From assembly GCA_963971425.1 (NCBI GenBank), contig OZ020519.1, positions 23,972,786-24,036,785 on the forward strand: 64,000 nucleotides of DNA, read 5' to 3'. Under the pieces are notes generated by a model. That model was not told the origin of the DNA and did not search any database. It saw only the letters and a list, made by a program, of their open reading frames with translations. Source of the DNA: Bryoerythrophyllum caledonicum (taxonomy: Eukaryota; Streptophyta; Bryopsida; Pottiales; Pottiaceae). Of the stretch, positions 1 through 64,000 are shown piece by piece. Position numbers and translations under genes: made by a program. The first letter of the stretch is position 1, and every line of letters begins with the position of its first letter.

Positions 1-679
1 GAATTTAAACTAGTATGTGATCGGGGTCTACCATACACCAACTTCCCATCCACAGAATGTAATTCAAACCTTACCATACAATACATAGAATTCACATATT
101 GTAATGATAGATTCTCACCCGACACAATCACATAAAAGATAAATTTATACCAACCTATTCTTGACAAAATTAGCGCACGAGGTTGGAAAGTAGACCCTCT
201 AATAGTAATCATGGCTAGGGACCGAGCCTCAACACATATCCCCTCTATGAAAGCAATTGAAAACACATTTAAAATCCCAACTGCCTCCATCAGAAACACC
301 TTCAAAAACATCAACACCATAGCTGTCCAACATGCCATGTCCATCCTCCTCCACAAACAAAGAGTAGAAAACAACCAACCTATATCCAACTCACATAATC
401 TGTGTATTAAATCTTTCATTTCAAAATAGACCTCAATGGATGAATCCCTCACCTCCAATACATTAAAACCCCCCACCTTACCCCCTCCTCTTTTCTACAA
501 AACTACTAAACTCCCATTGCTCTATAAGCTCCTTCTCTTCCTTAGTGTCTACCCTCAAAAGAAAGAAGTAGTCCCATGCTACTAATCCTTTGTCGGGTGG
601 ATATTTGATTTAGTGGTGGAACGCACAGACACTCTATTCACTCCGGCCTCTTCCAAGTGACGGGAGTTCCTCTTCTTCT
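1..679 (+). mobile_element. LINE 3' end fragment (copy a)
   Basis: This is the 3' part of a non-LTR retrotransposon. Its broken reading frame (about 211-429) parallels the C-terminal tail of the large LINE on the minus strand at 51.9-52.4 kb; both contain a segment of the type NTFKNINTIAVQHAMSIL. The fragment continues into a conserved 3' module (543-679) and ends in a TTC-rich tail. The left edge of the window cuts it, so its 5' limit is unknown. Stop codons make it non-functional. Confidence 0.8.
543..679 (+). repeat. conserved LINE 3'-terminal module, copy 1
   Basis: A ~135 bp module shared by all LINE 3' ends in this window (others at 4199-4331, 51655-51791 on the minus strand, and 54331-54474). 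It starts TAGTGTCTACCCTC, contains a downstream AGACACT that can pair with AGTGTCT, internal short hairpins (GTAG...CTAC), then a CTCCGG...CCGGAG-type hairpin and a TTC-rich tail. The position at LINE 3' ends suggests the template recognised by the LINE reverse transcriptase; that role is inferred. Confidence 0.7.
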
Positions 680-1845
680 GCAAACACAATACAAACCCAC
701 CTTACAACACTCCCTCTCCCTTCCCATGTATTGTGATCATACCCCTTTAAAATTGAAACCCGCATATAACTACTACACAAATGGCTCCTTCAAAGAATCA
801 ACAAAAGCCACCTCGGGGCATTGGCATAGAGAAAAAGCCGGATATGGTATATATAATTCCACCAAAGGAATAGAAATATCCAAAAGACTACATGGACTTC
901 AAAATATCCTCGGAGCAAAAATGATGGCCCTCCAAAAACCCTACAAACTATCAATACACTATAAGTTAATGAACGTGCACACATCTTTACAAATTGTATA
1001 ATCATCTTGTATCTATCAAACACACACACAACACACCCCACCCTCCATAATAGCCACCCCGACCAAGCCATACTAACATCTATGGTTCAAATGCTACAAA
1101 ATCAAACACAAATTACAACCCTCTTTAACGTTAGAGCACATGTCAATATAGAAGAAAACAAAAAAGCGGATACATTAGCTTAGAAAGGACTAGATAAATC
1201 CCATAGAAATGCCATACACCCGCATGAACACGTCCATGCTACTCCATACTACCTCCAAAGAGAAAGTTGGTCTTTATAGTAGACACCCCAAATAAAGGCC
1301 CAATTATATTTTTTGACAAATACATCAAAAAACAAGGTCGAATCAACAACCCTGATTTAATCTCAGAAAGTTTTCCTAACATAGACAAATGGACCGGTAA
1401 TAATGACATTGATAATGAATTCTCTACAAATTTTTGAGATAATCCCACAATTACAGACTGACAAAAACATGCCTTATCAAATTCTGTATTGGAAAATATA
1501 TTGGAAATGCTTGCAAACAACTCTTCTTTGGAATAGACCGATTTCCATTCATAACATGCCCAATATGCTCCTCCACGGACCCGGACACATGGCTTCACGT
1601 ACTTCTCAAATGCCAAAATCATCACATACACTCCCAAAGCGTCAAAAGGCACAATAAGGCGGTATGGGAAATCCAAAAACTAATAATATCCTCAAATATA
1701 TCACGGTGTTTTATACTTATGAACACCACAACCTTCAACAATAAACCACAAGAAAACACGGTCCCTCCAGGGCTACTTCCATGAACATGTGGAACCCAAA
1801 GATGTCACTGTAATGCTAGATTTAAACCTGACATACTATGTGTTA

Positions 1846-2763
1846 ACCCCTAAGAGCCCAAGTGTACGTGGGGCGTACGTTTTGGATTTTGGGCAAGTTC
1901 CTACAATTTGAAATAAAAATAAAAATAAATAAAAAACTCTTATACTAGATTGTCCCTAATAAGAGCTCCATGGAGATATTTTAATTATTTTTTTGGATTC
2001 ATGGTTTAAAGTTAGTACCACTCAAAGTTAGAAATAGGGACTCTGGGTATCTCCAAAATTTTGCTAGAAGTCTCTATTGACATTGAGATTTTCCATACAT
2101 GTAGAAAATATTACGTTCTTTGAAGATGTCAAAAAAATTCTTATCTTTAGTGTAAAAAACATTTTAAGACATTTTTACACATTTCGGGCAAGTGGAAAAA
2201 AACTTCATCTTTTTTACATAAAACCTAGAGATCTTCATGTTTTTCACTTTTTATTTTTTCAAAAACAATATGTGGTGTAATCCTTCTTATTGATCGTTTA
2301 GATTGTCATTCTAAAACATATTAAGTTCTCAAAAAAATAAATATGTGAATTGACAATTTTTGAACCTCCACTCCTTGCACACTTGTTTTGAATATGCTAC
2401 ATCCCTTCTCTACCTCTTAAAATAGTTTATATGGAAAAAACATCATGCTCAACACCATGGTGAAAGATTTAGACCTTGTGTAGTGCAAAAATTTAATACC
2501 AAGTGAAGTCAAACTGTCAAAGTCTGTTGATCCATTCTACGCAAGGAAGAAAATGAACCATTTTCTTGACTTCAAACACTATAATCTTTCAATCCGTGCG
2601 ATCAAAGTATATGAAATTGTGAGTATGTTACTTAGTAAGTCTTAATAGAGATCCTACGGTCAAAAGGATAAATATAAGTTTTTGTTTCCTTCCTTACTCA
2701 TTGCACTAGAATCGACAATTTTGAAGTGTTTTTGGTGTGAAATTGTCATGGGCTTTTAGGGGT
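1846..2763 (+). mobile_element. TA-flanked non-autonomous element, ACCCCTAA family, copy A
   Basis: 918 bp bounded by TA on both sides (1844-1845, 2764-2765). The ends are inverted: ACCCCTAAGAGCCCA at left, and the same sequence with one mismatch on the opposite strand at right. It is inserted inside LINE copy b, whose sequence is continuous once the element is removed. No transposase is encoded. Internal landmarks shared with copies B, C and D include CTAGAGATCTTCA and GTCAAAGTCTG. Confidence 0.85.
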
Positions 2764-3154
2764 TACAGGACTACCATACAAAGACCCCCTATTGGACCAC
2801 ATGTATACAAACCTTACTATCCAATCTATTGAATTCAAAGACATTAAATTGTAACGACAAATTCTCCCTAGATACAACTAAAAATAAAATCAATAGAGAT
2901 CAACCACTTATTAATGATATTGCAGCTCTTGGATATAAAGTTGATCTCCTTATTGTCATTGCCGCTGGAGCTAGAACTACTACCTTCATCTCTTCTATGA
3001 AAAGTAAAAAAATAGTTAATATCCCCATCAATCCAATCAAAAAGACATTCACAAAAATCAACACCATTGTTATCCAACATGCATTGTCCATCCTTTTACA
3101 CAAACAAAAACCTGAAAATAACGAACCTCTCCCAAAATTACCTGACACCCCTTA

Positions 3155-4088
3155 ACCCTTAAAGGACCAAGTGTCAAAAATGGGCTTTTTGAAAGTTTGG
3201 TCAAGTTCCTATTGTGTTAATTTCCAACACTCCTCTTTGAAATTTTAACTGTAGAAGGGCATTACTAAGACCTAAGTGGGAAAACAATTTTTTTTCTAAA
3301 TTTGACATTTGATGAAAAAGTTATAGGTTTTTGAATTTCATATGGGGAGAGCGCGCACCTCAGGCACCTCCAAAAACTTTTGCTATTGAATATGAGATTT
3401 TCAATACTCGCAAGTAATATTATTTCCCTTCATATTGTTTAATTTTTTTTTGCCTTTAGTGAAAAATAGCATATCAACCCAAGTCAAACATTTTCACACA
3501 TTGTCACATATTGTCGGGCAAAGTACCAAAAAAACTTCTTCCTTTCCACATAAAACTTAGAGATCTTCAAACTTCTTACTTTTTATTTTTTCCACAACAA
3601 TATGTGGTGTAATCCTTCTTATTGGCCATTCGGATTACCAATCTAAAACATATTAAGTTCACAAAAAATTAAAGAGTGAATTGGCAACTTTTGAGCCTCC
3701 ACTTCTTGCACAATTGTTTTGAATATGCTACACCGCTCTTCTACCTCTAAAATTTGGTGAATAAGGAACTATCATCATGCTCAACAAGATGGTAATGGAA
3801 TTAGGCCTTGTGTAGTGCAAAGATTTGACACCAAATGAAGTCAAAGTCTACTGATCCACTGAACGCACGGAAGGAAATGAACCATTTTCTTGACTTCAAA
3901 CAGTATAATCTTTCAATTCGTGTGGTCAAAGTTTATGATTTTTGTGAGTATGTTGCACAATAAGTTTTAATTGAGATCCTACAGTCAAAACTAGAAAAAA
4001 AGTTTACTTTTTCTTCTTTATTCATTGCACTAGAATCTAGTAATTTTGAAGTGTTTTTGGTGTGAAATTGTCACGGTACCTTAGGGGT
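3155..4088 (+). mobile_element. ACCCCTAA family element, copy B
   Basis: 934 bp, flanked by TA (3153-3154, 4089-4090). Ends are ACCCTTAAAGGACC at left and CCTTAGGGGT at right. Same orientation and internal landmarks as copy A but clearly diverged, so the two are independent insertions rather than one duplication. It interrupts LINE copy b between its coding tail and its 3' module. Confidence 0.82.
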
Positions 4089-4198
4089 TATAATCCCTCT
4101 TAAACAAATTTAATCTTTAAAGATCGTCCGTTGGAAGTGAGCCCTGTGGCTCTAGTTGGTCCTTGATTACTGGTTATTGGTTATTGGTCTTGATTACA

Positions 4199-4331
4199 TA
4201 GTGTCTACTCTCGACGGGGGGTAGTTCTATACTACTAAACCTATGCCCGATGGGCAAGGATTTAGCGATGGAACAAAGAGACTCTTTATTCACTCCGGCC
4301 TCCTCCAAGGACCGGAGTTCTTCTTTCTTTT
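4199..4331 (+). repeat. conserved LINE 3'-terminal module, copy 2
   Basis: Same module as 543-679: it begins TAGTGTCTACTCTC and ends in the hairpin-forming CTCCGG...CCGGAG followed by a TTC-rich tail. The distal AGACACT has changed to AGAGACT, weakening the outer stem. It terminates LINE copy b. Confidence 0.7.
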
Positions 4332-4335
4332 GTTG

Positions 4336-6019
4336 GCAACCTCACGTTGAATGAAAAGATCTAATACTTGGGTCTATTAGCATGTGTTATGTACTTAGAG
4401 ATTCTACACAGTAGGGGCGGAGGTCAAGAGGCCGACCAATTCTAGCACTTTAATTGGTCTAGAGTTCAAACTTGACCTTTTAGGCTTCACATTAGGGACC
4501 AAGTGCCACAGATTGGTGGCATCTAAAAATGCCTACATGCCAACACTTTTTGTGAGTGTTGGCCCCAATAGTTTGTCCTCTCGAGAAAGCTCGGATTGAA
4601 CAATAATAGAAGTCCAAAAATTTGTTGAGCTATGAGATTTCAATAATTAAAACAAGTGTAGTGCACTGCCAATATTGGAAGTGTTGGGAGTTTTGATGAC
4701 GTGGCATAACATAGACCAACGTCATGACATAGACTTGGGCTACCATGTGGACCATGTATAATCTACCTACAGCCTACGAATATTTTCTAGATGTAGATTC
4801 CCCTCATGTCCAACAAGGCAAGGACAATATCTACTTTCTTCAAGCCCCCCAAGTATCGACTTCCTTCAAGTCCCCAAGTCGCCACTTCCCTCAGGTCCGG
4901 GTCCTTCAAGTCCCTAATTTTTCACAAGTCTTCAAAGTCCCAAGTTCTCTCAAGTCCTCCAAGAATCCATTTCCCTCAAGTCCCCAAGTCCCCACTTTCC
5001 ACAAGCCTCTTATGTCACTCTAATATTGATATCAACTTAAATTTGATGGATTTATATTAAAGATGAATATGTAGAAATTGTAATCTTAGAGTTGTACAAG
5101 TAGTAATTGTTTTCTATTTTGGTACATATTAGTATTTAAAAACTTAATATTTTTAATACTTTGAGCCAAATTTTAGTGAAAGGACACATTCACGGATTCT
5201 TTCAAAGGGCACATTAGGTTGAAAGGACACATCCAAATGACAACATGATTCCTCCAAAAGGTTTTGTTCCAAAGGGCATCTTTGAGGTTTCACCTAGGTT
5301 TCGGCTTCACCGGATCAAAAATGAAATGATATTTATTATATAGAAATAGATTATTTTATTATTACAAACATTCATTTTGATAAGATCTTAGTTGTTAGAT
5401 TGAAATGGCTATTTTCTTTTATCTGGTTTTTTAACTTGAATAATTTATCTAAACTTTTTAAGCTCTAGCCTTTGCCCCCCTAAAGCCCACCCCTCTTTTT
5501 CCTTGAAAAGGCTACACCAAGGTTTGCTAGTATAGGTATTGGAATTCTAGTCTTCCCTATACAACTCAACGGCTTTATCGTGCATTAGTAGTCTTTCCAC
5601 CTATTCTCCTTTGGTGAAAGAAATCTCATTTACAGATGATTTGTACCACGTACTTGTACTATAATTTTTTTAGCAATGTGCATTTTGGCCATTTTCTAGA
5701 TGTTTTTGGCCCAAGATGTATTTTCTTCCAAGCTCCGTGACTAGAGAAAGTGAGAAGAAATTAAAAAAAATTGGAACCTTCATAAGACAAAAAAATTGAG
5801 TTGGGATTCTCCAAATGGTATGGGTCACTGCCTCTCATCTTAGATTTTGGGCTTCATACTACAAAGACCCAAATACCACAAATTGCATATTCAAATGTTT
5901 TTTTTCAACTCCAAAATAAGGCTTGTCGGCATGATGAGGTTTTTTTGTGAAGTTTGGTCCTTGGTCCGAGTGTGAACTACCCCTAAATTTCAATACACAA
6001 CACCAAGTTATTTGGCATT
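4336..6019. other. no gene seen; short minisatellite inside
   Basis: AT-rich DNA without a convincing gene. At about 4838-5010 there is a degenerate minisatellite built from variants of TTCAAGTCCCCAAGT, which makes overlapping + strand frames open by repetition. I see no conserved domain in the translations of this stretch. Confidence 0.5.
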
Positions 6020-6021
6020 TA

Positions 6022-6948
6022 ACCCCTAAAGGACTAAACGTCCCCCCGGGGTCTTTTTGGATTTTGGGCATGTACCTACAATTCAAAAAAAATCCTTTTT
6101 AATTGAATTTTTTTTTCAAGATAGGATCTGATAAGAGCTTCGTGGAGATATTTTATTTATTTATTTTTGGATTTGTGGTTTGAAAGTTAGTACCACTTAA
6201 AGCCAAAAGTGGGACTTCGGGCACCTCCAAATTTTTTGACAAAAGTTTCTTTTGACATTGAGATTTTTCACACATATAAAGAATATTTCCTTTTTTGGAA
6301 ATTTTCAAAAAAATTCTTGTCTTTAGTGTAAAAAGGCATTTTATTCCAAGTCAAACATTTTCACACAATGTCGGGCAACGGGGGAAAGAAACTTCATCTT
6401 TTCTACATAAAACCTAGAGATCTTCATATTTTTCACTTTTTTTTTTTTCCAACAACAATATATGGTGAAAACCTTCTTATTGGCTGTTTGGATTATCATT
6501 TGAATACATTCGTAGTTCACAAAAAAATAAAACGTGAAATGGCAATTTTTGAACCTCCACTCCTTGCACACTTGTTTTGAATATGCTACACCCCTTTTTT
6601 ACCTCTAAAACTTGGTGTATTTGGAAATAACATCATGCTTAAGACAATGGTAAAAGATTTAGACCTTGTACAATGCAAAAATTTGATACAAAGTGAAGTC
6701 AAAGTCTGCTGATCTACTTAACGCAGGGATGAAAATGAACCATTGTTTTGACTTTAAACACTAAAATCTATCAATCCGTGCGGTGGATTGCAACCAAAAT
6801 TTCATGACATGTTTATATGGAAGTCTATTTTAAGATCTTACGGTTGAAAATCCAAAATTCACTTTAAAATGTGATTTTCGTGTCTCTTTTTGGCAGTGGC
6901 AGTTTTGGACTGGTTTTAGAGCGAATTAGGTCGTCGTCCTTTAGGGGT
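6022..6948 (+). mobile_element. ACCCCTAA family element, copy C
   Basis: 927 bp with TA at both borders (6020-6021, 6949-6950). The terminal inverted repeat ACCCCTAAAGGAC is perfect at both ends. It resembles copy D (59689-60614) more closely than A or B; both carry CGTCCCCCCGGGGT near the left end. No coding capacity. Confidence 0.87.
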
Positions 6949-6950
6949 TA

Positions 6951-7523
6951 AGGATTAACTTAGTGAATAGACATGGAAGTGCCCCCTCTCCTTTGGAACA
7001 CCTGCATTAGTTTGTTTCGGTTAGCACAAAGCACTAGAGAGATAGTTGGCTAGACTGATAACAGTGAACTTTTAGTACATTGAAATGAATGATATGGTAA
7101 ATCATACATGAATTTGTCATTGTACTGTACAGTACACGTAGCCTCACACCTACACTGCAGCATCTGAAATCATCCCTGAAAATACGCATGTCATAGGAAT
7201 TCGTAACGGACAGCGTACCTACCGCGTACCACTATACATACGAAAAATTCAATAAATACTTTTCAAACCCAAGATGGCAAGGTCCCAAAAATTCTGCGTA
7301 TATTGAATTTTCGCCCATGCAGGACCCTGAAGAAAGTTAATTTCCATTGCCCAATCATAAAATGAGGATGAGAATATGTTCAGAGATGGGTCTGAATTTG
7401 GCAGCGCCTTTTGGCTACCGAATATAAAATTACAAAAGAAGCTACCGTATTTGCGGAAGATACGAAGCTATCCAAGTGAGTGAGTAACTCTTACCTGTTT
7501 TACAGCGCCCCCTTGATCGTTAC
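6951..7523. other. no feature recognised
   Basis: Unique-looking AT-rich sequence between two TA-flanked elements. No open frame with a recognisable product and no RNA gene is apparent. Confidence 0.4.
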
Positions 7524-7525
7524 TA

Positions 7526-7839
7526 CACTAAACATCGCATTTACTGTCGTCTACTCTAAATACGAACCCTTACACTAAATGTAAGAATTACAATTAGTGT
7601 AATGACACAACATTACACTAAATGTGAAATATTACACTATATGTGAATGGTAGTAAAAATGGGTGTTTTTTTTAACTTGTGCACAAATAGTGTATGATAA
7701 AGCTTGCCGCAGTGAATAAAATCACTACTAGTGTATGAAAAAGCTTGCCGCAACTAACACTACTTGTGAACTTGTTCGCAAATAGTGTAGTAGGGTAATT
7801 ACACTATTTGTGTGACTACACTTAATGCGATGTTTAGTG
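7526..7839. mobile_element. TA-flanked MITE with CACTAAA ends, copy 1
   Basis: 314 bp. The ends are CACTAAACATCGCATT and its inverse, bordered by TA (7524-7525, 7840-7841). The interior is full of short forward and inverted versions of TTACACTA/TAGTGTAA. Non-autonomous. Same end motif as 8281-8977 and 12051-12267. Confidence 0.8.
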
Positions 7840-8280
7840 TAGCTGCCTCATATTTGATCTCAATCATAAGTACACGCTGGAGATTAGAGTTATCCTGAAA
7901 GTGCTTCCAGAATGAGCAAATCGAGAGAAATGTGGTGCCAGAGAGTATGAGATGTATAAACCGAAAAAAAAGAACAATAGGAAATTTCATATCCTTTTTT
8001 CTACACCAATGAAATGCTTTGCAATCAATGTTCTTGGGCCTACCCCATGCAAGCTAAAGCTCCCCCATAGTACCCTAAGTTCTCATAGGGTTGACCAATA
8101 GTTCCCCCAAACCTTTCCCAAGGCAAGACACCATGTGCATGTGGTCCCGGTTACTAACATAAGACCCTAAGATTCGGGGTACCTATCCAGTGTATTTTGG
8201 TGACTTTCAGGAAAACTCAATTATATGAGGAAAGATTTGAACTGACAAAAGAATCAGAGCAGATTTGTTCTTACATGGTA

Positions 8281-8977
8281 CACTAAAGATGATATTTAGT
8301 GTTTAGGGACCATTAGTGTAGTTACCCCTATGACCTGACTTTCACTAAATGTCAATTTGTTTACATTTAGTGTTTAATGTCAAAAAATCAGTCTAACAAA
8401 ATTGCTCATAACTTTTGCATCACGACGAATCAAAAGATGTACCGTATACCGATGGAATCTCCTTGAAAAAAAACGTAAGCTGGTCACCTCACTCGATAGA
8501 ATTGGTGCGAAATTGATAAAGATATGCCTCCTCAAACTTTCAACCAAAACTCAAGAAATCTGCCCAAAAATATTCACTATAACTTTTTATTTAAGACGAA
8601 TTTGAAGATGGGTAAGATGCCATTGGAAGCGTCTTTTCAAATCAATATAGATAGGCACCAAAAACTCTCAAATTGGACAAAAACTGCCCCCGAAATCATC
8701 ATTTGAAAATCCAACCTTAAAAAACTCAGCCCAACATGGAAGGTTTGCTTTTGACATGTGGCGAGATTTGGGTGACTTGCAATGAAATGTGGCATATGAC
8801 ATTGTTACATAACCAACACTAAATGTCAATATGTTAAAATGTAATAACGGCAAAAGTTACAGAAATTGACAATTAGTGTTTGAATTGACATTTAATGTTG
8901 TTACAATAGTAGGGTAATTGACATTTAGCGTTCAAGTTCGTAATTAGTGTTGCAAACACTAAATATCATCTTTAGTG
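8281..8977. mobile_element. TA-flanked MITE with CACTAAA ends, copy 2
   Basis: 697 bp between TA dinucleotides (8279-8280, 8978-8979). The ends CACTAAAGATGATATTTAGTG are inverted repeats, and each end is itself nearly palindromic (CACTAAA...TTTAGTG). Interior copies of CACTAAATGTCAA occur. No transposase frame. It lies about 420 bp beyond the 3' end of the gene at 9395-10843. Confidence 0.8.
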
Positions 8978-8979
8978 TA

Positions 8980-9394
8980 GTGCTACCAGAAAGCACAAAC
9001 TGAATTTCTGAACCTAACCAAACTGTTGCAACTTATTCTACACCCGAGTCCATGCCTCGAAACAGCAAGAGCATCAGTTTATAGTCGACTAATTGCATAA
9101 AAGAAAACCACCACGAATCTTCATAAGAGGACGACAAGCCTGCGCCCTCCTCAATGCACGACTGGCGGACCAGGCCACAGGACATGCAAACAATTGTCTA
9201 AAAGCTGCTGCTGGATATCCTCGAATGAGGAATGCCAGTGCAGCTGGAGGAAGCGCTTGCAACCTGATATCGTACCGGCATCTCCTTCCCATCTGTGGTC
9301 AAGAATACTGTACAAAAATCCACGTGTAAATCCCACTTGGCAAGGAATTTGCCGATCACATCATCTCCAGCAAAGTGGATAGATTATTCCGACC
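8980..9394 (-). other. probable 3' untranslated region of the 9395-10843 gene
   Basis: Sequence directly after the stop codon of the minus-strand gene. Short open frames here run in several overlapping phases with no conserved domain, as expected for a moderately GC-rich untranslated tail. The cleavage site is not identifiable by eye. Confidence 0.35.
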
Positions 9395-10843
9395 TTACTT
9401 GGCTTTCGCTTTGGCACAAGGATCGCTAGGTTTTTTATCGCTTAGAAGACCTTCACTCGGCATATCGAAGATGGATTCCGGGCTCTGAGCACCTGCGCTG
9501 CACTTTGGTCGAGAGGCGGTCTTCTTCTGGAGCTCTTCAAACAGCTGTGAGCGGATGGAGTCTTCATCCGGTGTCGGTCGGCATGGGGGCTTCGGAGAGA
9601 GTCTCTTTTCTCCACAGGCCATCTGCGCCTTCATGTCCTCGATGGTGTTCTTCAGCGACCGATTGTCCAAGTGCAGGCTCTGCAGCTGGTTCCGCATGTA
9701 ACAGCACGTGGACGCAATCAGGCCCAGCTGAGACCCATCGTCGGCGGGATTCTCGAAGTACCTCATCCCATAGCTGAGAGGCCCTTCCGAGGGGAAGGCG
9801 CTGCTCTGAGCTTTCCTGCGAGGATCTGCAGTGCTGATGCTGATCTTGTCAAGCACCAGCACTGGCAGCTTGTACCCGTGAAAACTGCCACCCGCTTCGG
9901 TAGACGCCATTCGCATGCCCCACTGAACGCGCGCCATCGCCTGCCTGCCCAGCGGAATCGCACTGTGCACCGTCAGACCCCAGCTGCGACGCGCCTGGCC
10001 GGACCAGCTCTGAAACAATCTGTTTCTCCTCGGCTCAGGCTGATCTGCCCGGCCACTGACCCCATCCACTGACGTTTCAATTGCAGCATCAACTCCAGCA
10101 GCTCTATCTGTGTCCCCTAGAGAACGTTGCGACACGAGATCAGAACCAGTTCCTGGCATCTCCATCTCGCCAGAACCATCGCCAACATGATGCAGTTCAA
10201 TGTTACTGTGAGGGCTACAAGGCTCGCCAGGCTCACAAGACATGTATCCCTTATTCTCTCTAAAGCGCAGACCGGAGCCTTGGCCTAATCCCATAGGACT
10301 GAATCCATAATCAGTATCATACACAAGCTGGTGCCCATCCCCTTGGGTCTGCCCACCGGGAGGCCGGTTCATCGCTTCGCCTGCAGCCACCTCAACTTCC
10401 TCCGCTTCGTCCTGCCGCACGCCATGGCTGGAGTCGCGGACCTCGACGCCGGAATCTCGCCCAAAACTCCCGCTCGTCTTGCTCAGGAAATGCTTCCGGA
10501 AGCTGAAACTTCCGACCCTCGGCTTCAACCGGAGCATGAACGACACGCTCTCCCGACGCGCCAAGTTGAACTCCGCGGAAATCGTGAAGGGCGCGGCGTG
10601 AGGGGAGCCCCAAAGCCCGAACCCCGTCTTCAAAAGAACGGTGAGAGGCGACTGCGCGTCGTTCGGCTTGTAGGACAGGCCACAGGATGGCCCCGCCTCC
10701 ATGTTGGTGCCCACATGGAGAGCCAGCTCCTTCTCATCGCCAACCGTGACGCCGGAGTAAAATGGCAGTCCTCCCACTTGCACGGGCACCTTGGCCCGCA
10801 CCAGCGGCCGCTGCCCATCCCGCACTTTCACTGACGCCTTCAT
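9395..10843 (-). CDS. plant-type conserved protein of unknown function
   Basis: An intact 482-residue single-exon frame, GC-richer than its surroundings. The N-terminus (about residues 1-125) starts MKASVKVRDGQRPLVRAKVP and continues with segments on the pattern GLPFYSGVTVGDEKEL, EAGPSCGLSYKPND, FNLARRESVSFMLRLKP. I recognise this as a land-plant family whose members begin MKASLKFR with the same block order; its function is not established as far as I know. The middle (130-330) is acidic, low-complexity and probably disordered. Near residues 375-410 a short heptad-like stretch (NQLQSLHLDNRSLKNTIEDM) could form a coiled coil, and the C-terminus is Lys/Ala-rich. No signal peptide or clear membrane segment. 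The start is the first ATG of the conserved N-terminal block. MITEs lie on both sides but none interrupts it. Confidence 0.8.
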   Translation of the reverse strand: MKASVKVRDGQRPLVRAKVPVQVGGLPFYSGVTVGDEKELALHVGTNMEAGPSCGLSYKPNDAQSPLTVLLKTGFGLWGSPHAAPFTISAEFNLARRESVSFMLRLKPRVGSFSFRKHFLSKTSGSFGRDSGVEVRDSSHGVRQDEAEEVEVAAGEAMNRPPGGQTQGDGHQLVYDTDYGFSPMGLGQGSGLRFRENKGYMSCEPGEPCSPHSNIELHHVGDGSGEMEMPGTGSDLVSQRSLGDTDRAAGVDAAIETSVDGVSGRADQPEPRRNRLFQSWSGQARRSWGLTVHSAIPLGRQAMARVQWGMRMASTEAGGSFHGYKLPVLVLDKISISTADPRRKAQSSAFPSEGPLSYGMRYFENPADDGSQLGLIASTCCYMRNQLQSLHLDNRSLKNTIEDMKAQMACGEKRLSPKPPCRPTPDEDSIRSQLFEELQKKTASRPKCSAGAQSPESIFDMPSEGLLSDKKPSDPCAKAKAK

Positions 10844-11219
10844 CGCATCCGAAACTCAATCCCTCCAAACCTTACCGCACGCCTTCATTCACCATTCCCT
10901 GCACCAGCACCATCCACGTCTCAGGCTCAAAAGTTGAACAGACTCAACAGTTCCGAGCGTCACACACTTTCGATTGGTTGCACGAACACTTCGAATTTGT
11001 GACCATGACAATTAAGGCTTCAACCGAGATGGCCGAAACACATAGTACAAGCAGGAATGGGCTCAAACCGATACGATGGAGCATTCAATGCATCAAACCC
11101 TAACAACCATGAATTTCAATGCTCACATGACGAAATCACTCCGGTACCAGAACAGACGAGCTGGAGCCACTGGTATCAACAACTGAACGATCATGTAGCC
11201 TACTGAAGCGACGGGGCAC

Positions 11220-11563
11220 CAAATCCTAACAACCTCACAAACCCTAACAATACCAAATATCACCAAAAAGGCAACGCTCACATGATAAAACCAGATTAGC
11301 TCAACGGGTGCCACGAAATTCATCTGAAACAACTGGATACTAACCCATCCTCCAAATCAGGTAACCTAGATTGTCAAAATCATAAGACCTGAAATCCTCA
11401 CAACCTCACAAACCTAAACAATACCAAATATCACCAAAAAGGCAACGCTAGCATGATAAAACCAGATTCGCTCAACGGGTGCCATGAAATTCATCTCAAA
11501 CAACAGAATACCAACCAATTCTCCAAATCATGTAACCTAGATTGTCAAAATCGAAATACCTGA
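11220..11563. repeat. tandem duplication, ~172 bp unit, two copies
   Basis: The segment from 11220 to about 11390 is repeated at 11391-11563 with few differences; both carry ACCAAATATCACCAAAAAGG, CTCAACGGGTGCCA and CTAGATTGTCAAAATC. It lies 0.4-0.7 kb upstream of the minus-strand gene at 9395-10843, so it may fall in its promoter. No coding content. Confidence 0.8.
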
Positions 11564-11639
11564 GTGGCTTAATCCTTAAACACTGAACCGCACGCACCTC
11601 CTCAAGTGTAGAAAATTTGAAGAACGGAGACCTGACCCG

Positions 11640-11760
11640 GGTAGCCTAGAGCGGTTTCTGTGGAGGTGAGGTTCAGCAGTGGCGATGGCGATGGAGGACG
11701 AGCGATGGCGACGGTGAAGACAAGGAAAGTGAAGGTATGTGAGAGCGTCCCTTTCGCTCC
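11640..11760 (+). other. GC-rich stretch, possible truncated first exon
   Basis: A short GC-rich island on the + strand holds ATGGCGACGGTGAAGACAAG followed by a consensus-like splice donor AAG|GTATGT. It could be the start of a gene pointing right whose remainder has been replaced by transposon sequence, or the outer promoter/leader of the leftward gene at 10843. Neither can be shown from sequence alone. Confidence 0.2.
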
Positions 11761-12050
11761 GTCAGCTGGTCGGGGCGGGGACCTTTCGGTCGGGGTGCGG
11801 GGCCGAAATCATTGAGTCACCTAAAGTTACTTTCAATGAGACATCTCAACCGTATATGTGAAAGCAAAAACTATTTCTTATCGGGTCTAGCCAAAACCCT
11901 TTGGAATTTAGGCGAAACCCTTTCGATCAAAATCTTTTGGAGGAATAATTTTGTCATTTGGATGTGTCCTTTGATTGGAATGTGTAGCACAAAAATAAAG
12001 TCCTCTGTGGCACTAATGATGGTACATTTGTTTAGGTTCGTTGCCCACTA

Positions 12051-12267
12051 CACTAAATATCACTTTTAGTGTAGTGCCCAGTAAATGACTTGTGAATGCT
12101 ATAAGTTTTTACTCGTGATGCCAATTTTTACCAAGAGCACAACTCTTTGTAGTATTCAAATAAAAGGATCATTATAAACATAGTTGATAAAAATATTCAC
12201 TTAAAGTAAAAACTTATAGCATTTACAAGTCATTTACTCGGCGCTACACTAAAAGTGATATTTAGTG
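12051..12267. mobile_element. TA-flanked MITE with CACTAAA ends, copy 3
   Basis: 217 bp bordered by TA (12049-12050, 12268-12269). Inverted repeats of about 65 bp begin CACTAAATATCACTTTTAGTG and include GAGTAAATGACTTGT and ATGCTATAAGTTTTTACT on both arms, so most of the element can fold into one long hairpin. No coding content. Confidence 0.87.
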
Positions 12268-12269
12268 TA

Positions 12270-14539
12270 GTCATCATGTTAAGTGCATGATTGACATGCG
12301 GTTTCTTAGGTAAAGATGCCGCGTGCATCTCACCGTGGCTATTATCGCGTGAAGACATAGATCAACGAAGGTGCTCAAGCGGTACCATGGAAGAGATCTC
12401 AGAAGCCTACATGCGATCAAGAGGCGAGCAAGATAGTATGGAAAGTAGTCACACAAACTTAAGAGGTTCATGACCATATGGCGGCACAGATCATGAAGTT
12501 CGGCAACCTAGCAAAGAAGACGTTCTTTATACCACCGGCTAGCCCATCTACAAATGACGTATCTCCATTGAGGACTTCCATTGGAGTATATTAGAGCAGG
12601 CCTCCGGCCCACTTGCATATGATCCAAAACACGACACATTGACGCCCACTGCCGATAATAAACAAATATTGAGCTTCAAGCAACGAGACATTCAAAGAAA
12701 TTGTACCACCGTTCTCTTCTTTGAGTCTCCAAAACTCAATGCCCACTTTGCACACACGCAACATGACATCAAGATAGAGCTTAAAGGCACGTCTTGAATT
12801 GGTTGACTAGATATCGCATCTCAGATTCCTCTATTGCCTTCCATCAAGAGCGTCCTCATCAAAATACCACAATATCATATCATTGGACTATGAAGTGTTT
12901 CCATCAACCGAAGCACCATATTGCATCTCTTGAGCACCGCCTACAACTGCACTTGATCAGGAAGATACCATCGCCATTTGATAAGCGACCAACTCTTTTC
13001 TCTAGGCTCATGTCGTAGTATGCATTGGCAAGTATTCACATCTTAACTCAAAGATACCCTTAAGGTAATCGTTCCCACAGAGAATCACCGAGACTTACAA
13101 CGACTAACATCAAGCCAAGATCTGTACAATGTCAAGTATACAATAGATACATCAAAAGAAAGGAGATAAAGGTTTAGATCACAAGGTGTGAGCGTCAATT
13201 ACACCAACCGCCCCACTCAAGTGCTTTACATGGCCCGGATCCTACATGGCCCGGATCGTACATGGCCCGGACCGTACCCAGCCCGGATCCCACATGGACT
13301 TTACAACTATGTACACTATAGACATCCGGGATACTTGCTTATCCGGAGAGTATTTTGTCACCATGAACGACGGTTCTTGGGCTCAAAGAGATTTTAGTAA
13401 ACGACAATTCTTCTGCACAGTTTCTCCAATCACTCCTACTCACTAACTTGGGATGGTTGTGGTGTCACTGGGTTTCCCCGTAAGAGGGAATAAGGCTTGG
13501 GCTTTAAGGACTAGTACTACTCTTGTGGCAAATATGTGGTTTACCTACCATCCGAGCTGTTAGACCTTCCTTTACCTAAAGGAGTATTATTTAGTAGGCT
13601 CGCATAGCCATTAGCTCAAGGGATACCCAATTCTACTCCTTTTCTTCACGGAACAAAGTCCCCCTCCTAATACTCCGATGGTCACCTCGCAAAGGGGTTA
13701 GTTGGATCTCCTTCCTTCTCTCAAGATAATCCGAGCTGTTAGAGTAGTTCTGGGCTTACTGCCCTTAGGTCAAACCAGTCTACTCCGTCTTTAATACACA
13801 TGCTAAAGTAATGTCATACTCCTATAGATCAACCTATCCGACCAAAGGTTGATGCATCCGGGATCTAGAGTACATCTTCACAATCGGTGACATCCTGCCG
13901 CCGATAGGTCACACAAGACATATTAAGACTCCTTCCGCACCCATCACTCCCCCCTCGTCCTCCCATATCCACTTATAATCTCACATGTTATTCCCATCCA
14001 CCCGGACTAACTCTACTTGATGGAACAATGAAACAATTACAAATGTCAGAGTTAGAGTCACGCCCGATTAACAATCTAACCATCTCACCTATTATTCCCA
14101 TCCACTCGGACTAACTCTACTTGATGGAACAAGGAGACAATGACTTCGACGGTTAGTACGGACTTGAAGAGTGGGCTACTTGAAATGGTACTCACAGTCA
14201 TATAGAATCCGAGCTCTCCAACCGTCGAAGGTTTTCTGAGAGCGTAGGTTTAGAATTAAACTGAAAGCAAGTACACACATCAAGCAGTGAAGAGAGGTGC
14301 CACGAGACTCCTCTCTTATACTGCCAAGAACTCACACAAACGTCCAAATTCAAACAATGTCTTCTAATTAAAAACGGTGGCCTTAACTACTCTTGGCGGC
14401 GGTGGCTGCTACTCCACACGACGTGCACCGTCCGAAGGTCACTTATTACACAAAATTCAAGGCAAAAACAAGTCAAAACCAAAGTCAATCGGGGGCCAAA
14501 TCCCGGACTGAACAGTGATCTACGAACCAAGATCCTGGC
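12270..14539. other. degenerate repetitive DNA, no gene seen
   Basis: No continuous reading frame with a recognisable product. Small repeats are visible: ATGGCCCGGATC variants at 13228-13300; ATCCGAGCTGTTAGA near 13550 and 13728; and a direct repeat of ~52 bp at 13987-14038 and 14091-14142 (both contain CGGACTAACTCTACTTGATG). The context suggests decayed retroelement flanks of the ORF at 14540-16528. Confidence 0.4.
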
Positions 14540-16528
14540 CTACTTCCGGGCCAACTCCTCAAGTCTTTTCCGCTCCTCTCTCTTCTTGCGCTTCTTGGAA
14601 CTCCGACTGGAAGTTGGGGTGGGCACGGCTACTGTAAGAGCCTCCAATGGCGCAAATACATCAGTAGAAGGTGTGGGGTGGGTAGTAGTTGCCCTCAACA
14701 AGGTTTCCTTCGAAGGCAAGGAGGAATCCGGGCCATGTGGGGTGAGTGGCACGGTAGCCATGTCCGGATGAAGCCCGGATCGTGTTGGGAGGACCAATAC
14801 CTGACTCGGGGTGCCCATGATGACATCCTGGCCGGATATCTGTCTTGGAGTGTATAAGTAAGAGGAACTCTCACTTGCAATCTTCCCAAGGTGAAACCCG
14901 CTCTGCAAAGGGGCCACAATTGGTGTAGTGCGAGGAGAATCACTAAGTAGCAGCTGGCGAGGATGCACGGGGAGTGGGGGCTCCATCGCAACACCCGGGC
15001 GTTCCTTCCAACCGCTCTGCATCGGTGTGGTGACCTCCGAAGGGAATGGTCCTCCCGGGACCCTCAAACTCGGGAGTTGAGGGGGCCAATCCGGGCTGTC
15101 AAGGTCCACCACTTCCTTCTCCTTCCATGGGCCGTGATCACCGAGGCCACGCTCCTCCGGATTGGTCTCCGAACCCGAGTCTCCATCCTTGTCGTAGCTG
15201 TCAGAGTCTTCCACAAACTTGAGTAGGATGTGAGTGAGATTGCTCACCAACAATCTCATATTGGCATAAGCCGCCTCAACCTTCACGGTTTGCTCCATCA
15301 CGAAGGCAATCACTCTCTTGCTGGAAATGTGGTCATCCCTCTCCAATCGAGCATCAAACATCTTGGCTTTCAGTACCACATCTGCGGGAAAACGCAATGC
15401 TTCGTCTACATGCTGTAACGCTACCGCCGAGGCATTGGCTTGGAGAAGAGCCGCCTTGCAACTTCTCTCTGCCTCCAACGCTCGACTCTTCACCTTTGTC
15501 TTATCGAGTGTGAGTTGGTTGACCTTCTGCTCCATGATGCGGAGATCACCAGCTCCTCCGACCTTCTCCTTGATCGCAGCGATCAACCATTCATGCGGAG
15601 GGTTACCCACCAAGCTGCTCGCTTGTCCCAAAGTCCTATCTGCGTCTTCCACAAATACGCGAATGGCTTCTAGTAGCTCAGAGGCCGAATAAGACTTGCC
15701 TCCGAGTTGCGCCGGTTCGGTGGCTGCGACGCGGATGGCTGCGCAGGTGCGGGTGGAGGGGACTCCTCCCTGTCTCTGTCTCTGGCGCTTGGGAGGTGGT
15801 ACAACCTCCTCTCCTGACTGTGATGAGCTGCTCCCTCTTTCAGACCCTGGTTTGGATTCTGATTCTGTCCCTTCGAACTTCTACATCATCAGTTGCATTC
15901 CATACGCCATGTCCTCCTCAGGAGTAGTCTCCTTGAAATGGTGATATAGGTGGATAAAAAATGGGCAGAGGGGTGCACGCGTGACATTGTGAATACTCCT
16001 GGTCAACCTAATAACCACATCCTTCACAATGATGGCTCAATTCACCACCCTCTTGCCAATGTAGGGGCCATACACGGTGTTAGCGAGAGTAACCGTCACT
16101 CGGGTAGGTTTCTCGGGGTGTAAGATTGGTACAAAGAATGCGAAGACCCGTCTGGCGCGGGGGTCCGCGCAATCTTGTATCGCATAACCATTCTTGGCGT
16201 CCTTGTTACCGAACCTCCCCTTGGCATACTTCTCTTTCTTTGTACTTGTCCATCCCGCCCCTTGTCGTGGAAAGCCATACACCTCTTGCCACCTCCCTAT
16301 GGTCCATCTGTCCGGACAAGCCCGGATGCTATCTCCATCGGGTTCCGGCAAGGGATCTTGCCGCATCTCTTACACAGTGGATTCCACCCAAAAACTCCAA
16401 CAGAAATCCATGAGGGAGAGACAACTCATGCAAAGGAGATCCTCTTTGAGCTCGATGAGCTCTAGAGAATCCTTGGAAATGACTGGGCAAATATCCTTCT
16501 TTTCCGAGGGTACCAGATTGGAGGCCAT
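14540..16528 (-). pseudogene. retroelement-type ORF (gag-like), three in-frame stops
   Basis: Starting at ATG 16528 one frame runs 662 codons to a stop at 14540-14542, broken only by in-frame stops at 16370-16372, 16037-16039 and 15881-15883. The second stop replaces a position where Trp (one base away) would be expected. N-terminal part: a globular domain with segments KNGYAIQDC and PILHPEKPTRVTVTLANTVY. Middle: a Lys/Arg-rich linker (PPPKRQRQRQ), then a long charged region with coiled-coil character (about residues 290-420). C-terminal: Pro/Ser-rich, ending in a basic SSKKRKKREERKRLEEL stretch. I associate this layout with repetitive hypothetical proteins of plant retroelements, but no enzymatic domain is visible. 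The absence of frameshifts suggests recent inactivation. Confidence 0.6.
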
Positions 16529-16599
16529 TCGATTATGGGTTCTTGAGGCGTGAAAACAGGGTTGGGGCTTGCTCTTCTCGTCTTACTACTGGTGCTCGT

Positions 16600-17420
16600 G
16601 TTCTCGGTTGGCCCGGAGCCTCATGTGCTGGAGCTCCTCCGTAGAAAGCTGGCCCGGAACCTTAAATGTTGTGCTCTTGTCTTCGGCTGGCGGGCTCTTC
16701 CCACGGCTGGCGAGCTCCTCCCATGATTGGCGGGCTCTTCCCACGGCTGGCGGGCTCCTCCCACGGTTGGCAGGCTCCTCCCACAGTTGCTGGCTCCTTA
16801 CACGACTGCTGGCTCCTTACACGACTACTGGCTCCTTACACGGCTGGCCTGGAACCTCACAGGGCTGTTGGCTCCTTACACGGCTGGCCCGGAACCTTAA
16901 GTGTTGGAGTTCCTCCGTTGAAGACTGGCCTTGAGTCTCCCTGTTCCTCGTGTTATCAAAGGGGTGCTAGCATACGTACCATCCTCGAGATGGTGCCTCC
17001 CTTCACGTTCGTGTCGGTGCTCCTTGATCACAACTGCTGGCTCGGAGCCTCAAGCCTTGTTGCTCCTCTCCCTTCACGTTCGTGTCGGTGTTTCTTGATC
17101 ACGACTGCTGGCCCAGAGCCTCGAGCCTTGGTGCTCCTCTTCACGTTCGTGTCGGTGTTCCTTGATCATGACTGCTAGCCCGGAGCCTCGAGCCTTGGTG
17201 CTCCTCTTTACGTTCGTGTCAGTGCTCCTCTTCCTTCACGTCATGTCAGTGCTCCTCTTCCTTCGTGTCGGTCAGTACTCCTCTTCCTTCACGTCGTGTC
17301 GGTGCTCCTCGGAGCCCTCGCTTATAAGCCTGCTGGCCCGGAGCCTCCCTCATAAGACTGCTGGCCCGGAGCTTTGAGTGCCTCGGTGCTCCACTTCCTT
17401 GACTGCTGGCCTGAAGCTCC
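16600..17420. repeat. minisatellite cluster
   Basis: Tandem GC-rich repeats in two blocks. 16680-16900: units on the pattern CGGCTGGCGGGCTCCTCCCA grading into TGCTGGCTCCTTACACG. 16990-17330: units of roughly 65-70 bp containing CTTCACGTTCGTGTCGGTG, a TCCTTGATCAC step and GGCCCGGAGCCTC. Open frames over this block arise from the repetition. It abuts the 5' end of the gag-like ORF. Confidence 0.7.
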
Positions 17421-18915
17421 TCTCCCTTGATTGTTGGCCCTGGTGTTCCCTCGAGTGCTGTTGGTGATGTTCTCCTTCGTGCTGGATGTGCTTTTGTACA
17501 CGGCTGTTGGCCCGGCTTTTTATGAGGTTCCTTCCGGGTTGGATCCCGGGCTCTTTCCACCTTCCGGGCCAAATTCAGGCTCCTTCCACCTTCCGGGCCA
17601 GATTCGGGCTCCTTCCTTTTTTCGGGCCAAATTCGGGCTTGTGTGGGTTGGCCCGGATGATGGCATTCCCTACCTCTCGGTCTTTATGCGGGTTCGGGCC
17701 CGAGGGACTGCTTTTAGGCTAGAGTCTAAGTTAGAGCTCTAGGTCCCTTCTTGCTACTATTAAGGCTTTTGTAAAAGCCCCGTATTCTTCCTACCTTAAT
17801 CTTACCTAAAGATAAATCCCGGTTGGGGATATCTTGCTTACTTTAAATACCTATAACTACCTAATTAAAAAAATTGAAAAATTCGTGGTACGACAGCTCA
17901 CTAGCTAGATTAGAACACCTTTTTTCTGAATTTAGAAGAAAGATCTGCAAATCATCCCGAAAATGATAGATCCAATGCTTAGAGCAGGCTGGGACATTGG
18001 TCAGGAAGATCATAGAAGAGGGAAACAAGTTCCACTTGACGGCATGGCAAAAGACGACAAACTCGTTTCAAAAGCACGGAACTGCTTTCTTTTACAAGAT
18101 GTACGCACCCATCAACTTCCAACTTTAGTGGTCCTTATAGAGCATGCCTTTGATCTTCTCCAAGCGACAAAACGACTTATAAAAAGTCTTAAACAACTTG
18201 ACCTTCACATTTTGTGATCACGTGTAATGAAAGATATTGAACACGTAGTATCACGAGCACATAACATGCCTCTCATACAAAAATCACACTTGAGCTCACA
18301 TTTTATAACAACGTAAGGCTTTGACAATCACGCCTTCACACCACTTAAAGGAATCACCATGCTCTAATTGCGCGTTAAACATGCATTTAAGCAATTATGC
18401 ACTCAGCCAAGTGCTTAAAACGGCGCTAAAAAACAATAAGATTTTTGTGAAAACGAAATTGAAAAAAAAAAATTAAAAAATTAAAAAAATTAGTATCGCT
18501 TTTGTACTAAATTTACATGTTTGTAGTGTTAAATATTGGCTTCTACATGTGCATGTAAGAGATATACATTCTCTATTTGCTAGAATTTATAAAGAACACA
18601 TGATTATTTATCCAATTTTTGTTCTTTTTAAGATTGTAACAATGATGTAGTTACATTTTGTAGATACACATTTGTACGATTATACAATTTAAGAGTATAT
18701 CACTACGATACAACTTATAAGAGATGCAATAATAAAAGATGCAGTTTAGTGAGAAAGTGTAAGGTATCTCACTTTTTATTGAATGCAAAAACATACTTAA
18801 TCAAACAATTTAAAACTTCTGCAAATAAATACTAAAATCAAACATATCATATTAAACTTAAACATATCAAATGTATCATGATGATCTATCTGCCACCAAA
18901 ACATCACTTACTCTA
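17421..18915. other. no gene recognised
   Basis: 17530-17700 keeps short GGGCC-rich repeats (TTCCGGGCCAAATTCGGGCT variants). After that the sequence is AT-rich. A short + strand frame at 17963-18217 has no recognisable domain and no support beyond being open. Confidence 0.35.
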
Positions 18916-20214
18916 CTATGCTATAGCAGAAGGGTTCTCATCATCCTCTGACAACTCGACTCCCTTCACGTGTCCTATGGCGTTCTTCACCACAGCAGAT
19001 AATTCATGAGCGTGCACCGGATGATATATTGTATCTCCAAGACTTATGGACGCAGACTCAACATATTTGTAACTGCCAGGCTCACCGTGCCGTGTGTGTC
19101 TTATATCGTCATCATTATAGTAGAAGCCATCCTTAAACACATCTCTCGATCTGAGAAGAAGGCCCCCTGAAATTCAGTGACATCCTTCAATACGCCAAAT
19201 CTTGGAAAAAAAGTCAATATCGGTCGCGTATCACTTCTTGTATCTGCAACCCTCTCTTGTGTCTCTGATTCAATCTGTACTTGAAAAGACCCCAAAGCCT
19301 GCCAAACCCTCTTTTGCTCGGTAAAAAATTCAAGCGAGTTGGATGCTTCTCACTATACCTCAAGCGTTTGAGAAACAAATGTTATTTGCCTCTCTTCCCA
19401 TTGACATGGAGCTATCATTCATTACATCAGTATCTTCCATCTTCTCTATCAGTGTCCCTAACATATCCCCCAAAGTGTCTCTCACCACTAGCTACGTTGA
19501 TGGAATCCTCTCCCTGGCATGAGACTTATCCACTTTTTCTTCATCGGTGCTTGAGTCCTCATCGGTCGAGCTATTATCAGACAAATAATATTTTGATCCT
19601 GAAAAACATGGCAATATCTCATTCAAAGTTCCTTCCTCGTTGTCGCCGTTCTTTTGCCTCTCTCCACCAATCGTCTCTTCAGTCTCTTGTACGATGTTAG
19701 GAGCCATGTTAGTTCCACTTTTTGTCTCAGTGATCAACTTCTGTCCTTGAAAATTGTTGCACAACTCATTGTTTAGGAATCTAGCCCTCTCCGTGCAATC
19801 ATCAATGACAATGATCTCATATCCCTGGAAATCCCCTTGATCGATTGTAGGAATGACCATGGAAATACCACATGCCACTAAACCCCTACCTCAACGATAG
19901 TACGGATCCACGAGCCTAGACAAATCCGATGGAGATCTCTCCAAATGATCACCTTCAGAAGGCTGACATGCATCACTCTACAAATCTTGAAATACAAGAG
20001 GAAGTCGACAATCTCCAGAAACATAGATGGGGCCAGGAGGGGTACCAATCGGATGTTGCATGGAAATCACAACAGCTCCAATTGGTTGTACCATTTGCTG
20101 CAAGCGACCACTCTCTATAAAATCAAGAGCATAAGGATCAATCAAGTTGGGATCAAATGCCCAAATTCCATGCCGCATAAAACAATCCTCAAGAAGCTTC
20201 AGCTTTCCGAACAA
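18916..20214 (-). pseudogene. decayed ORF segments, probable end of the 23-29 kb retroelement
   Basis: Minus-strand frames at 19978-20214, 19492-19878 and 18916-19140 can be read through as one decayed protein with stops and frame changes. Segments such as HGIWAFDPNLIDPYALDF and an acidic Ser/Asp stretch (SDNSSTDEDSSTDEE) are protein-like. They have the same orientation as the decayed retroelement at 23190-28800 and are separated from it only by the Tc1-like insertion, so I infer one original element. Function unknown. Confidence 0.45.
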
Positions 20215-20398
20215 CTCTTCATTGGCAAATACGGTTGGTGGTGATAAAATATGATGTTCTATCGTTTAATGTTTGTCATCTATAACGCTACTTGTTCAAA
20301 GGCTCTGGATAATTGCTTATCACCCCATGGACCATCTCCATGCCTCCCACAGCCACGCCAACAATCAATCACCTACAAGCATGGTTTTTCCAATTCTA

Positions 20399-20981
20399 CA
20401 ATAGGGTGACATTCAAATTGGCCGTTTAGTAGTTCCAGGGATAGTGTCCTACACTGCTGCCAACTTTGACACCCTCCCCAAAGCTAAGAAATTGTTATTT
20501 TACCATCAAAATTTGGGGACAGCATCATCTTTATGTTGAAAACATGCATACCAAATTTCAAGTCCAGGAGACTTATACAAAAAAACTTATGCAAGATCTA
20601 CCAACATGGGATAGCTGTGAGAAAAGTGTCACAGCTGCCAACTTTGACACCCTCCCAAGAATTGAGGAAATTGTTTTTGCCCATGAAATTTTTGGAGAAT
20701 TTTTTTTTTTATGTTGTTTGCATGTGTGGAAAATTTCAAGTCCAAAAGACCCATACAAAAAATAATATTCCAAATCTACCAACATGTGTAGTTTTGAGAA
20801 ACAAAGGGGAAAACCATTTTACTACTTCCAACTTTGACGCCCTCCTTAGGATTGAGTTTTTGTTGATACATAATGAAATTTTTGGCACAAGATCATCTCT
20901 ACGCTGGTAACATGTGGGATAAAATTTCAAAGCCAAAAGACATACTTAAAAAAAGTTATTCCATATCTATCAACATGTATA
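20399..20981 (+). repeat. left inverted repeat of the Tc1-like element, three internal repeats
   Basis: Within the arm a diverged unit occurs three times, starting near 20459, 20636 and 20827. Each starts CCAACTTTGACRCCCTCC and later has AAATTTCAARKCCA, then an ATCTAYCAACATG step. Spacing is about 177-191 bp. Repeated sites inside long arms resemble the IR/DR arrangement of some Tc1 elements, where they bind transposase; binding here is inferred. Confidence 0.85.
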
Positions 20982-21602
20982 ACTATGATAAACAATTTGA
21001 AGGTCATATTGAAAATGTTAAAATATCTTTGACACCTCATGTTTTTTCATTGAACTCAATCATGTGAGTAAGCCACCAAAAATAAATGCTTCTCAAAAAG
21101 ATCAATAACATCTAAATGAAGAAGTAAAGAGGTGTTCCATGCAGAAGAATCCACTTGGCCATAAAGTGTGCATTAGATACATGACAAATTTTTTCTTCTA
21201 AATATCTATTGAACACGATGTAAAGGGAATGGTGTGTGTGATTTGTGATAGACTGAATGTTGAGACAATCCTCAAAACAGAGAGTGTTGTATTGTGGGAT
21301 GCATGAGTGTTGATTCACATTGGGCATACATGATGAATGATTAAGAGCAAAACGATTTTTCATGTATGCATATGGGCTTGTGTTTTGGCGACCCTTCTCT
21401 CTCCTCTCTACTCCAGCGCCTTGGCTCCCTTCTCTCCCCCTTGCTCTGCTCCAGCCTTGTTCTCCTTCCTCTGCCAATTGTCACGTGTCAATCCTGCAAC
21501 CCCCTTTGCTCTGCTCTAGCCCCTTGGCCCCCTTCTCTCCCCATTGCTCTGCTCTAACCCCTACTCTATTGCTGTAGCTAGCATCACGCACTCTATAAGT
21601 TT

Positions 21603-22610
21603 ATGATGGCAATTTCAGATGAAATTTGTGCTCGCATCATAGGTTTGAGTGGAGGATTTACAGGAGTTCAAATTGCAGCTACTATTGGAGTTCCTATTAG
21701 AACAGTTACAAGGTTAGTAAAAACATTTAGAGAAGATGGAACCTACAAGCGCAAACCTTGCGGTGGAAGTCACGCTAAAAAGCTTAGTGATAGAGATGTT
21801 CGTAGTATTGTGCATTACTCAAAAATTCATCGTTGCTCTTCATTCTCAGAGATTACCAATGCATGTCCTACTCAAGTGTGTAGACGTACTATTCAAAGGG
21901 TCTTACATAAAAATGACATTTTTGGTCGAATTGCGGTCAAAAAACCTTTTTTGACACCTCGTCATATGTCTCAACCATTAGCTTTTGCTCAGAAGTACCG
22001 TGGATGGAGTGCAAAAGAGTGGAAGGGTGTTGTTTGGATAGATGAATCTACTTTTGAAATTGGAAAAAATTCTCAGCAAATTCATGTTTGGAGAAGTGCA
22101 TACGAGCGTTATTCATCAAGTTGTCTAGCTCCTACTATTAAAAGTGGAAGGACTTCTTTAATGATTTGGGGCGCATTTGCTGGAGGACAAAAGTCAGAAC
22201 TTGTCTTTATGCCTAAAGGTCAACGTTCTGCTAAGGATTTTATAGAAGTGGTTTACGATGCCAAATTGGTTCATTTCATGGGTCAAATTCCACAAGGAGT
22301 GCTTATGGAAGATGGGGCACCCGTCCATAGGAGCAAAATATGTGAAGAATGGAGACAAAGCCACCTTCTCGAAAAGCTCAACTGGCCTGCAAACTCTTCC
22401 GATCTCAATCCAATCGAGAACGTTTGGAGGATGTTAAAAGATGTTGTGCAACATGGCAAACAATGCCTTAGAAGCTTAGATGTGTTGAAGGTAGTTCTTG
22501 AAAGAGAGTGGAAGTTAGTCAATGGTACAAAGCTCCTTCAACTATGTCATTCTATGCCCTCTAGGTTATTAGCAGTGATTGGCGCTAATGGAGGACATAC
22601 ACGTTGGTAG
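21603..22610 (+). CDS. Tc1-like DDE transposase (DD34E)
   Basis: An intact 335-residue protein, the usual size for Tc1/mariner transposases, which cut and paste the element at TA sites. The N-terminus (about 1-110) holds two helix-turn-helix-like parts (GFTGVQIAATIGVPIRTV; CRRTIQRVLHKN), as in paired-type DNA-binding domains. Catalytic triad: first Asp in VVWIDEST (about residue 145), second in VLMEDGAP (about 237), Glu in SSDLNPIENVW, with 34 residues between the last two: DD34E. Well-characterised plant mariner-like elements are mostly DD39D, so this subtype is unusual for the host lineage. The start could be either of the two adjacent ATG codons. The last few codons extend into the right inverted repeat. 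A pyrimidine-rich leader (21390-21560) precedes it. No stop or frameshift. Confidence 0.93.
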   Translation: MMAISDEICARIIGLSGGFTGVQIAATIGVPIRTVTRLVKTFREDGTYKRKPCGGSHAKKLSDRDVRSIVHYSKIHRCSSFSEITNACPTQVCRRTIQRVLHKNDIFGRIAVKKPFLTPRHMSQPLAFAQKYRGWSAKEWKGVVWIDESTFEIGKNSQQIHVWRSAYERYSSSCLAPTIKSGRTSLMIWGAFAGGQKSELVFMPKGQRSAKDFIEVVYDAKLVHFMGQIPQGVLMEDGAPVHRSKICEEWRQSHLLEKLNWPANSSDLNPIENVWRMLKDVVQHGKQCLRSLDVLKVVLEREWKLVNGTKLLQLCHSMPSRLLAVIGANGGHTRW

Positions 22611-23177
22611 ATATGGAATAACTTTTTTGTGTACATCTTTTGGCTTTGAAATTTATCTCACATGTTACCAGCGTAGAGATGATCTTGTGCCAAAAATTTC
22701 ACTATGTATCAACAAAAATTCAATCCTAAGGAGGGCGTCAAAGTTGGAAGTAGTAAAATGGTTTTCCCCTTTGTTTCTCAAAACTACACATGTTGGTAGA
22801 TTTGGAATATTATTTTTTGTATGGGTCTTTTGGACTTGAAATTTTCCACACATGCAAACAACATAAAAATATTTTTGCTCCAAAAATTTCATGGGAAAAA
22901 ACAAATTTCCTCAATTCTTGGGAGGGTGTCAAAGTTGGCAGCTGTGACACTTTTCTCACAGCTATCCCATGTTGGTAGATCTTGCATACGTTTTTTTGTA
23001 TAAGTCTCCTGGACTTGAAATTTGGTATGCATGTTTTCAACATAAAGATGATGCTGTCCCCAAATTTTGATGGTAAAATAACAATTTCTCAGCTTTGGGG
23101 AGGGTGTCAAAGTTGGCAGCAGTGTAGGACACTATCCCTGGAACTACTAAACGGCCAATTTGGAAGTCACCCTATTG
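22597..23177 (-). repeat. right inverted repeat of the Tc1-like element
   Basis: Reverse complement of the left arm, including the same three internal units, ending GTCACCCTATTG before TA. Differences from the left arm are scattered substitutions and small indels in homopolymers, so the arms diverged after insertion or were never homogenised. Confidence 0.9.
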
Positions 23178-23531
23178 TACATGATCTGAATGAAATAACC
23201 CTCTTCTAAACCAAATCATAAGAGAGTTGTGTGGATCATTTTGACCTGGCTTTTGAACTTCCATCTGCCATTCTCAATTGGCAGTGCTCAAATCTCCCAC
23301 ATCGACAGATAAATCATTGTATCCACGCCCCCTTAATAATGATATTTGATGGAAGAGGGGATGAGATGGACTAGGTCTTCCAGCTTAGACACCTTCTCTC
23401 GTATAGGAGCAACCCATGACGTTTTTGTTGGAGCAACTAAATGCTTTGCCAAGGTATAAAGTTGTCCCCTGCCTCTCAAAATTTACTTCAGTACAGATAT
23501 ACCAAAAGAACTCCTCCATAGAACTCGGTGC

Positions 23532-25290
23532 TCATTCTTTGTTGTCGACCATCAACCAATGGATGATATTCATCATTGCTTCTCTTCTTTGAAACCGATC
23601 AACCGCAAAGGCAATGGTAGGATGTTGTGGAATCTTATCATCTATACCATTGAAAAAATACTCTTGGCGAGGTCTACGTCCATATGTCCCCAATGGCTTA
23701 GCTGCACAAGATTGTATCAACTATAGATAATATGAATCTAAAATCGAGCTAAGTAGCCTCAACCAATTTTGAGTCATCACCTTATGCTTTGGTTGCACAT
23801 CAACATTGGAATCCAACTCCTTCTTATGTGCATGCCGCTTCCACTTTATCTCTTCTTTCTTGATGTAAAAAAGAAGTCCATCTTTGTAGTCCTTGCAGAC
23901 GCAAATGATAGCATCAAAACAATCATTGCTCGGATTCCAGGCATGACAGATCAGGTCTTGCATGTTCTTGACCAACTTCTTCATCGTAACTTCATTATCG
24001 TCAGCCATCTTGTGCAACTTATGCACTTCACTTGCGACACTCACCAAAGAAATGCCACTATGTGCATCATTTGCACGGACCAAGCTATCGGGCCTCCAAT
24101 GTAGGAGCCAGATCTAGCGGAGCTTTCTCAAATCCTCTTCGACGGTGAAATAAGATGTTCTCTCCCTCTCCGCTACGTTGATCCGCACCAACTTATCAAT
24201 GAAAAATTGGCGATCATCATACTTCATAAAGGTTGCCTCCTGCCGCTCAAAAAACTTGAGGTACTGAGTTGTCGGGATCATATAGTTCCTCCACTGTTCT
24301 TGTGGAAATTCACAAGCTGCCACTATATGTTGCGCACCCACTAGATTCCAAATAATATGGTCTTCAAGCCAAGCCAATTGAGATCCCATGCCACGTTGCC
24401 ACCATATACAGAAGCACTCCCTTGTGTAAGGAACACGCGCTTAAACTCTTGTGCTGCTCCTTCATTCGGAAACGGCACCTCTTCTTGTAGAACTCTACCG
24501 TCGTCGGAAGTAGTATGCAAAATGTATTTGATGGATCGAAGTACCAATATGTTCATCCAAGTCCTGAACTCTTGATATCTTAAGCGGCTGCACACATCTG
24601 CGGCCCTCTTTTGTGATAAAACTCGATGGTTTGTCTCTGGATTCCCCACTAAAACAATGCGCTCTATGTGTGTGTTAAACACAATATTCCCCCACAATGA
24701 TCGTTTCGCAATCTCACCCGCCGTAGGCACTGAAACTTTGGACCTATGTAAAGTAGGAACTACTGGAATCTCTCTTTACTCCTCTGAATCCTCATGAGGA
24801 TCATTTGCTAGCTTGTAAAACTTCTCTTCCTCTTGCACCACAGCCATTAAGTTTACAAAATCATGCAGTGTAGATGAAGAGACCCTATGATGACATCTAG
24901 ACACTCTAACCTCAACCTAGGCACCCTACCACCCGATCTTGAGGCTCTTCCAATCAACCTCGTACGACCAACACCCAAACTTGATGTAGCTCCATTAAAA
25001 TTAGGAGCTACATCCCTCTGATCACGCCATGGCCGCTTCTAAAGACGTTCACTTTGTACTGGACGATGAGGTGATGTTGGTGTTTCAATGCGGGTATGAG
25101 GTGTTGCGGTGAGATGATGATTTGTATGCCTCTGTGTCTCCCCTGTAGGCTAAAAATCCAATTGTGTTGGACGTGCAAACGCACAATAAACTCGAATTTC
25201 TGTCTCCTCTGGTTTCGCTGGTGGAGCTTGAACTCCAACACTTCTTGGATTTGTCGCCCATAATGCCTCATGTCTAATATACTCATTCAT
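23532..25290 (-). pseudogene. downstream segments of the methyltransferase-bearing element, unknown function
   Basis: Open stretches at 24341-24730, 24114-24389, 23721-24083 and 23532-23720 read as parts of one protein across frame shifts. Examples: HIERIVLVGNPETNHRVLSQ, SRLRYQEFRTWMNILVLRS, FPNEGAAQEFKRVF, and GIDDKIPQHPTIAFAVDRF. Composition is protein-like, but I assign no enzymatic domain. Orientation matches the methyltransferase-like segment and the distances fit one element. Confidence 0.45.
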
Positions 25291-25419
25291 AATCCTCTTA
25301 GTATACAACACCATCTCCGGCAGTAACTCCAAACATGCCAAGATGTTATTGTGCCTAGCAATACGTACCGCAGGATGTATGCTCACCCAAAGCGTAGTCA
25401 AAAAGCAAAGGACTTCAGT

Positions 25420-26150
25420 TAGCACATCAATGTGGGAAATGCCCTTCAAATGAAGCCTATTTGATTTACCATTGCCAATGGTGGCACATCATCCTTGAGA
25501 ATCTCCGTGGACACACGATGATTATCCAAAATGTCATCGACCTGATGGCAAACGGGTTGTTGCACCTCAAGAAGTGCAGAGGTGAGAGCCGCTGAAGAAG
25601 CCATGTAGATCGACATCCAACATAGCCGATAGGCATAGGAGCTCAACTCGGCGGCATCCATAAATGTGGGAGGCTAAAAAAATCATGGATGTATGCAGCA
25701 TCTTTATGCACTTTCGTCCAAGTGTCCTCTAGTAGGGATACAATCTTCAAAATGTACCCGGGTGGTGTCGATTGGTGGGTAATCCACCACATGATGAACC
25801 TAAGCAAATCCGCAAAGAGACCCCACCGTGGATCATCTAATCTGCGTCCATTGCTCGATAGTGAATCAATTAATTCCATCTGATCCAGCTAACAAAGGTC
25901 ATCCTTACTGATTAACGTGACATCACATAGCAATTTGCCAAAACAAGTGCAGATTGCAGAAGGCAATAGTTGCTTCGAATACAACGCATGAAGATATTAA
26001 ATGTGATGGTGAGCGGCACGGTTGGATTCAAAGCCAATATCCACGTAGATGTACCACCGTACCTTAAGCTCCGTATCTAACACAACCGCAACCCCCATAC
26101 CAATACCAGTAAAAAGCTCTACGAGGATAATGCCCTCATTCGATGGTTGT
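25420..26150 (-). pseudogene. cytosine-C5 DNA methyltransferase-like domain, broken
   Basis: Translated leftward from about 26137 the sequence shows C5-methyltransferase motifs in order. Motif I (cofactor binding): VELFTGIGMGVAVVLD (26081-26137), followed 10-15 residues later by the YIYVD strand. Motif IV region: MELIDSLSSNGRRLDDPRWG, where the catalytic Pro-Cys block expected before the LDDPR-type segment is missing. Motif VI region: GYILKIV where GYI-Glu-Asn-Val is expected. Motif VIII-like: MDAAELSSYAYRLCWM. Then DDVPPLAMVNQIG and a motif IX-like RAFPTL in another frame. At least two stops lie between motifs I and IV. Such domains methylate cytosine at carbon 5; this copy cannot, because the catalytic Cys block is gone. 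The identification is by motif order, not by alignment. Confidence 0.6.
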
Positions 26151-27719
26151 CATCAAATAGTTCAAGCTAACAACGGAAAGGAAGGAGCCACTGAGAGTTG
26201 TAGAGCATCAAGAGCATCCTCAATCTCCCGACTGCGATGAGTGAGCACCAATTGAGTCTCCCATGGCGGAAGCCGATCCTTGCAATGACATGTAGGCATC
26301 GCCACTGGTGCGTGCTCACGTGAATCTGCTACCCCCGACATAAATGCATATGTCCCCTCCAAAAGTGTGGAACCACATGGAAAATTTGGTGCTAATACAT
26401 TGCACTCAAACATAGCTTTTGTTGTCGAAGTCACCACGCTAGTTGCAAAGACAACCAAAATGAGTTTCTTGTTGTTATCAGCGGCAGACCACCCACGCCT
26501 AATCCATGTGTGCTATGTCTAGTTATCCACCGCAAAACCAAGTAGATGAAGTACTTGTTGATTCACCAAAATGTTGTAGTTGGTGACACCAATCATAGTG
26601 CACTAAAGAGATACGTGGAAAAACAATGGACCAGATCATATGCCAAACACCAATTGCAACGGATGTCTGGTGTAATCCATGGCTTTTTCTGTGCCGACAA
26701 CCAATGTGAAAATTATAATGGGCAAGGCTTGAGGTCTAAAGCACCTAAACTCAAATCTTGGTGTAACAGCTTGCCAATCATCATTGATTGAGCCCTAGAG
26801 TTCAACATCACACATAGAGGGGTAGCCTGAGTAGAGTTGCCTTTCGTACGCCAACCACCATGACTACATCATGATTCAGTGTTCACCAAACGTACCACCT
26901 TGAGACGTACATTGCACCGCTCTCGTGCCAACTGGCCCGCAATGTCAGACAAATAAGCCACTGTGGAAATCAATGACTGGTCCCCGGATGGTTGCTCCAT
27001 GGATGTGGATGTGGCGTTGGCCTTAAATGCGAAAATAACCTTAAACGCAAAACTACGTTTCATTGCCACTAAATCCTCCTCGGTGGATGGAATCGTCACT
27101 GCCTGCAACACCTTCAATGATGGCATGGGCGCCGTGCCCTCCAACATACTACCTGCCAAGTGAAATACACTAGATGGTCAAAAATTCGGTGTCAGAAAGT
27201 AGATACTGGCAAACACCATCAACCACAACACCTTGTACGCCAAGGATTGTGCGGTGTCTCTATGAAAGAAAAACACGTAAAGCTGAGATTGAGTGGGAAC
27301 AATACTAGAAGTAGCCGCATCTGCAATGCTAAAATAAAGGGATAGCCGGAACTGACAAATGCGATCCGGCAAACCTGCGTGGACGATGGCATGGATGGCC
27401 TCCACTATTTGGCACAGTAGGAGGAGGAGCCATTGTTTGTGCGATAGTCCAAGCACAAGTTGCAACCACTACCACAACCTCCTCCAAAATGTCACATAGG
27501 TAGGCATCAAAGGTTGAAAATGAGCCCTGATCTCTCACCGCAGACTGTAAATCTACGACTTGCCCCAAAGATACCATCTTGCCCATCAGCTTCTTCAACT
27601 TTGCGATTTTGGACTAAAGTGTTCTTACCACATCTGATCCAATAGCGGAAGACCGTGGGAACTTCTCCGGGTGAAGAGCAAAGGAATTCTCGTCACTCTG
27701 GCCAAATTTTGCAACAGTG

Positions 27720-28510
27720 AAAACATGTCACAAGATTCTTTCCCTTGCCCCCAGGCTTCTTCCCCTTGCCCTCAATCTCCTCGCCAGATTTGGCGCCTCG
27801 GTCTTGGGCTTAGCCTTTACTGAGCCTCCCTTCTTCTTCTTGGAACACTTGGGGTCCCTTTTAGTGTGGTCGGCCTCTCTCCAATCTCAACAATGCACAA
27901 CACTCTCAAGTTGTGCATCCACCAAACTACCGATAGCTATAGCAAATTATTTGGCCTTAGAAGCTTCCATCATGGAGGTGATCAAGCTTAAGGCTTCTAT
28001 CACACCAATGGCCTATATAAGATACTTCACCTCGGCAAACGCTTGGGCCAATGTCTCCCTCCCTTGTACCTCAAGAGGAGATGCCAAGTGATTTTTTCCT
28101 ACACCCGTTTATCCACCTTGGACAAAAAAAATCTGCACCAATTGGCATTCTATAAACACATCACCAGCCCCCGCAAATAATGGTGCTAAACGGATTTATA
28201 TAGTGCGGAGAGTATCCTCTTGCTCTTGGTGGAAATCCTTGATGCTCTACATCTGATCATGCCAAAGTCCTTTGTAGTTCATTTCCAAATGCTCCAGGAA
28301 ATGTACGAGGGGGTTGAAAGATGGCGGAGGGCCAACGGCTGCCAATGTCGTGCGTGCTGCTAAGGCCAAGAGCCACATGGTCTCCATGCCACGTCCTTCA
28401 TCCAGAACGGCAAGGCTCTTCTGCTTGGAGTCTTCATTGGAAGAACTTTCTTCTTCCTTGGGCCTGTCAGTAGAAGTCGGGACTTGGGCAACTGCTCTCT
28501 TCTAGGATGC
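27720..28510 (-). pseudogene. gag-like segment of the methyltransferase-bearing element
   Basis: Leftward translation gives pieces resembling retrotransposon gag capsid: FNPLVHFLEHLEMNYKGLWH, IKDFHQEQEDTLRTI and IRLAPLFAGAG, followed by AQAFAEVKYLIEAIG-like helices and a Lys-rich tail (CSKKKKGGSVKAKPKTEAP). Several stops are present. No zinc knuckle is seen. It lies at the 5' end of the decayed element, as expected for gag. Confidence 0.45.
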
Positions 28511-28800
28511 AGTCACCAACTCCACACGATCACGCCGGTAGTCCTCAACTGGACCTCACTGGGCCTCGTGCTACGCAGTCCTCTTTTGTTTGTCTGAAGA
28601 GCCTCTACCTCCAAGTGTACTAGTCGTAAAACGATTGGAGCTTTTATATATTTCAAGTCTAGAATTGAAGCCTCCAATCAGGCAACAAGATGTCCCCAAC
28701 ATGTTCTGAGAATCGGTCTCGGACGACATGACCATGATTGTCCTCCATGTGTGGATGCACTCTCTAGATTGCCTCGTGAGGGGGAGCAGTAATACCAACT

Positions 28801-30729
28801 TTTGATACTCATCATAAACAAATCCTGGGGAAACTATCTACAAGAACTATCTAAGATTAAAATTAAGAACGGGCAACGTGCACCTATAAAAGCACCACAT
28901 CTTTAATTCAAAAAAGCCCCCCTCGGATGGATGAAAACCATGGATGAAGATCCGTCTTGTAAATGAAGACTGACGCAATGGATGAAATCGCCAAAACATT
29001 AGTGCATAGACGCTCCTTGCTTCAATCCTTGCAACGCTCACAATTTCTTCAAAAGTTGTCGAATTTGGACGCTGTTTGTTGCATTTTCTTTGTCTAACCG
29101 CATTCTACAACATTAAAATAAGTAACTACAAAAAAATTCAATTCACCGAAGTTAAAATTAAAGAATCGAAGAAAGAAATGTGGGAGGATTTTTGTAAAGT
29201 GAGAATGTAGCAAATAACTAACATAGTCAAGCATCTCGCACTCTTCAAGGAGAGAATCAACAAGTGCAAGCAAAAATATAGAATGAAGAGCATTTACTAA
29301 TGATAATCATCACTTACAAGCAAAAAAACTTACTAATCACTCTATAAATGCACTCACAAAGCTTGACTTGACAATGACGTCAAAGTCAAGTGTGTACGCG
29401 CTGCTATACCCACACACGCAAAATCCTAACTGATGAAATACATTCATTGGGCGGATGTGATATGGCCAACGTACGTCATGAACAAAAGAAGATTAGAATT
29501 AAGTAATCTACGCTAACACTACGCGATGTGGTGCGGTCCTCAACGCCACATCCCGTGACAATACAACTCTAACACCACTTATTTGCAATACACTCAGTAT
29601 GGTCACTTGCATGAGATGATGTAGGGATAAATGAGACGCCGCATGATGCATACTTCTTGTAGCACATTCATGGCCCTCAACATATTGGCTTTCAACAAAA
29701 TTACATCTTCTACTCTATAAGACTATATTATCAAAAAACCATCATCAAAATCTATAATTCTGACATAAGGTCATCTCATAGCACTAAAATGACCTTATCA
29801 ATTTGAAGAGAATGCAAAAAGGAGAATTTGTCTCATTTTTACATCTCTCATTTCATAAAAAATTAGCACAATAAATTGACAAGAGTGGAAAAGTCGAGAG
29901 ACAAAGAATTTTGTTTGTAGTCCTATAGTTTGGCAAAATCTAGGTCCAATGCGCATCATACATCACCGACTAAGCCGGGTTCCACATGCCTTCCTTGTTT
30001 GTAGCGAAGACTCGCTGCTGAAAATTTTAAACTATCCATCAGATATTTATAAATATTACTCTTGAATTTACCTCAAATCAATTAACGTATTTGTTGTACT
30101 ATCTCATGCTTAAATGTTTTTCTTCACTATCTAAGATGCTAAACTAACTCAAATCCGAAATGTACACCTTCCTCCAAAATCCACCACTAGTTTGTCCAAG
30201 AGTGGCCTACAAAGGTTGAAACTTTAAAAAAAATTGGCAAGCTTTTAAAGCAAGCACAACTGTTATTCTCCACCAAAAACCCTAAAATATCACACTTCCG
30301 TGAAACCCACCCAAATTCAAGCGAGGTCGAGGAAGAACTAGAATAGATATTGGCAAAACAAGGATTCTAAGAGGAGGGCAGATGATGTCATGGAGATGGC
30401 CATAGGTGGGAGAGGAAGGATCAAGAAGGGCAGCAAATAGGAGACCCTCCCTTGGTTACAGATGTTCTACAGTCCAATGTACACAAGAAATTTAGAATAA
30501 TTCAATACTTTAAAGCTTTGTGTCCAAAAATACACAGCGGAGACCAAAAGTACATTGTGTGCCGGCCAGGCCACGTTGTCAACACTTAAAACTTCCATAT
30601 TTTCAACATTTCAAAGTTTTCTTGAATACCAATATTTAGTTGTGTCAATGCTAGTCCTCACTTCACTCTGAAGCCTAGTAATATGGAGACCGCCAAGGCT
30701 CAAGATCTAGTGGCATTCTGACGAAAAGT
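28801..30729. other. AT-rich DNA between two decayed retroelements
   Basis: No gene recognised. It could contain the decayed long terminal repeat of either neighbour, but I could not find a matching pair by eye. Confidence 0.35.
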
Positions 30730-32269
30730 GTACTTGTGCAACATCTGCAACACATTGGGACACAATGCCAGAAGCTTCCCATTTTTTATGCTCATGTTGG
30801 AGAGCCTCCGAGGTAGGTGCAAATGCATAGAGGCTTAGCCACTACAAGACACACAAAAAAACTAGGTGACGCATCTTCTAGGGGCAAATATGTGGCCTCC
30901 ATTGTTGCATCGCACTCATGTCAACATAATTCAATTGCATGACTCCATCCATGAAGTTTGTCGTCATCAAATCGGCATAGGGTGGTCCCCGGCTCCATCA
31001 ACAGAGTGATATACTACTACATCTTGATACATGATGTAATCTCTAAGCAACCCCCCTCTCACTTGAGGAGTTGTTTGGTCTGAAGGTACAACCGGCAAAC
31101 CTATAGGTGACCATCGCGGATGGTTCCTCATATACTCCACTAGGTCTTGTGTCAATGATAATCACGTTAGTGGACGTTATGGCCATAGTTGATGCCATTG
31201 TGTCCACAAGTTACACAGTTCTACTTGGCCTTGATCCGATGGCCAAAAGTGTTTGTGTTTTTGATATAGCTCTCGCCGACAAATGATTGCACCAACTAAT
31301 CAATTCGTTTGCACTGTGGCCTTTGCATATGTTGCACTGCGACATGACACTCGGCCACTCAATGTTCTAAACAGCTTATAGAAGGGTCAACCACGCCATC
31401 GCATTCACAATCTCAATTTCTCAAGTCCAAATTGAAGACAATAGTCCATATAGATTGAATTTGCTACGCGCGGGAGAGACCACGCTACCACCAATACTAG
31501 TTCATTAATACGCATGTCTTTTTTGTGCCATTGTGGACTTCATAATATCGCCATTCATGTAGTACTACAGTCAACTAGTACGGCAATGGCATACCTCAAG
31601 AACCATTTCTTGCAAATCAAACTATGGTAGAGACTAACAGAGAATCGTTGGGCATAACTGCCCATGACATTTACAATAGGCAATATCCAAGTGAGTTGTG
31701 GATATTCATAGCCAACACCACTACAACACCTTTGCGCATCAAGCCAAGTCTCGGCCCGCCTTGGCTTGGTTGATGTCTACACGGTGGAGGAGCTAACTTT
31801 GGTGCCCCAGGCGTAGATTTGGCTCATGGAGCCGACTGCATCTACTCAGAACTTGGTTCATTTGAGCACACAAAAGTTGGAGCAACTGGACACAATAGCT
31901 CCTAAAGACAAAAAGAAAATTGCTAGAGGTCATTGGAAAGATCCAGCTCGTCTTCAACCTCATGCATGATCAACGCACCGAACTCACGCATCTCATTGCA
32001 CTTAATTTGGATATCTTTGATTGCCGGCCAACGGACTTGGGACAAATGACCGTCTAATCTAATCACATTGTCATCAGGGTTGTCTACATAGACGGACAGG
32101 GGCCCAAAGACAGCGGACGGACGGACAGTTGGACGGACAGACAGGACGGACAACACTTTTTGGCGGACAGTTGCGTGTAAAATAAAATTACAAACCCTAA
32201 ATCAAAATTACAACTTACCCCCAAGTAAAACACGTGTGCCGACACGTCATACCGCTTTCCACATCACAT

Positions 32270-33700
32270 CATAGGGTTGGGCGCGCACCTTTGGGCCATG
32301 CGGGTACCTAGATGGACCGCGCGCGTACCTAGAAGGGCCGCACACGTACCTAGAAGGGCCGCGCGCATACCTAGAAGGGCCACGCGCGTACACGAAAAAA
32401 AAAATTAAAAAAAAATAAATTTTTGTACGTGCCCGGCCCTTGTAAACATGGGCCCGACCTTTTGGATGGGGCGCGTACGTACAAGGGTTGGGCGCGTACA
32501 AACAAGGGCTGGGCGCGTACCATCAAGGGTTGGGCGCGTACCATCAAGGGCTGGGCGCATACCATCAAGGGCTGGGCGCATACAAACAAGGGTTGCGCGC
32601 GTACCAAACAGGGCCTCGTGCGTACGCCAAAAAAAAAAAATAATAATAATTTTTGGACGCGCCCGACCATTGTTAGCATGCGCCCGACCTTTTGGATCGG
32701 GCGTGTACGTACAAGGGCTGGGCGCGTACGAACAAGGGCCGCGCGCGTACCTAGCAGGGTCGCGCGCCTACGCAAAAAAAAAATTATTTTTTTATTTTTT
32801 TATTTTTTGCACGCGCCTAACCCTTGTAAGTATGCGCCCGACCTTTTGGATGGGGCGCGTATGTACAAGGGTTGGGAGCGTACAAACAAGGGTTGGGAAC
32901 TTGGGCGCGTACCATCAAGGGCTGGGCGCGTACGAACAAGGGCCGCGCGCGTACCTAGCAGGGCCGCGTGCGTACGCGAAAAAAATAAAAAAAATTGTGG
33001 TTTTTTTTTGTCGCACGCGCCCTGCGCTTGTAAGCATGGGCCCGACCTTTTGGATGGAGCACGTACGTACAAGGGTTGGGCGCGTACAAACAAGGGCTGG
33101 GCGCATACCATCAAGGGTTGGGCGCATACCATCAAGGGCTAGGCACGTACAAACAAGGGCTGCACGCGTACCAAACAGGGCCGCGCGCGTACACCAAAAA
33201 AAATAAAAAAATAAATTTGTACGCGCCCGGCCCTTCTAGGCATGTGCGCGGCCCTATAAGGTAGGCGCGCGGCCCTTTTAGGCACGTGCGGCGCCCCTTA
33301 AGGTACGCTTTGGCCCCTTGGTATACGCGCCCGGCCCCGTAACGTACGCGCCCGACCCCTTTAGGGACGCGCCCGTCTCCTTAAGGTACGAGTTCGACTC
33401 CTTCTAGCACGAGTGGAAGCTCTTTAAGTACGCGCCCGACCCTTTTCGGTACGCACCCGACCCCTTTAGGTACACGCGCGACCCTTTAGATACACGCCCA
33501 ACCCCTTTTTGATACACGCCCAACCCCTTTTTGATACACGCTTGATCCTTTCAAGTACGCGCACGACCCAATGGGTACGCGCCCGACTTTTTTTAGTACG
33601 CACCCGACTCTTTTTAATACGCGCCCGACCCTTTTTAATATGCGCCCAACCCTCATTTAGCGAATGCGGGCATGCGACCGAATGGGTACGCTCAATACTA
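32270..33700. repeat. 21-bp tandem repeat array, block 1
   Basis: Units follow GGGCGCGTACCATCAAGGGYT; other units end CCTAGAAGGGC or CAAACAAGGGCT. The unit is 21 bp, so frames stay open on both strands with heptapeptide periodicity; these are not genes. Higher-order structure: forward units, an A/T-run of 10-30 bp, then inverted units (ACGCGCCCGACC...), then forward units again after CTTTTGGATGGGGCGCGTA (near 32460, 32690, 32850 and 33040). The right third (33210-33700) is mainly in inverted orientation and degenerate. Confidence 0.9.
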
Positions 33701-33796
33701 AGAAGAAGTTGTATTTAGATATATCAATGAAACCTTAGCAAGTTGTATAAGGTATGAAGATGCATATGAAGATGCATCAACTTCTTCTTAGTATCA
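33694..33796. repeat. short inverted repeat (possible small MITE)
   Basis: TACTAAGAAGAAGTTG at about 33696 is repeated in inverse as CAACTTCTTCTTAGTA ending near 33794, with about 70 bp between. TA is present at both edges, compatible with a tiny TA-type MITE nested in the hAT-like element at the end of repeat block 1. Confidence 0.5.
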
Positions 33797-34384
33797 TTCC
33801 AATTAGTTTTGTGTCAATTGCTTAAATAAAAAAGCAATAACACAAGACACATTCTATGGTTAAAAAGAAATTAAAGTCTATAATGACATTTACAATATTT
33901 GATTCAATTATTACATGAACAATTGTTGCAATCCTTGTTAATTAAAAAGGCCATAGCCCATGGCCAAATATAAATGATTTTGTGTACATGATTGCCAAAA
34001 GTAAATAAAAAAATACACACACCTTGACAATCTTTGAAATCAATAATAGTTAATGACGACACTTTTAATCAAAGGAAGACAATAGATGATATTGGTGAAA
34101 AGGAATCAACATTTTATATATAAGGGGTGGACAAAAGCTTAGAAAAGGTGGGCACAAGGAGGAATGAGGCTTATACATGGTCCACATCTTCATTATGCCA
34201 CTAGCAATAATTCAACGAGATAAAGGAATTTAAAAAACACAAAATAGTAGAGGGCAAGTTCTATTTGTGTTGAGCATAGATGTGTAGGCAAAGGAGATTG
34301 ATAAGTGTGCAAGGAGGCATGTGACTATATAAGAGGGGCGGGTCACTAGTACAAAAGAACAGCGGGCGGGTAGACAAGGAGGTA

Positions 34385-35990
34385 GGGCGCATACTCCAAA
34401 AAGTTGGATGCAAACTTAAAAGAGTTGGGCGCGTGCCTAAAAGGGCCGCGCGCGTACCTATTGGGGCCGCGCGCGCACGCCAAAAAAAAAAAAAAAAATT
34501 TAAAAAATTTGCGTACGCGCCCAGCCCTAGTAGGTATGCGCGCGTACCTATTGGGGCTGCGTGCGTACCTATTGAGGCCGGGCGCGTACGTACAAGGGCT
34601 GGGCGCGTACGCCCAAAAAAAAAAAAAAAAATTCTTTTTTTTTTGGCGTACGCGCCCGATCTAGAAGGTCAAGCGCATGTTTACAAGGGCTGAGCTTGTC
34701 CCTAGAACAAAGAAAATCGCACGCGCCCATTCCTTGAACGTACGCGCCCGATTTAAAAGGTTAGGCGCATGCTTACAAGGGTTCAGCCCATACTTCAAGG
34801 GGTTGGGCGCGTATCTAAAGAGGTTCCGCTGGTAGCTTAGGAGGTAGGGCGCATACTCCAAAAGGTTGGATGCGAACTTAAAAGGATTGGGCGCGTACCT
34901 CTTGGGGCCGCGTGCATACCTACTAGAGCCGCGCGCACGCGTAAAAAAAAATTATTCTTATTTTTATTTTTTTCGCGTAGACACCCAGCCCTAATACGTA
35001 CGCGCGCGTACCTACCAGGGCCGCGCGTGCACGCCACAAAAAAAAAAAATTTAAAAATTTTTAAAAAAAATTTGGAAGTACGCGCCCAACCTTTGTACGT
35101 ACGCGCTCGATCTAGAAGGTCAAGCGCATGTTTACAAGGGCTGAGCTCGTCCCTAGAACAAAGAAAATTGCACGCGCCCATTCTTTGAACGTACGCGCCC
35201 GATTCAAAAGATTAGGTGCATGCTTACAAGGGTTGGGCCCATACTTCAAGGGGTTGGGCGCGTATCTAATGAGGTTCAGCGAGTACCTAAGGAGGTAGGG
35301 CGCATACTCGAAAAGGTTGAGTGCAAACTTGAAAGGATTGTGCGCGTGCCTAAAAGGGTCGGGCGCGTAAATAAAGGGGTCGGACGCGTACTTAAAGGGA
35401 TCGGGCGCGTACTTAAAGGGATCGGGCGCATCCCTAAAGAGGCCGCGCGCGTATATAAAGGGGTTGGGCGCATACTTAAAGGGGTCGGGCGCGTCCTTAA
35501 AGGGATCGAGCGCGTACCTAAAGAGGTCGAATGCGTTCCTAAAGGGGTCAAGCGTGCACCTCAAGGGGTCAGGCGCGTACGTACAAGGGCTGGGCGCATA
35601 CGCGTGAAAAAAATAATAAAATTTGTAGGCGTAACGCGCCCAGGCTCCAGCCCTTATTTGTGCGTGCCTAGCCATTGTTCATATGCGCCAGCCCTTGGTT
35701 GTACGCGCCCGATCCCAAAAGTTGGCGCATGCTAACAAGGGCCAGGCGCGTCCAAATTTTTTTTTTTTTTTTTTTTCTGGCGTACGCGCGCGGCCCTGTT
35801 GGTACACGCCCAGCCCTTGTACGTACGCACCCGATCCAAAAGGTCAGGCGCATGCTTACAAGGGCCGGGCGCGTATAAATTTTTTATTTTTTTTATTTTT
35901 TTTCGCGTACGCGCGCGGCCCTCTTAGGTACGCGCCCAGCCCTTGTTCGTACGCGCGCGACCTTCTTGTCGACGTGTCAGCCACGTATTT
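34385..35990. repeat. 21-bp tandem repeat array, block 2
   Basis: Same family as block 1, with units such as GGGCGCGTACTTAAAGGGRTC (35290-35560) and stretches of A/T runs bracketed by oppositely oriented units (34480-34660, 34940-35090, 35750-35780, 35880-35905). A ~400 bp segment around 34655-34870 is repeated at about 35100-35320 (both hold GTCAAGCGCATGTTTACAAG and CCTAGAACAAAGAAAAT), so the block grew by larger duplications as well as unit by unit. Confidence 0.88.
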
Positions 35991-36249
35991 ACCTTGGTGG
36001 CAGTGGGTAAATTGATTTACCCCTAGTCATGGTCAAACCAGCGTTGACCCTTATGGGACGGACAACAACCTCTATCGGACGGACAGCGAGACGGACGGAC
36101 ACTACCGGACGGACGGACGGCCGAACAACCCTGATTGTCATTGAGGCCAGTTAGTTTGTTAGGCGAGATACTAAGGAGTAACCATTAAGGAGTTACCATT
36201 GGCAACAAAATTGAACACCTTCTTGACGTTGGAGTTGCCGACCATCACT

Positions 36250-37330
36250 CTCACCATTGGCATCTCTCGCCAAGCTCGTGGCAAAAAAGGACAGCTCCAT
36301 ATGCTTCTGCCTTGACTATTGGCGGATTCATGGAGTTACTAAGAAGGACATTTACCTCCTTCCACGTGTAGAAGAAACGCTTGACCAAATTTAAGGTGCC
36401 ACAAATTTTCCCTCCATTAATCTAATAATGGGATTTTAGCAAGTTCTTCTGTTCACCATAGTATGGATGAAGACGGTCTTCATATACCAAGTTGGCTTAT
36501 TTGAATGCCACAACCTATTCCTAGAATTGGGCAACGCCACACACTCTTTTCAGTGGCTCGTGGAGACATTGCTTAGCCAACTGCATTGGGACTCAGACTA
36601 CACATTGGTTTATAGACTAGCATCAACTTGAAGACGTTCACTAGATAGACCTTACGAGCACATTCGCTTGCATCTACAATGCAATGTTTAAGCTCAATGC
36701 ACAAAAGTGCGTCGTTGGCTTTTCGGAACATATCTACCTAGGCCATGTGGTGTGTATAGGTCTAAAATCCCACCTCGATATTATCAAGCAGTCACGGACT
36801 TCCCTCAACCCGTCAAACCGGAATGTATGCAATCCTTCATCAGTCTCATTAATCAATATTGGCCATTCATTTGAGATTTTGCAATCTTGGCAGCACCACT
36901 ATTTTGCCTCATGAAAAAAGAAGTTCGATTTGTATAGAGCACCAAAGAGCAAGCTTTTTTTACAAGCTTTAAGTGGCTTTGTAATCCTCCCTATCTCCAT
37001 CTATACGCACTTTCTTTGTATGTATTTACTCCAAACCGACGCTAGGTGCGACCCCATTGGTGGAATTCTACTTTTTTGCAAAGTTTTTGGTTGCAATGCT
37101 AGGGTTAATATTTTTCTTTCATGATTAGCCAATCAAAATATGCCACAAACAAGTCAACGTCATGCTACACTAACAAGTCACACAGAGAGTCATCTAACAT
37201 GGCAATAAGTAAAAGCTACCAAACTTTAGCAGGCGGACTTTGGGGATGCGCCGAGCTTTTGGCTTCAAATATTCAAATTTTCGTAATCACTGATTATAAG
37301 CATCTCCACCGAGTGGAAGGAAATTTCCAA
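36250..37330 (+). pseudogene. Ty3/gypsy reverse transcriptase-RNase H relic
   Basis: Recognisable pieces in order: VAKKDSSICFCLDYWRIHGV and YLLPRVEETLDQI (RT N-terminal block, near 36290-36400); WMKTVFIYQVGLFE (36460-36510); NAQKCVVGFSEHIYLGHVV (36690-36750, the KC-FG...YLGHVV block); LQTDARCDPIGGIL (37030-37075, RNase H start); and FVITDYKHLHRVEGN (37275-37325). The YxDD active-site block is not found, and there are many stops. In an intact element this would copy RNA into DNA. Confidence 0.65.
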
Positions 37331-37450
37331 ACTAGGGCGAAAAACCTACAGCTGGAGCAGGCACGCTTCAGTGTTTGTTGGGAGAATGATGCACCGCTTC
37401 AATGCTACCAACAACGTCTTTGGAAACGGGAGCCGCAATGGATGTGCGAA

Positions 37451-38519
37451 AGAGGCAGAATGTGGTAGAAATACCCTGAATGAGTAAGAATGTACCCAAG
37501 TGTGTCTGAATCACTATCACCATCACTATTCACTGTTTATTATTTACTATACTAGAAAGTATAGAAAAGCACCTTATGGCCATGTGGTGGTGTCACCTCA
37601 ACCTAGAGGAGTAAGGAGGTGAGGGGAGGGGCAAACTCTACAGTCAGAGGAAAGATTGGGAAAGGCATGGTAGTAGGAGGCGAGTAGGCGATGCCCACAA
37701 GAATGGAACCTTGGAAGCTCTGGTAGTGTCCCAAAAGCCGAGCAAAGGCGATCCTGGGTACACTAATTCATACATTTGTGCCGTTGAGTGAGTGATTTAA
37801 ACTGAGGTCAACTAACCATTTAGTTATTCAAGTTATGCTATGAATTGGGTGGGAGGTCAACTAATCACATGTTCTTATTACTTTGTTGTGAACTGATCTG
37901 ATTTAAACTGAGGTCAACTAATCATTTAACTGTTTATTAAAATTGTTTTAAAAGGAGTCACATTGCTTTCACAAAGTCACTGTGTGTGATGTTGTCCATG
38001 TGGGCCTTACTAATCCTCATGTCGGGCCTCATATTAATTTCAAGTTTTTCCACAACATCTCATATAAGTTTGGAATTTCTCCCAAAAAAATGTTCTTCTT
38101 CACAGTTTTTAATCAATGGAGTAGAGTTGAAATGCCTTGGTCCTCTAGGTGAGTACATGGATGACGGGGATGGGGGATTAGAGACTGGAGGTTGGGAACG
38201 CGAACCGGGACAATGATGGGGAGTTCACGACGGGGACGGGGGTCGGTTTTGGGGACAATGACGAGGATTGAGGGGTTTGAGGTAGGCACACGGAAAAAAA
38301 TTAAAAATTGTTACATTGGCCCGTTGGGCACAATGGGCGAGGATACATGAATCCTGAATCTAAGGGTGTACATCTTACTAAGTTTCAATACTTCCTTTTT
38401 GAATTGAATGAGTCATATATGACCGAATAAAAGGACCATAGACCTTCAAGGTATCTCGCAAACCTAAATAACAAGGACTGTACTTGCTCCGTTGGGCACA
38501 ACGGGTCAACATACCAGTG
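37451..38519. other. no gene seen; direct repeats
   Basis: Contains GATTTAAACTGAGGTCAACT at about 37795 and again ~101 bp further, and GTTGGGCACAA near 38333 and 38491. A short + strand frame at 37986-38216 has no recognisable domain. Confidence 0.4.
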
Positions 38520-38521
38520 TA

Positions 38522-39688
38522 CAGTCGAACCTCGATATGTGTTACCTTGATAAGTGTTAAAACTCTATATGTGTTATGGAGATCTCCGCTCCCTTAAAAT
38601 TAAGACTACTAAGTGTTATGTGTTAAGTGTTACGCAATGTCGCACTCCCAACTTTGTTGATTTTACCTCGATAAGTGATAAGTTTCCAAAAAAGGGCTTT
38701 TCGTAAGAGCCATTGCTTGGGGGAGATAATTTTGAGGTAAAGTAATAGTTTTTAGTTGCAAAGTGACTCTAGATGTCCATTCTAGAAACAAACTGATAGG
38801 TAGATGTATTTTTAAGTTCAATAGTCAATAGATCATATATTTTTAAGTTCATAAAGTAAAAGACAAGTGTACATTTAAGTTTATAAACTGAAAAATAAAA
38901 GGCAACTAGGCAAGGCGGCAAAGACTATAAGAAGGGACTAAAGGCTATAGAATTATTATTTGTATTGTGAACTCATTCATAGAATATATGTTGTTAGAGT
39001 TTTCATTAGTATTGCAAATTCATCAATAGAAGATATATTGTTAAAGTAAATTTCCTACAGTTTGCAATGGCAAAAGGTCATGAGTTCACGTTAGAGCAAA
39101 AACAAGAGATTATTCAATATCATGAGACTGTGTTAGCCAGTGGTGGAAAGATTACCAATAAAGCATTAACTGCGTGGGCCAATGCACACTTTCAAGTAAA
39201 CGCATCTGAGATGAATATTGGAGGAATAGTAAAGCGAAAAGAACAAGGTAGTGAACACGCAGATAGTGATTCTGATGAAGCTAATCCTCACGATATAGTA
39301 GAAGAAGTTGTAGGCTTTAAAGATGTAGGTAGTGCTCTTCAAACTTTGAAGAAGTTTTTGGAGCAAAGACCTAATGACACCATGTTATTTATGAAGAATA
39401 TTGAAGCATTATAAAAGGAAGTAGAATCTTGGCGTGTAGCAGAGACTCGCCAAAGTACTATTGATTCATTCTTTAAACGGACTTAGATAATTAATTAATC
39501 AATATTTTGTAATTTCATCCATTTTTCTATAAATGTTATGTATTTACTTTTCTAATTCTTCTAAGTGTTATTTTTTATAAGTGTTACAAATCATCGGCAT
39601 CACCCTCTATAAGTGTTATGTGTTACTAGTGCCCAAGTGTTAACTAAAAGTATGCTCCCAAGCCCTAACACTTATCGAGGTTTGACTG
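38522..39688 (+). mobile_element. pogo-like deletion derivative
   Basis: 1167 bp bounded by TA (38520-38521, 39689-39690). Inverted ends read CAGTCGAACCTCGATATGTG on the left and CAGTCAAACCTCGATAAGTG on the right (opposite strand), typical of pogo/Tigger-type elements. Several GTGTTA/AAGTGTTA motifs lie just inside both ends. The only coding content is a short ORF joining the two extremities of a transposase (39067-39486), so the element cannot move itself. Confidence 0.85.
39067..39486 (+). pseudogene. truncated pogo-like transposase (DNA-binding part plus tail)
   Basis: 115 residues to a TAA at 39412-39414, and in the same frame 23 more codons to 39486. The N-terminus, FTLEQKQEIIQYHE followed by ITNKALTAWANAHFQ, matches the helix-turn-helix start of CENP-B/pogo transposases. 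The segment after the stop (ETRQSTIDSFFKR) resembles the usual C-terminal tail of that family. The catalytic DDE domain (about 250-300 residues in relatives) is entirely missing. The product, if made, could bind element ends without cutting. Confidence 0.7.
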
Positions 39689-39869
39689 TACCAGAATGTG
39701 CGGAGACAGTATCCGCAACCACTCCCGCACTGCCATGTGTCGGCAAAGTAGTGGTCCTCACCGGGGGAATTTAGCGTCAAGACGACATAAATCAATTTTC
39801 TCCGTCCCTGGACCCACCAAAAGGTTGGACCGGGACGCCGTTTCGCTGTGCGTGGTGGTTGCGGCTGTA

Positions 39870-39995
39870 CTATTTACACCTGCTGTCCCTGGAGGTGAAA
39901 CTGTTTAGCACGCCCCGGACGAAGAGGAACAGGTGAAACGCGCCGCGCCGGGACAGGGAGTCGCCGAAACCAAGACGGACAGCAGGTGTAAATAG
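39870..39995. mobile_element. small TA-flanked MITE
   Basis: 126 bp with inverted ends CTATTTACACCTGCTGTCC and TA at both borders (39868-39869, 39996-39997). The GC-rich centre differs from the AT-rich surroundings. It lies ~180 bp to the right of the pogo-like element. Confidence 0.78.
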
Positions 39996-39997
39996 TA

Positions 39998-40681
39998 CGA
40001 AGTCTACACTAAGCCTATGGTTGAAGACTGAACTAAAAAGTGTCTTGCTCTTTTCCTCACTGTACTCAAGAATGGGGAAGATTTTGACTGTCTATAAGAA
40101 GAAATTGGGAAGGAAATTCAGGGATTCATACCTGTAAGAATGTTTTTCGTACATCTATGGGCAGAGTCCAATTATCCACATTCGTTGCATTGTGCCTGAG
40201 TAGTCTATATCATTGTGACCTTCACACGCACAGCATAAGCCAAACAACCACATTCAACTAAAACAATAAAACAAGCCTGTATTCACGACGTGAACATAGA
40301 CAAATTAGAATCCAGAAAATTCTTGCGTTCGATGTCAGAGCCTTAAGAATACTAAATCGGGTAATTTTACGACAAAATAAATAGTGCAGTTATGGCTGGA
40401 ATTCAATACGATACAGACAGACACTAGTACAAAGTTTTGAATGTTTATTTGTACAAGAAAAGAGAGACAAGGGTCAGTTCTGAGGAGAACTATTCCACGT
40501 CTCGCATCGTTACGCTCTTGTACAAAATATTCCTACAACTGTTCAACTTATTCACGCTGGTCCCAAATCTAGAGCCCCATCACTCCAAGCGGAGCTCATC
40601 ACTGAAAAGCAGAAGCAAAACAGAGCAGATTCCTGTTTGAGAAAAAAGTGAAGATTAAATACCAGTCACCGGTGGGGGGTT
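39998..40681 (-). other. probable 3' flank/untranslated region of the kinase gene
   Basis: Sequence immediately downstream of the NEK stop codon. No conserved frame; the + strand frame at 40437-40640 has no recognisable domain. Polyadenylation site not identifiable by eye. Confidence 0.35.
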
Positions 40682-43600
40682 TCAGATCACAATGGTGGGA
40701 TTCTCATGCGGTTGCTCGTCTCCCAACATGCCCTTAAGGCTTTTGGTCAGCCAGATAGCAGTCTCACGCGGCGACACCTTTCCCCGACCGAAAGGTTTCA
40801 AAACGATGGCGAGCTCCTCCAGCCGATGCTGAGACAGAAGTTGGGCCGAAAGCTCCAACAACCCTTCCAAGGCCTCGGCCCTCTGCCTGTAGGATTTCAC
40901 ATCCAGGCCATTGGCATGACGTTGGTGCATATCCACCTGAGGATGCCGACTGGTGACACTGCTGCCACCAGGGACAGAGACGACCTCCACATCAGAGGAT
41001 CTGGGTGGCAAATCAAGGAGAGAGCCAATGTCCATCTTCCCATGGAACGGTTCCAGGTCGGTGCGTCCAGCACGGAAGTCGATTTCGCCCATGGTTGCGT
41101 AATCAGCATCAACGTGTGAGTGATCAGATGTTGCGCCAAGTCGGAAAGTACTGTGCCTGATGACGTGAATGACATCATTAAAGGCAGGGCGTACTGGAGT
41201 GGGTGGAGTTGGCGACTTCTCACTGTAGTGGATTGTTCCCTTGTCTTGAGTCTTGTCGATGATTGATGTCTCCAGATGCATGGAGTAGAGAGGCTTACTC
41301 GACTCTGGAACTGGTAGAACCAGGCTAGAATCATTCCTGCTAATTGGTGTCGAGGTGTCCCGAATATCCTGTTTGCCCTTTGTCGGTTCAACATACCGTG
41401 GCGAAATCACAGTTGTGATATGGTTCCGGGTCGGCATCACTGATGATGAAAACTTGGGTCGATCAACTGGTCGGTCCTGAGAAGCAAGCTTGCTAGTGTA
41501 TGGCTCCGGATCAGCTGTCAGTTTGAATTCTGGAATGAGGTCCAGCCGAGGCGCATTGACGGAGACATTAAGAGAGTGGTTGTTGAGGCCCAGTTCTTGA
41601 ATAATATTGCCGCTCTCGCTGGGACTCGAGCGGTTTGACCGCATTGACGAGCCGTCTTTGTCTGATCTGGATGTCAGGCTTGATAACCGCTGCAATGTGC
41701 CCTTCACAGTATCTGCAGTACTGTCCCGATCAAGCCCACGTTCAAGAGAATTCTTCCGGAAATCAGAACGACGGCCGCTAAATCCGAAATCGGAACGACG
41801 GCCGCTTGCTCCAATGTCTGAGCGACGGGCACTTGCTCCAATGTCTGACCGACGGTCACTTAGGCCGATATCTGAGCGACGACCGCTCTGTCCGATCTCG
41901 GAGCGACGGTCACTTAGTCCAATATCTGAGCGACGACTGCTTCGTCCAACCTCGTCATTCTTCACCAAACGGCGACCACTTTGCCCGTTCTCGTCGTTCT
42001 TAACCAAACGACGACCGGTTTGCGAATCCTCGTCATTCTTAACCAACTCCGATGGTGGAGACACAGGAGGTCCCATCTGGGGCCGAAGTCTGTGACTCGG
42101 CGCAGCAAGATTTCGAGCGTTTGCATGAGGTGGAGAAGGCTGGGGAGGGGAAGTTCTTCTTGAAGACTTCTGCGGCAAAGGGAGTGAGGACCTTCTCGGC
42201 GCGCTCGTAATTGTCGGTGTGACTGGAACACGCTGTTTTCTCACTGATTCCTCCTCTGAACTAACCTGGCCCTTCGGAGGGGTAGGTGGCAGCTTATCAG
42301 CCCGCCATCTTGTTCTGGGAGAGTCAGCAGGAACATTCTGAAAGACAGGGTTATCATGTGGTCAGGTATGGAAGCTCCATGAAACCTTGAATAAAATACT
42401 TCAAAGCTCGACTGGTGCAGATGTGGAAGCAAGCGAAACAAGATGCATAGAACTTGAACATATCGGTAAAATATAACTACGTGCCTTCAAATCCACATCA
42501 AAATCGAGCGAGCATAGAGTAATGCCACCACAAAAACGAGACTAAACAGAAAGCACAGAAAAGGACAACTGGGGTTGCGATAATCTTACGGTTGTTTCCC
42601 TTGTCTTCGCCACAGGAGGGGTTTCAATCTGCTTGGACCTCCGTTTCGAGGGATCTGTCTTCGCTTTCAGAGCATTCACCAATCTGGCTGCTGGTGATGG
42701 AGTTTGAGGGTGTTTGGTAATAGTGATGGTAATCGTGTCACTCGTTGGAGGGTTTCGGTCAGATCGTGAAACCCTGGGAGCGCTCTTTTCTGGCAGCCTA
42801 GGTACTCTTTCCTCTGCTCGTTCCCTCGCACCATCGGCCTTCGGTCGTAGAACATTGATGGCGTACTGTGCAGCGACTTTACTCTCCTCTTTAACCCAAT
42901 CCCGATTAGACCCGACTCCTTTTTCACGTTCAGAGGGTTCTCGAGACGGCCTGAATGAGCCACGAATACTTCAAAAAAAGTCAATACACAGATACAAAGA
43001 GCAGTTTTAAAATATAGTATATAGATTCATCGAAGTGAAACTTTCATGAAGTTCTATTGAGGTAGCAGCAACAAGATAAAAACATTCGCTAATATACGAC
43101 AATACATACCTTGAGCTATCTGTGCCTCCAACGCTTTCATAAGCCCATGGTTGGTCAATGCAATCTTCAGTAGGAGGTCCATCTGTCAGATCGCCGAACT
43201 CCGTATCTACATCTGGACTACTCTTGGCATCAACTGAAAAACTTTCTCCGTCAGTGCTAGTGTCTACATTGGTTGTCACCTGATTTACAATCGGTGGTAA
43301 AGGTTTATCTGGCATTGATCGGCTTTTCCGAATAGGGGGATCAACTGGAGGACGAGGCTCAGTCCTGATCGGAGGCGCTGTTGGCGCTGTTGAGTTACAC
43401 ATTGCCGCTTGAACTCGACATTGCATAATGTATGGCTGCATGTGTGGGTGCCTGATGAGCTCTGCAGCCTGTAATTACAAACCAAAACAAGAGTCAATCA
43501 TCAGAATATAAAAAACTGTAGAAATGAAAAAATGTCCGAGGAGAAGCCGTTGGGAACCAAATATGCGGGGGGATCCAAATTCTAAAGGCTTAAACTTACA

Positions 43601-46083
43601 GTTGGTCTGTGCTCTGGATTTTTTCGTAACATGCTTCGAATCATACTCTTCCTGCACATCCATTAGAGATCGCAAAACACAGTTTTAGATGACACTCGGA
43701 ATAGATTAAAAATGACTCAGGATCTAGTAAGTTAATAAACAGAAACGCTGCACAAAGTCAGTCGATAACACACTCATAACAGATATTCCAAGCTATAATC
43801 ATGTTCAAAACGACTAAATATCTTACAAGGAGCTTGAGTAGATGCTAGGAAGAGGCCCAATCGTGGACTTATTGATCTTACTGATCAAACCTTGCATATC
43901 CTGCTCATCAATCCAGTACACGAAAGTCATTGCCACTAACACAAAACATAGGAATAGAAGTAAATAAAACAAACTGTATGCAGTAGAAATATCTGATCAA
44001 AAAGATGAATGGGTAGATACTAACAAAAGCCTTGAATGCAGGACGATGAGCTGCCATTTCATACATACAACAACCTGCAAAGTCACAAGCGAGACACTGT
44101 AAGTATTAGAAAGTAGTAAATGAAAAACCACAGTACAGCAGTGGCACATGAAGGAATAAAATAAACATAGAGGTCGAATGAGTACCTAAGGACCAAATAT
44201 CTGATTTGAATCCATACGGAATATCTGCGAGGAGCTCCGGACACATGTAGTTCGGGGTTCCGACAACCTGGATACGGCAACGCCAGATTTCAACCAAACT
44301 AGTCCATAAAACATTTCACCAGAAGTGATACAAAGAAATAGTAAGAGAAATGGCATTCTAGCAATCAGCAGTGCAGATAATCAAAGTAAAAACTGAATAC
44401 AAACAGTAAAGACCTTACCGACGAAGCTAGATCATCTTTGTTAAGCATCTTAGCCAACCCAAAGTCGCCTGCAACCCAAAAAAAAGCAAGAATCTCAGAA
44501 ATCAAGTGTAACAAATCAATGAATGCGCTAATGCTATTAGAATATATCAGAAAACCTGGATAAAGTGAGAAGTTAAGATTAACGTACCAAGTCGTATATC
44601 TTGATCCTTGGTCAAGAATATATTGGAACACTACAAACACCGAAACCTTAATTAGAAAATAGGGATCCGCTTCATCAAATCGAAGCCCAACAGAAGAAAA
44701 GGCAAAATAGAAATTACTGAATCAAACTTCTACGACTAGCAAAAAGCAGTTTCAGGATCACCTTCAGATCGCGATGGAGCACATGATTGGAATGCAAATA
44801 GTCAACTGACAGCAGAAGCTGAGCAAACCACTTCAAGAGTCTCTGCACACCAACCGTAAACAAACCCAAATCAGGATAGCATGGATGACGCACTAATTAA
44901 CAGATACGTTAAGATCCATAGAAATTTACGAAACTTGTATATCTGGAATTGAAACATGGCACTAAGCAAATAATGAGATACGATACTAGGATCACCGTCC
45001 ATATTGGTATTCAGCTCCGCATTCATTACCTCTTCAGAGAAATACTGACCGTGAGCCTTCCTGATAACATCAGCCCTAAACATAGGGAAACAGAATTTTT
45101 TTTAAATCCATCAGTATAAATACACACACTTCTCAATAAGCAAAGTAAAAATATGACAGATTGCACCCAACAGAGCAAGACAACAAGCTCAAGGAATCAA
45201 CTCACATGTCACCGCCTTCACAGTAGCCTGTGACAATGCACACATAACAACCCTGTCACAATGAACAAACACTAGTCAAACTTTACCCATTGGTTAGACG
45301 TATGAATAGGTCAACAGAATCTACTCACTGGCGTCGCTACTCACCTTTTCAACCCACGACTCCTTATATTCCACAACATATGGATGTTGTACTCTGGACA
45401 CCAGAGACATCTGCAGTACAAGAAAGTGGATTTAAATGACGCTCATATGCATAAAAGCAACATTCGCTGACAGAGTATAATAAAGGGTCAGCTCTCACAA
45501 ATCTCTACAGGAGGGAAAAATAAGTCTAGCACGGGTATTCATCAGGATTTCAACATGAAAGAAAAGCGTACAACAGGTGCAAGAAGAGCACCTCTTGATG
45601 GGCAGAACGACGACATCGATCCGTCTGGCGTGCAAGACGAATCTTCTTCAAGACATATCTGCTCAAACATCATGCACAAGAGTAAGTATCCGACAAAATC
45701 GCACACTCGAGAAGACGTTGATAATCTATCTGAATCCATTTCCTCTCCAGTACATACAATGTGTCGACTGTCTCTCTTGATAAGGACTCGAAAAAACTCC
45801 AGTTCGAACTAAGCAGCAAAATTATCCTAGCATTCGAACAATACATCTGCAGGAAGATCGACAAAAACAGTGTCGACTGCGCGCACAAGCCAGGGACAAA
45901 ATCGTAGTTACAACACAAAATGCAAGTTCTAAGAGCCCACGAGCACACTCAAAGCAAGAAAAATAAGGTTTCGGTATCCAACTTTTTCTTCTCGAGCTTA
46001 TGATTGACGAGGATCGCCGATCCGAAAGCTCCGCGTCCAACTTGTTCCATGATCTCATAGTTATCCATCTTCGAATCTGCCAT
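40682..46083 (-). CDS. NIMA-related protein kinase, NEK6/IBO1-like
   Basis: Ser/Thr kinase; plant relatives such as Arabidopsis NEK6/IBO1 act on microtubules and directional cell growth. I trace 15 coding exons with GT-AG introns: 46083-45983, 45658-45592, 45410-45345, 45252-45206, 45075-45030, 44842-44762, 44630-44588, 44468-44419, 44267-44186, 44074-44025, 43900-43827, 43651-43600, 43468-43110, 42950-42590 and 42337-40682. All phases match, giving 1044 residues. Kinase domain ~8-265: VGRGAFGSA (P-loop), VLKKI (catalytic Lys38), VLHRDLK (132-136), GDFGLAK (DFG 152-154), GTPNYMCPE. The long tail is basic and Pro/Ser-rich with a repeat block (~590-700) and ends with a conserved helix: [16 protein letters not shown], then [11 protein letters not shown], as in the NEK6 group. 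Start: the first ATG, in [13 protein letters not shown], which fits the family. Length is slightly above the ~950 residues of the Arabidopsis protein. Confidence 0.92.
41769..42060 (-). repeat. in-frame minisatellite within the kinase tail
   Basis: On the coding strand, about three 39-bp units (13 residues, LVKNDE-x-x-x-S/T-G-R-R) are followed by six or seven 27-bp units (9 residues, SDIG-x-S-x-R-R). Both lengths are multiples of three, so the frame is kept. Units differ at synonymous and Gly/Ala/Asp positions. Confidence 0.9.
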
Positions 46084-47499
46084 GGCGACCGCCTTGAATA
46101 GAATTTAAAATACCCTCACTACCACAACTTAGAACCGGTTTGATAAATCTCCTCACTCCGCCGGCCGCCTCCACATACTCCTCTCTACCTCGTCACATGT
46201 ACTTCCTAGTTTTATGATCCAGTGCCCTAATGTAACCTCCATTCGAACCTATTGGCGTCCTCATGCTCCGCGGCGCAACTTCCCCCCGTCGGAAAGCAAG
46301 AACATACGTCATCCCGCGCTTCCAACTAACGTACCTCCCGAAAATCACATAAAAACAACAAGCGCTCCCGCTTCAAACGCTCCCGCCGTTAACCGCGCGG
46401 ATTCCTGGTGCGCAAGAAACTAAATCTGATAGCGGTTGCAAGCACTAGGTTAAGAAGAAACTGAAACTCCGCGACAAGAATTTCTGACAAAAGCTGATTC
46501 CTAGTCCGCAAGAACGAGGTTACGACAAAACAAAAGAGAACACCAGGAGTTCGGCGACAAGAATTTAGACAGAGCGGCCCTTACAACAATGTGGATTCCT
46601 AATCCGCAACAACTAAAAGCCGATAACAAGCGCAAGAACTAGGTTAACATAAAACAGCGTGGAACAAAAGCTCGGCGGCCAGAATTTCTACAGTGCCACC
46701 GATAGGGAGTGCAAAAGCGAGGTACAAATGCTGCCCCGGATTCCAATAGCAACAAATGAAAGAACAACGACGACAACACTAAACAAAGAATCAAAAAACA
46801 GACGAAGGCGGGACAGAGGAGCTTAGAAACTCCTGACAAACCAGGAAAAAGATTGGGAGAAAGGAAAGAGAAGAAGGCGGATCTGGCCGCCGGCGCAGCG
46901 GCACTTAGCGAATCGGGAGCGGAGGAGAAAGCGTGGCGTGCCTGGCGAGCGAGCGGAGAGAAAGCATGCACAGGTCGCGGAGAGAGTGAGTTGGCTCGCC
47001 ACGCTAATCGCGCGTCCGGCTCCGAAGCCGCGCGCGTGGTTTTCCTTAGCAAGAAAAGCTTGGAACGAGCGCTACTATTTGTGAAGCCAATTTCGAATCG
47101 GAACACGCGAAAACCTCTCGCTCTGATCATTCGCGGTAGATATTTTTTCCAGGACACGAAATTGCGCTGCTAAAATTGGCGAGTACAGATAAAAGCAAGG
47201 CTGTGACGGCCTGGCAGCTATTTTCTCTCTACTCCTACTTCCTAGACTATTTTCTGCTGCTACTATTATGCTGCTGCCTACTGAGTTGGAAGATAAGTCA
47301 CTGCATCCTTCCACGGGAAATGGATCCCGTCGCCCTTCGGCCTTGCTCGCGTCGGAAGCAGAATCCATACCCACCAACGCCGCCCTCCCACGTCCATCAC
47401 ATTGCGCAGGTTTCGTGAAAACCCGAGATCGTATACATTCGTCCATGTCTGTGAGAAAGCGCTTTGTTAAATCACTGATAAAGATCACTAAGAAGTTGC
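46084..47499. other. intergenic region with GC-rich promoter/leader of the kinase gene
   Basis: Between the kinase start and the end of the palmitoyltransferase gene, both transcribed leftward. 46850-47050 is clearly GC-richer and open in several frames on both strands, without a conserved domain; I take it as the kinase promoter and 5' leader. Confidence 0.45.
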
Positions 47500-47687
47500 T
47501 GATTTACTTTGGATTTGAGAAGGGCATATGAGTGGTGTCAATATCGTAGTCATAACCAACATCATCATAAGAGAGAGCAACGTGAGCTTTAGACCCCCAC
47601 ATGGTAATGGTGCAACTAAATATGCCAACAAACATAAAAATGATGAGTAAAGGCAAGGTTTTCTGGTGTTGTAAGTTGAATGTTTAC

Positions 47688-50102
47688 CTCGCCTTTGGCA
47701 CGTGCCTCTCGCCGCCGTTGCCGATTTCCATAGAAATCAATGGTTGTCTGTAAATGGAGAGATGATCAACTTCTGACAAAAGTGTTCTAAAATTGTGAAG
47801 TGGGTGGGGCTGGGTTGGGGTATATCCCTTTCTGTTTGTAGAAGCTTGAAGTGTGATGAGTGAGAGAGCAATAATTGGAAAGAGAAACTACAGGGAGATG
47901 CATACCTGAGCAGTGAGGACGAGGTAAATGTGCCAACCGAGGAGAAAGGAAAGTGAGACCAAAACGGCCACTGAAAGTACGAATGAGAAGATCACGCCCA
48001 TGCCATCGTCCTCAGAATCCTGCATTGTTTGCAGATACTCATTTAGAAAACAAATGAACTGAAAGAAAGATTCTGTATTGCAAAACTTTGTGATTACATA
48101 CCTCGTCGTCAAGGCTAAACATGGGGATGGAAGACATTATTGCTGCGTAGAGACAGCCCACCCACATATAGAGCACTGCCATGACCAAAATGAGTCAGTA
48201 CCAAAAGATCAAGATTACAGCGAGAACAATCATGGACATAGCCACATCTGACACTAGAGAGTTCACTACTAGATTATGAAACTGCTACATATGTAGATGC
48301 TTAGAGTACTTACAAAATATAAAGAAAAAACGATAATTATAGTACCCGATGCAGTTGTGCATCCATGCTGATCACATCGTCAAGGTCTTGCCCAAAGGTC
48401 TGCCCAATTCCTACCGATACAAGCAAGTGAGATCTCAAGAAAAGCGTTACGTCAAATGATTGAAAAGTCCACTTTTATCCTTGATTTTCAGAGAGGATTT
48501 GTGGTGATTAGGATACGGCAATGATGGTCCATCTTCACAATGCACCTGCACAAACGTGGAGCAATGTTTACTTAGCCTATGATTGATGATCAAAGACTTG
48601 TAATCCCTGCAGATGCTTAACCAAACATAGTTGAAAGAAATCACTTGAAACCAATATATTTCACCTTTTACAAATGTGGCAGTGGTGAGTCATTGGAGGC
48701 TTCGGTTTACGGCCTGTTTCACAACATCATCACCAATCAAAACACACTCATGCCCCGTTGTAAAGAAGATGTGAAATGACAGTAAGCTCGAAAGAGAACA
48801 ACTCACATCGTTTGCACCATCTGGTATTCGGAAGACCCAGATCTTCCACGTCCACATCAAATCTGGACACGGGCGTCGCCTCTATCACTGCATCCTAAGA
48901 AAGTCACAATCCTGAATATCAGAGCCAATTCTCATACTCTGTATGGTTTTTGGGTAAAAAAATTCGACCACTCAATGCTTCAGAAAAGATTAGAAATTCA
49001 TTGCGGCAAAACTTGTCTTGACTTGTTTTCAACTAGCAACCAATTTGGTGGGGATTTACCCATATTTTACGAAACGATGGATTAGTGCCAGCATAAAAGT
49101 CTAAGAAACTTGCATCAACTAATACAATTCCCAAGGAGAAAGCTTGGCAGGGAATAGAGGACGCACAGAAAGAGGTGGAGAGCTGCCAGGATCCGTGTAG
49201 ATGCAATTGATGTAGTTGAAGAAGACGTTGAAAGATAACCATCCGGCTATCAAGAGGTGCATCATCCCTTGCCATGATGAGAGGTCATGAATTGCAGGAA
49301 GTACTGACACCAAAAACAGGTAGATGACAGAGCTGCCAAACAAGAAATAGAAATGACCATTAGCAACCTCGAAATTGTCATGATACTCACATAGGCATTG
49401 GAGTTAATTGTAAAATCAACCAAATTCCCTCCTCTTTTTTCATGGTATCTTGCGCAAACTCGTTCTTCTCTCTTAAAGCCTGCTAATACTAGTTTGGATT
49501 CAGTGCAGAGACCACCAAGCTCTTCCATTGACTGCATTGAAGGTGAACACCACCAGGCTCTTCTGTAGATCTAATAACTATCTAGACTGAAGAAAGAGTA
49601 GTCAAAAAGTGGTGACCTTCGAAAGAACTTTACTACTTCTGAAAAACCAAACCGGACTAAGAGTATTTTACCTGATAAGTGAAAAGGCAAGCACAATGTA
49701 CAGCGGCCCTGCAACCTGGACCGAGTAGTCTAAACAAGTGTGGAGCCTCGTCACAAAAGAATTCCATCTGCAAAACGACCAAAAATACCGACACACACAT
49801 GTTAACCAAGTTCGCATCTAAGCCATGACCAAAAACCATACAACCAAACACTTAAAATGATGTCACGTCTCAGAATCTCCAAAAAATTATATCAAATTCA
49901 TCCACAATCCACAGGAATTTTATCAGAAAAGAACCAAATTCCACATCTAAAGGAAGCAAGCTCCAACTCACAAGGAAGACACGCGACAAGCATCCGAAGA
50001 GCAACAGCCGCGACCCGACTGTCGCAGCAGCAACGCGGACTCACGGCGCCGCCCCACCGCCAAGCTCCGCAACTGGAAGAGCACTCCCAGCAACCGCTTC
50101 AT
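47688..50102 (-). CDS. DHHC-type protein S-acyltransferase (ZDHHC16-like)
   Basis: Membrane enzyme that attaches palmitate to Cys of target proteins. Ten coding exons traced: 50102-49972, 49767-49672, 49332-49167, 48894-48807, 48713-48665, 48545-48517, 48367-48314, 48175-48102, 48019-47906 and 47747-47688; phases agree for 287 codons. TM1-2: YIVLAFSLISSVIYLFLVS and LIAGWLSFNVFFNYINCIY, then the DPG motif. Cys-rich DHHC domain: WCKRCRKPKPPMTHHCHIC, then KMDHHCPWMHNCIGYYNYR (catalytic Cys in DHHC). TM3-4: FFFIFLLYMWVGCLYAAIM and SFVLSVAVLVSLSFLLGW. Then TTIDFYGN (TTxE-type motif with Asp) and a basic EARAKGE end, as in ZDHHC16 relatives. The last exon is unresolved: the best-looking acceptor (AG at about 47,614) gives an early stop, so the end lies between 47.5 and 47.69 kb. 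Start chosen at MKRLLGVLF; an in-frame ATG at 50192 is possible. Confidence 0.85.
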
Positions 50103-50339
50103 GGCGCCAACTTCCTGGAGGAAAAAAACCCTAAACCTCAATCCATCTGCATCGCGCAAAACCCAAGTGAAACCATGGCAAACCCACATCACAAACCTAG
50201 TCTGAAGCCAAGCCCATCACATCCGGTGCCGCGAAGACGGTGAAGAGGACTGCGAAACTCCCATTCCGCGTCCGGATTGACCAGGTCGTGTGCTGGTCCA
50301 ACTCTGATTAGGTCGTGCGGAGTGCTGTCGGTAGTGCAG

Positions 50340-50720
50340 TTAGAGTGAGATCCTCAAGGTGTTCGTGGGTTCGTGAGATCTAACAAGTTTAGTTTAGCGA
50401 GTTAGTGAGGTCGAACGAGTTTAGTGAGTTCCAACGAGTTTAGTGAGTTCGAACGAGTTTAGTGAGTTCGAACGAGTTTAGTGAGTTGGAACGAGTTTAA
50501 TGAGTTAGTGACATCGACTGAGTTCAGTGAGTTAGGAGGTCGAACGAGTTTAGTGAGTTAGTGAGATCGGCGGGTTTAGTGACTAGTGAGGTTGAACGAG
50601 TTTAGTGAGTTAGTGACATTGAATGAGTTTAGCCAGTATGTGACATCAAACGAGTATAGTGAGTTAGTGAGATCGAACGGGTTTAGCGATTAGTGAGGTA
50701 GGACGAGTTTAGTGAGTTAA
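50340..50720. repeat. minisatellite upstream of the acyltransferase gene
   Basis: Tandem units of about 19 bp (CGAACGAGTTTAGTGAGTT), mixed with longer variants that insert AGTGAGGT. It starts ~240 bp above the chosen start codon of the leftward gene, so it probably lies in or near its promoter. Confidence 0.85.
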
Positions 50721-50975
50721 GGTAGGACAACTAGAAACCGACTAGGGGCCAGTACCGCTCTCTTCTATGCCATTCCTAGACTGGACAATGCATAAATATA
50801 GACCACTCGTAGATTAATAAAAGCACTATCTATGCAAGTGGTACGTTCGCTAGTGCATGGTCGCCAAACTGATGTCCAAGCCCGTTCCCTCACTAACTCA
50901 CTCACTAAGGTAGGACAACCCAAAATTGACTAGCGACCCAATACCACTCCCTTCTATACCTTTCCTAGACTCCCG
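50697..50975. repeat. diverged direct repeat
   Basis: GGTAGGACAAC...CTAG...CCAGTACCGCTCTCTTCTATGCC at 50697-50775 recurs in altered form at 50908-50975 (ACCACTCCCTTCTATACC, then TTTCCTAGACT). Another short repeat pair (CTTCTRCACTSACCAATATATTTATA) lies at 51001-51065. Confidence 0.6.
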
Positions 50976-51069
50976 TAGAAAATGAAGCTTGTCTTTTCTT
51001 GACTTCTACACTGACCAATATATTTATATCTTCACATGCTTCTGCACTCACCAATATATTTATAAGTGG

Positions 51070-51654
51070 TGTGATGGCTGGCTACATTTCCTCCCGGGAA
51101 TCTAGTTGCTTTGGATTGTGGACTTTGCTGGTGAGCGTGTTCACCCTTGCATGGTGCATTTTTCTCCTGTTGTCAACTTCTTGAGGTCCTGAAGTTGTTA
51201 GTGTGAATCTTTGTAAGGTAAACCCCAACGTAAATGACATTGACATATATGGAGAGAGAAATTAATAAAATCTTTAATTTTCAATATGAGCAAATAGAAT
51301 TACAATTTCAACCCAATTGATTTCATATTTTTCCAATGAGAGGTGAATTAGTTATGAAGTTTCAAAGTGTGCTACCATGTTTTGCTTGTGGCCGTCAATA
51401 GGCAACCCCCATTAGCCTCCATCAAAAGTAAGGAGTCTTGACTCATAGCAAACCTCCATTTGGGGTTGTATGGGTAGTATTGGGATGGAAGTTGATTGGA
51501 TACACCCCAATTTTACAGGTGTTGGTTATGGGATGTGGTACCAAGGGGTTACCTTAATTGTAGCAAGAGGATATACGACATACTATTCCTCCAATATTTG
51601 CTTCTGTAGTTGATACCTCAGCAGTCTAGACCATTGTAGATTATTGTATATAAG
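51070..51654. other. no feature recognised
   Basis: AT-rich flank next to the 3' end of the large LINE. No convincing frame or RNA gene. Confidence 0.35.
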
Positions 51655-51791
51655 AAGAAGAAGAACGTTGGTCTCCGAAGGAAAGGCCGGCGTGAATAAA
51701 GTGTCTATTTGTTCCACCACTAAGACCATGCCCACCGGACAAGGAATAAGTAGTATGGAACTACTTCCCCCTCTCGAGGGTAGACACTATG
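51655..51791 (-). repeat. conserved LINE 3'-terminal module, copy 3
   Basis: Reads leftward TAGTGTCTACCCTCGAG ... AATAGACACTTTATTCACG ... and ends with repeated TTC (AGAAGAAGAAG on the + strand at about 51654). Same module as 543-679. It marks the 3' end of the large LINE. Confidence 0.75.
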
Positions 51792-51879
51792 TAACAAGTA
51801 TCCAAAACAAGTAAATGACCTATTGGTGATTGCAGGGTGGTCAAGAGACAAGAAGGGGGGGGAAAGGGATGCTTCTCAA

Positions 51880-52434
51880 TTATGAGGAGTTCTGAAGATT
51901 AAGGGTGTGGATGAGTAATTCTATGGGGGGTCGTGTGTGTCGGGGAGAGGTTGGTTGTTTTCGATTTTGCATTAATTTTTGTAAAATAGACATGGCATGT
52001 TGAATAGCGATGGTGTTAATGTTTTTAAAGGTGGTTTTAATTGTATCAATGGGTATTTTGAAGGTATCTTCTAGAGTCTTTATAGATGGAATAAATGTGG
52101 TGGCACAAGCGCCGGATGAGATTACAATAAGGGGGTCCACTTTTCATCCAAGGGCTATGATGTCATTAATGAGGGGTTGGTATTTATCTATTTTGTTTTG
52201 AGTTGTTTCAAGGGAAAATCTATCGTTGCAATATGTGAATTCAATGAATTGAATGGTGTAGTTTTGATTTATGTGATCGGGTGGTGGGTCATTATATGGT
52301 AAACCTCTAACACAAAGTATGTCCGGTTTGAGTCTAGCATTGCAATTACAACTTTGAGTCTCACATGAGCATGGAAGTAGCCAAGGGGGGACCGCATTTT
52401 CTTGTGGGTTGTTATTAAAGGTGCCGGCATTCAT
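51880..52434 (-). pseudogene. LINE ORF2 C-terminal tail
   Basis: Two open stretches (52144-52434, 51880-52140) are separated by one stop. The first holds a Cys-rich patch, PCSCETQSCNCNARLKPDIL, which might bind nucleic acid or metal. Its equivalents occur in LINE copies a and b. The tail follows RNase H. Confidence 0.6.
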
Positions 52435-52899
52435 TAGGATAAAACATCTCGATTTGTTGTAGGAGGTAATTAGTTTTCGAACTTCCCATACCGCTTTATT
52501 GTGTCTTTTAACAATTAAGGAGTGTATGTGGTGGTTTTGACCATGAAGCCATGTGTTGGGGTCCGTTGAAGGGCATATGGGCCATGTTATGGATGGGAAT
52601 CTTTCTACTCCAAAGAAAAGTTGTTTTCAAGCGTTTCCCAAATATTGGCCCGTACGGAATTTGATGGGGCATGTTATTTGTAAGCCGGAAATGATGGGGT
52701 TTTTCCACAAATTTGTAGAGAGTTCATTGTCTATGTTATTATTGTTAGTCCATTTTCCAATGTTAGGGATACTTTCTGATATTGTGTCAAGATTGTTATA
52801 GAGGTCTTGTTTTTTGAGATATTTGTCCAGAAATCTAATTGGGTCTTTATTGGGGGTATCTTCTTTGGAAGGCCAATCTTCTTTTTGGAAGTAGTATGG

Positions 52900-53400
52900 G
52901 GTAGCATGGGCATGTTCGTGTAGATCTTTGACCTTTCTGTGTGTTTTTTCTCAGCCTTATTTTGCTAGTTTATCTGCTTGTTTATTGCCATCAATATTGG
53001 CATGGGCTCTCACTTTGTGGAGGGTTGTGATGTGCGTTCGGTTTTGTAACATTTAGACCATTGACATTAGTATGGTTTGGTCGGGGTGGCTATTGTGAAG
53101 GGAAGGGTGTGTTATTTGAGTGTTTAGTAGGTAAAGTGCATTTATGCAATCGGTGAATATATGAGCGGGTTCATTATTGTATTTTGTTGTAATGATTTGT
53201 AGTGTTTTGTGAATGACCATAAGTTATGCTCTAAGGATATTTTGTAATCCATGGAGTCTTTTGGCTAATTGAATTTATTTGGTAGAATTGTATATGCAAT
53301 ACCCAGCTTTTTCTCTGCGCCAATTTCTTGGGCTAATTTGTTCTGGTGGTTTAAAGGATCCATCGGTAAAATAACTATGTGCGAGGTTAAATTTCGGTGT
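52900..53400 (-). pseudogene. LINE RNase H domain
   Basis: Leftward translation shows YFTDGSFKPP (first catalytic Asp, about 53355), REKAGYCIYNSTK, KRLHGLQNIL, HIFTDCINALYLL (third acidic position, about 53150) and KVRAHANIDGNKQADKLAK (about 52966-53024), the usual RNase H order. Single stops separate the segments. In an active element it degrades the RNA strand after first-strand synthesis. Confidence 0.75.
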
Positions 53401-54201
53401 GGTATGAGTTGGATAATTTGGAAGGGGGGGCGGTGTAAAAAGGTAGTTTGATGTGTTGTTGATGTAGTTTAGTTTTGACCATTTTTTACTTCGGTTTACG
53501 GGGGTTTGTATAGGTGTAAGTGGGACCAGTTTTGTGTATAATCGGTGTATGTTTAAATTGTTTGTTATGGAGGTAAGTTCGGCAAGTTGTTCTATGGTGC
53601 CAAGGGTTTGATTTTGATGGTGGACACATATTATTTGTAATGTAGATGATTCAATTCGGGGTTTTTTAAACTCGGGTGGAATAGTAGGTTCTTCGTATGG
53701 TATTGAGTCTGCTTCAAATAATGCAATGATATGAGAATCTAGGAATGGGTTTAAGTGTTGGTTACTATTTTGGTATCAGTTGTGGTTTGGTGCGATGATG
53801 ATTGTATTTGTGTTGTTTGGGTCGTGTTTGGCGGCAAGTCGAGCCCAATGTATTGCTTGTTCCATTTCCTTCTCATTGTGGGGGTGAGCTATACCATTAC
53901 CGATCCATTTGTAGTCAAAGGTTTTTCCCAAGGATCCGAATATTTTGTCTCTTTTAAAAGGTGAGTAGAATTTTTTTAGTTTGGTAGAGCATGTGACCGG
54001 GGAAGAAAAGTATGATTGTTCAATGTTAAAGGATGATATTAGTGAGTCTAAAATGGGTGTGGATATTGTGTATTGCACACTTTTGAGAGGGTCATTTTTT
54101 GGAATTCGATATTTATATCTTTGGTATAGCCAAATTAGTTCGGTTTCAAAGGGTTGGGTCGATGGTTCTATGTTTGTAGGAGTTTGTAGTTTTGTATTGT
54201 A

Positions 54202-54474
54202 GTTTGTAGGAGTTTGTAGTTTGTAATCTTTGTCTTTTCTCTTCTCTTCCCTTTTCCTTCTCTCCCCACTCCCTTGTCCTGATTGTGGTTTTTCTTTGTT
54301 TTATTTTGCATCCTTATGGTTATTTGTTACATAGTGTCTACCCTCAAGAGAAGGAAGTAGCTCCATGCTACTAATTCCTTGCCTGGTGGGCACGGTCTTA
54401 GTGATGGAGCGAACAGACACTTTACTAGCGCCGGTACCCCTTCGGAAACCGATATTCTTCTCTCTCTCTCTCTC
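54202..54474 (+). mobile_element. 273 bp LINE tail inserted antisense in the large LINE
   Basis: Flanked by a perfect 12-bp target duplication TTTTGTATTGTA (54190-54201, 54475-54486). It contains the conserved 3' module (54331 onward) and ends in a (TC)n tail. These are hallmarks of target-primed reverse transcription of a severely 5'-truncated LINE transcript. The upstream 130 bp is pyrimidine-rich and differs from the other copies. Confidence 0.9.
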
Positions 54475-55580
54475 TTTTGTATTGTATTGATTCCATAACC
54501 ATTGAAGTCGAGGAGTGGGAAAAGTGTGCAAATGTCGGCCATTTTCTTCATATAGATGTGCTTGATTGTTATCTATTTTAATTGTGTTTGAGAATGTAAG
54601 GATATCATTTTCGGGATTGCATTCTATTGTATAAATGTTTAAGAGTGGAATAACTATGGGTGGTGTTACGGATCTTGAGTCTAAGAATTGTTCTTGAAGG
54701 TGGTGGGCTAGGATGATTTCCGAGTAAATTTTGTTTTGAATTTTTTGGTAGTATTGTTTTAATTTTTTGATGTTATGTGTGGAGGTATTGGTGTCGTGTC
54801 GTGGAAAAAGGTCTATTTGGGGAAGCCATTTATTGTATGTATTATCATTGTGTTGCCATTGGCATAAATATTTTGTGTAGGTATTTTGTATATTATTTGT
54901 GTTCGTGTGTTGGATATGTTTATGGTGTATGATGTTATTAATGGAATATGTGGTAGGGTTTTGGGGGATGGGGATGGTATGGATGTGGAGGGTTAGGGGG
55001 ATTGATTGGTGGAGGGATATTTCTTGTGGTGATGTTATTGTTGATGGTGATGAATGAATCTTGAAGTAGATAGGAGTATGAGTGTATGTTACAAGGGGTA
55101 TGACATGTAGTGGGGCATGTTGGGTGGCAAAATAGTTGTTTAGCAACATTTTGAGCACTTTTTAATAGTTTGGATGGAGTGAAGTGGTAGGTTTTGAAGT
55201 CCTCATTGTTCATGATGTATGTGCCGTTAGGTAAAGTAATTTGTTTTAGTTCAAAAATATTTTGAGAGGAGTTTTTGTAGAAGCTTTGGGAAAGTTGGGC
55301 ATTGAGTGTGTTGTGATTTAGTTGGGCATTGAGTGTGTTGTGTTTCTTGACACCATATTATTTCTAGTGATGTAGGATCAATGAGGAAATTTGGGAACGT
55401 ACTTTTAAGGTGGACTTTAGCTATGTGTTTTAACAAGAAGAATGTTCGTATGATTGGTGATCTTATACAATCACTTTTAATAATTATGGGTATGTTTTCG
55501 GCACCACCATATTGGGCAAGGACATAATGAGTTAATCCATTATATATTTTCCCAAGTCTACCTATATCATTTAGAGCATT

Positions 55581-58300
55581 TTATAGTTGTTCACCTATAC
55601 ATCGGAGATATGCATTTTTGAGGGAGAAAGCTTCAAGCCCAAATAGGTTATGTGGGAGTTGGGTTATCACATTTGACATACATTTTGGTAGTCCACATAT
55701 GGTTTTTTTTATGGCTATTATTTTTTTATCAAGTTTTTTGATAGCTGGCATAGAGTATGGTACACCGTAGAAGTTGTATGCTACACCTGGGCGTAGTACG
55801 GTATCAACCATTTTTATTTTTTGTTTCATGGTGGCCGGACATGTTGTTAATTCTTTGCATTGGTTGATGAGTTTTGTGGTTGTAGTGTGAATTTGGATTT
55901 TCCATTTTAGTGAGGGAACAAGATTTGTACCTAGGTATATGTATGGTTCATTTTGATGTAGTATAGGGATTGGTTGATTGCGGTAATTGATGTTAGAAGC
56001 TTGCATTAGGGCTTTGAAAGTGGTAGGGTTCAATTTGGATTTGTTTGGGCATCCGGTAGCGGCACATTTTGGGACACCTACATCCATACCGGTCCATTTG
56101 TAATATCTATCAATTTTATTAAGTTGTATTTGAATAGATTTAATTTTGTTAGTTGTGGCGGCAAGGTCATCAACATATGCTGCAGAGTTTATGGTGATTT
56201 GAGATGTGCCAAAAGTGTATCCATTATTGCATTGTTCTAGCCATCTAAGTAGTGGTTCTAAGAATATAATGAATAGGTATGGGCTAAGGGTGTCCCCTTG
56301 TATAGTTCCTCTTTGAATGGGTATAGGTTTTGTCTTTCCGAAGTGTTCACCGATATAAGGTAGTGGTTGATATTTCCGTGCAGTTCCAAATGTCGCACCC
56401 TACATTCCGGGGCTGTGTGTCAGAAACCAACCAGCCTGGCTTCAGAAAGTGTCCAAGCTTGTTCTAATTCCGCCCATGCTTGGAAAAATTGAGAACTTCT
56501 GATTGGTTCGAATTGGTGCACAAGTGCTCTATTTTCAGAATCCAACTTCTCATGAACACCATGACTCTATGAGCGGTTATTGGCCATTCTAAGCCTTCGT
56601 TCTTAAAAATTCATAGAAAATTGTAGAAATGCTCAATTTTTTTTTTGGGGATGCCTTTGCAGTAGCTTTGCGAAGCATCCAAAAATCATAATTTTTTTTT
56701 TCACAAGTCTAAATATGCAAACCTGAAATTCGGGCGGGAATATCAACCACTACCTTAGTAAGTGGATGATTAGGAGTAGATGTTTCCAACAAGTGTAGTT
56801 GCATCTTTTGGGTAGCCAAGATCCATCGTTATTGCTAATAGTCGAGCATGATCTATCGAGCCAAAGGCATTTTTGAAGTCAACGTATAATATATATATAT
56901 ATATATCTTGATTTGTAAACCGTGCGTCTTCTAGTGTGGCTATTATAGTTTGTATTTGTCGAGCGGTACTTCTCTTTGCTCTAAAGCCTTCTTGGCTAAC
57001 ATGTAGGATTTTGAATTTTTCACCGTATGAGGATAGGATAGAGGTGAGTGTACTAGTGAAGAGCTTATATATTGTGTTAGCTAATGCAATTGGTCTATGG
57101 TTGGGTAGTATAGACGGGTCGCCTTTCTTGTATAGTAAAATTGTTGCGTTTGATTTCCATGAAGTCGGTATTTGTTTTTGTTAGTAGCAGTGAGAGAAGA
57201 AAAAGAATAATAATTTGTGAAATCTTGGAGGCATGTTTTTGAGTATTGAATCTGGTATGCGATCAGGGCGTGGAGCTTTGTTGTTGCCAAGGTTTCAAAG
57301 ACATGTGTCGTATGTGGCTCTATTGAAGTACGTATGTAGTGGAATTTCTAGTTCGCCTCGTTTGTCTAAGGTAAATCCATCAAGGTCATGCCATGGGTAT
57401 TGGCGTACAACACATGTACATTCAATTGGATGTTGTGGTTGGTAATTACATGTTGGTATTGTGGGTCTATTGTTTTTTGTTTGTTGGTTGAATATTTCAT
57501 TCGCAATGTCTTCGGGGCTAGTTAAAATGTTATTATATTGATCTGTGATACAATCTAGTGGTGGGGATTCTAGGTTCTTAGAGACTTTTTTGATAATTTT
57601 CTTAGGGCTAATTACATATATTTGTCTATATTTTGAGATGGCTTTCTTAATGTTCTCTTTGGCGTATTTTGAGGTTATTTTCCTAGCTTGTATGTTGACA
57701 TTTTTTGCAATTAGTGCGATATCTTTTATCCATGTATCGTGGGGTATATCCGGGGGTGGGGGGATGGGAATTGAGTGTGTTGTAGAGTTAGTAGTTCATT
57801 GCATATAGGGTGGTTACGCTAGTGAGATTTTTTTTTTTACAATTCTAATAGTTTTTCGTACAACATGGTATGTAGTTAGATGTTGTTTCCAAGTTTTAGA
57901 AAGTTTGCGGGGTAGATAACCACCTTGTTGAGATGTTCTGTTTGACATTTGAGGTATTGGGTGGGCTCTACAAGTTTGTTCTAGTGTGTCGGAGATTTTA
58001 TTGATGAGTATATCTAGGGTGTCACATGTTTCTTGCCATTGTACTTGTGATAGTTGATTGTTATTTTCAAGAGTGTTTATGAGGGAGTGGATTTGCATGG
58101 AATTTTCTTCAAAGAATTTTGTGTTGAATTTTTCTAAGTTGTCTTTTGGGATGGAGTTGAGTATGCGTATAGTGTCATTACTTAGGATTGTAGGAGTTCT
58201 ATTAATTAATGTGTTATTTGGGATGTGCAATTGTATAGGTGAGTGGTCCGAGTTGAGAATAACATCCTTGTTTGTTGTAGAGGTGTATTGTGTATTTTTG
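55581..58300 (-). pseudogene. LINE reverse transcriptase domain
   Basis: Leftward segments in order: NNKAPRPDRIPDSIL (fingers, about 57270), YKKGDPSILPNHRPIALAN (about 57120-57060), VSQEGFRAKRSTARQIQTII (about 57000-56940), YVDFKNAFGSIDHARLLA (palm A, first catalytic Asp, about 56890-56830), GTIQGDTLSPYLFIIFLEPL (about 56310-56250), AYVDDLAA (catalytic YVDD, 56166-56177) and a thumb-like region to 55581. A 398 bp MITE sits between palm A and the GDTLSP block, and an AT dinucleotide run near 56895 shifts the frame. Confidence 0.82.
56358..56755. mobile_element. 398 bp TA-flanked MITE inside the reverse transcriptase
   Basis: Inverted ends AGGTAGTGGTTGATATT (one further mismatch, then CCG) with TA at both borders (56356-56357, 56756-56757). 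Excising the element and one TA rejoins the RT frame through the expected YIGEHFGK segment, which confirms the borders. The interior has T/A runs and no ORF. Its ends differ from the ACCCCTAA and CACTAAA families. Confidence 0.88.
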
Positions 58301-59079
58301 TTGGTATTTATATAAAATCCATCTGTTAGACTCCAATCACTATAATTATAGCCACCTTGTCTAGAGAATTATGTATCGGTATTTATGTAAGTGAAGTCTA
58401 AATTTTCTGTGAAATGGCACCATTGGTGATCTATGGTTTGAGGAGGGGTGTTATGATTTTCATTTTGGCGCCCAATTAATGCTATGTCTCTATTGAAGTC
58501 TCCGCATAATAGATATGTGTGATTGGGATTATTATTTATGTGAGATGTGATAGTGTTTTGTAAGTCAATGATAAATCTAGTATCTCCGGGGTGAGATGGC
58601 ATATACATGTGAAAAATTAACCATGGTTGTAGTGGATAATTAGTAATTTTGATTATTTGAAGGTAAGAAGATATGTGCATTGGGGTAGGAATTTTTTTGA
58701 TGTTGCCCGGGAAAGCATATTTTTTGTGTATTAGTGTAAGGAGGTTGCCGCGACCCGGTGTGTATCGTCTCCGTTGTTGAATACATCTTGTAAGTGCATG
58801 TGTATTGTTAAAAATGAGTTTATAGTCTTGGAATATATTTTGTATATATTTTGTGGATTTTGTGGCGGATAATTTTGTTTCTTGTATAACTATAATGGCT
58901 GGCGGTGTGTTTGTATGTGTGACCAAAGTTTGTAAGCTAGGAAGGATAATGCTTCGAGAGGAGGCATTCCATGTGATTATGTATGTATTTTCTTGATTTG
59001 AGCTATTGTTTTGGTTTTGTGAGAAAAGGTAAGGGGGTGGGGGGGTAGGTGGGTATATTCTGGTATCTGGTCGATACAT
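58230..59079 (-). pseudogene. LINE apurinic/apyrimidinic-type endonuclease domain
   Basis: 236 open codons (59079-58369), then one stop and the end of the domain. Motifs of the exonuclease-endonuclease-phosphatase fold: YIITWNASSRS, IIVIQETKLSA (catalytic Glu), LLCGDFNRDIA (Asp, Asn) and NSDHSPIQ (catalytic Asp-His at about 58238-58252). In an active element it nicks genomic DNA for target-primed reverse transcription. The most intact part of this LINE. Confidence 0.85.
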
Positions 59080-59624
59080 TATAGTGATTTATTAATTAGA
59101 TTGCTGAGAAGGTATGGAAATTTTTGTTTTATAATATCTTGTAATGGTGGTGTACAATGATTGTCTATAAAATCATATAATTCTTTATGTATTGATGTTT
59201 TATGTTTTATAATATTTTGGTTTTCTTCAAGGAATGATATATAAGGGTGTGGAGTGTTAATGTGTCTTTCGGGAGGGTTTTTATAGGTTAGCAAGGGTGT
59301 TTAATAGTGTATTAGTCCATTGAGTTATGTTTGAGCTTTGTAGGTTTAATAGGAGGTTACATTTGTCTAAGTTTGGGTGGATTGTAGTTACTATGGCATA
59401 TAGGATATGTGATGAGGGGTGTTCATTTTGTTGCTGTATATATTGGGTAATATGTGGATGTGTGTTGGTGTATAATTGGTGTAGTATACGCGTGGATTTT
59501 AGTATAGGTGCAAATGATTGGGCAATATGTCTGTATTCCGGTTGTAATTTTATTGTATTGGTATGAAGTACATTTTGGCATTCTTCTTGTGCTGTGTTGG
59601 ATGTCTTTTTAGTATGTTTGGCAT

Positions 59625-59669
59625 AAGTCCTGGGTTGGTTTCTATGTCTCCTCCTAGTATTAGTAGTAG
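59625..59669 (-). other. 2A-like ribosome-skipping motif in LINE, final Pro changed
   Basis: Leftward translation LLLILGGDIETNPGL fits the 2A consensus (hydrophobic run, then D-x-E-x-N-P-G-P) except that the last residue is Leu rather than Pro. 2A peptides make the ribosome skip the last Gly-Pro bond and release the upstream product. It lies about 190 codons before the endonuclease, in the position known from some trypanosome and animal LINEs. The Leu is expected to abolish skipping. The ACCCCTAA element inserted 20 bp upstream cuts the frame. Confidence 0.7.
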
Positions 59670-59688
59670 TTTATAATGTGGTGGTTTA

Positions 59689-60614
59689 ACCCCTGAGGGA
59701 CCAAACGTCCCCCCGGGGTCATTTTGGATTTTGGGCATGTACCTACAATTCGAAAAAAATTCCTTTTTAATTGATTTTTTTTTCAAGATAGGATCTGATA
59801 AGAGCTTGGTGGAGATATATTTTTATTTTTTTTGGATTTGTGGTTTGAAAGTTAGTACCACTTAAAGCCAAAAGTGGGGACTCAGGGCACCTCCAAAATT
59901 TTTGACAAAAGTTTCTATTGACATTGAGATTTTTCACACATATAAAGAATGTTTCCTTTTTCGGAAATTTTCAAAAAAAAATCTTGTCTTTAGTGTAAAA
60001 ACGCATTTTATTCCAAGTCAAACATTTTCACACATTTTTGGGCAACGGGGGAAAAATACTTCATCTTTTCTACATAAAACCTAGAGATCTTCATATTTTT
60101 CACTTCTTATTTTTTCAACAACAATATGTGGTAAAAACCATCTTATTGACCATTTGGATTATCATTTGAATACATACGTAGTTCACAAAAAAATAAAACG
60201 TGAAATGACAATTTTTGAACCTCCACTCCTTGCACACTTGTTTTGAATATGCTACCCCCCTTTTTTACCTCTGAAAATTGGTGAGTTGGGTAACAACATC
60301 ATGCTTAAGACAATGGTAGAAGATTTAGACCTTGTACAATGCAAAAACTTGATACAAAGTGAAGTCAAAGTCTGTTGATCTACTCAACGCAGGGAAGAAA
60401 GTGAACCATTGTTTTGACTTTATACACTAAAATCTATTAATCGGTGCGGTGGATTGCAATCAAAATTTTATGAAATGTTTATATAGAAGTCTATTTTAAG
60501 ATCTTACGGTTGAAAATCCGAAATTCACTTTTAAATGTGATTTTCATGTCTCTTTTTGGAGATGGCAGTTTTGGACTAGTTTTAGAGCGAAAGTGGTCGT
60601 AGTCCTTTAGGGGT
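59689..60614 (+). mobile_element. ACCCCTAA family element, copy D
   Basis: 926 bp, TA borders (59687-59688, 60615-60616), ends ACCCCTGAGGGACC and GTCCTTTAGGGGT. Very similar to copy C along its whole length. It is inserted in the 5' part of the large LINE just upstream of the 2A-like motif. Confidence 0.87.
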
Positions 60615-60616
60615 TA

Positions 60617-61356
60617 ATATTATGTTTAAAGATTATATGTTTTTTTGTTTGTCCAATATACTTTTTTGTTTTGTTTTTTATTTTATCCTTGTATTGAAAA
60701 GTGTGTATGTTGTGTTTTCCTTCTTTTGGGTGAGTTTCCCTTGAAATGATTTTCTTTGGTTTATTTTGTTTAGGTTTATTGTTATGTATGTTGTTTTTGT
60801 TAATTGGTTTTGTGTTTGTTTGTGCATCTTGGTTTGTGTTAGTCTTTATGTGTAGATATTGATTTGTATTTTTGCATCTCTTTACGTATGTGGTGGATGT
60901 TGTGTTTATATTTATGTGTATATGTGTATTGTAGGTAGTATTTTTATTTGTGTATGTATATGTATTTGTATGTATGTTTTGAGAGTTTGTATTTGTATGT
61001 ATTTTGGTAGTTGTATTAGTATATGTATTTGAGTATGTGTATATATATTCCCTTTGTATAGAATGATGTATTTGTATTTAGTATGAAGTCTAATACAATA
61101 TTTATATGCCCCATATATGGGTGTATGATTGTACACTAGTACATATAATGTACTAGTATAGTATCCATAGTCTATACTAAACTTTAGTGTATGTATTCGG
61201 TATAGTGTATGGTCAATGATAGTTACCTTGTAGTCCTTGAAGTCTACGAGTTTGGCGGCTTGTCTTCAATCATGGGTGTAGCCATACTTCCTGTGATGGC
61301 TTGCATTGAAGCAAGTACGGCACTCATTGCTTGTTGGATGCTCATCATTTGAGTCT
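60617..61356. other. GT/AT-rich low-complexity spacer of the LINE
   Basis: Dominated by TGTGTATGTAT-type runs; frames here are open by composition only. It lies between ORF1 and the 2A-like motif of the LINE. The sequence TACTAGTATAGTATCCATAGTCTATACTA near 61150 is rich in short palindromes. Confidence 0.5.
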
Positions 61357-62860
61357 TCAATTCTTCATGTCTTTTATCGGCATACTCTCTGTCTCCTTCC
61401 TCATCTTTTTGTTGCTTTCCTCCATAACCGACTCCACAATCTCCAACACATCTTGCTTGGAGATATTGGATGAGGGTTCTTGTTTCTTGAAGATCTCCAC
61501 CGTGTTGACCATGGCGGCGTTAACGTCATCAAACCCAAATGTCTTCACTTGTGCTTCGGAAGAGGGTTCTGTTCCTTCTAGACTCCTCCGGTGTGGTGCA
61601 AACTCTACAAGGTATCCTCCCATGGCAAAGGTTTTGTTCACAAATTGCTTGTAAACTATTGGGCTCGCACAATGTACATTAGCACTACCATTGTGCCTAG
61701 TTCCACATTCTTTGTGGAACCAAATAGATCTAGTGTTAGCATCACCAATGATCTTGCGAATGGCATCACTTGTATCACAAACACTCATAAGGATAGGTAA
61801 AGGAGAGAGAGAGTTAGAGTTAAGGCATCCTTTTTGCCTTAGTCTCTTGTGATACCTTCCCTCCAGTGATGTGTTTAGCTTGTATGACCTCATGGTGTGT
61901 GGTAACTTGATGTAGTTGAATCTTCTTCGCTTGTTGTGGTGTCGTGGTCATGATGAAGGCATGGGTGTCGTCAATGCTCTTTTGGACTCCGGTAATCTCA
62001 AACTCTTGCCCCCTTCTAAAACTATTCAAGAGAGCATCCTTGAAAAGAGTATTGGCCGAAATACCCTTCAAGTTGTTACTCTTCACCTTGACAGAGAGGT
62101 TGGTATGTAGCAATGTTTTGGTAACTCTTACAAACCTTTCCAATGATGTTGTGACCATCTAGCTTAAGGATGAAGGGTCTAAGTCCTTTAAGCATCATGA
62201 TACCATCAATTTCGAGTTTTAGCAAGTGTAGTTTGATTATCCCCGTCCATACATCCTTCTTTCCCACATTTTTGACGCTCAAGCATTGAATTGAAATAGG
62301 GTCTATGAGATCATTGCCAAGTTCTATACCCATTACTTCTAGTCTTTTTGCGACCATTATCTTCATTTCATCATGCATGATTTCGGAGGAAGGGGTTCAA
62401 AGTGAATTGCAATGTGAAAATCAAGAGCCAAACCTGTGGAGGTGTTGATGGTGATATCGAAGGAGAGTTGGGTGATGTTGTAGCGTTGTCCCTCCACTCC
62501 ATTTCTTGTGCTTCGATAGAGTAGTTGCGGGATATGAGGAAATGCCATCTTTGCCATGTTTGCCTCCTCCGCCTCTTCCACCTTCAATCCTCTTATTATC
62601 ATGTCTTCGGCGGTTTCTCCACTGTAAAGCTCTTGAAGTCCTTCAATTGCAAGAGCCTCCATGGTAGGATACCCCAACCAAAACTTGAAATTCACGCTTA
62701 CCGGTTGAGTGATGTGCAACGGGTTTTCTTCTATCATGACATTCTTCATCTTCTTGCTTGTAGTAGGGGTTTCTTCGGTTTACCTTGATATCTTCTCAAT
62801 CACCATTGTGTCCTCGTCCACCTTCTCATTGAAGTTGAGGAGTCTTTTGATGCTGCCCAT
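61357..62860 (-). pseudogene. LINE ORF1-like protein, frameshifted
   Basis: Start at ATG 62860 (MGSIKRLLNFNEKVDEDT). A stop follows after 26 codons; then open stretches at 62363-62749, 62076-62378, 61820-62158 and 61357-61893 continue one protein through frame changes (about 500 residues). Segments: FKFWLGYPTMEALAIEGLQE, WTGIIKLHLLKLEIDGIMML, LRPFILKLDGHNI, EFEITGVQKSIDDTHAFIMT, and a charged helical C-terminus (SKQDVLEIVESVMEESNKKM). LINE ORF1 proteins bind the element RNA; no zinc knuckle is visible, and the fold is not assigned. Its link to the LINE rests on position and orientation. Confidence 0.5.
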
Positions 62861-62989
62861 GTACCTGAATGCACTTCTTCTTTTGAAGAGGTTAGTAACT
62901 ATTTTATGCACTACGTTTTTTAGTGCCTGCCAATATGTATGTATTAAACAGTAGTGTAGTAATACCATGGAGCTGTAGAAGTTATGAGT

Positions 62990-64000
62990 TGTGTTTAGGA
63001 GACTTACCTGGACTGACGAGTCTAGTATGGAGCCGTTACGAGATACTAGCTTGGCGCACCCACCCGCCTCGTATTCTCTCCATGATTCTCCTTTGTATAA
63101 TAGGGCAGCAGGCCAGACGCTAAAGCTCTTGAGTTTGAGTTGGGATTTGAGCGTTGATAGATATGGTGGGGTTAACGTCTTCACGTTTTGAGTTCATGTT
63201 TTCAGTGCAGGTCTAACTTGTGTTTGCGGGCTGAGTTTCTTCCTGGCGTGTGTTGTGTTGCAGCAAGGGTTTGGTGAGTTTTCCGTAGGTTCTGCTTGCT
63301 AGGGAGCTGGCTCTCTCACGTCGGGGCACCTGTGAGTCGTCGGAGCTTTGATCGCCGGGACGCTTGGTGTGTGGTTGGTCCGTACCTCTGATTGGCAGTC
63401 AGCCTGCTTTCGCTGGGGCTGCGAAGGGCGTACATGGCGTCTTCTTTGTGATTGATCTTTAGATAAGGGTTTCAGGGACATGCGCTCTATGTTGGTTTTT
63501 CTGTGTACTCCAAGCGTTGCATCTTGGGTTCTTCTTAGTGATCTCCGGAGTTGAAGCTTTATGTGACTACTTTCTTGGTCTTTCTCGTGATGTACTTCGG
63601 CGTCTGTACACTAGGTTCCTCGAGTCCTCTTTGTGTTCTTCTTTGGTGCTCCTCCTGCTTTCCTTCTAATTTTTTGTTTTTTGTGACGACAGAGTGCTAC
63701 ATCCAAGGAGAAATTATTCCGCTCTACAGGTACTGTAAACCAATAATTGTTTCGTTTTTTATGTTGGTTAAGGTGTGAGCTATTGTGATTTTTTGTTTAC
63801 GATGTGATACTATTTGAGAAAAAAATTGGGTGACATTCCAGCATAGACAGGATGAAGTGAATACTGAGGGGTAGGAAAAACGAGCTTGGTTTTTCGGGCG
63901 CTATTGAACTTGTAGCTGTCTTCTTGGATTTTTGTCGTTGCTTGTACATGCTTTTCCGTCCACTGTCTGGCTCTTGAACTTGTGTGTATGTTTTCCTTTC
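62990..64000. other. unassigned; possible host exon edges
   Basis: On the minus strand a consensus splice donor (CAG|GTAAGT) lies at 63002-63007, after an open stretch at 63008-63184. On the + strand, near 63692-63729, GACAG|AG...CTACAG|GTACTG looks like a small exon between an acceptor and a donor. Neither translation has a recognisable domain. The sequence composition differs from the LINE, so this is probably the host flank. Confidence 0.25.

Follow-up and report, generated by a model that had tools for sequence, protein, structure and literature searches.

The decayed element and its neighbours

The window, that is, the whole stretch of 64,000 nucleotides of Bryoerythrophyllum caledonicum DNA analyzed here, carries at positions 29560-25401 of the minus strand the remnant of a methyltransferase retroelement, composed of a terminal repeat, a leader and a Gag-protease-C5 methyltransferase region. 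Judged from its sequence, this copy is the dead, 5'-only part of a decayed Gypsy-type retrotransposon with a DNMT3-like C5 methyltransferase in its first ORF. The remnant of the 5' terminal repeat (A repeat; 29199-29560, minus strand) begins with TGTCACGGG at 29560, the same start that is found in L039, L043, L045 and L046; its inner end is approximate and was placed by reference to a relative whose A repeat has 362 bases. The preliminary description had ended the element at 28800, and the true start lies upstream, at this terminal sequence. The repeat remnant shows 74% identity to the 3' repeat in L040, and positions 29013-29560 align with the L039 5' repeat and leader at 71% identity. The remnant of the untranslated leader fills the space between the repeat and ORF1 (28822-29198, minus strand); its part from 29013 to 29198 falls inside the 71% match to L039, and positions 28824-28897 match the last part of the L039 leader at 77% identity.

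The decayed ORF1 (Gag, aspartic protease and C5 methyltransferase) lies in several frames at positions 25401-28821 of the minus strand. Based on tblastn searches, residues 6-29, 65-95, 130-522, 522-742, 741-1101 and 1099-1189 of the ORF1 of an intact relative, L010, are collinear with the window from 28821 to 25401, with 51 to 68% identity, which confirms the earlier claim of a decayed retroelement with its own C5 methyltransferase. DNA identity between positions 25420 and 28750 is 72.9% over 3398 aligned columns, so the match is not a product of chance. A protease segment was placed at 26690-26830 (minus strand), its bounds approximate, from the tblastn rows and the Asp_protease_2 domain of relatives, and the catalytic D-S-G reads N-S-R in the window copy. 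The methyltransferase segment, delimited by alignment to L010, occupies 25401-26149 (minus strand) and ends before motif X. Motif I (IILVELFTGIG) and the VI-like (GYILKIV), VIII-like and IX-like segments follow each other in the canonical order previously proposed; the identity of the segment itself comes from the alignment to L010. The same alignment bears out the predicted loss of function, as the Pro-Cys block is gone through a 24-base deletion near 25868 and the motif VI Glu-Asn is lost near 25740, and the copy is therefore dead. ORF1 is further broken by in-frame stops, 25 over the 1087 codons that could be compared, and by 14 internal indels between 28800 and 25401, eleven of which are not multiples of three. 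No tblastn match at E <= 0.01 was obtained in the window with the reverse transcriptase (RT) and integrase parts of the two families of relatives described below.

The interval first assigned to the element, 23190-28800, was correct from 25401 onwards. Positions 23190-25391 belong to another repeat family, whose piece at 23170-25391 (minus strand) is 82% identical to L004/L041, lies outside the methyltransferase element and joins it at about 25391-25401. The 40 other copies listed for this family all match query positions 1-2207 only. The family has a 1355-aa ORF of unknown function, with no Pfam match above the cut-off, and continues at 18378-20400 (minus strand, 85% identity to L041) past a Tc1/mariner-like DNA transposon inserted in it. 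This transposon (20397-23179, plus strand) is flanked by TA on both sides and has long inverted repeats, 94-96% identical, and a transposase frame of 342 aa at 21582-22607 (DDE_3, 6e-16; HTH_Tnp_Tc3_2, 3.5e-12).

Intact relatives and the stop codon between their ORFs

Intact relatives, whose existence in the same genome had been anticipated, were found there with their Pro-Cys-Gln and Glu-Asn-Val blocks kept. They form family A, about 75% identical, and a second family, B, whose methyltransferase is about 54% identical to that of family A. In both families ORF1 encodes a Gag zinc knuckle, a protease and a DNMT3-like methyltransferase (DNA_methylase, PF00145), and is followed by an in-frame UAG and then by RT, RNase H and integrase; family A elements end in a PHD finger located after the integrase. 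Family B, the PHD finger and the putatively leaky stop had no place in the preliminary description. The domains of L045 (Asp_protease_2, RVT_1, RT_RNaseH, Integrase_H2C2 and rve) follow the Ty3/Gypsy order, as do those of L048 as far as H2C2, at which the locus stops. In L010, zinc knuckle and protease both fall below the Pfam cut-off; above it are the zinc knuckle of L048 and the protease of L045, and there is no zinc knuckle among the Pfam matches listed for the L045 piece. Intact relatives also have terminal repeats, and gag-pol linkage is found in them. Among the matches listed for ORF2 of L045 up to E 5, rve and H2C2 are present and there is no phage integrase family. DIRS identity was rejected, since no tyrosine recombinase family was listed and a DDE integrase is there instead.

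The terminal repeats of family A are arranged as A-...-B-A-B, an arrangement seen whole in one copy and at the 3' end of a second one. Two copies were examined for a target-site duplication, one with a 4-base candidate and the other with none. The genome encodes AGWPCQG at 388 sites (5 in the reversed control) and the string GWPCQGH at 265 (none in the control), and the PF00145 profile gave 123 scored matches among 1054 candidates. One further copy, L059, comes from another genome record.

The stop codon of ORF1 was surveyed in 29 family A loci (L010-L038), in 27 of which the ORF1 end was recognised. It reads UAG-CAATCA in 26 of these, the remaining one having TTG, and CAATCA is kept in all 27; L059 carries the same UAG-CAATCA, and the family B stop is UAG-CAACCA in 7/7 loci. 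ORF2 lacks any Met upstream of residue 117 in L045 and of residue 82 in L048. The sequence UAG-CARYYA has been described as the type I readthrough motif (PMC5382211), and because ORF1 ends in it the methyltransferase should be made at the Gag level. As described for tobamoviruses, type I readthrough likewise has UAG and then CARYYA between two in-frame coding regions (PMC5382211); the motif here differs in lying in a retroelement, and its readthrough is a prediction from sequence. In the methyltransferase families A and B, the enzyme would join Pol only on readthrough. Our literature search found no report on CARYYA in retrotransposons and none on PHD-finger Gypsy integrases.

The DNMT3-like methyltransferase domain

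Sequence profiles and structure prediction indicate that the element methyltransferase is DNMT3-like, with a C5 methyltransferase fold and unrearranged motif order. The predicted fold of the domain from a relative (pLDDT 72.6, pTM 0.79) matches DNMT3 methyltransferases and not another fold, in keeping with the original assignment to C5 methyltransferases: the 50 matches listed in a search against the PDB were all DNMT3 entries, the best with E 2.8e-16. A prediction for 551 residues (alignment A1) was poor (pLDDT 43.5) and was set aside. In profile comparison against PDB sequences the values were 1.2e-16 for DNMT3A, 5.4e-8 for DRM and 9.2e-9 for HhaI. Cellular DNMT3A/3B are thus both the best profile and the best fold match, and motifs I, IV, VI, VIII, IX and X are unrearranged in them as in the element. 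However, identity in the fold alignment is about 20%, and the element domain sits in a Gag-protease polyprotein. Motif IV is PCQ in families A and B whereas human DNMT3A has PCN, so that DNMT3-like should not be taken to mean a DNMT3 ortholog.

Concerning the origin of the domain, the DRM gene of the host (L049; DRM2 match, 1e-54) belongs to the same superfamily and genome. Yet its motifs are rearranged and lie in an exon of a cellular gene, whereas those of the element are unrearranged and nearer to DNMT3; an origin from DRM was ruled out on motif order and on the better fit of the profile to DNMT3. We looked for a native DNMT3 gene in the host with one motif pattern, which gave 1 match and 1 in the control. 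Scans with alignment A2 returned one distant relative among viral contigs (27%, L058) and one match among prokaryote genomes. The latter is a copy of family A within a cyanobacterial MAG, taken by us for contamination with plant DNA. On these scans a bacterial or viral origin was rejected.

The dN/dS ratio was 0.037-0.040 between subfamilies B1 and B2, at a dS near 1.7, and 0.059-0.117 when L059 was compared with 20 family A copies. Values of about 0.04-0.12 between lineages show that the methyltransferase is under purifying selection.

A proposed model of self-methylation and known elements of similar kind

We propose that most ribosomes would stop at the UAG and yield Gag-protease-methyltransferase, and that a minority would read through it into the full polyprotein. 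The element protease would then free the methyltransferase within the particle, where the enzyme could methylate freshly made element cDNA, mostly at CG sites, either ahead of integration or during it. A copy marked in advance might on arrival harm the host less or be shielded, and by recognising histone marks the PHD finger may direct where integration takes place. Taken as a whole, this model of a self-methylating Gypsy-type element with a DNMT3-like enzyme in ORF1 and a leaky UAG is in our opinion probably right.

Among the alternatives, the one we rate highest, though improbable, is that the methyltransferase acts outside the particle on host or rival DNA, with the silencing of competitors, defence against DNA viruses or a changed host methylome as the outcome. 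The large copy number of the elements and the abundant product predicted from the ORF1 position are in line with it, and transposon methylases may, according to Morozov and colleagues, have an anti-viral function (PMC6338049). Still less likely is that the domain, once a DNMT3, no longer methylates and has become a Gag component that gives structure or binds nucleic acid. The methyltransferase of family A is indeed less constrained than RT (mean pN/pS 0.22 in 20 copies against 0.075 in 4 copies), and some copies have lost one catalytic string, both Pro-Cys-Gln and Glu-Asn being kept in 24/29 loci by simple string match. However, alignments A1 and A2 show no change in Pro-Cys-Gln or Glu-Asn from one family to the other, in spite of their divergence and of near-saturated synonymous sites between B1 and B2, and a mere scaffold would have no need for catalytic blocks. 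Finally, the interval is patchy, with a DNA transposon and pieces from two repeat families joined and all frames broken, and one might suspect that methyltransferase-like motifs came together in junk DNA by chance or through misassembly. This was ruled out with near certainty by a collinear match, 3.4 kb long, to a family of intact genes that has 39 other scored copies in the genome, and by an independent copy in another genome record.

The self-methylation model can be tested, as the conserved stop, predicted to be leaky, places the enzyme together with Gag: one can ask whether particles contain it and whether the cDNA is already methylated ahead of integration. Since mosses are genetically workable, host methylation and element activity could be separated. 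It is also possible, and we suggest it tentatively, that land plants keep an old Gypsy lineage shared with charophytes, self-methylating by means of a leaky stop, packing in the particle and a chromatin-reading PHD finger. If true, the retroelement would bring its own silencing along with it, and the published view of land plants as having lost DNA methylases encoded by transposons would have an exception. One published paper has land plants without such elements, whereas here there are at least two families and hundreds of sites encoding the catalytic string, in a genome whose gene content resembles that of a land plant. No report on methyltransferase retroelements in mosses was listed in a literature search by title and abstract, a result that does not prove their absence from print.

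Capture of C5 methyltransferases by dinoflagellate and charophyte retroelements, to which the preliminary description referred, does provide precedents in the published account (PMC5890265). SymbioDIRS-Dnmt3 and SymbioLINE-Dnmt of Symbiodinium are, as described there, retroelements with C5 methyltransferases and high copy number, as here, and the SymbioDIRS domain is of DNMT3 type like those of families A and B. However, the Symbiodinium elements are either DIRS with a tyrosine recombinase or LINE, whereas ours have a DDE integrase (rve) after RT and RNase H. The closest known element, compared through its published description, is KnitGypsy-Dnmt3 of Klebsormidium nitens (PMC5890265), which also has a streptophyte host, a DNMT3-type methyltransferase within Gypsy-type domains and under purifying selection, and DIRS-style repeats A-coding-B-A-B, shown here for family A. 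Its enzyme was inactive in yeast, a result that de Mendoza et al. 2018 call inconclusive (PMC5890265). The words readthrough and PHD are absent from the main text of that paper, and the PHD finger after the integrase sets family A apart from KnitGypsy-Dnmt3 as described. The charophyte element further differs from ours in host, here a land plant with two diverged families, and apparently in the position of the enzyme, which according to the same description lies in the Pol polyprotein ORF of KnitGypsy-Dnmt3 whereas here it belongs to the Gag-protease frame, upstream of UAG-CARYYA.

The decayed copy and its neighbours

The window (C7:23972786-24036785, C7 being contig OZ020519.1, in a genome of 437 Mb and 894 contigs) contains a copy whose minus strand gave collinear matches, from position 28821 to 25401, to ORF1 of an intact relative. 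Positions 29560-29013 matched the relative's terminal repeat and leader, and the copy starts with TGTCACGGG, as do the four relatives whose starts were inspected (L039, L043, L045 and L046). The preliminary description held the copy to be dead, lacking the Pro-Cys block and the motif VI Glu-Asn, and the match to the intact ORF1 bears this out: a 24-base deletion takes out the Pro-Cys block, the Glu-Asn is gone, the protease D-S-G has become N-S-R, and in-frame stops occupy 25 of the 1087 codons that can be compared. Compared pairwise with L010 (an intact relative) only, C-to-T type differences in the window copy reach 27.4% of 387 at CG and 20.4% of 1468 elsewhere, against mirror counts of 9.5% and 9.3%; methylation in several contexts would leave such a trace. 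The CpG observed/expected ratio is 0.59 in the window copy, 0.77 in L010 ORF1 and 0.48 in L048, a relative of a second family.

The 3' part formerly assigned to the element does not belong to it, because window 25391-23170 is occupied by another repeat family, which lies on the minus strand at 25391-23170 and 20400-18378 and is 82-85% identical to its relative L041. Translated searches of the window with RT and integrase sequences from families A and B (described below) gave no remnant at E <= 0.01. In L041 (5027-9091) the 1355-aa ORF of this family is intact and there are inverted repeats at the flanks; the ORF had no Pfam match above the cut-off (N6_N4_Mtase at E 0.51 only) and none to PDB sequences at E <= 1. 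Inside this other family, a Tc1/mariner-like element (window 20397-23179) shows an open 342-aa transposase frame, long inverted repeats (~540 bases, in two arm pairs that overlap, at 94-96% identity) and TA flanks on both sides. All 40 further matches listed for the other family are confined to query positions 1-2207, and the family A matches listed (query from window 25400) begin at query position 3 or later. Since the matches listed from both families end near it, the joint at ~25391-25401 looks peculiar to the window copy. The window also has 21-base repeat arrays in both orientations (32293-33655) and a minus-strand reverse transcriptase frame (55584-56399, RVT_1 1.5e-12), the region 52-62 kb having a G-rich strand.

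Intact relatives and the methyltransferase fold

Intact relatives had been considered possible in the same genome, and two families, A and B, were identified with open methyltransferase frames. With window 25400-27700 as query, at least 39 other matches with 73-76% identity appeared (best 40 of 955 candidates scored). The methyltransferase region (322 residues) is open in 20 of the 29 family A loci L010-L038; by string match, WPCQG is present in 28, the Glu-Asn string in 25 and both in 24. ORF1 of L010 (1353 aa) contains DNA_methylase (1.3e-12, 48.2 bits against a cut-off of 22), its zinc knuckle and protease scoring below their Pfam cut-offs; the L045 protease is barely over. Gag-pol linkage is present, as L045 ORF2 encodes RVT_1 (3.2e-31), RT_RNaseH (3.5e-38), Integrase_H2C2 (1.3e-17) and rve (3.4e-14), together with a PHD finger (8.9e-11). 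L048, of family B, has a zinc knuckle above the cut-off (1.3e-5), a protease below it and DNA_methylase (1e-14), with RVT_1, RNase H and H2C2 further downstream. Against the family A rows of the methyltransferase alignment, the L048 methyltransferase shows 52-55% identity. A Pfam search of the genome with PF00145 gave at least 123 matches (123 scored of 1054 candidates), many in ORFs of ~1360-1371 aa outside family A. The AGWPCQG and GWPCQGH DNA patterns occur at 388 and 265 genomic sites against 5 and 0 for the reversed patterns, these figures being counts of sites and not of intact elements.

Terminal repeats were also found, split as A-coding-B-A-B, in one whole copy and one 3' end. In the copy at C7:13.32 Mb the 5' A repeat (L039 2090-2451) recurs near the 3' end at 98.6%, and a 106-base B repeat (99.1%) flanks the 3' A repeat on both sides; the closing B repeat is present in L057, the end of a second copy. 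As for target-site duplication, one copy has a 4-base candidate and another showed none.

An AlphaFold2 model of the 334-residue domain, built from 17 alignment rows including bacterial and phage methyltransferases, reached pLDDT 72.6 and pTM 0.79, residues 228-265 being modelled weakly; that of a longer 551-residue stretch was poor. The predicted fold matches DNMT3 methyltransferases, which make up all 50 PDB matches listed (best E 2.8e-16; TM 0.65 for the query and 0.78 for the target). Sequence profiles against PDB sequences gave the order DNMT3A (1.2e-16), HhaI (9.2e-9), DRM (5.4e-8) and DNMT2 (~1e-3), with no DNMT1 entry among the matches listed. Motif IV is PCN in human DNMT3A whereas the element domain has PCQ.

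A conserved stop codon and selection on the enzyme

Of the 29 family A loci, 27 have a recognised ORF1 end: 26 of these read TAG CAATCA and one reads TTG CAATCA. In family B, ORF1 ends with TAG CAACCA in 7 of 7 loci. Both TAG contexts conform to UAG-CARYYA, which PMC5382211 describes as the type I readthrough motif. Because copies of one family share recent ancestry, the independent evidence is the agreement among A, B1 and B2 (the subfamilies of B) and the L059 copy from another record. The conserved stop leaves the methyltransferase on the Gag side. As the first Met of ORF2 comes no earlier than residue 117 (A) or 82 (B), the sequence argues for readthrough over a new start.

The enzyme is under selection. 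Between B1 and B2, dN is 0.063-0.071 and dS 1.70-1.76, a dN/dS of 0.037-0.040 that is rough because dS is near saturation; L059 against 20 family A copies gave 0.059-0.117. Within family A, pN/pS averages 0.22 over 190 pairs from 20 methyltransferase copies and 0.075 over 6 pairs from 4 RT copies, so the methyltransferase is less constrained there; the value beside these for the window copy against L010 is 0.35. We infer that, with readthrough by a minority of ribosomes, Gag-protease-methyltransferase would be the main translation product, and that the packaged enzyme would methylate the element's own cDNA within the particle.

Host and known elements

Dirigent and lipid-transfer proteins are land-plant markers, and a small number of AUX/IAA genes suggests a bryophyte. 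Found in the genome were a DRM exon (DRM2 match 1e-54), 58 chlorophyll-binding matches, AUX_IAA matches at 2 places, 53 LTP_2 matches and 15 Dirigent matches (14 over the cut-off); AUX_IAA, LTP_2 and Dirigent had no match in 14 control genomes. L059 (CADCWO010000201.1), a family A copy 91% identical at best, lies in the cyanobacterial MAG AVDCRST_MAG81, probably as plant DNA contamination from the sampled soil crust. On a 22-Mb contig, a separate locus, L047 (C14:16015600-16018100), encodes a full-length bacterial-type C5 methyltransferase (PF00145 2.4e-64) adjoining a SUKH-family protein; it stems from either bacterial transfer or contamination.

According to PMC5890265, DNMT3 capture by Gypsy elements was already known in K. 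nitens, whose element has repeats as in DIRS and domains as in Gypsy. That paper shows CG methylation in yeast by SymbioDIRS enzymes; with the Klebsormidium enzyme no signal was obtained, a result its authors consider inconclusive. A 2025 paper (PMC12344493), in its accessible part, restates the streptophyte and dinoflagellate cases. Our literature searches, mostly outside subscription literature, found no moss report of such elements. KnitGypsy-Dnmt3 of K. nitens and the family A copy at C7:13.32 Mb have the A-coding-B-A-B arrangement in common. New with respect to prior work are the apparent land-plant host, the two diverged families in one genome, the PHD finger, and the position of the methyltransferase ahead of a conserved stop codon that is predicted to be leaky.
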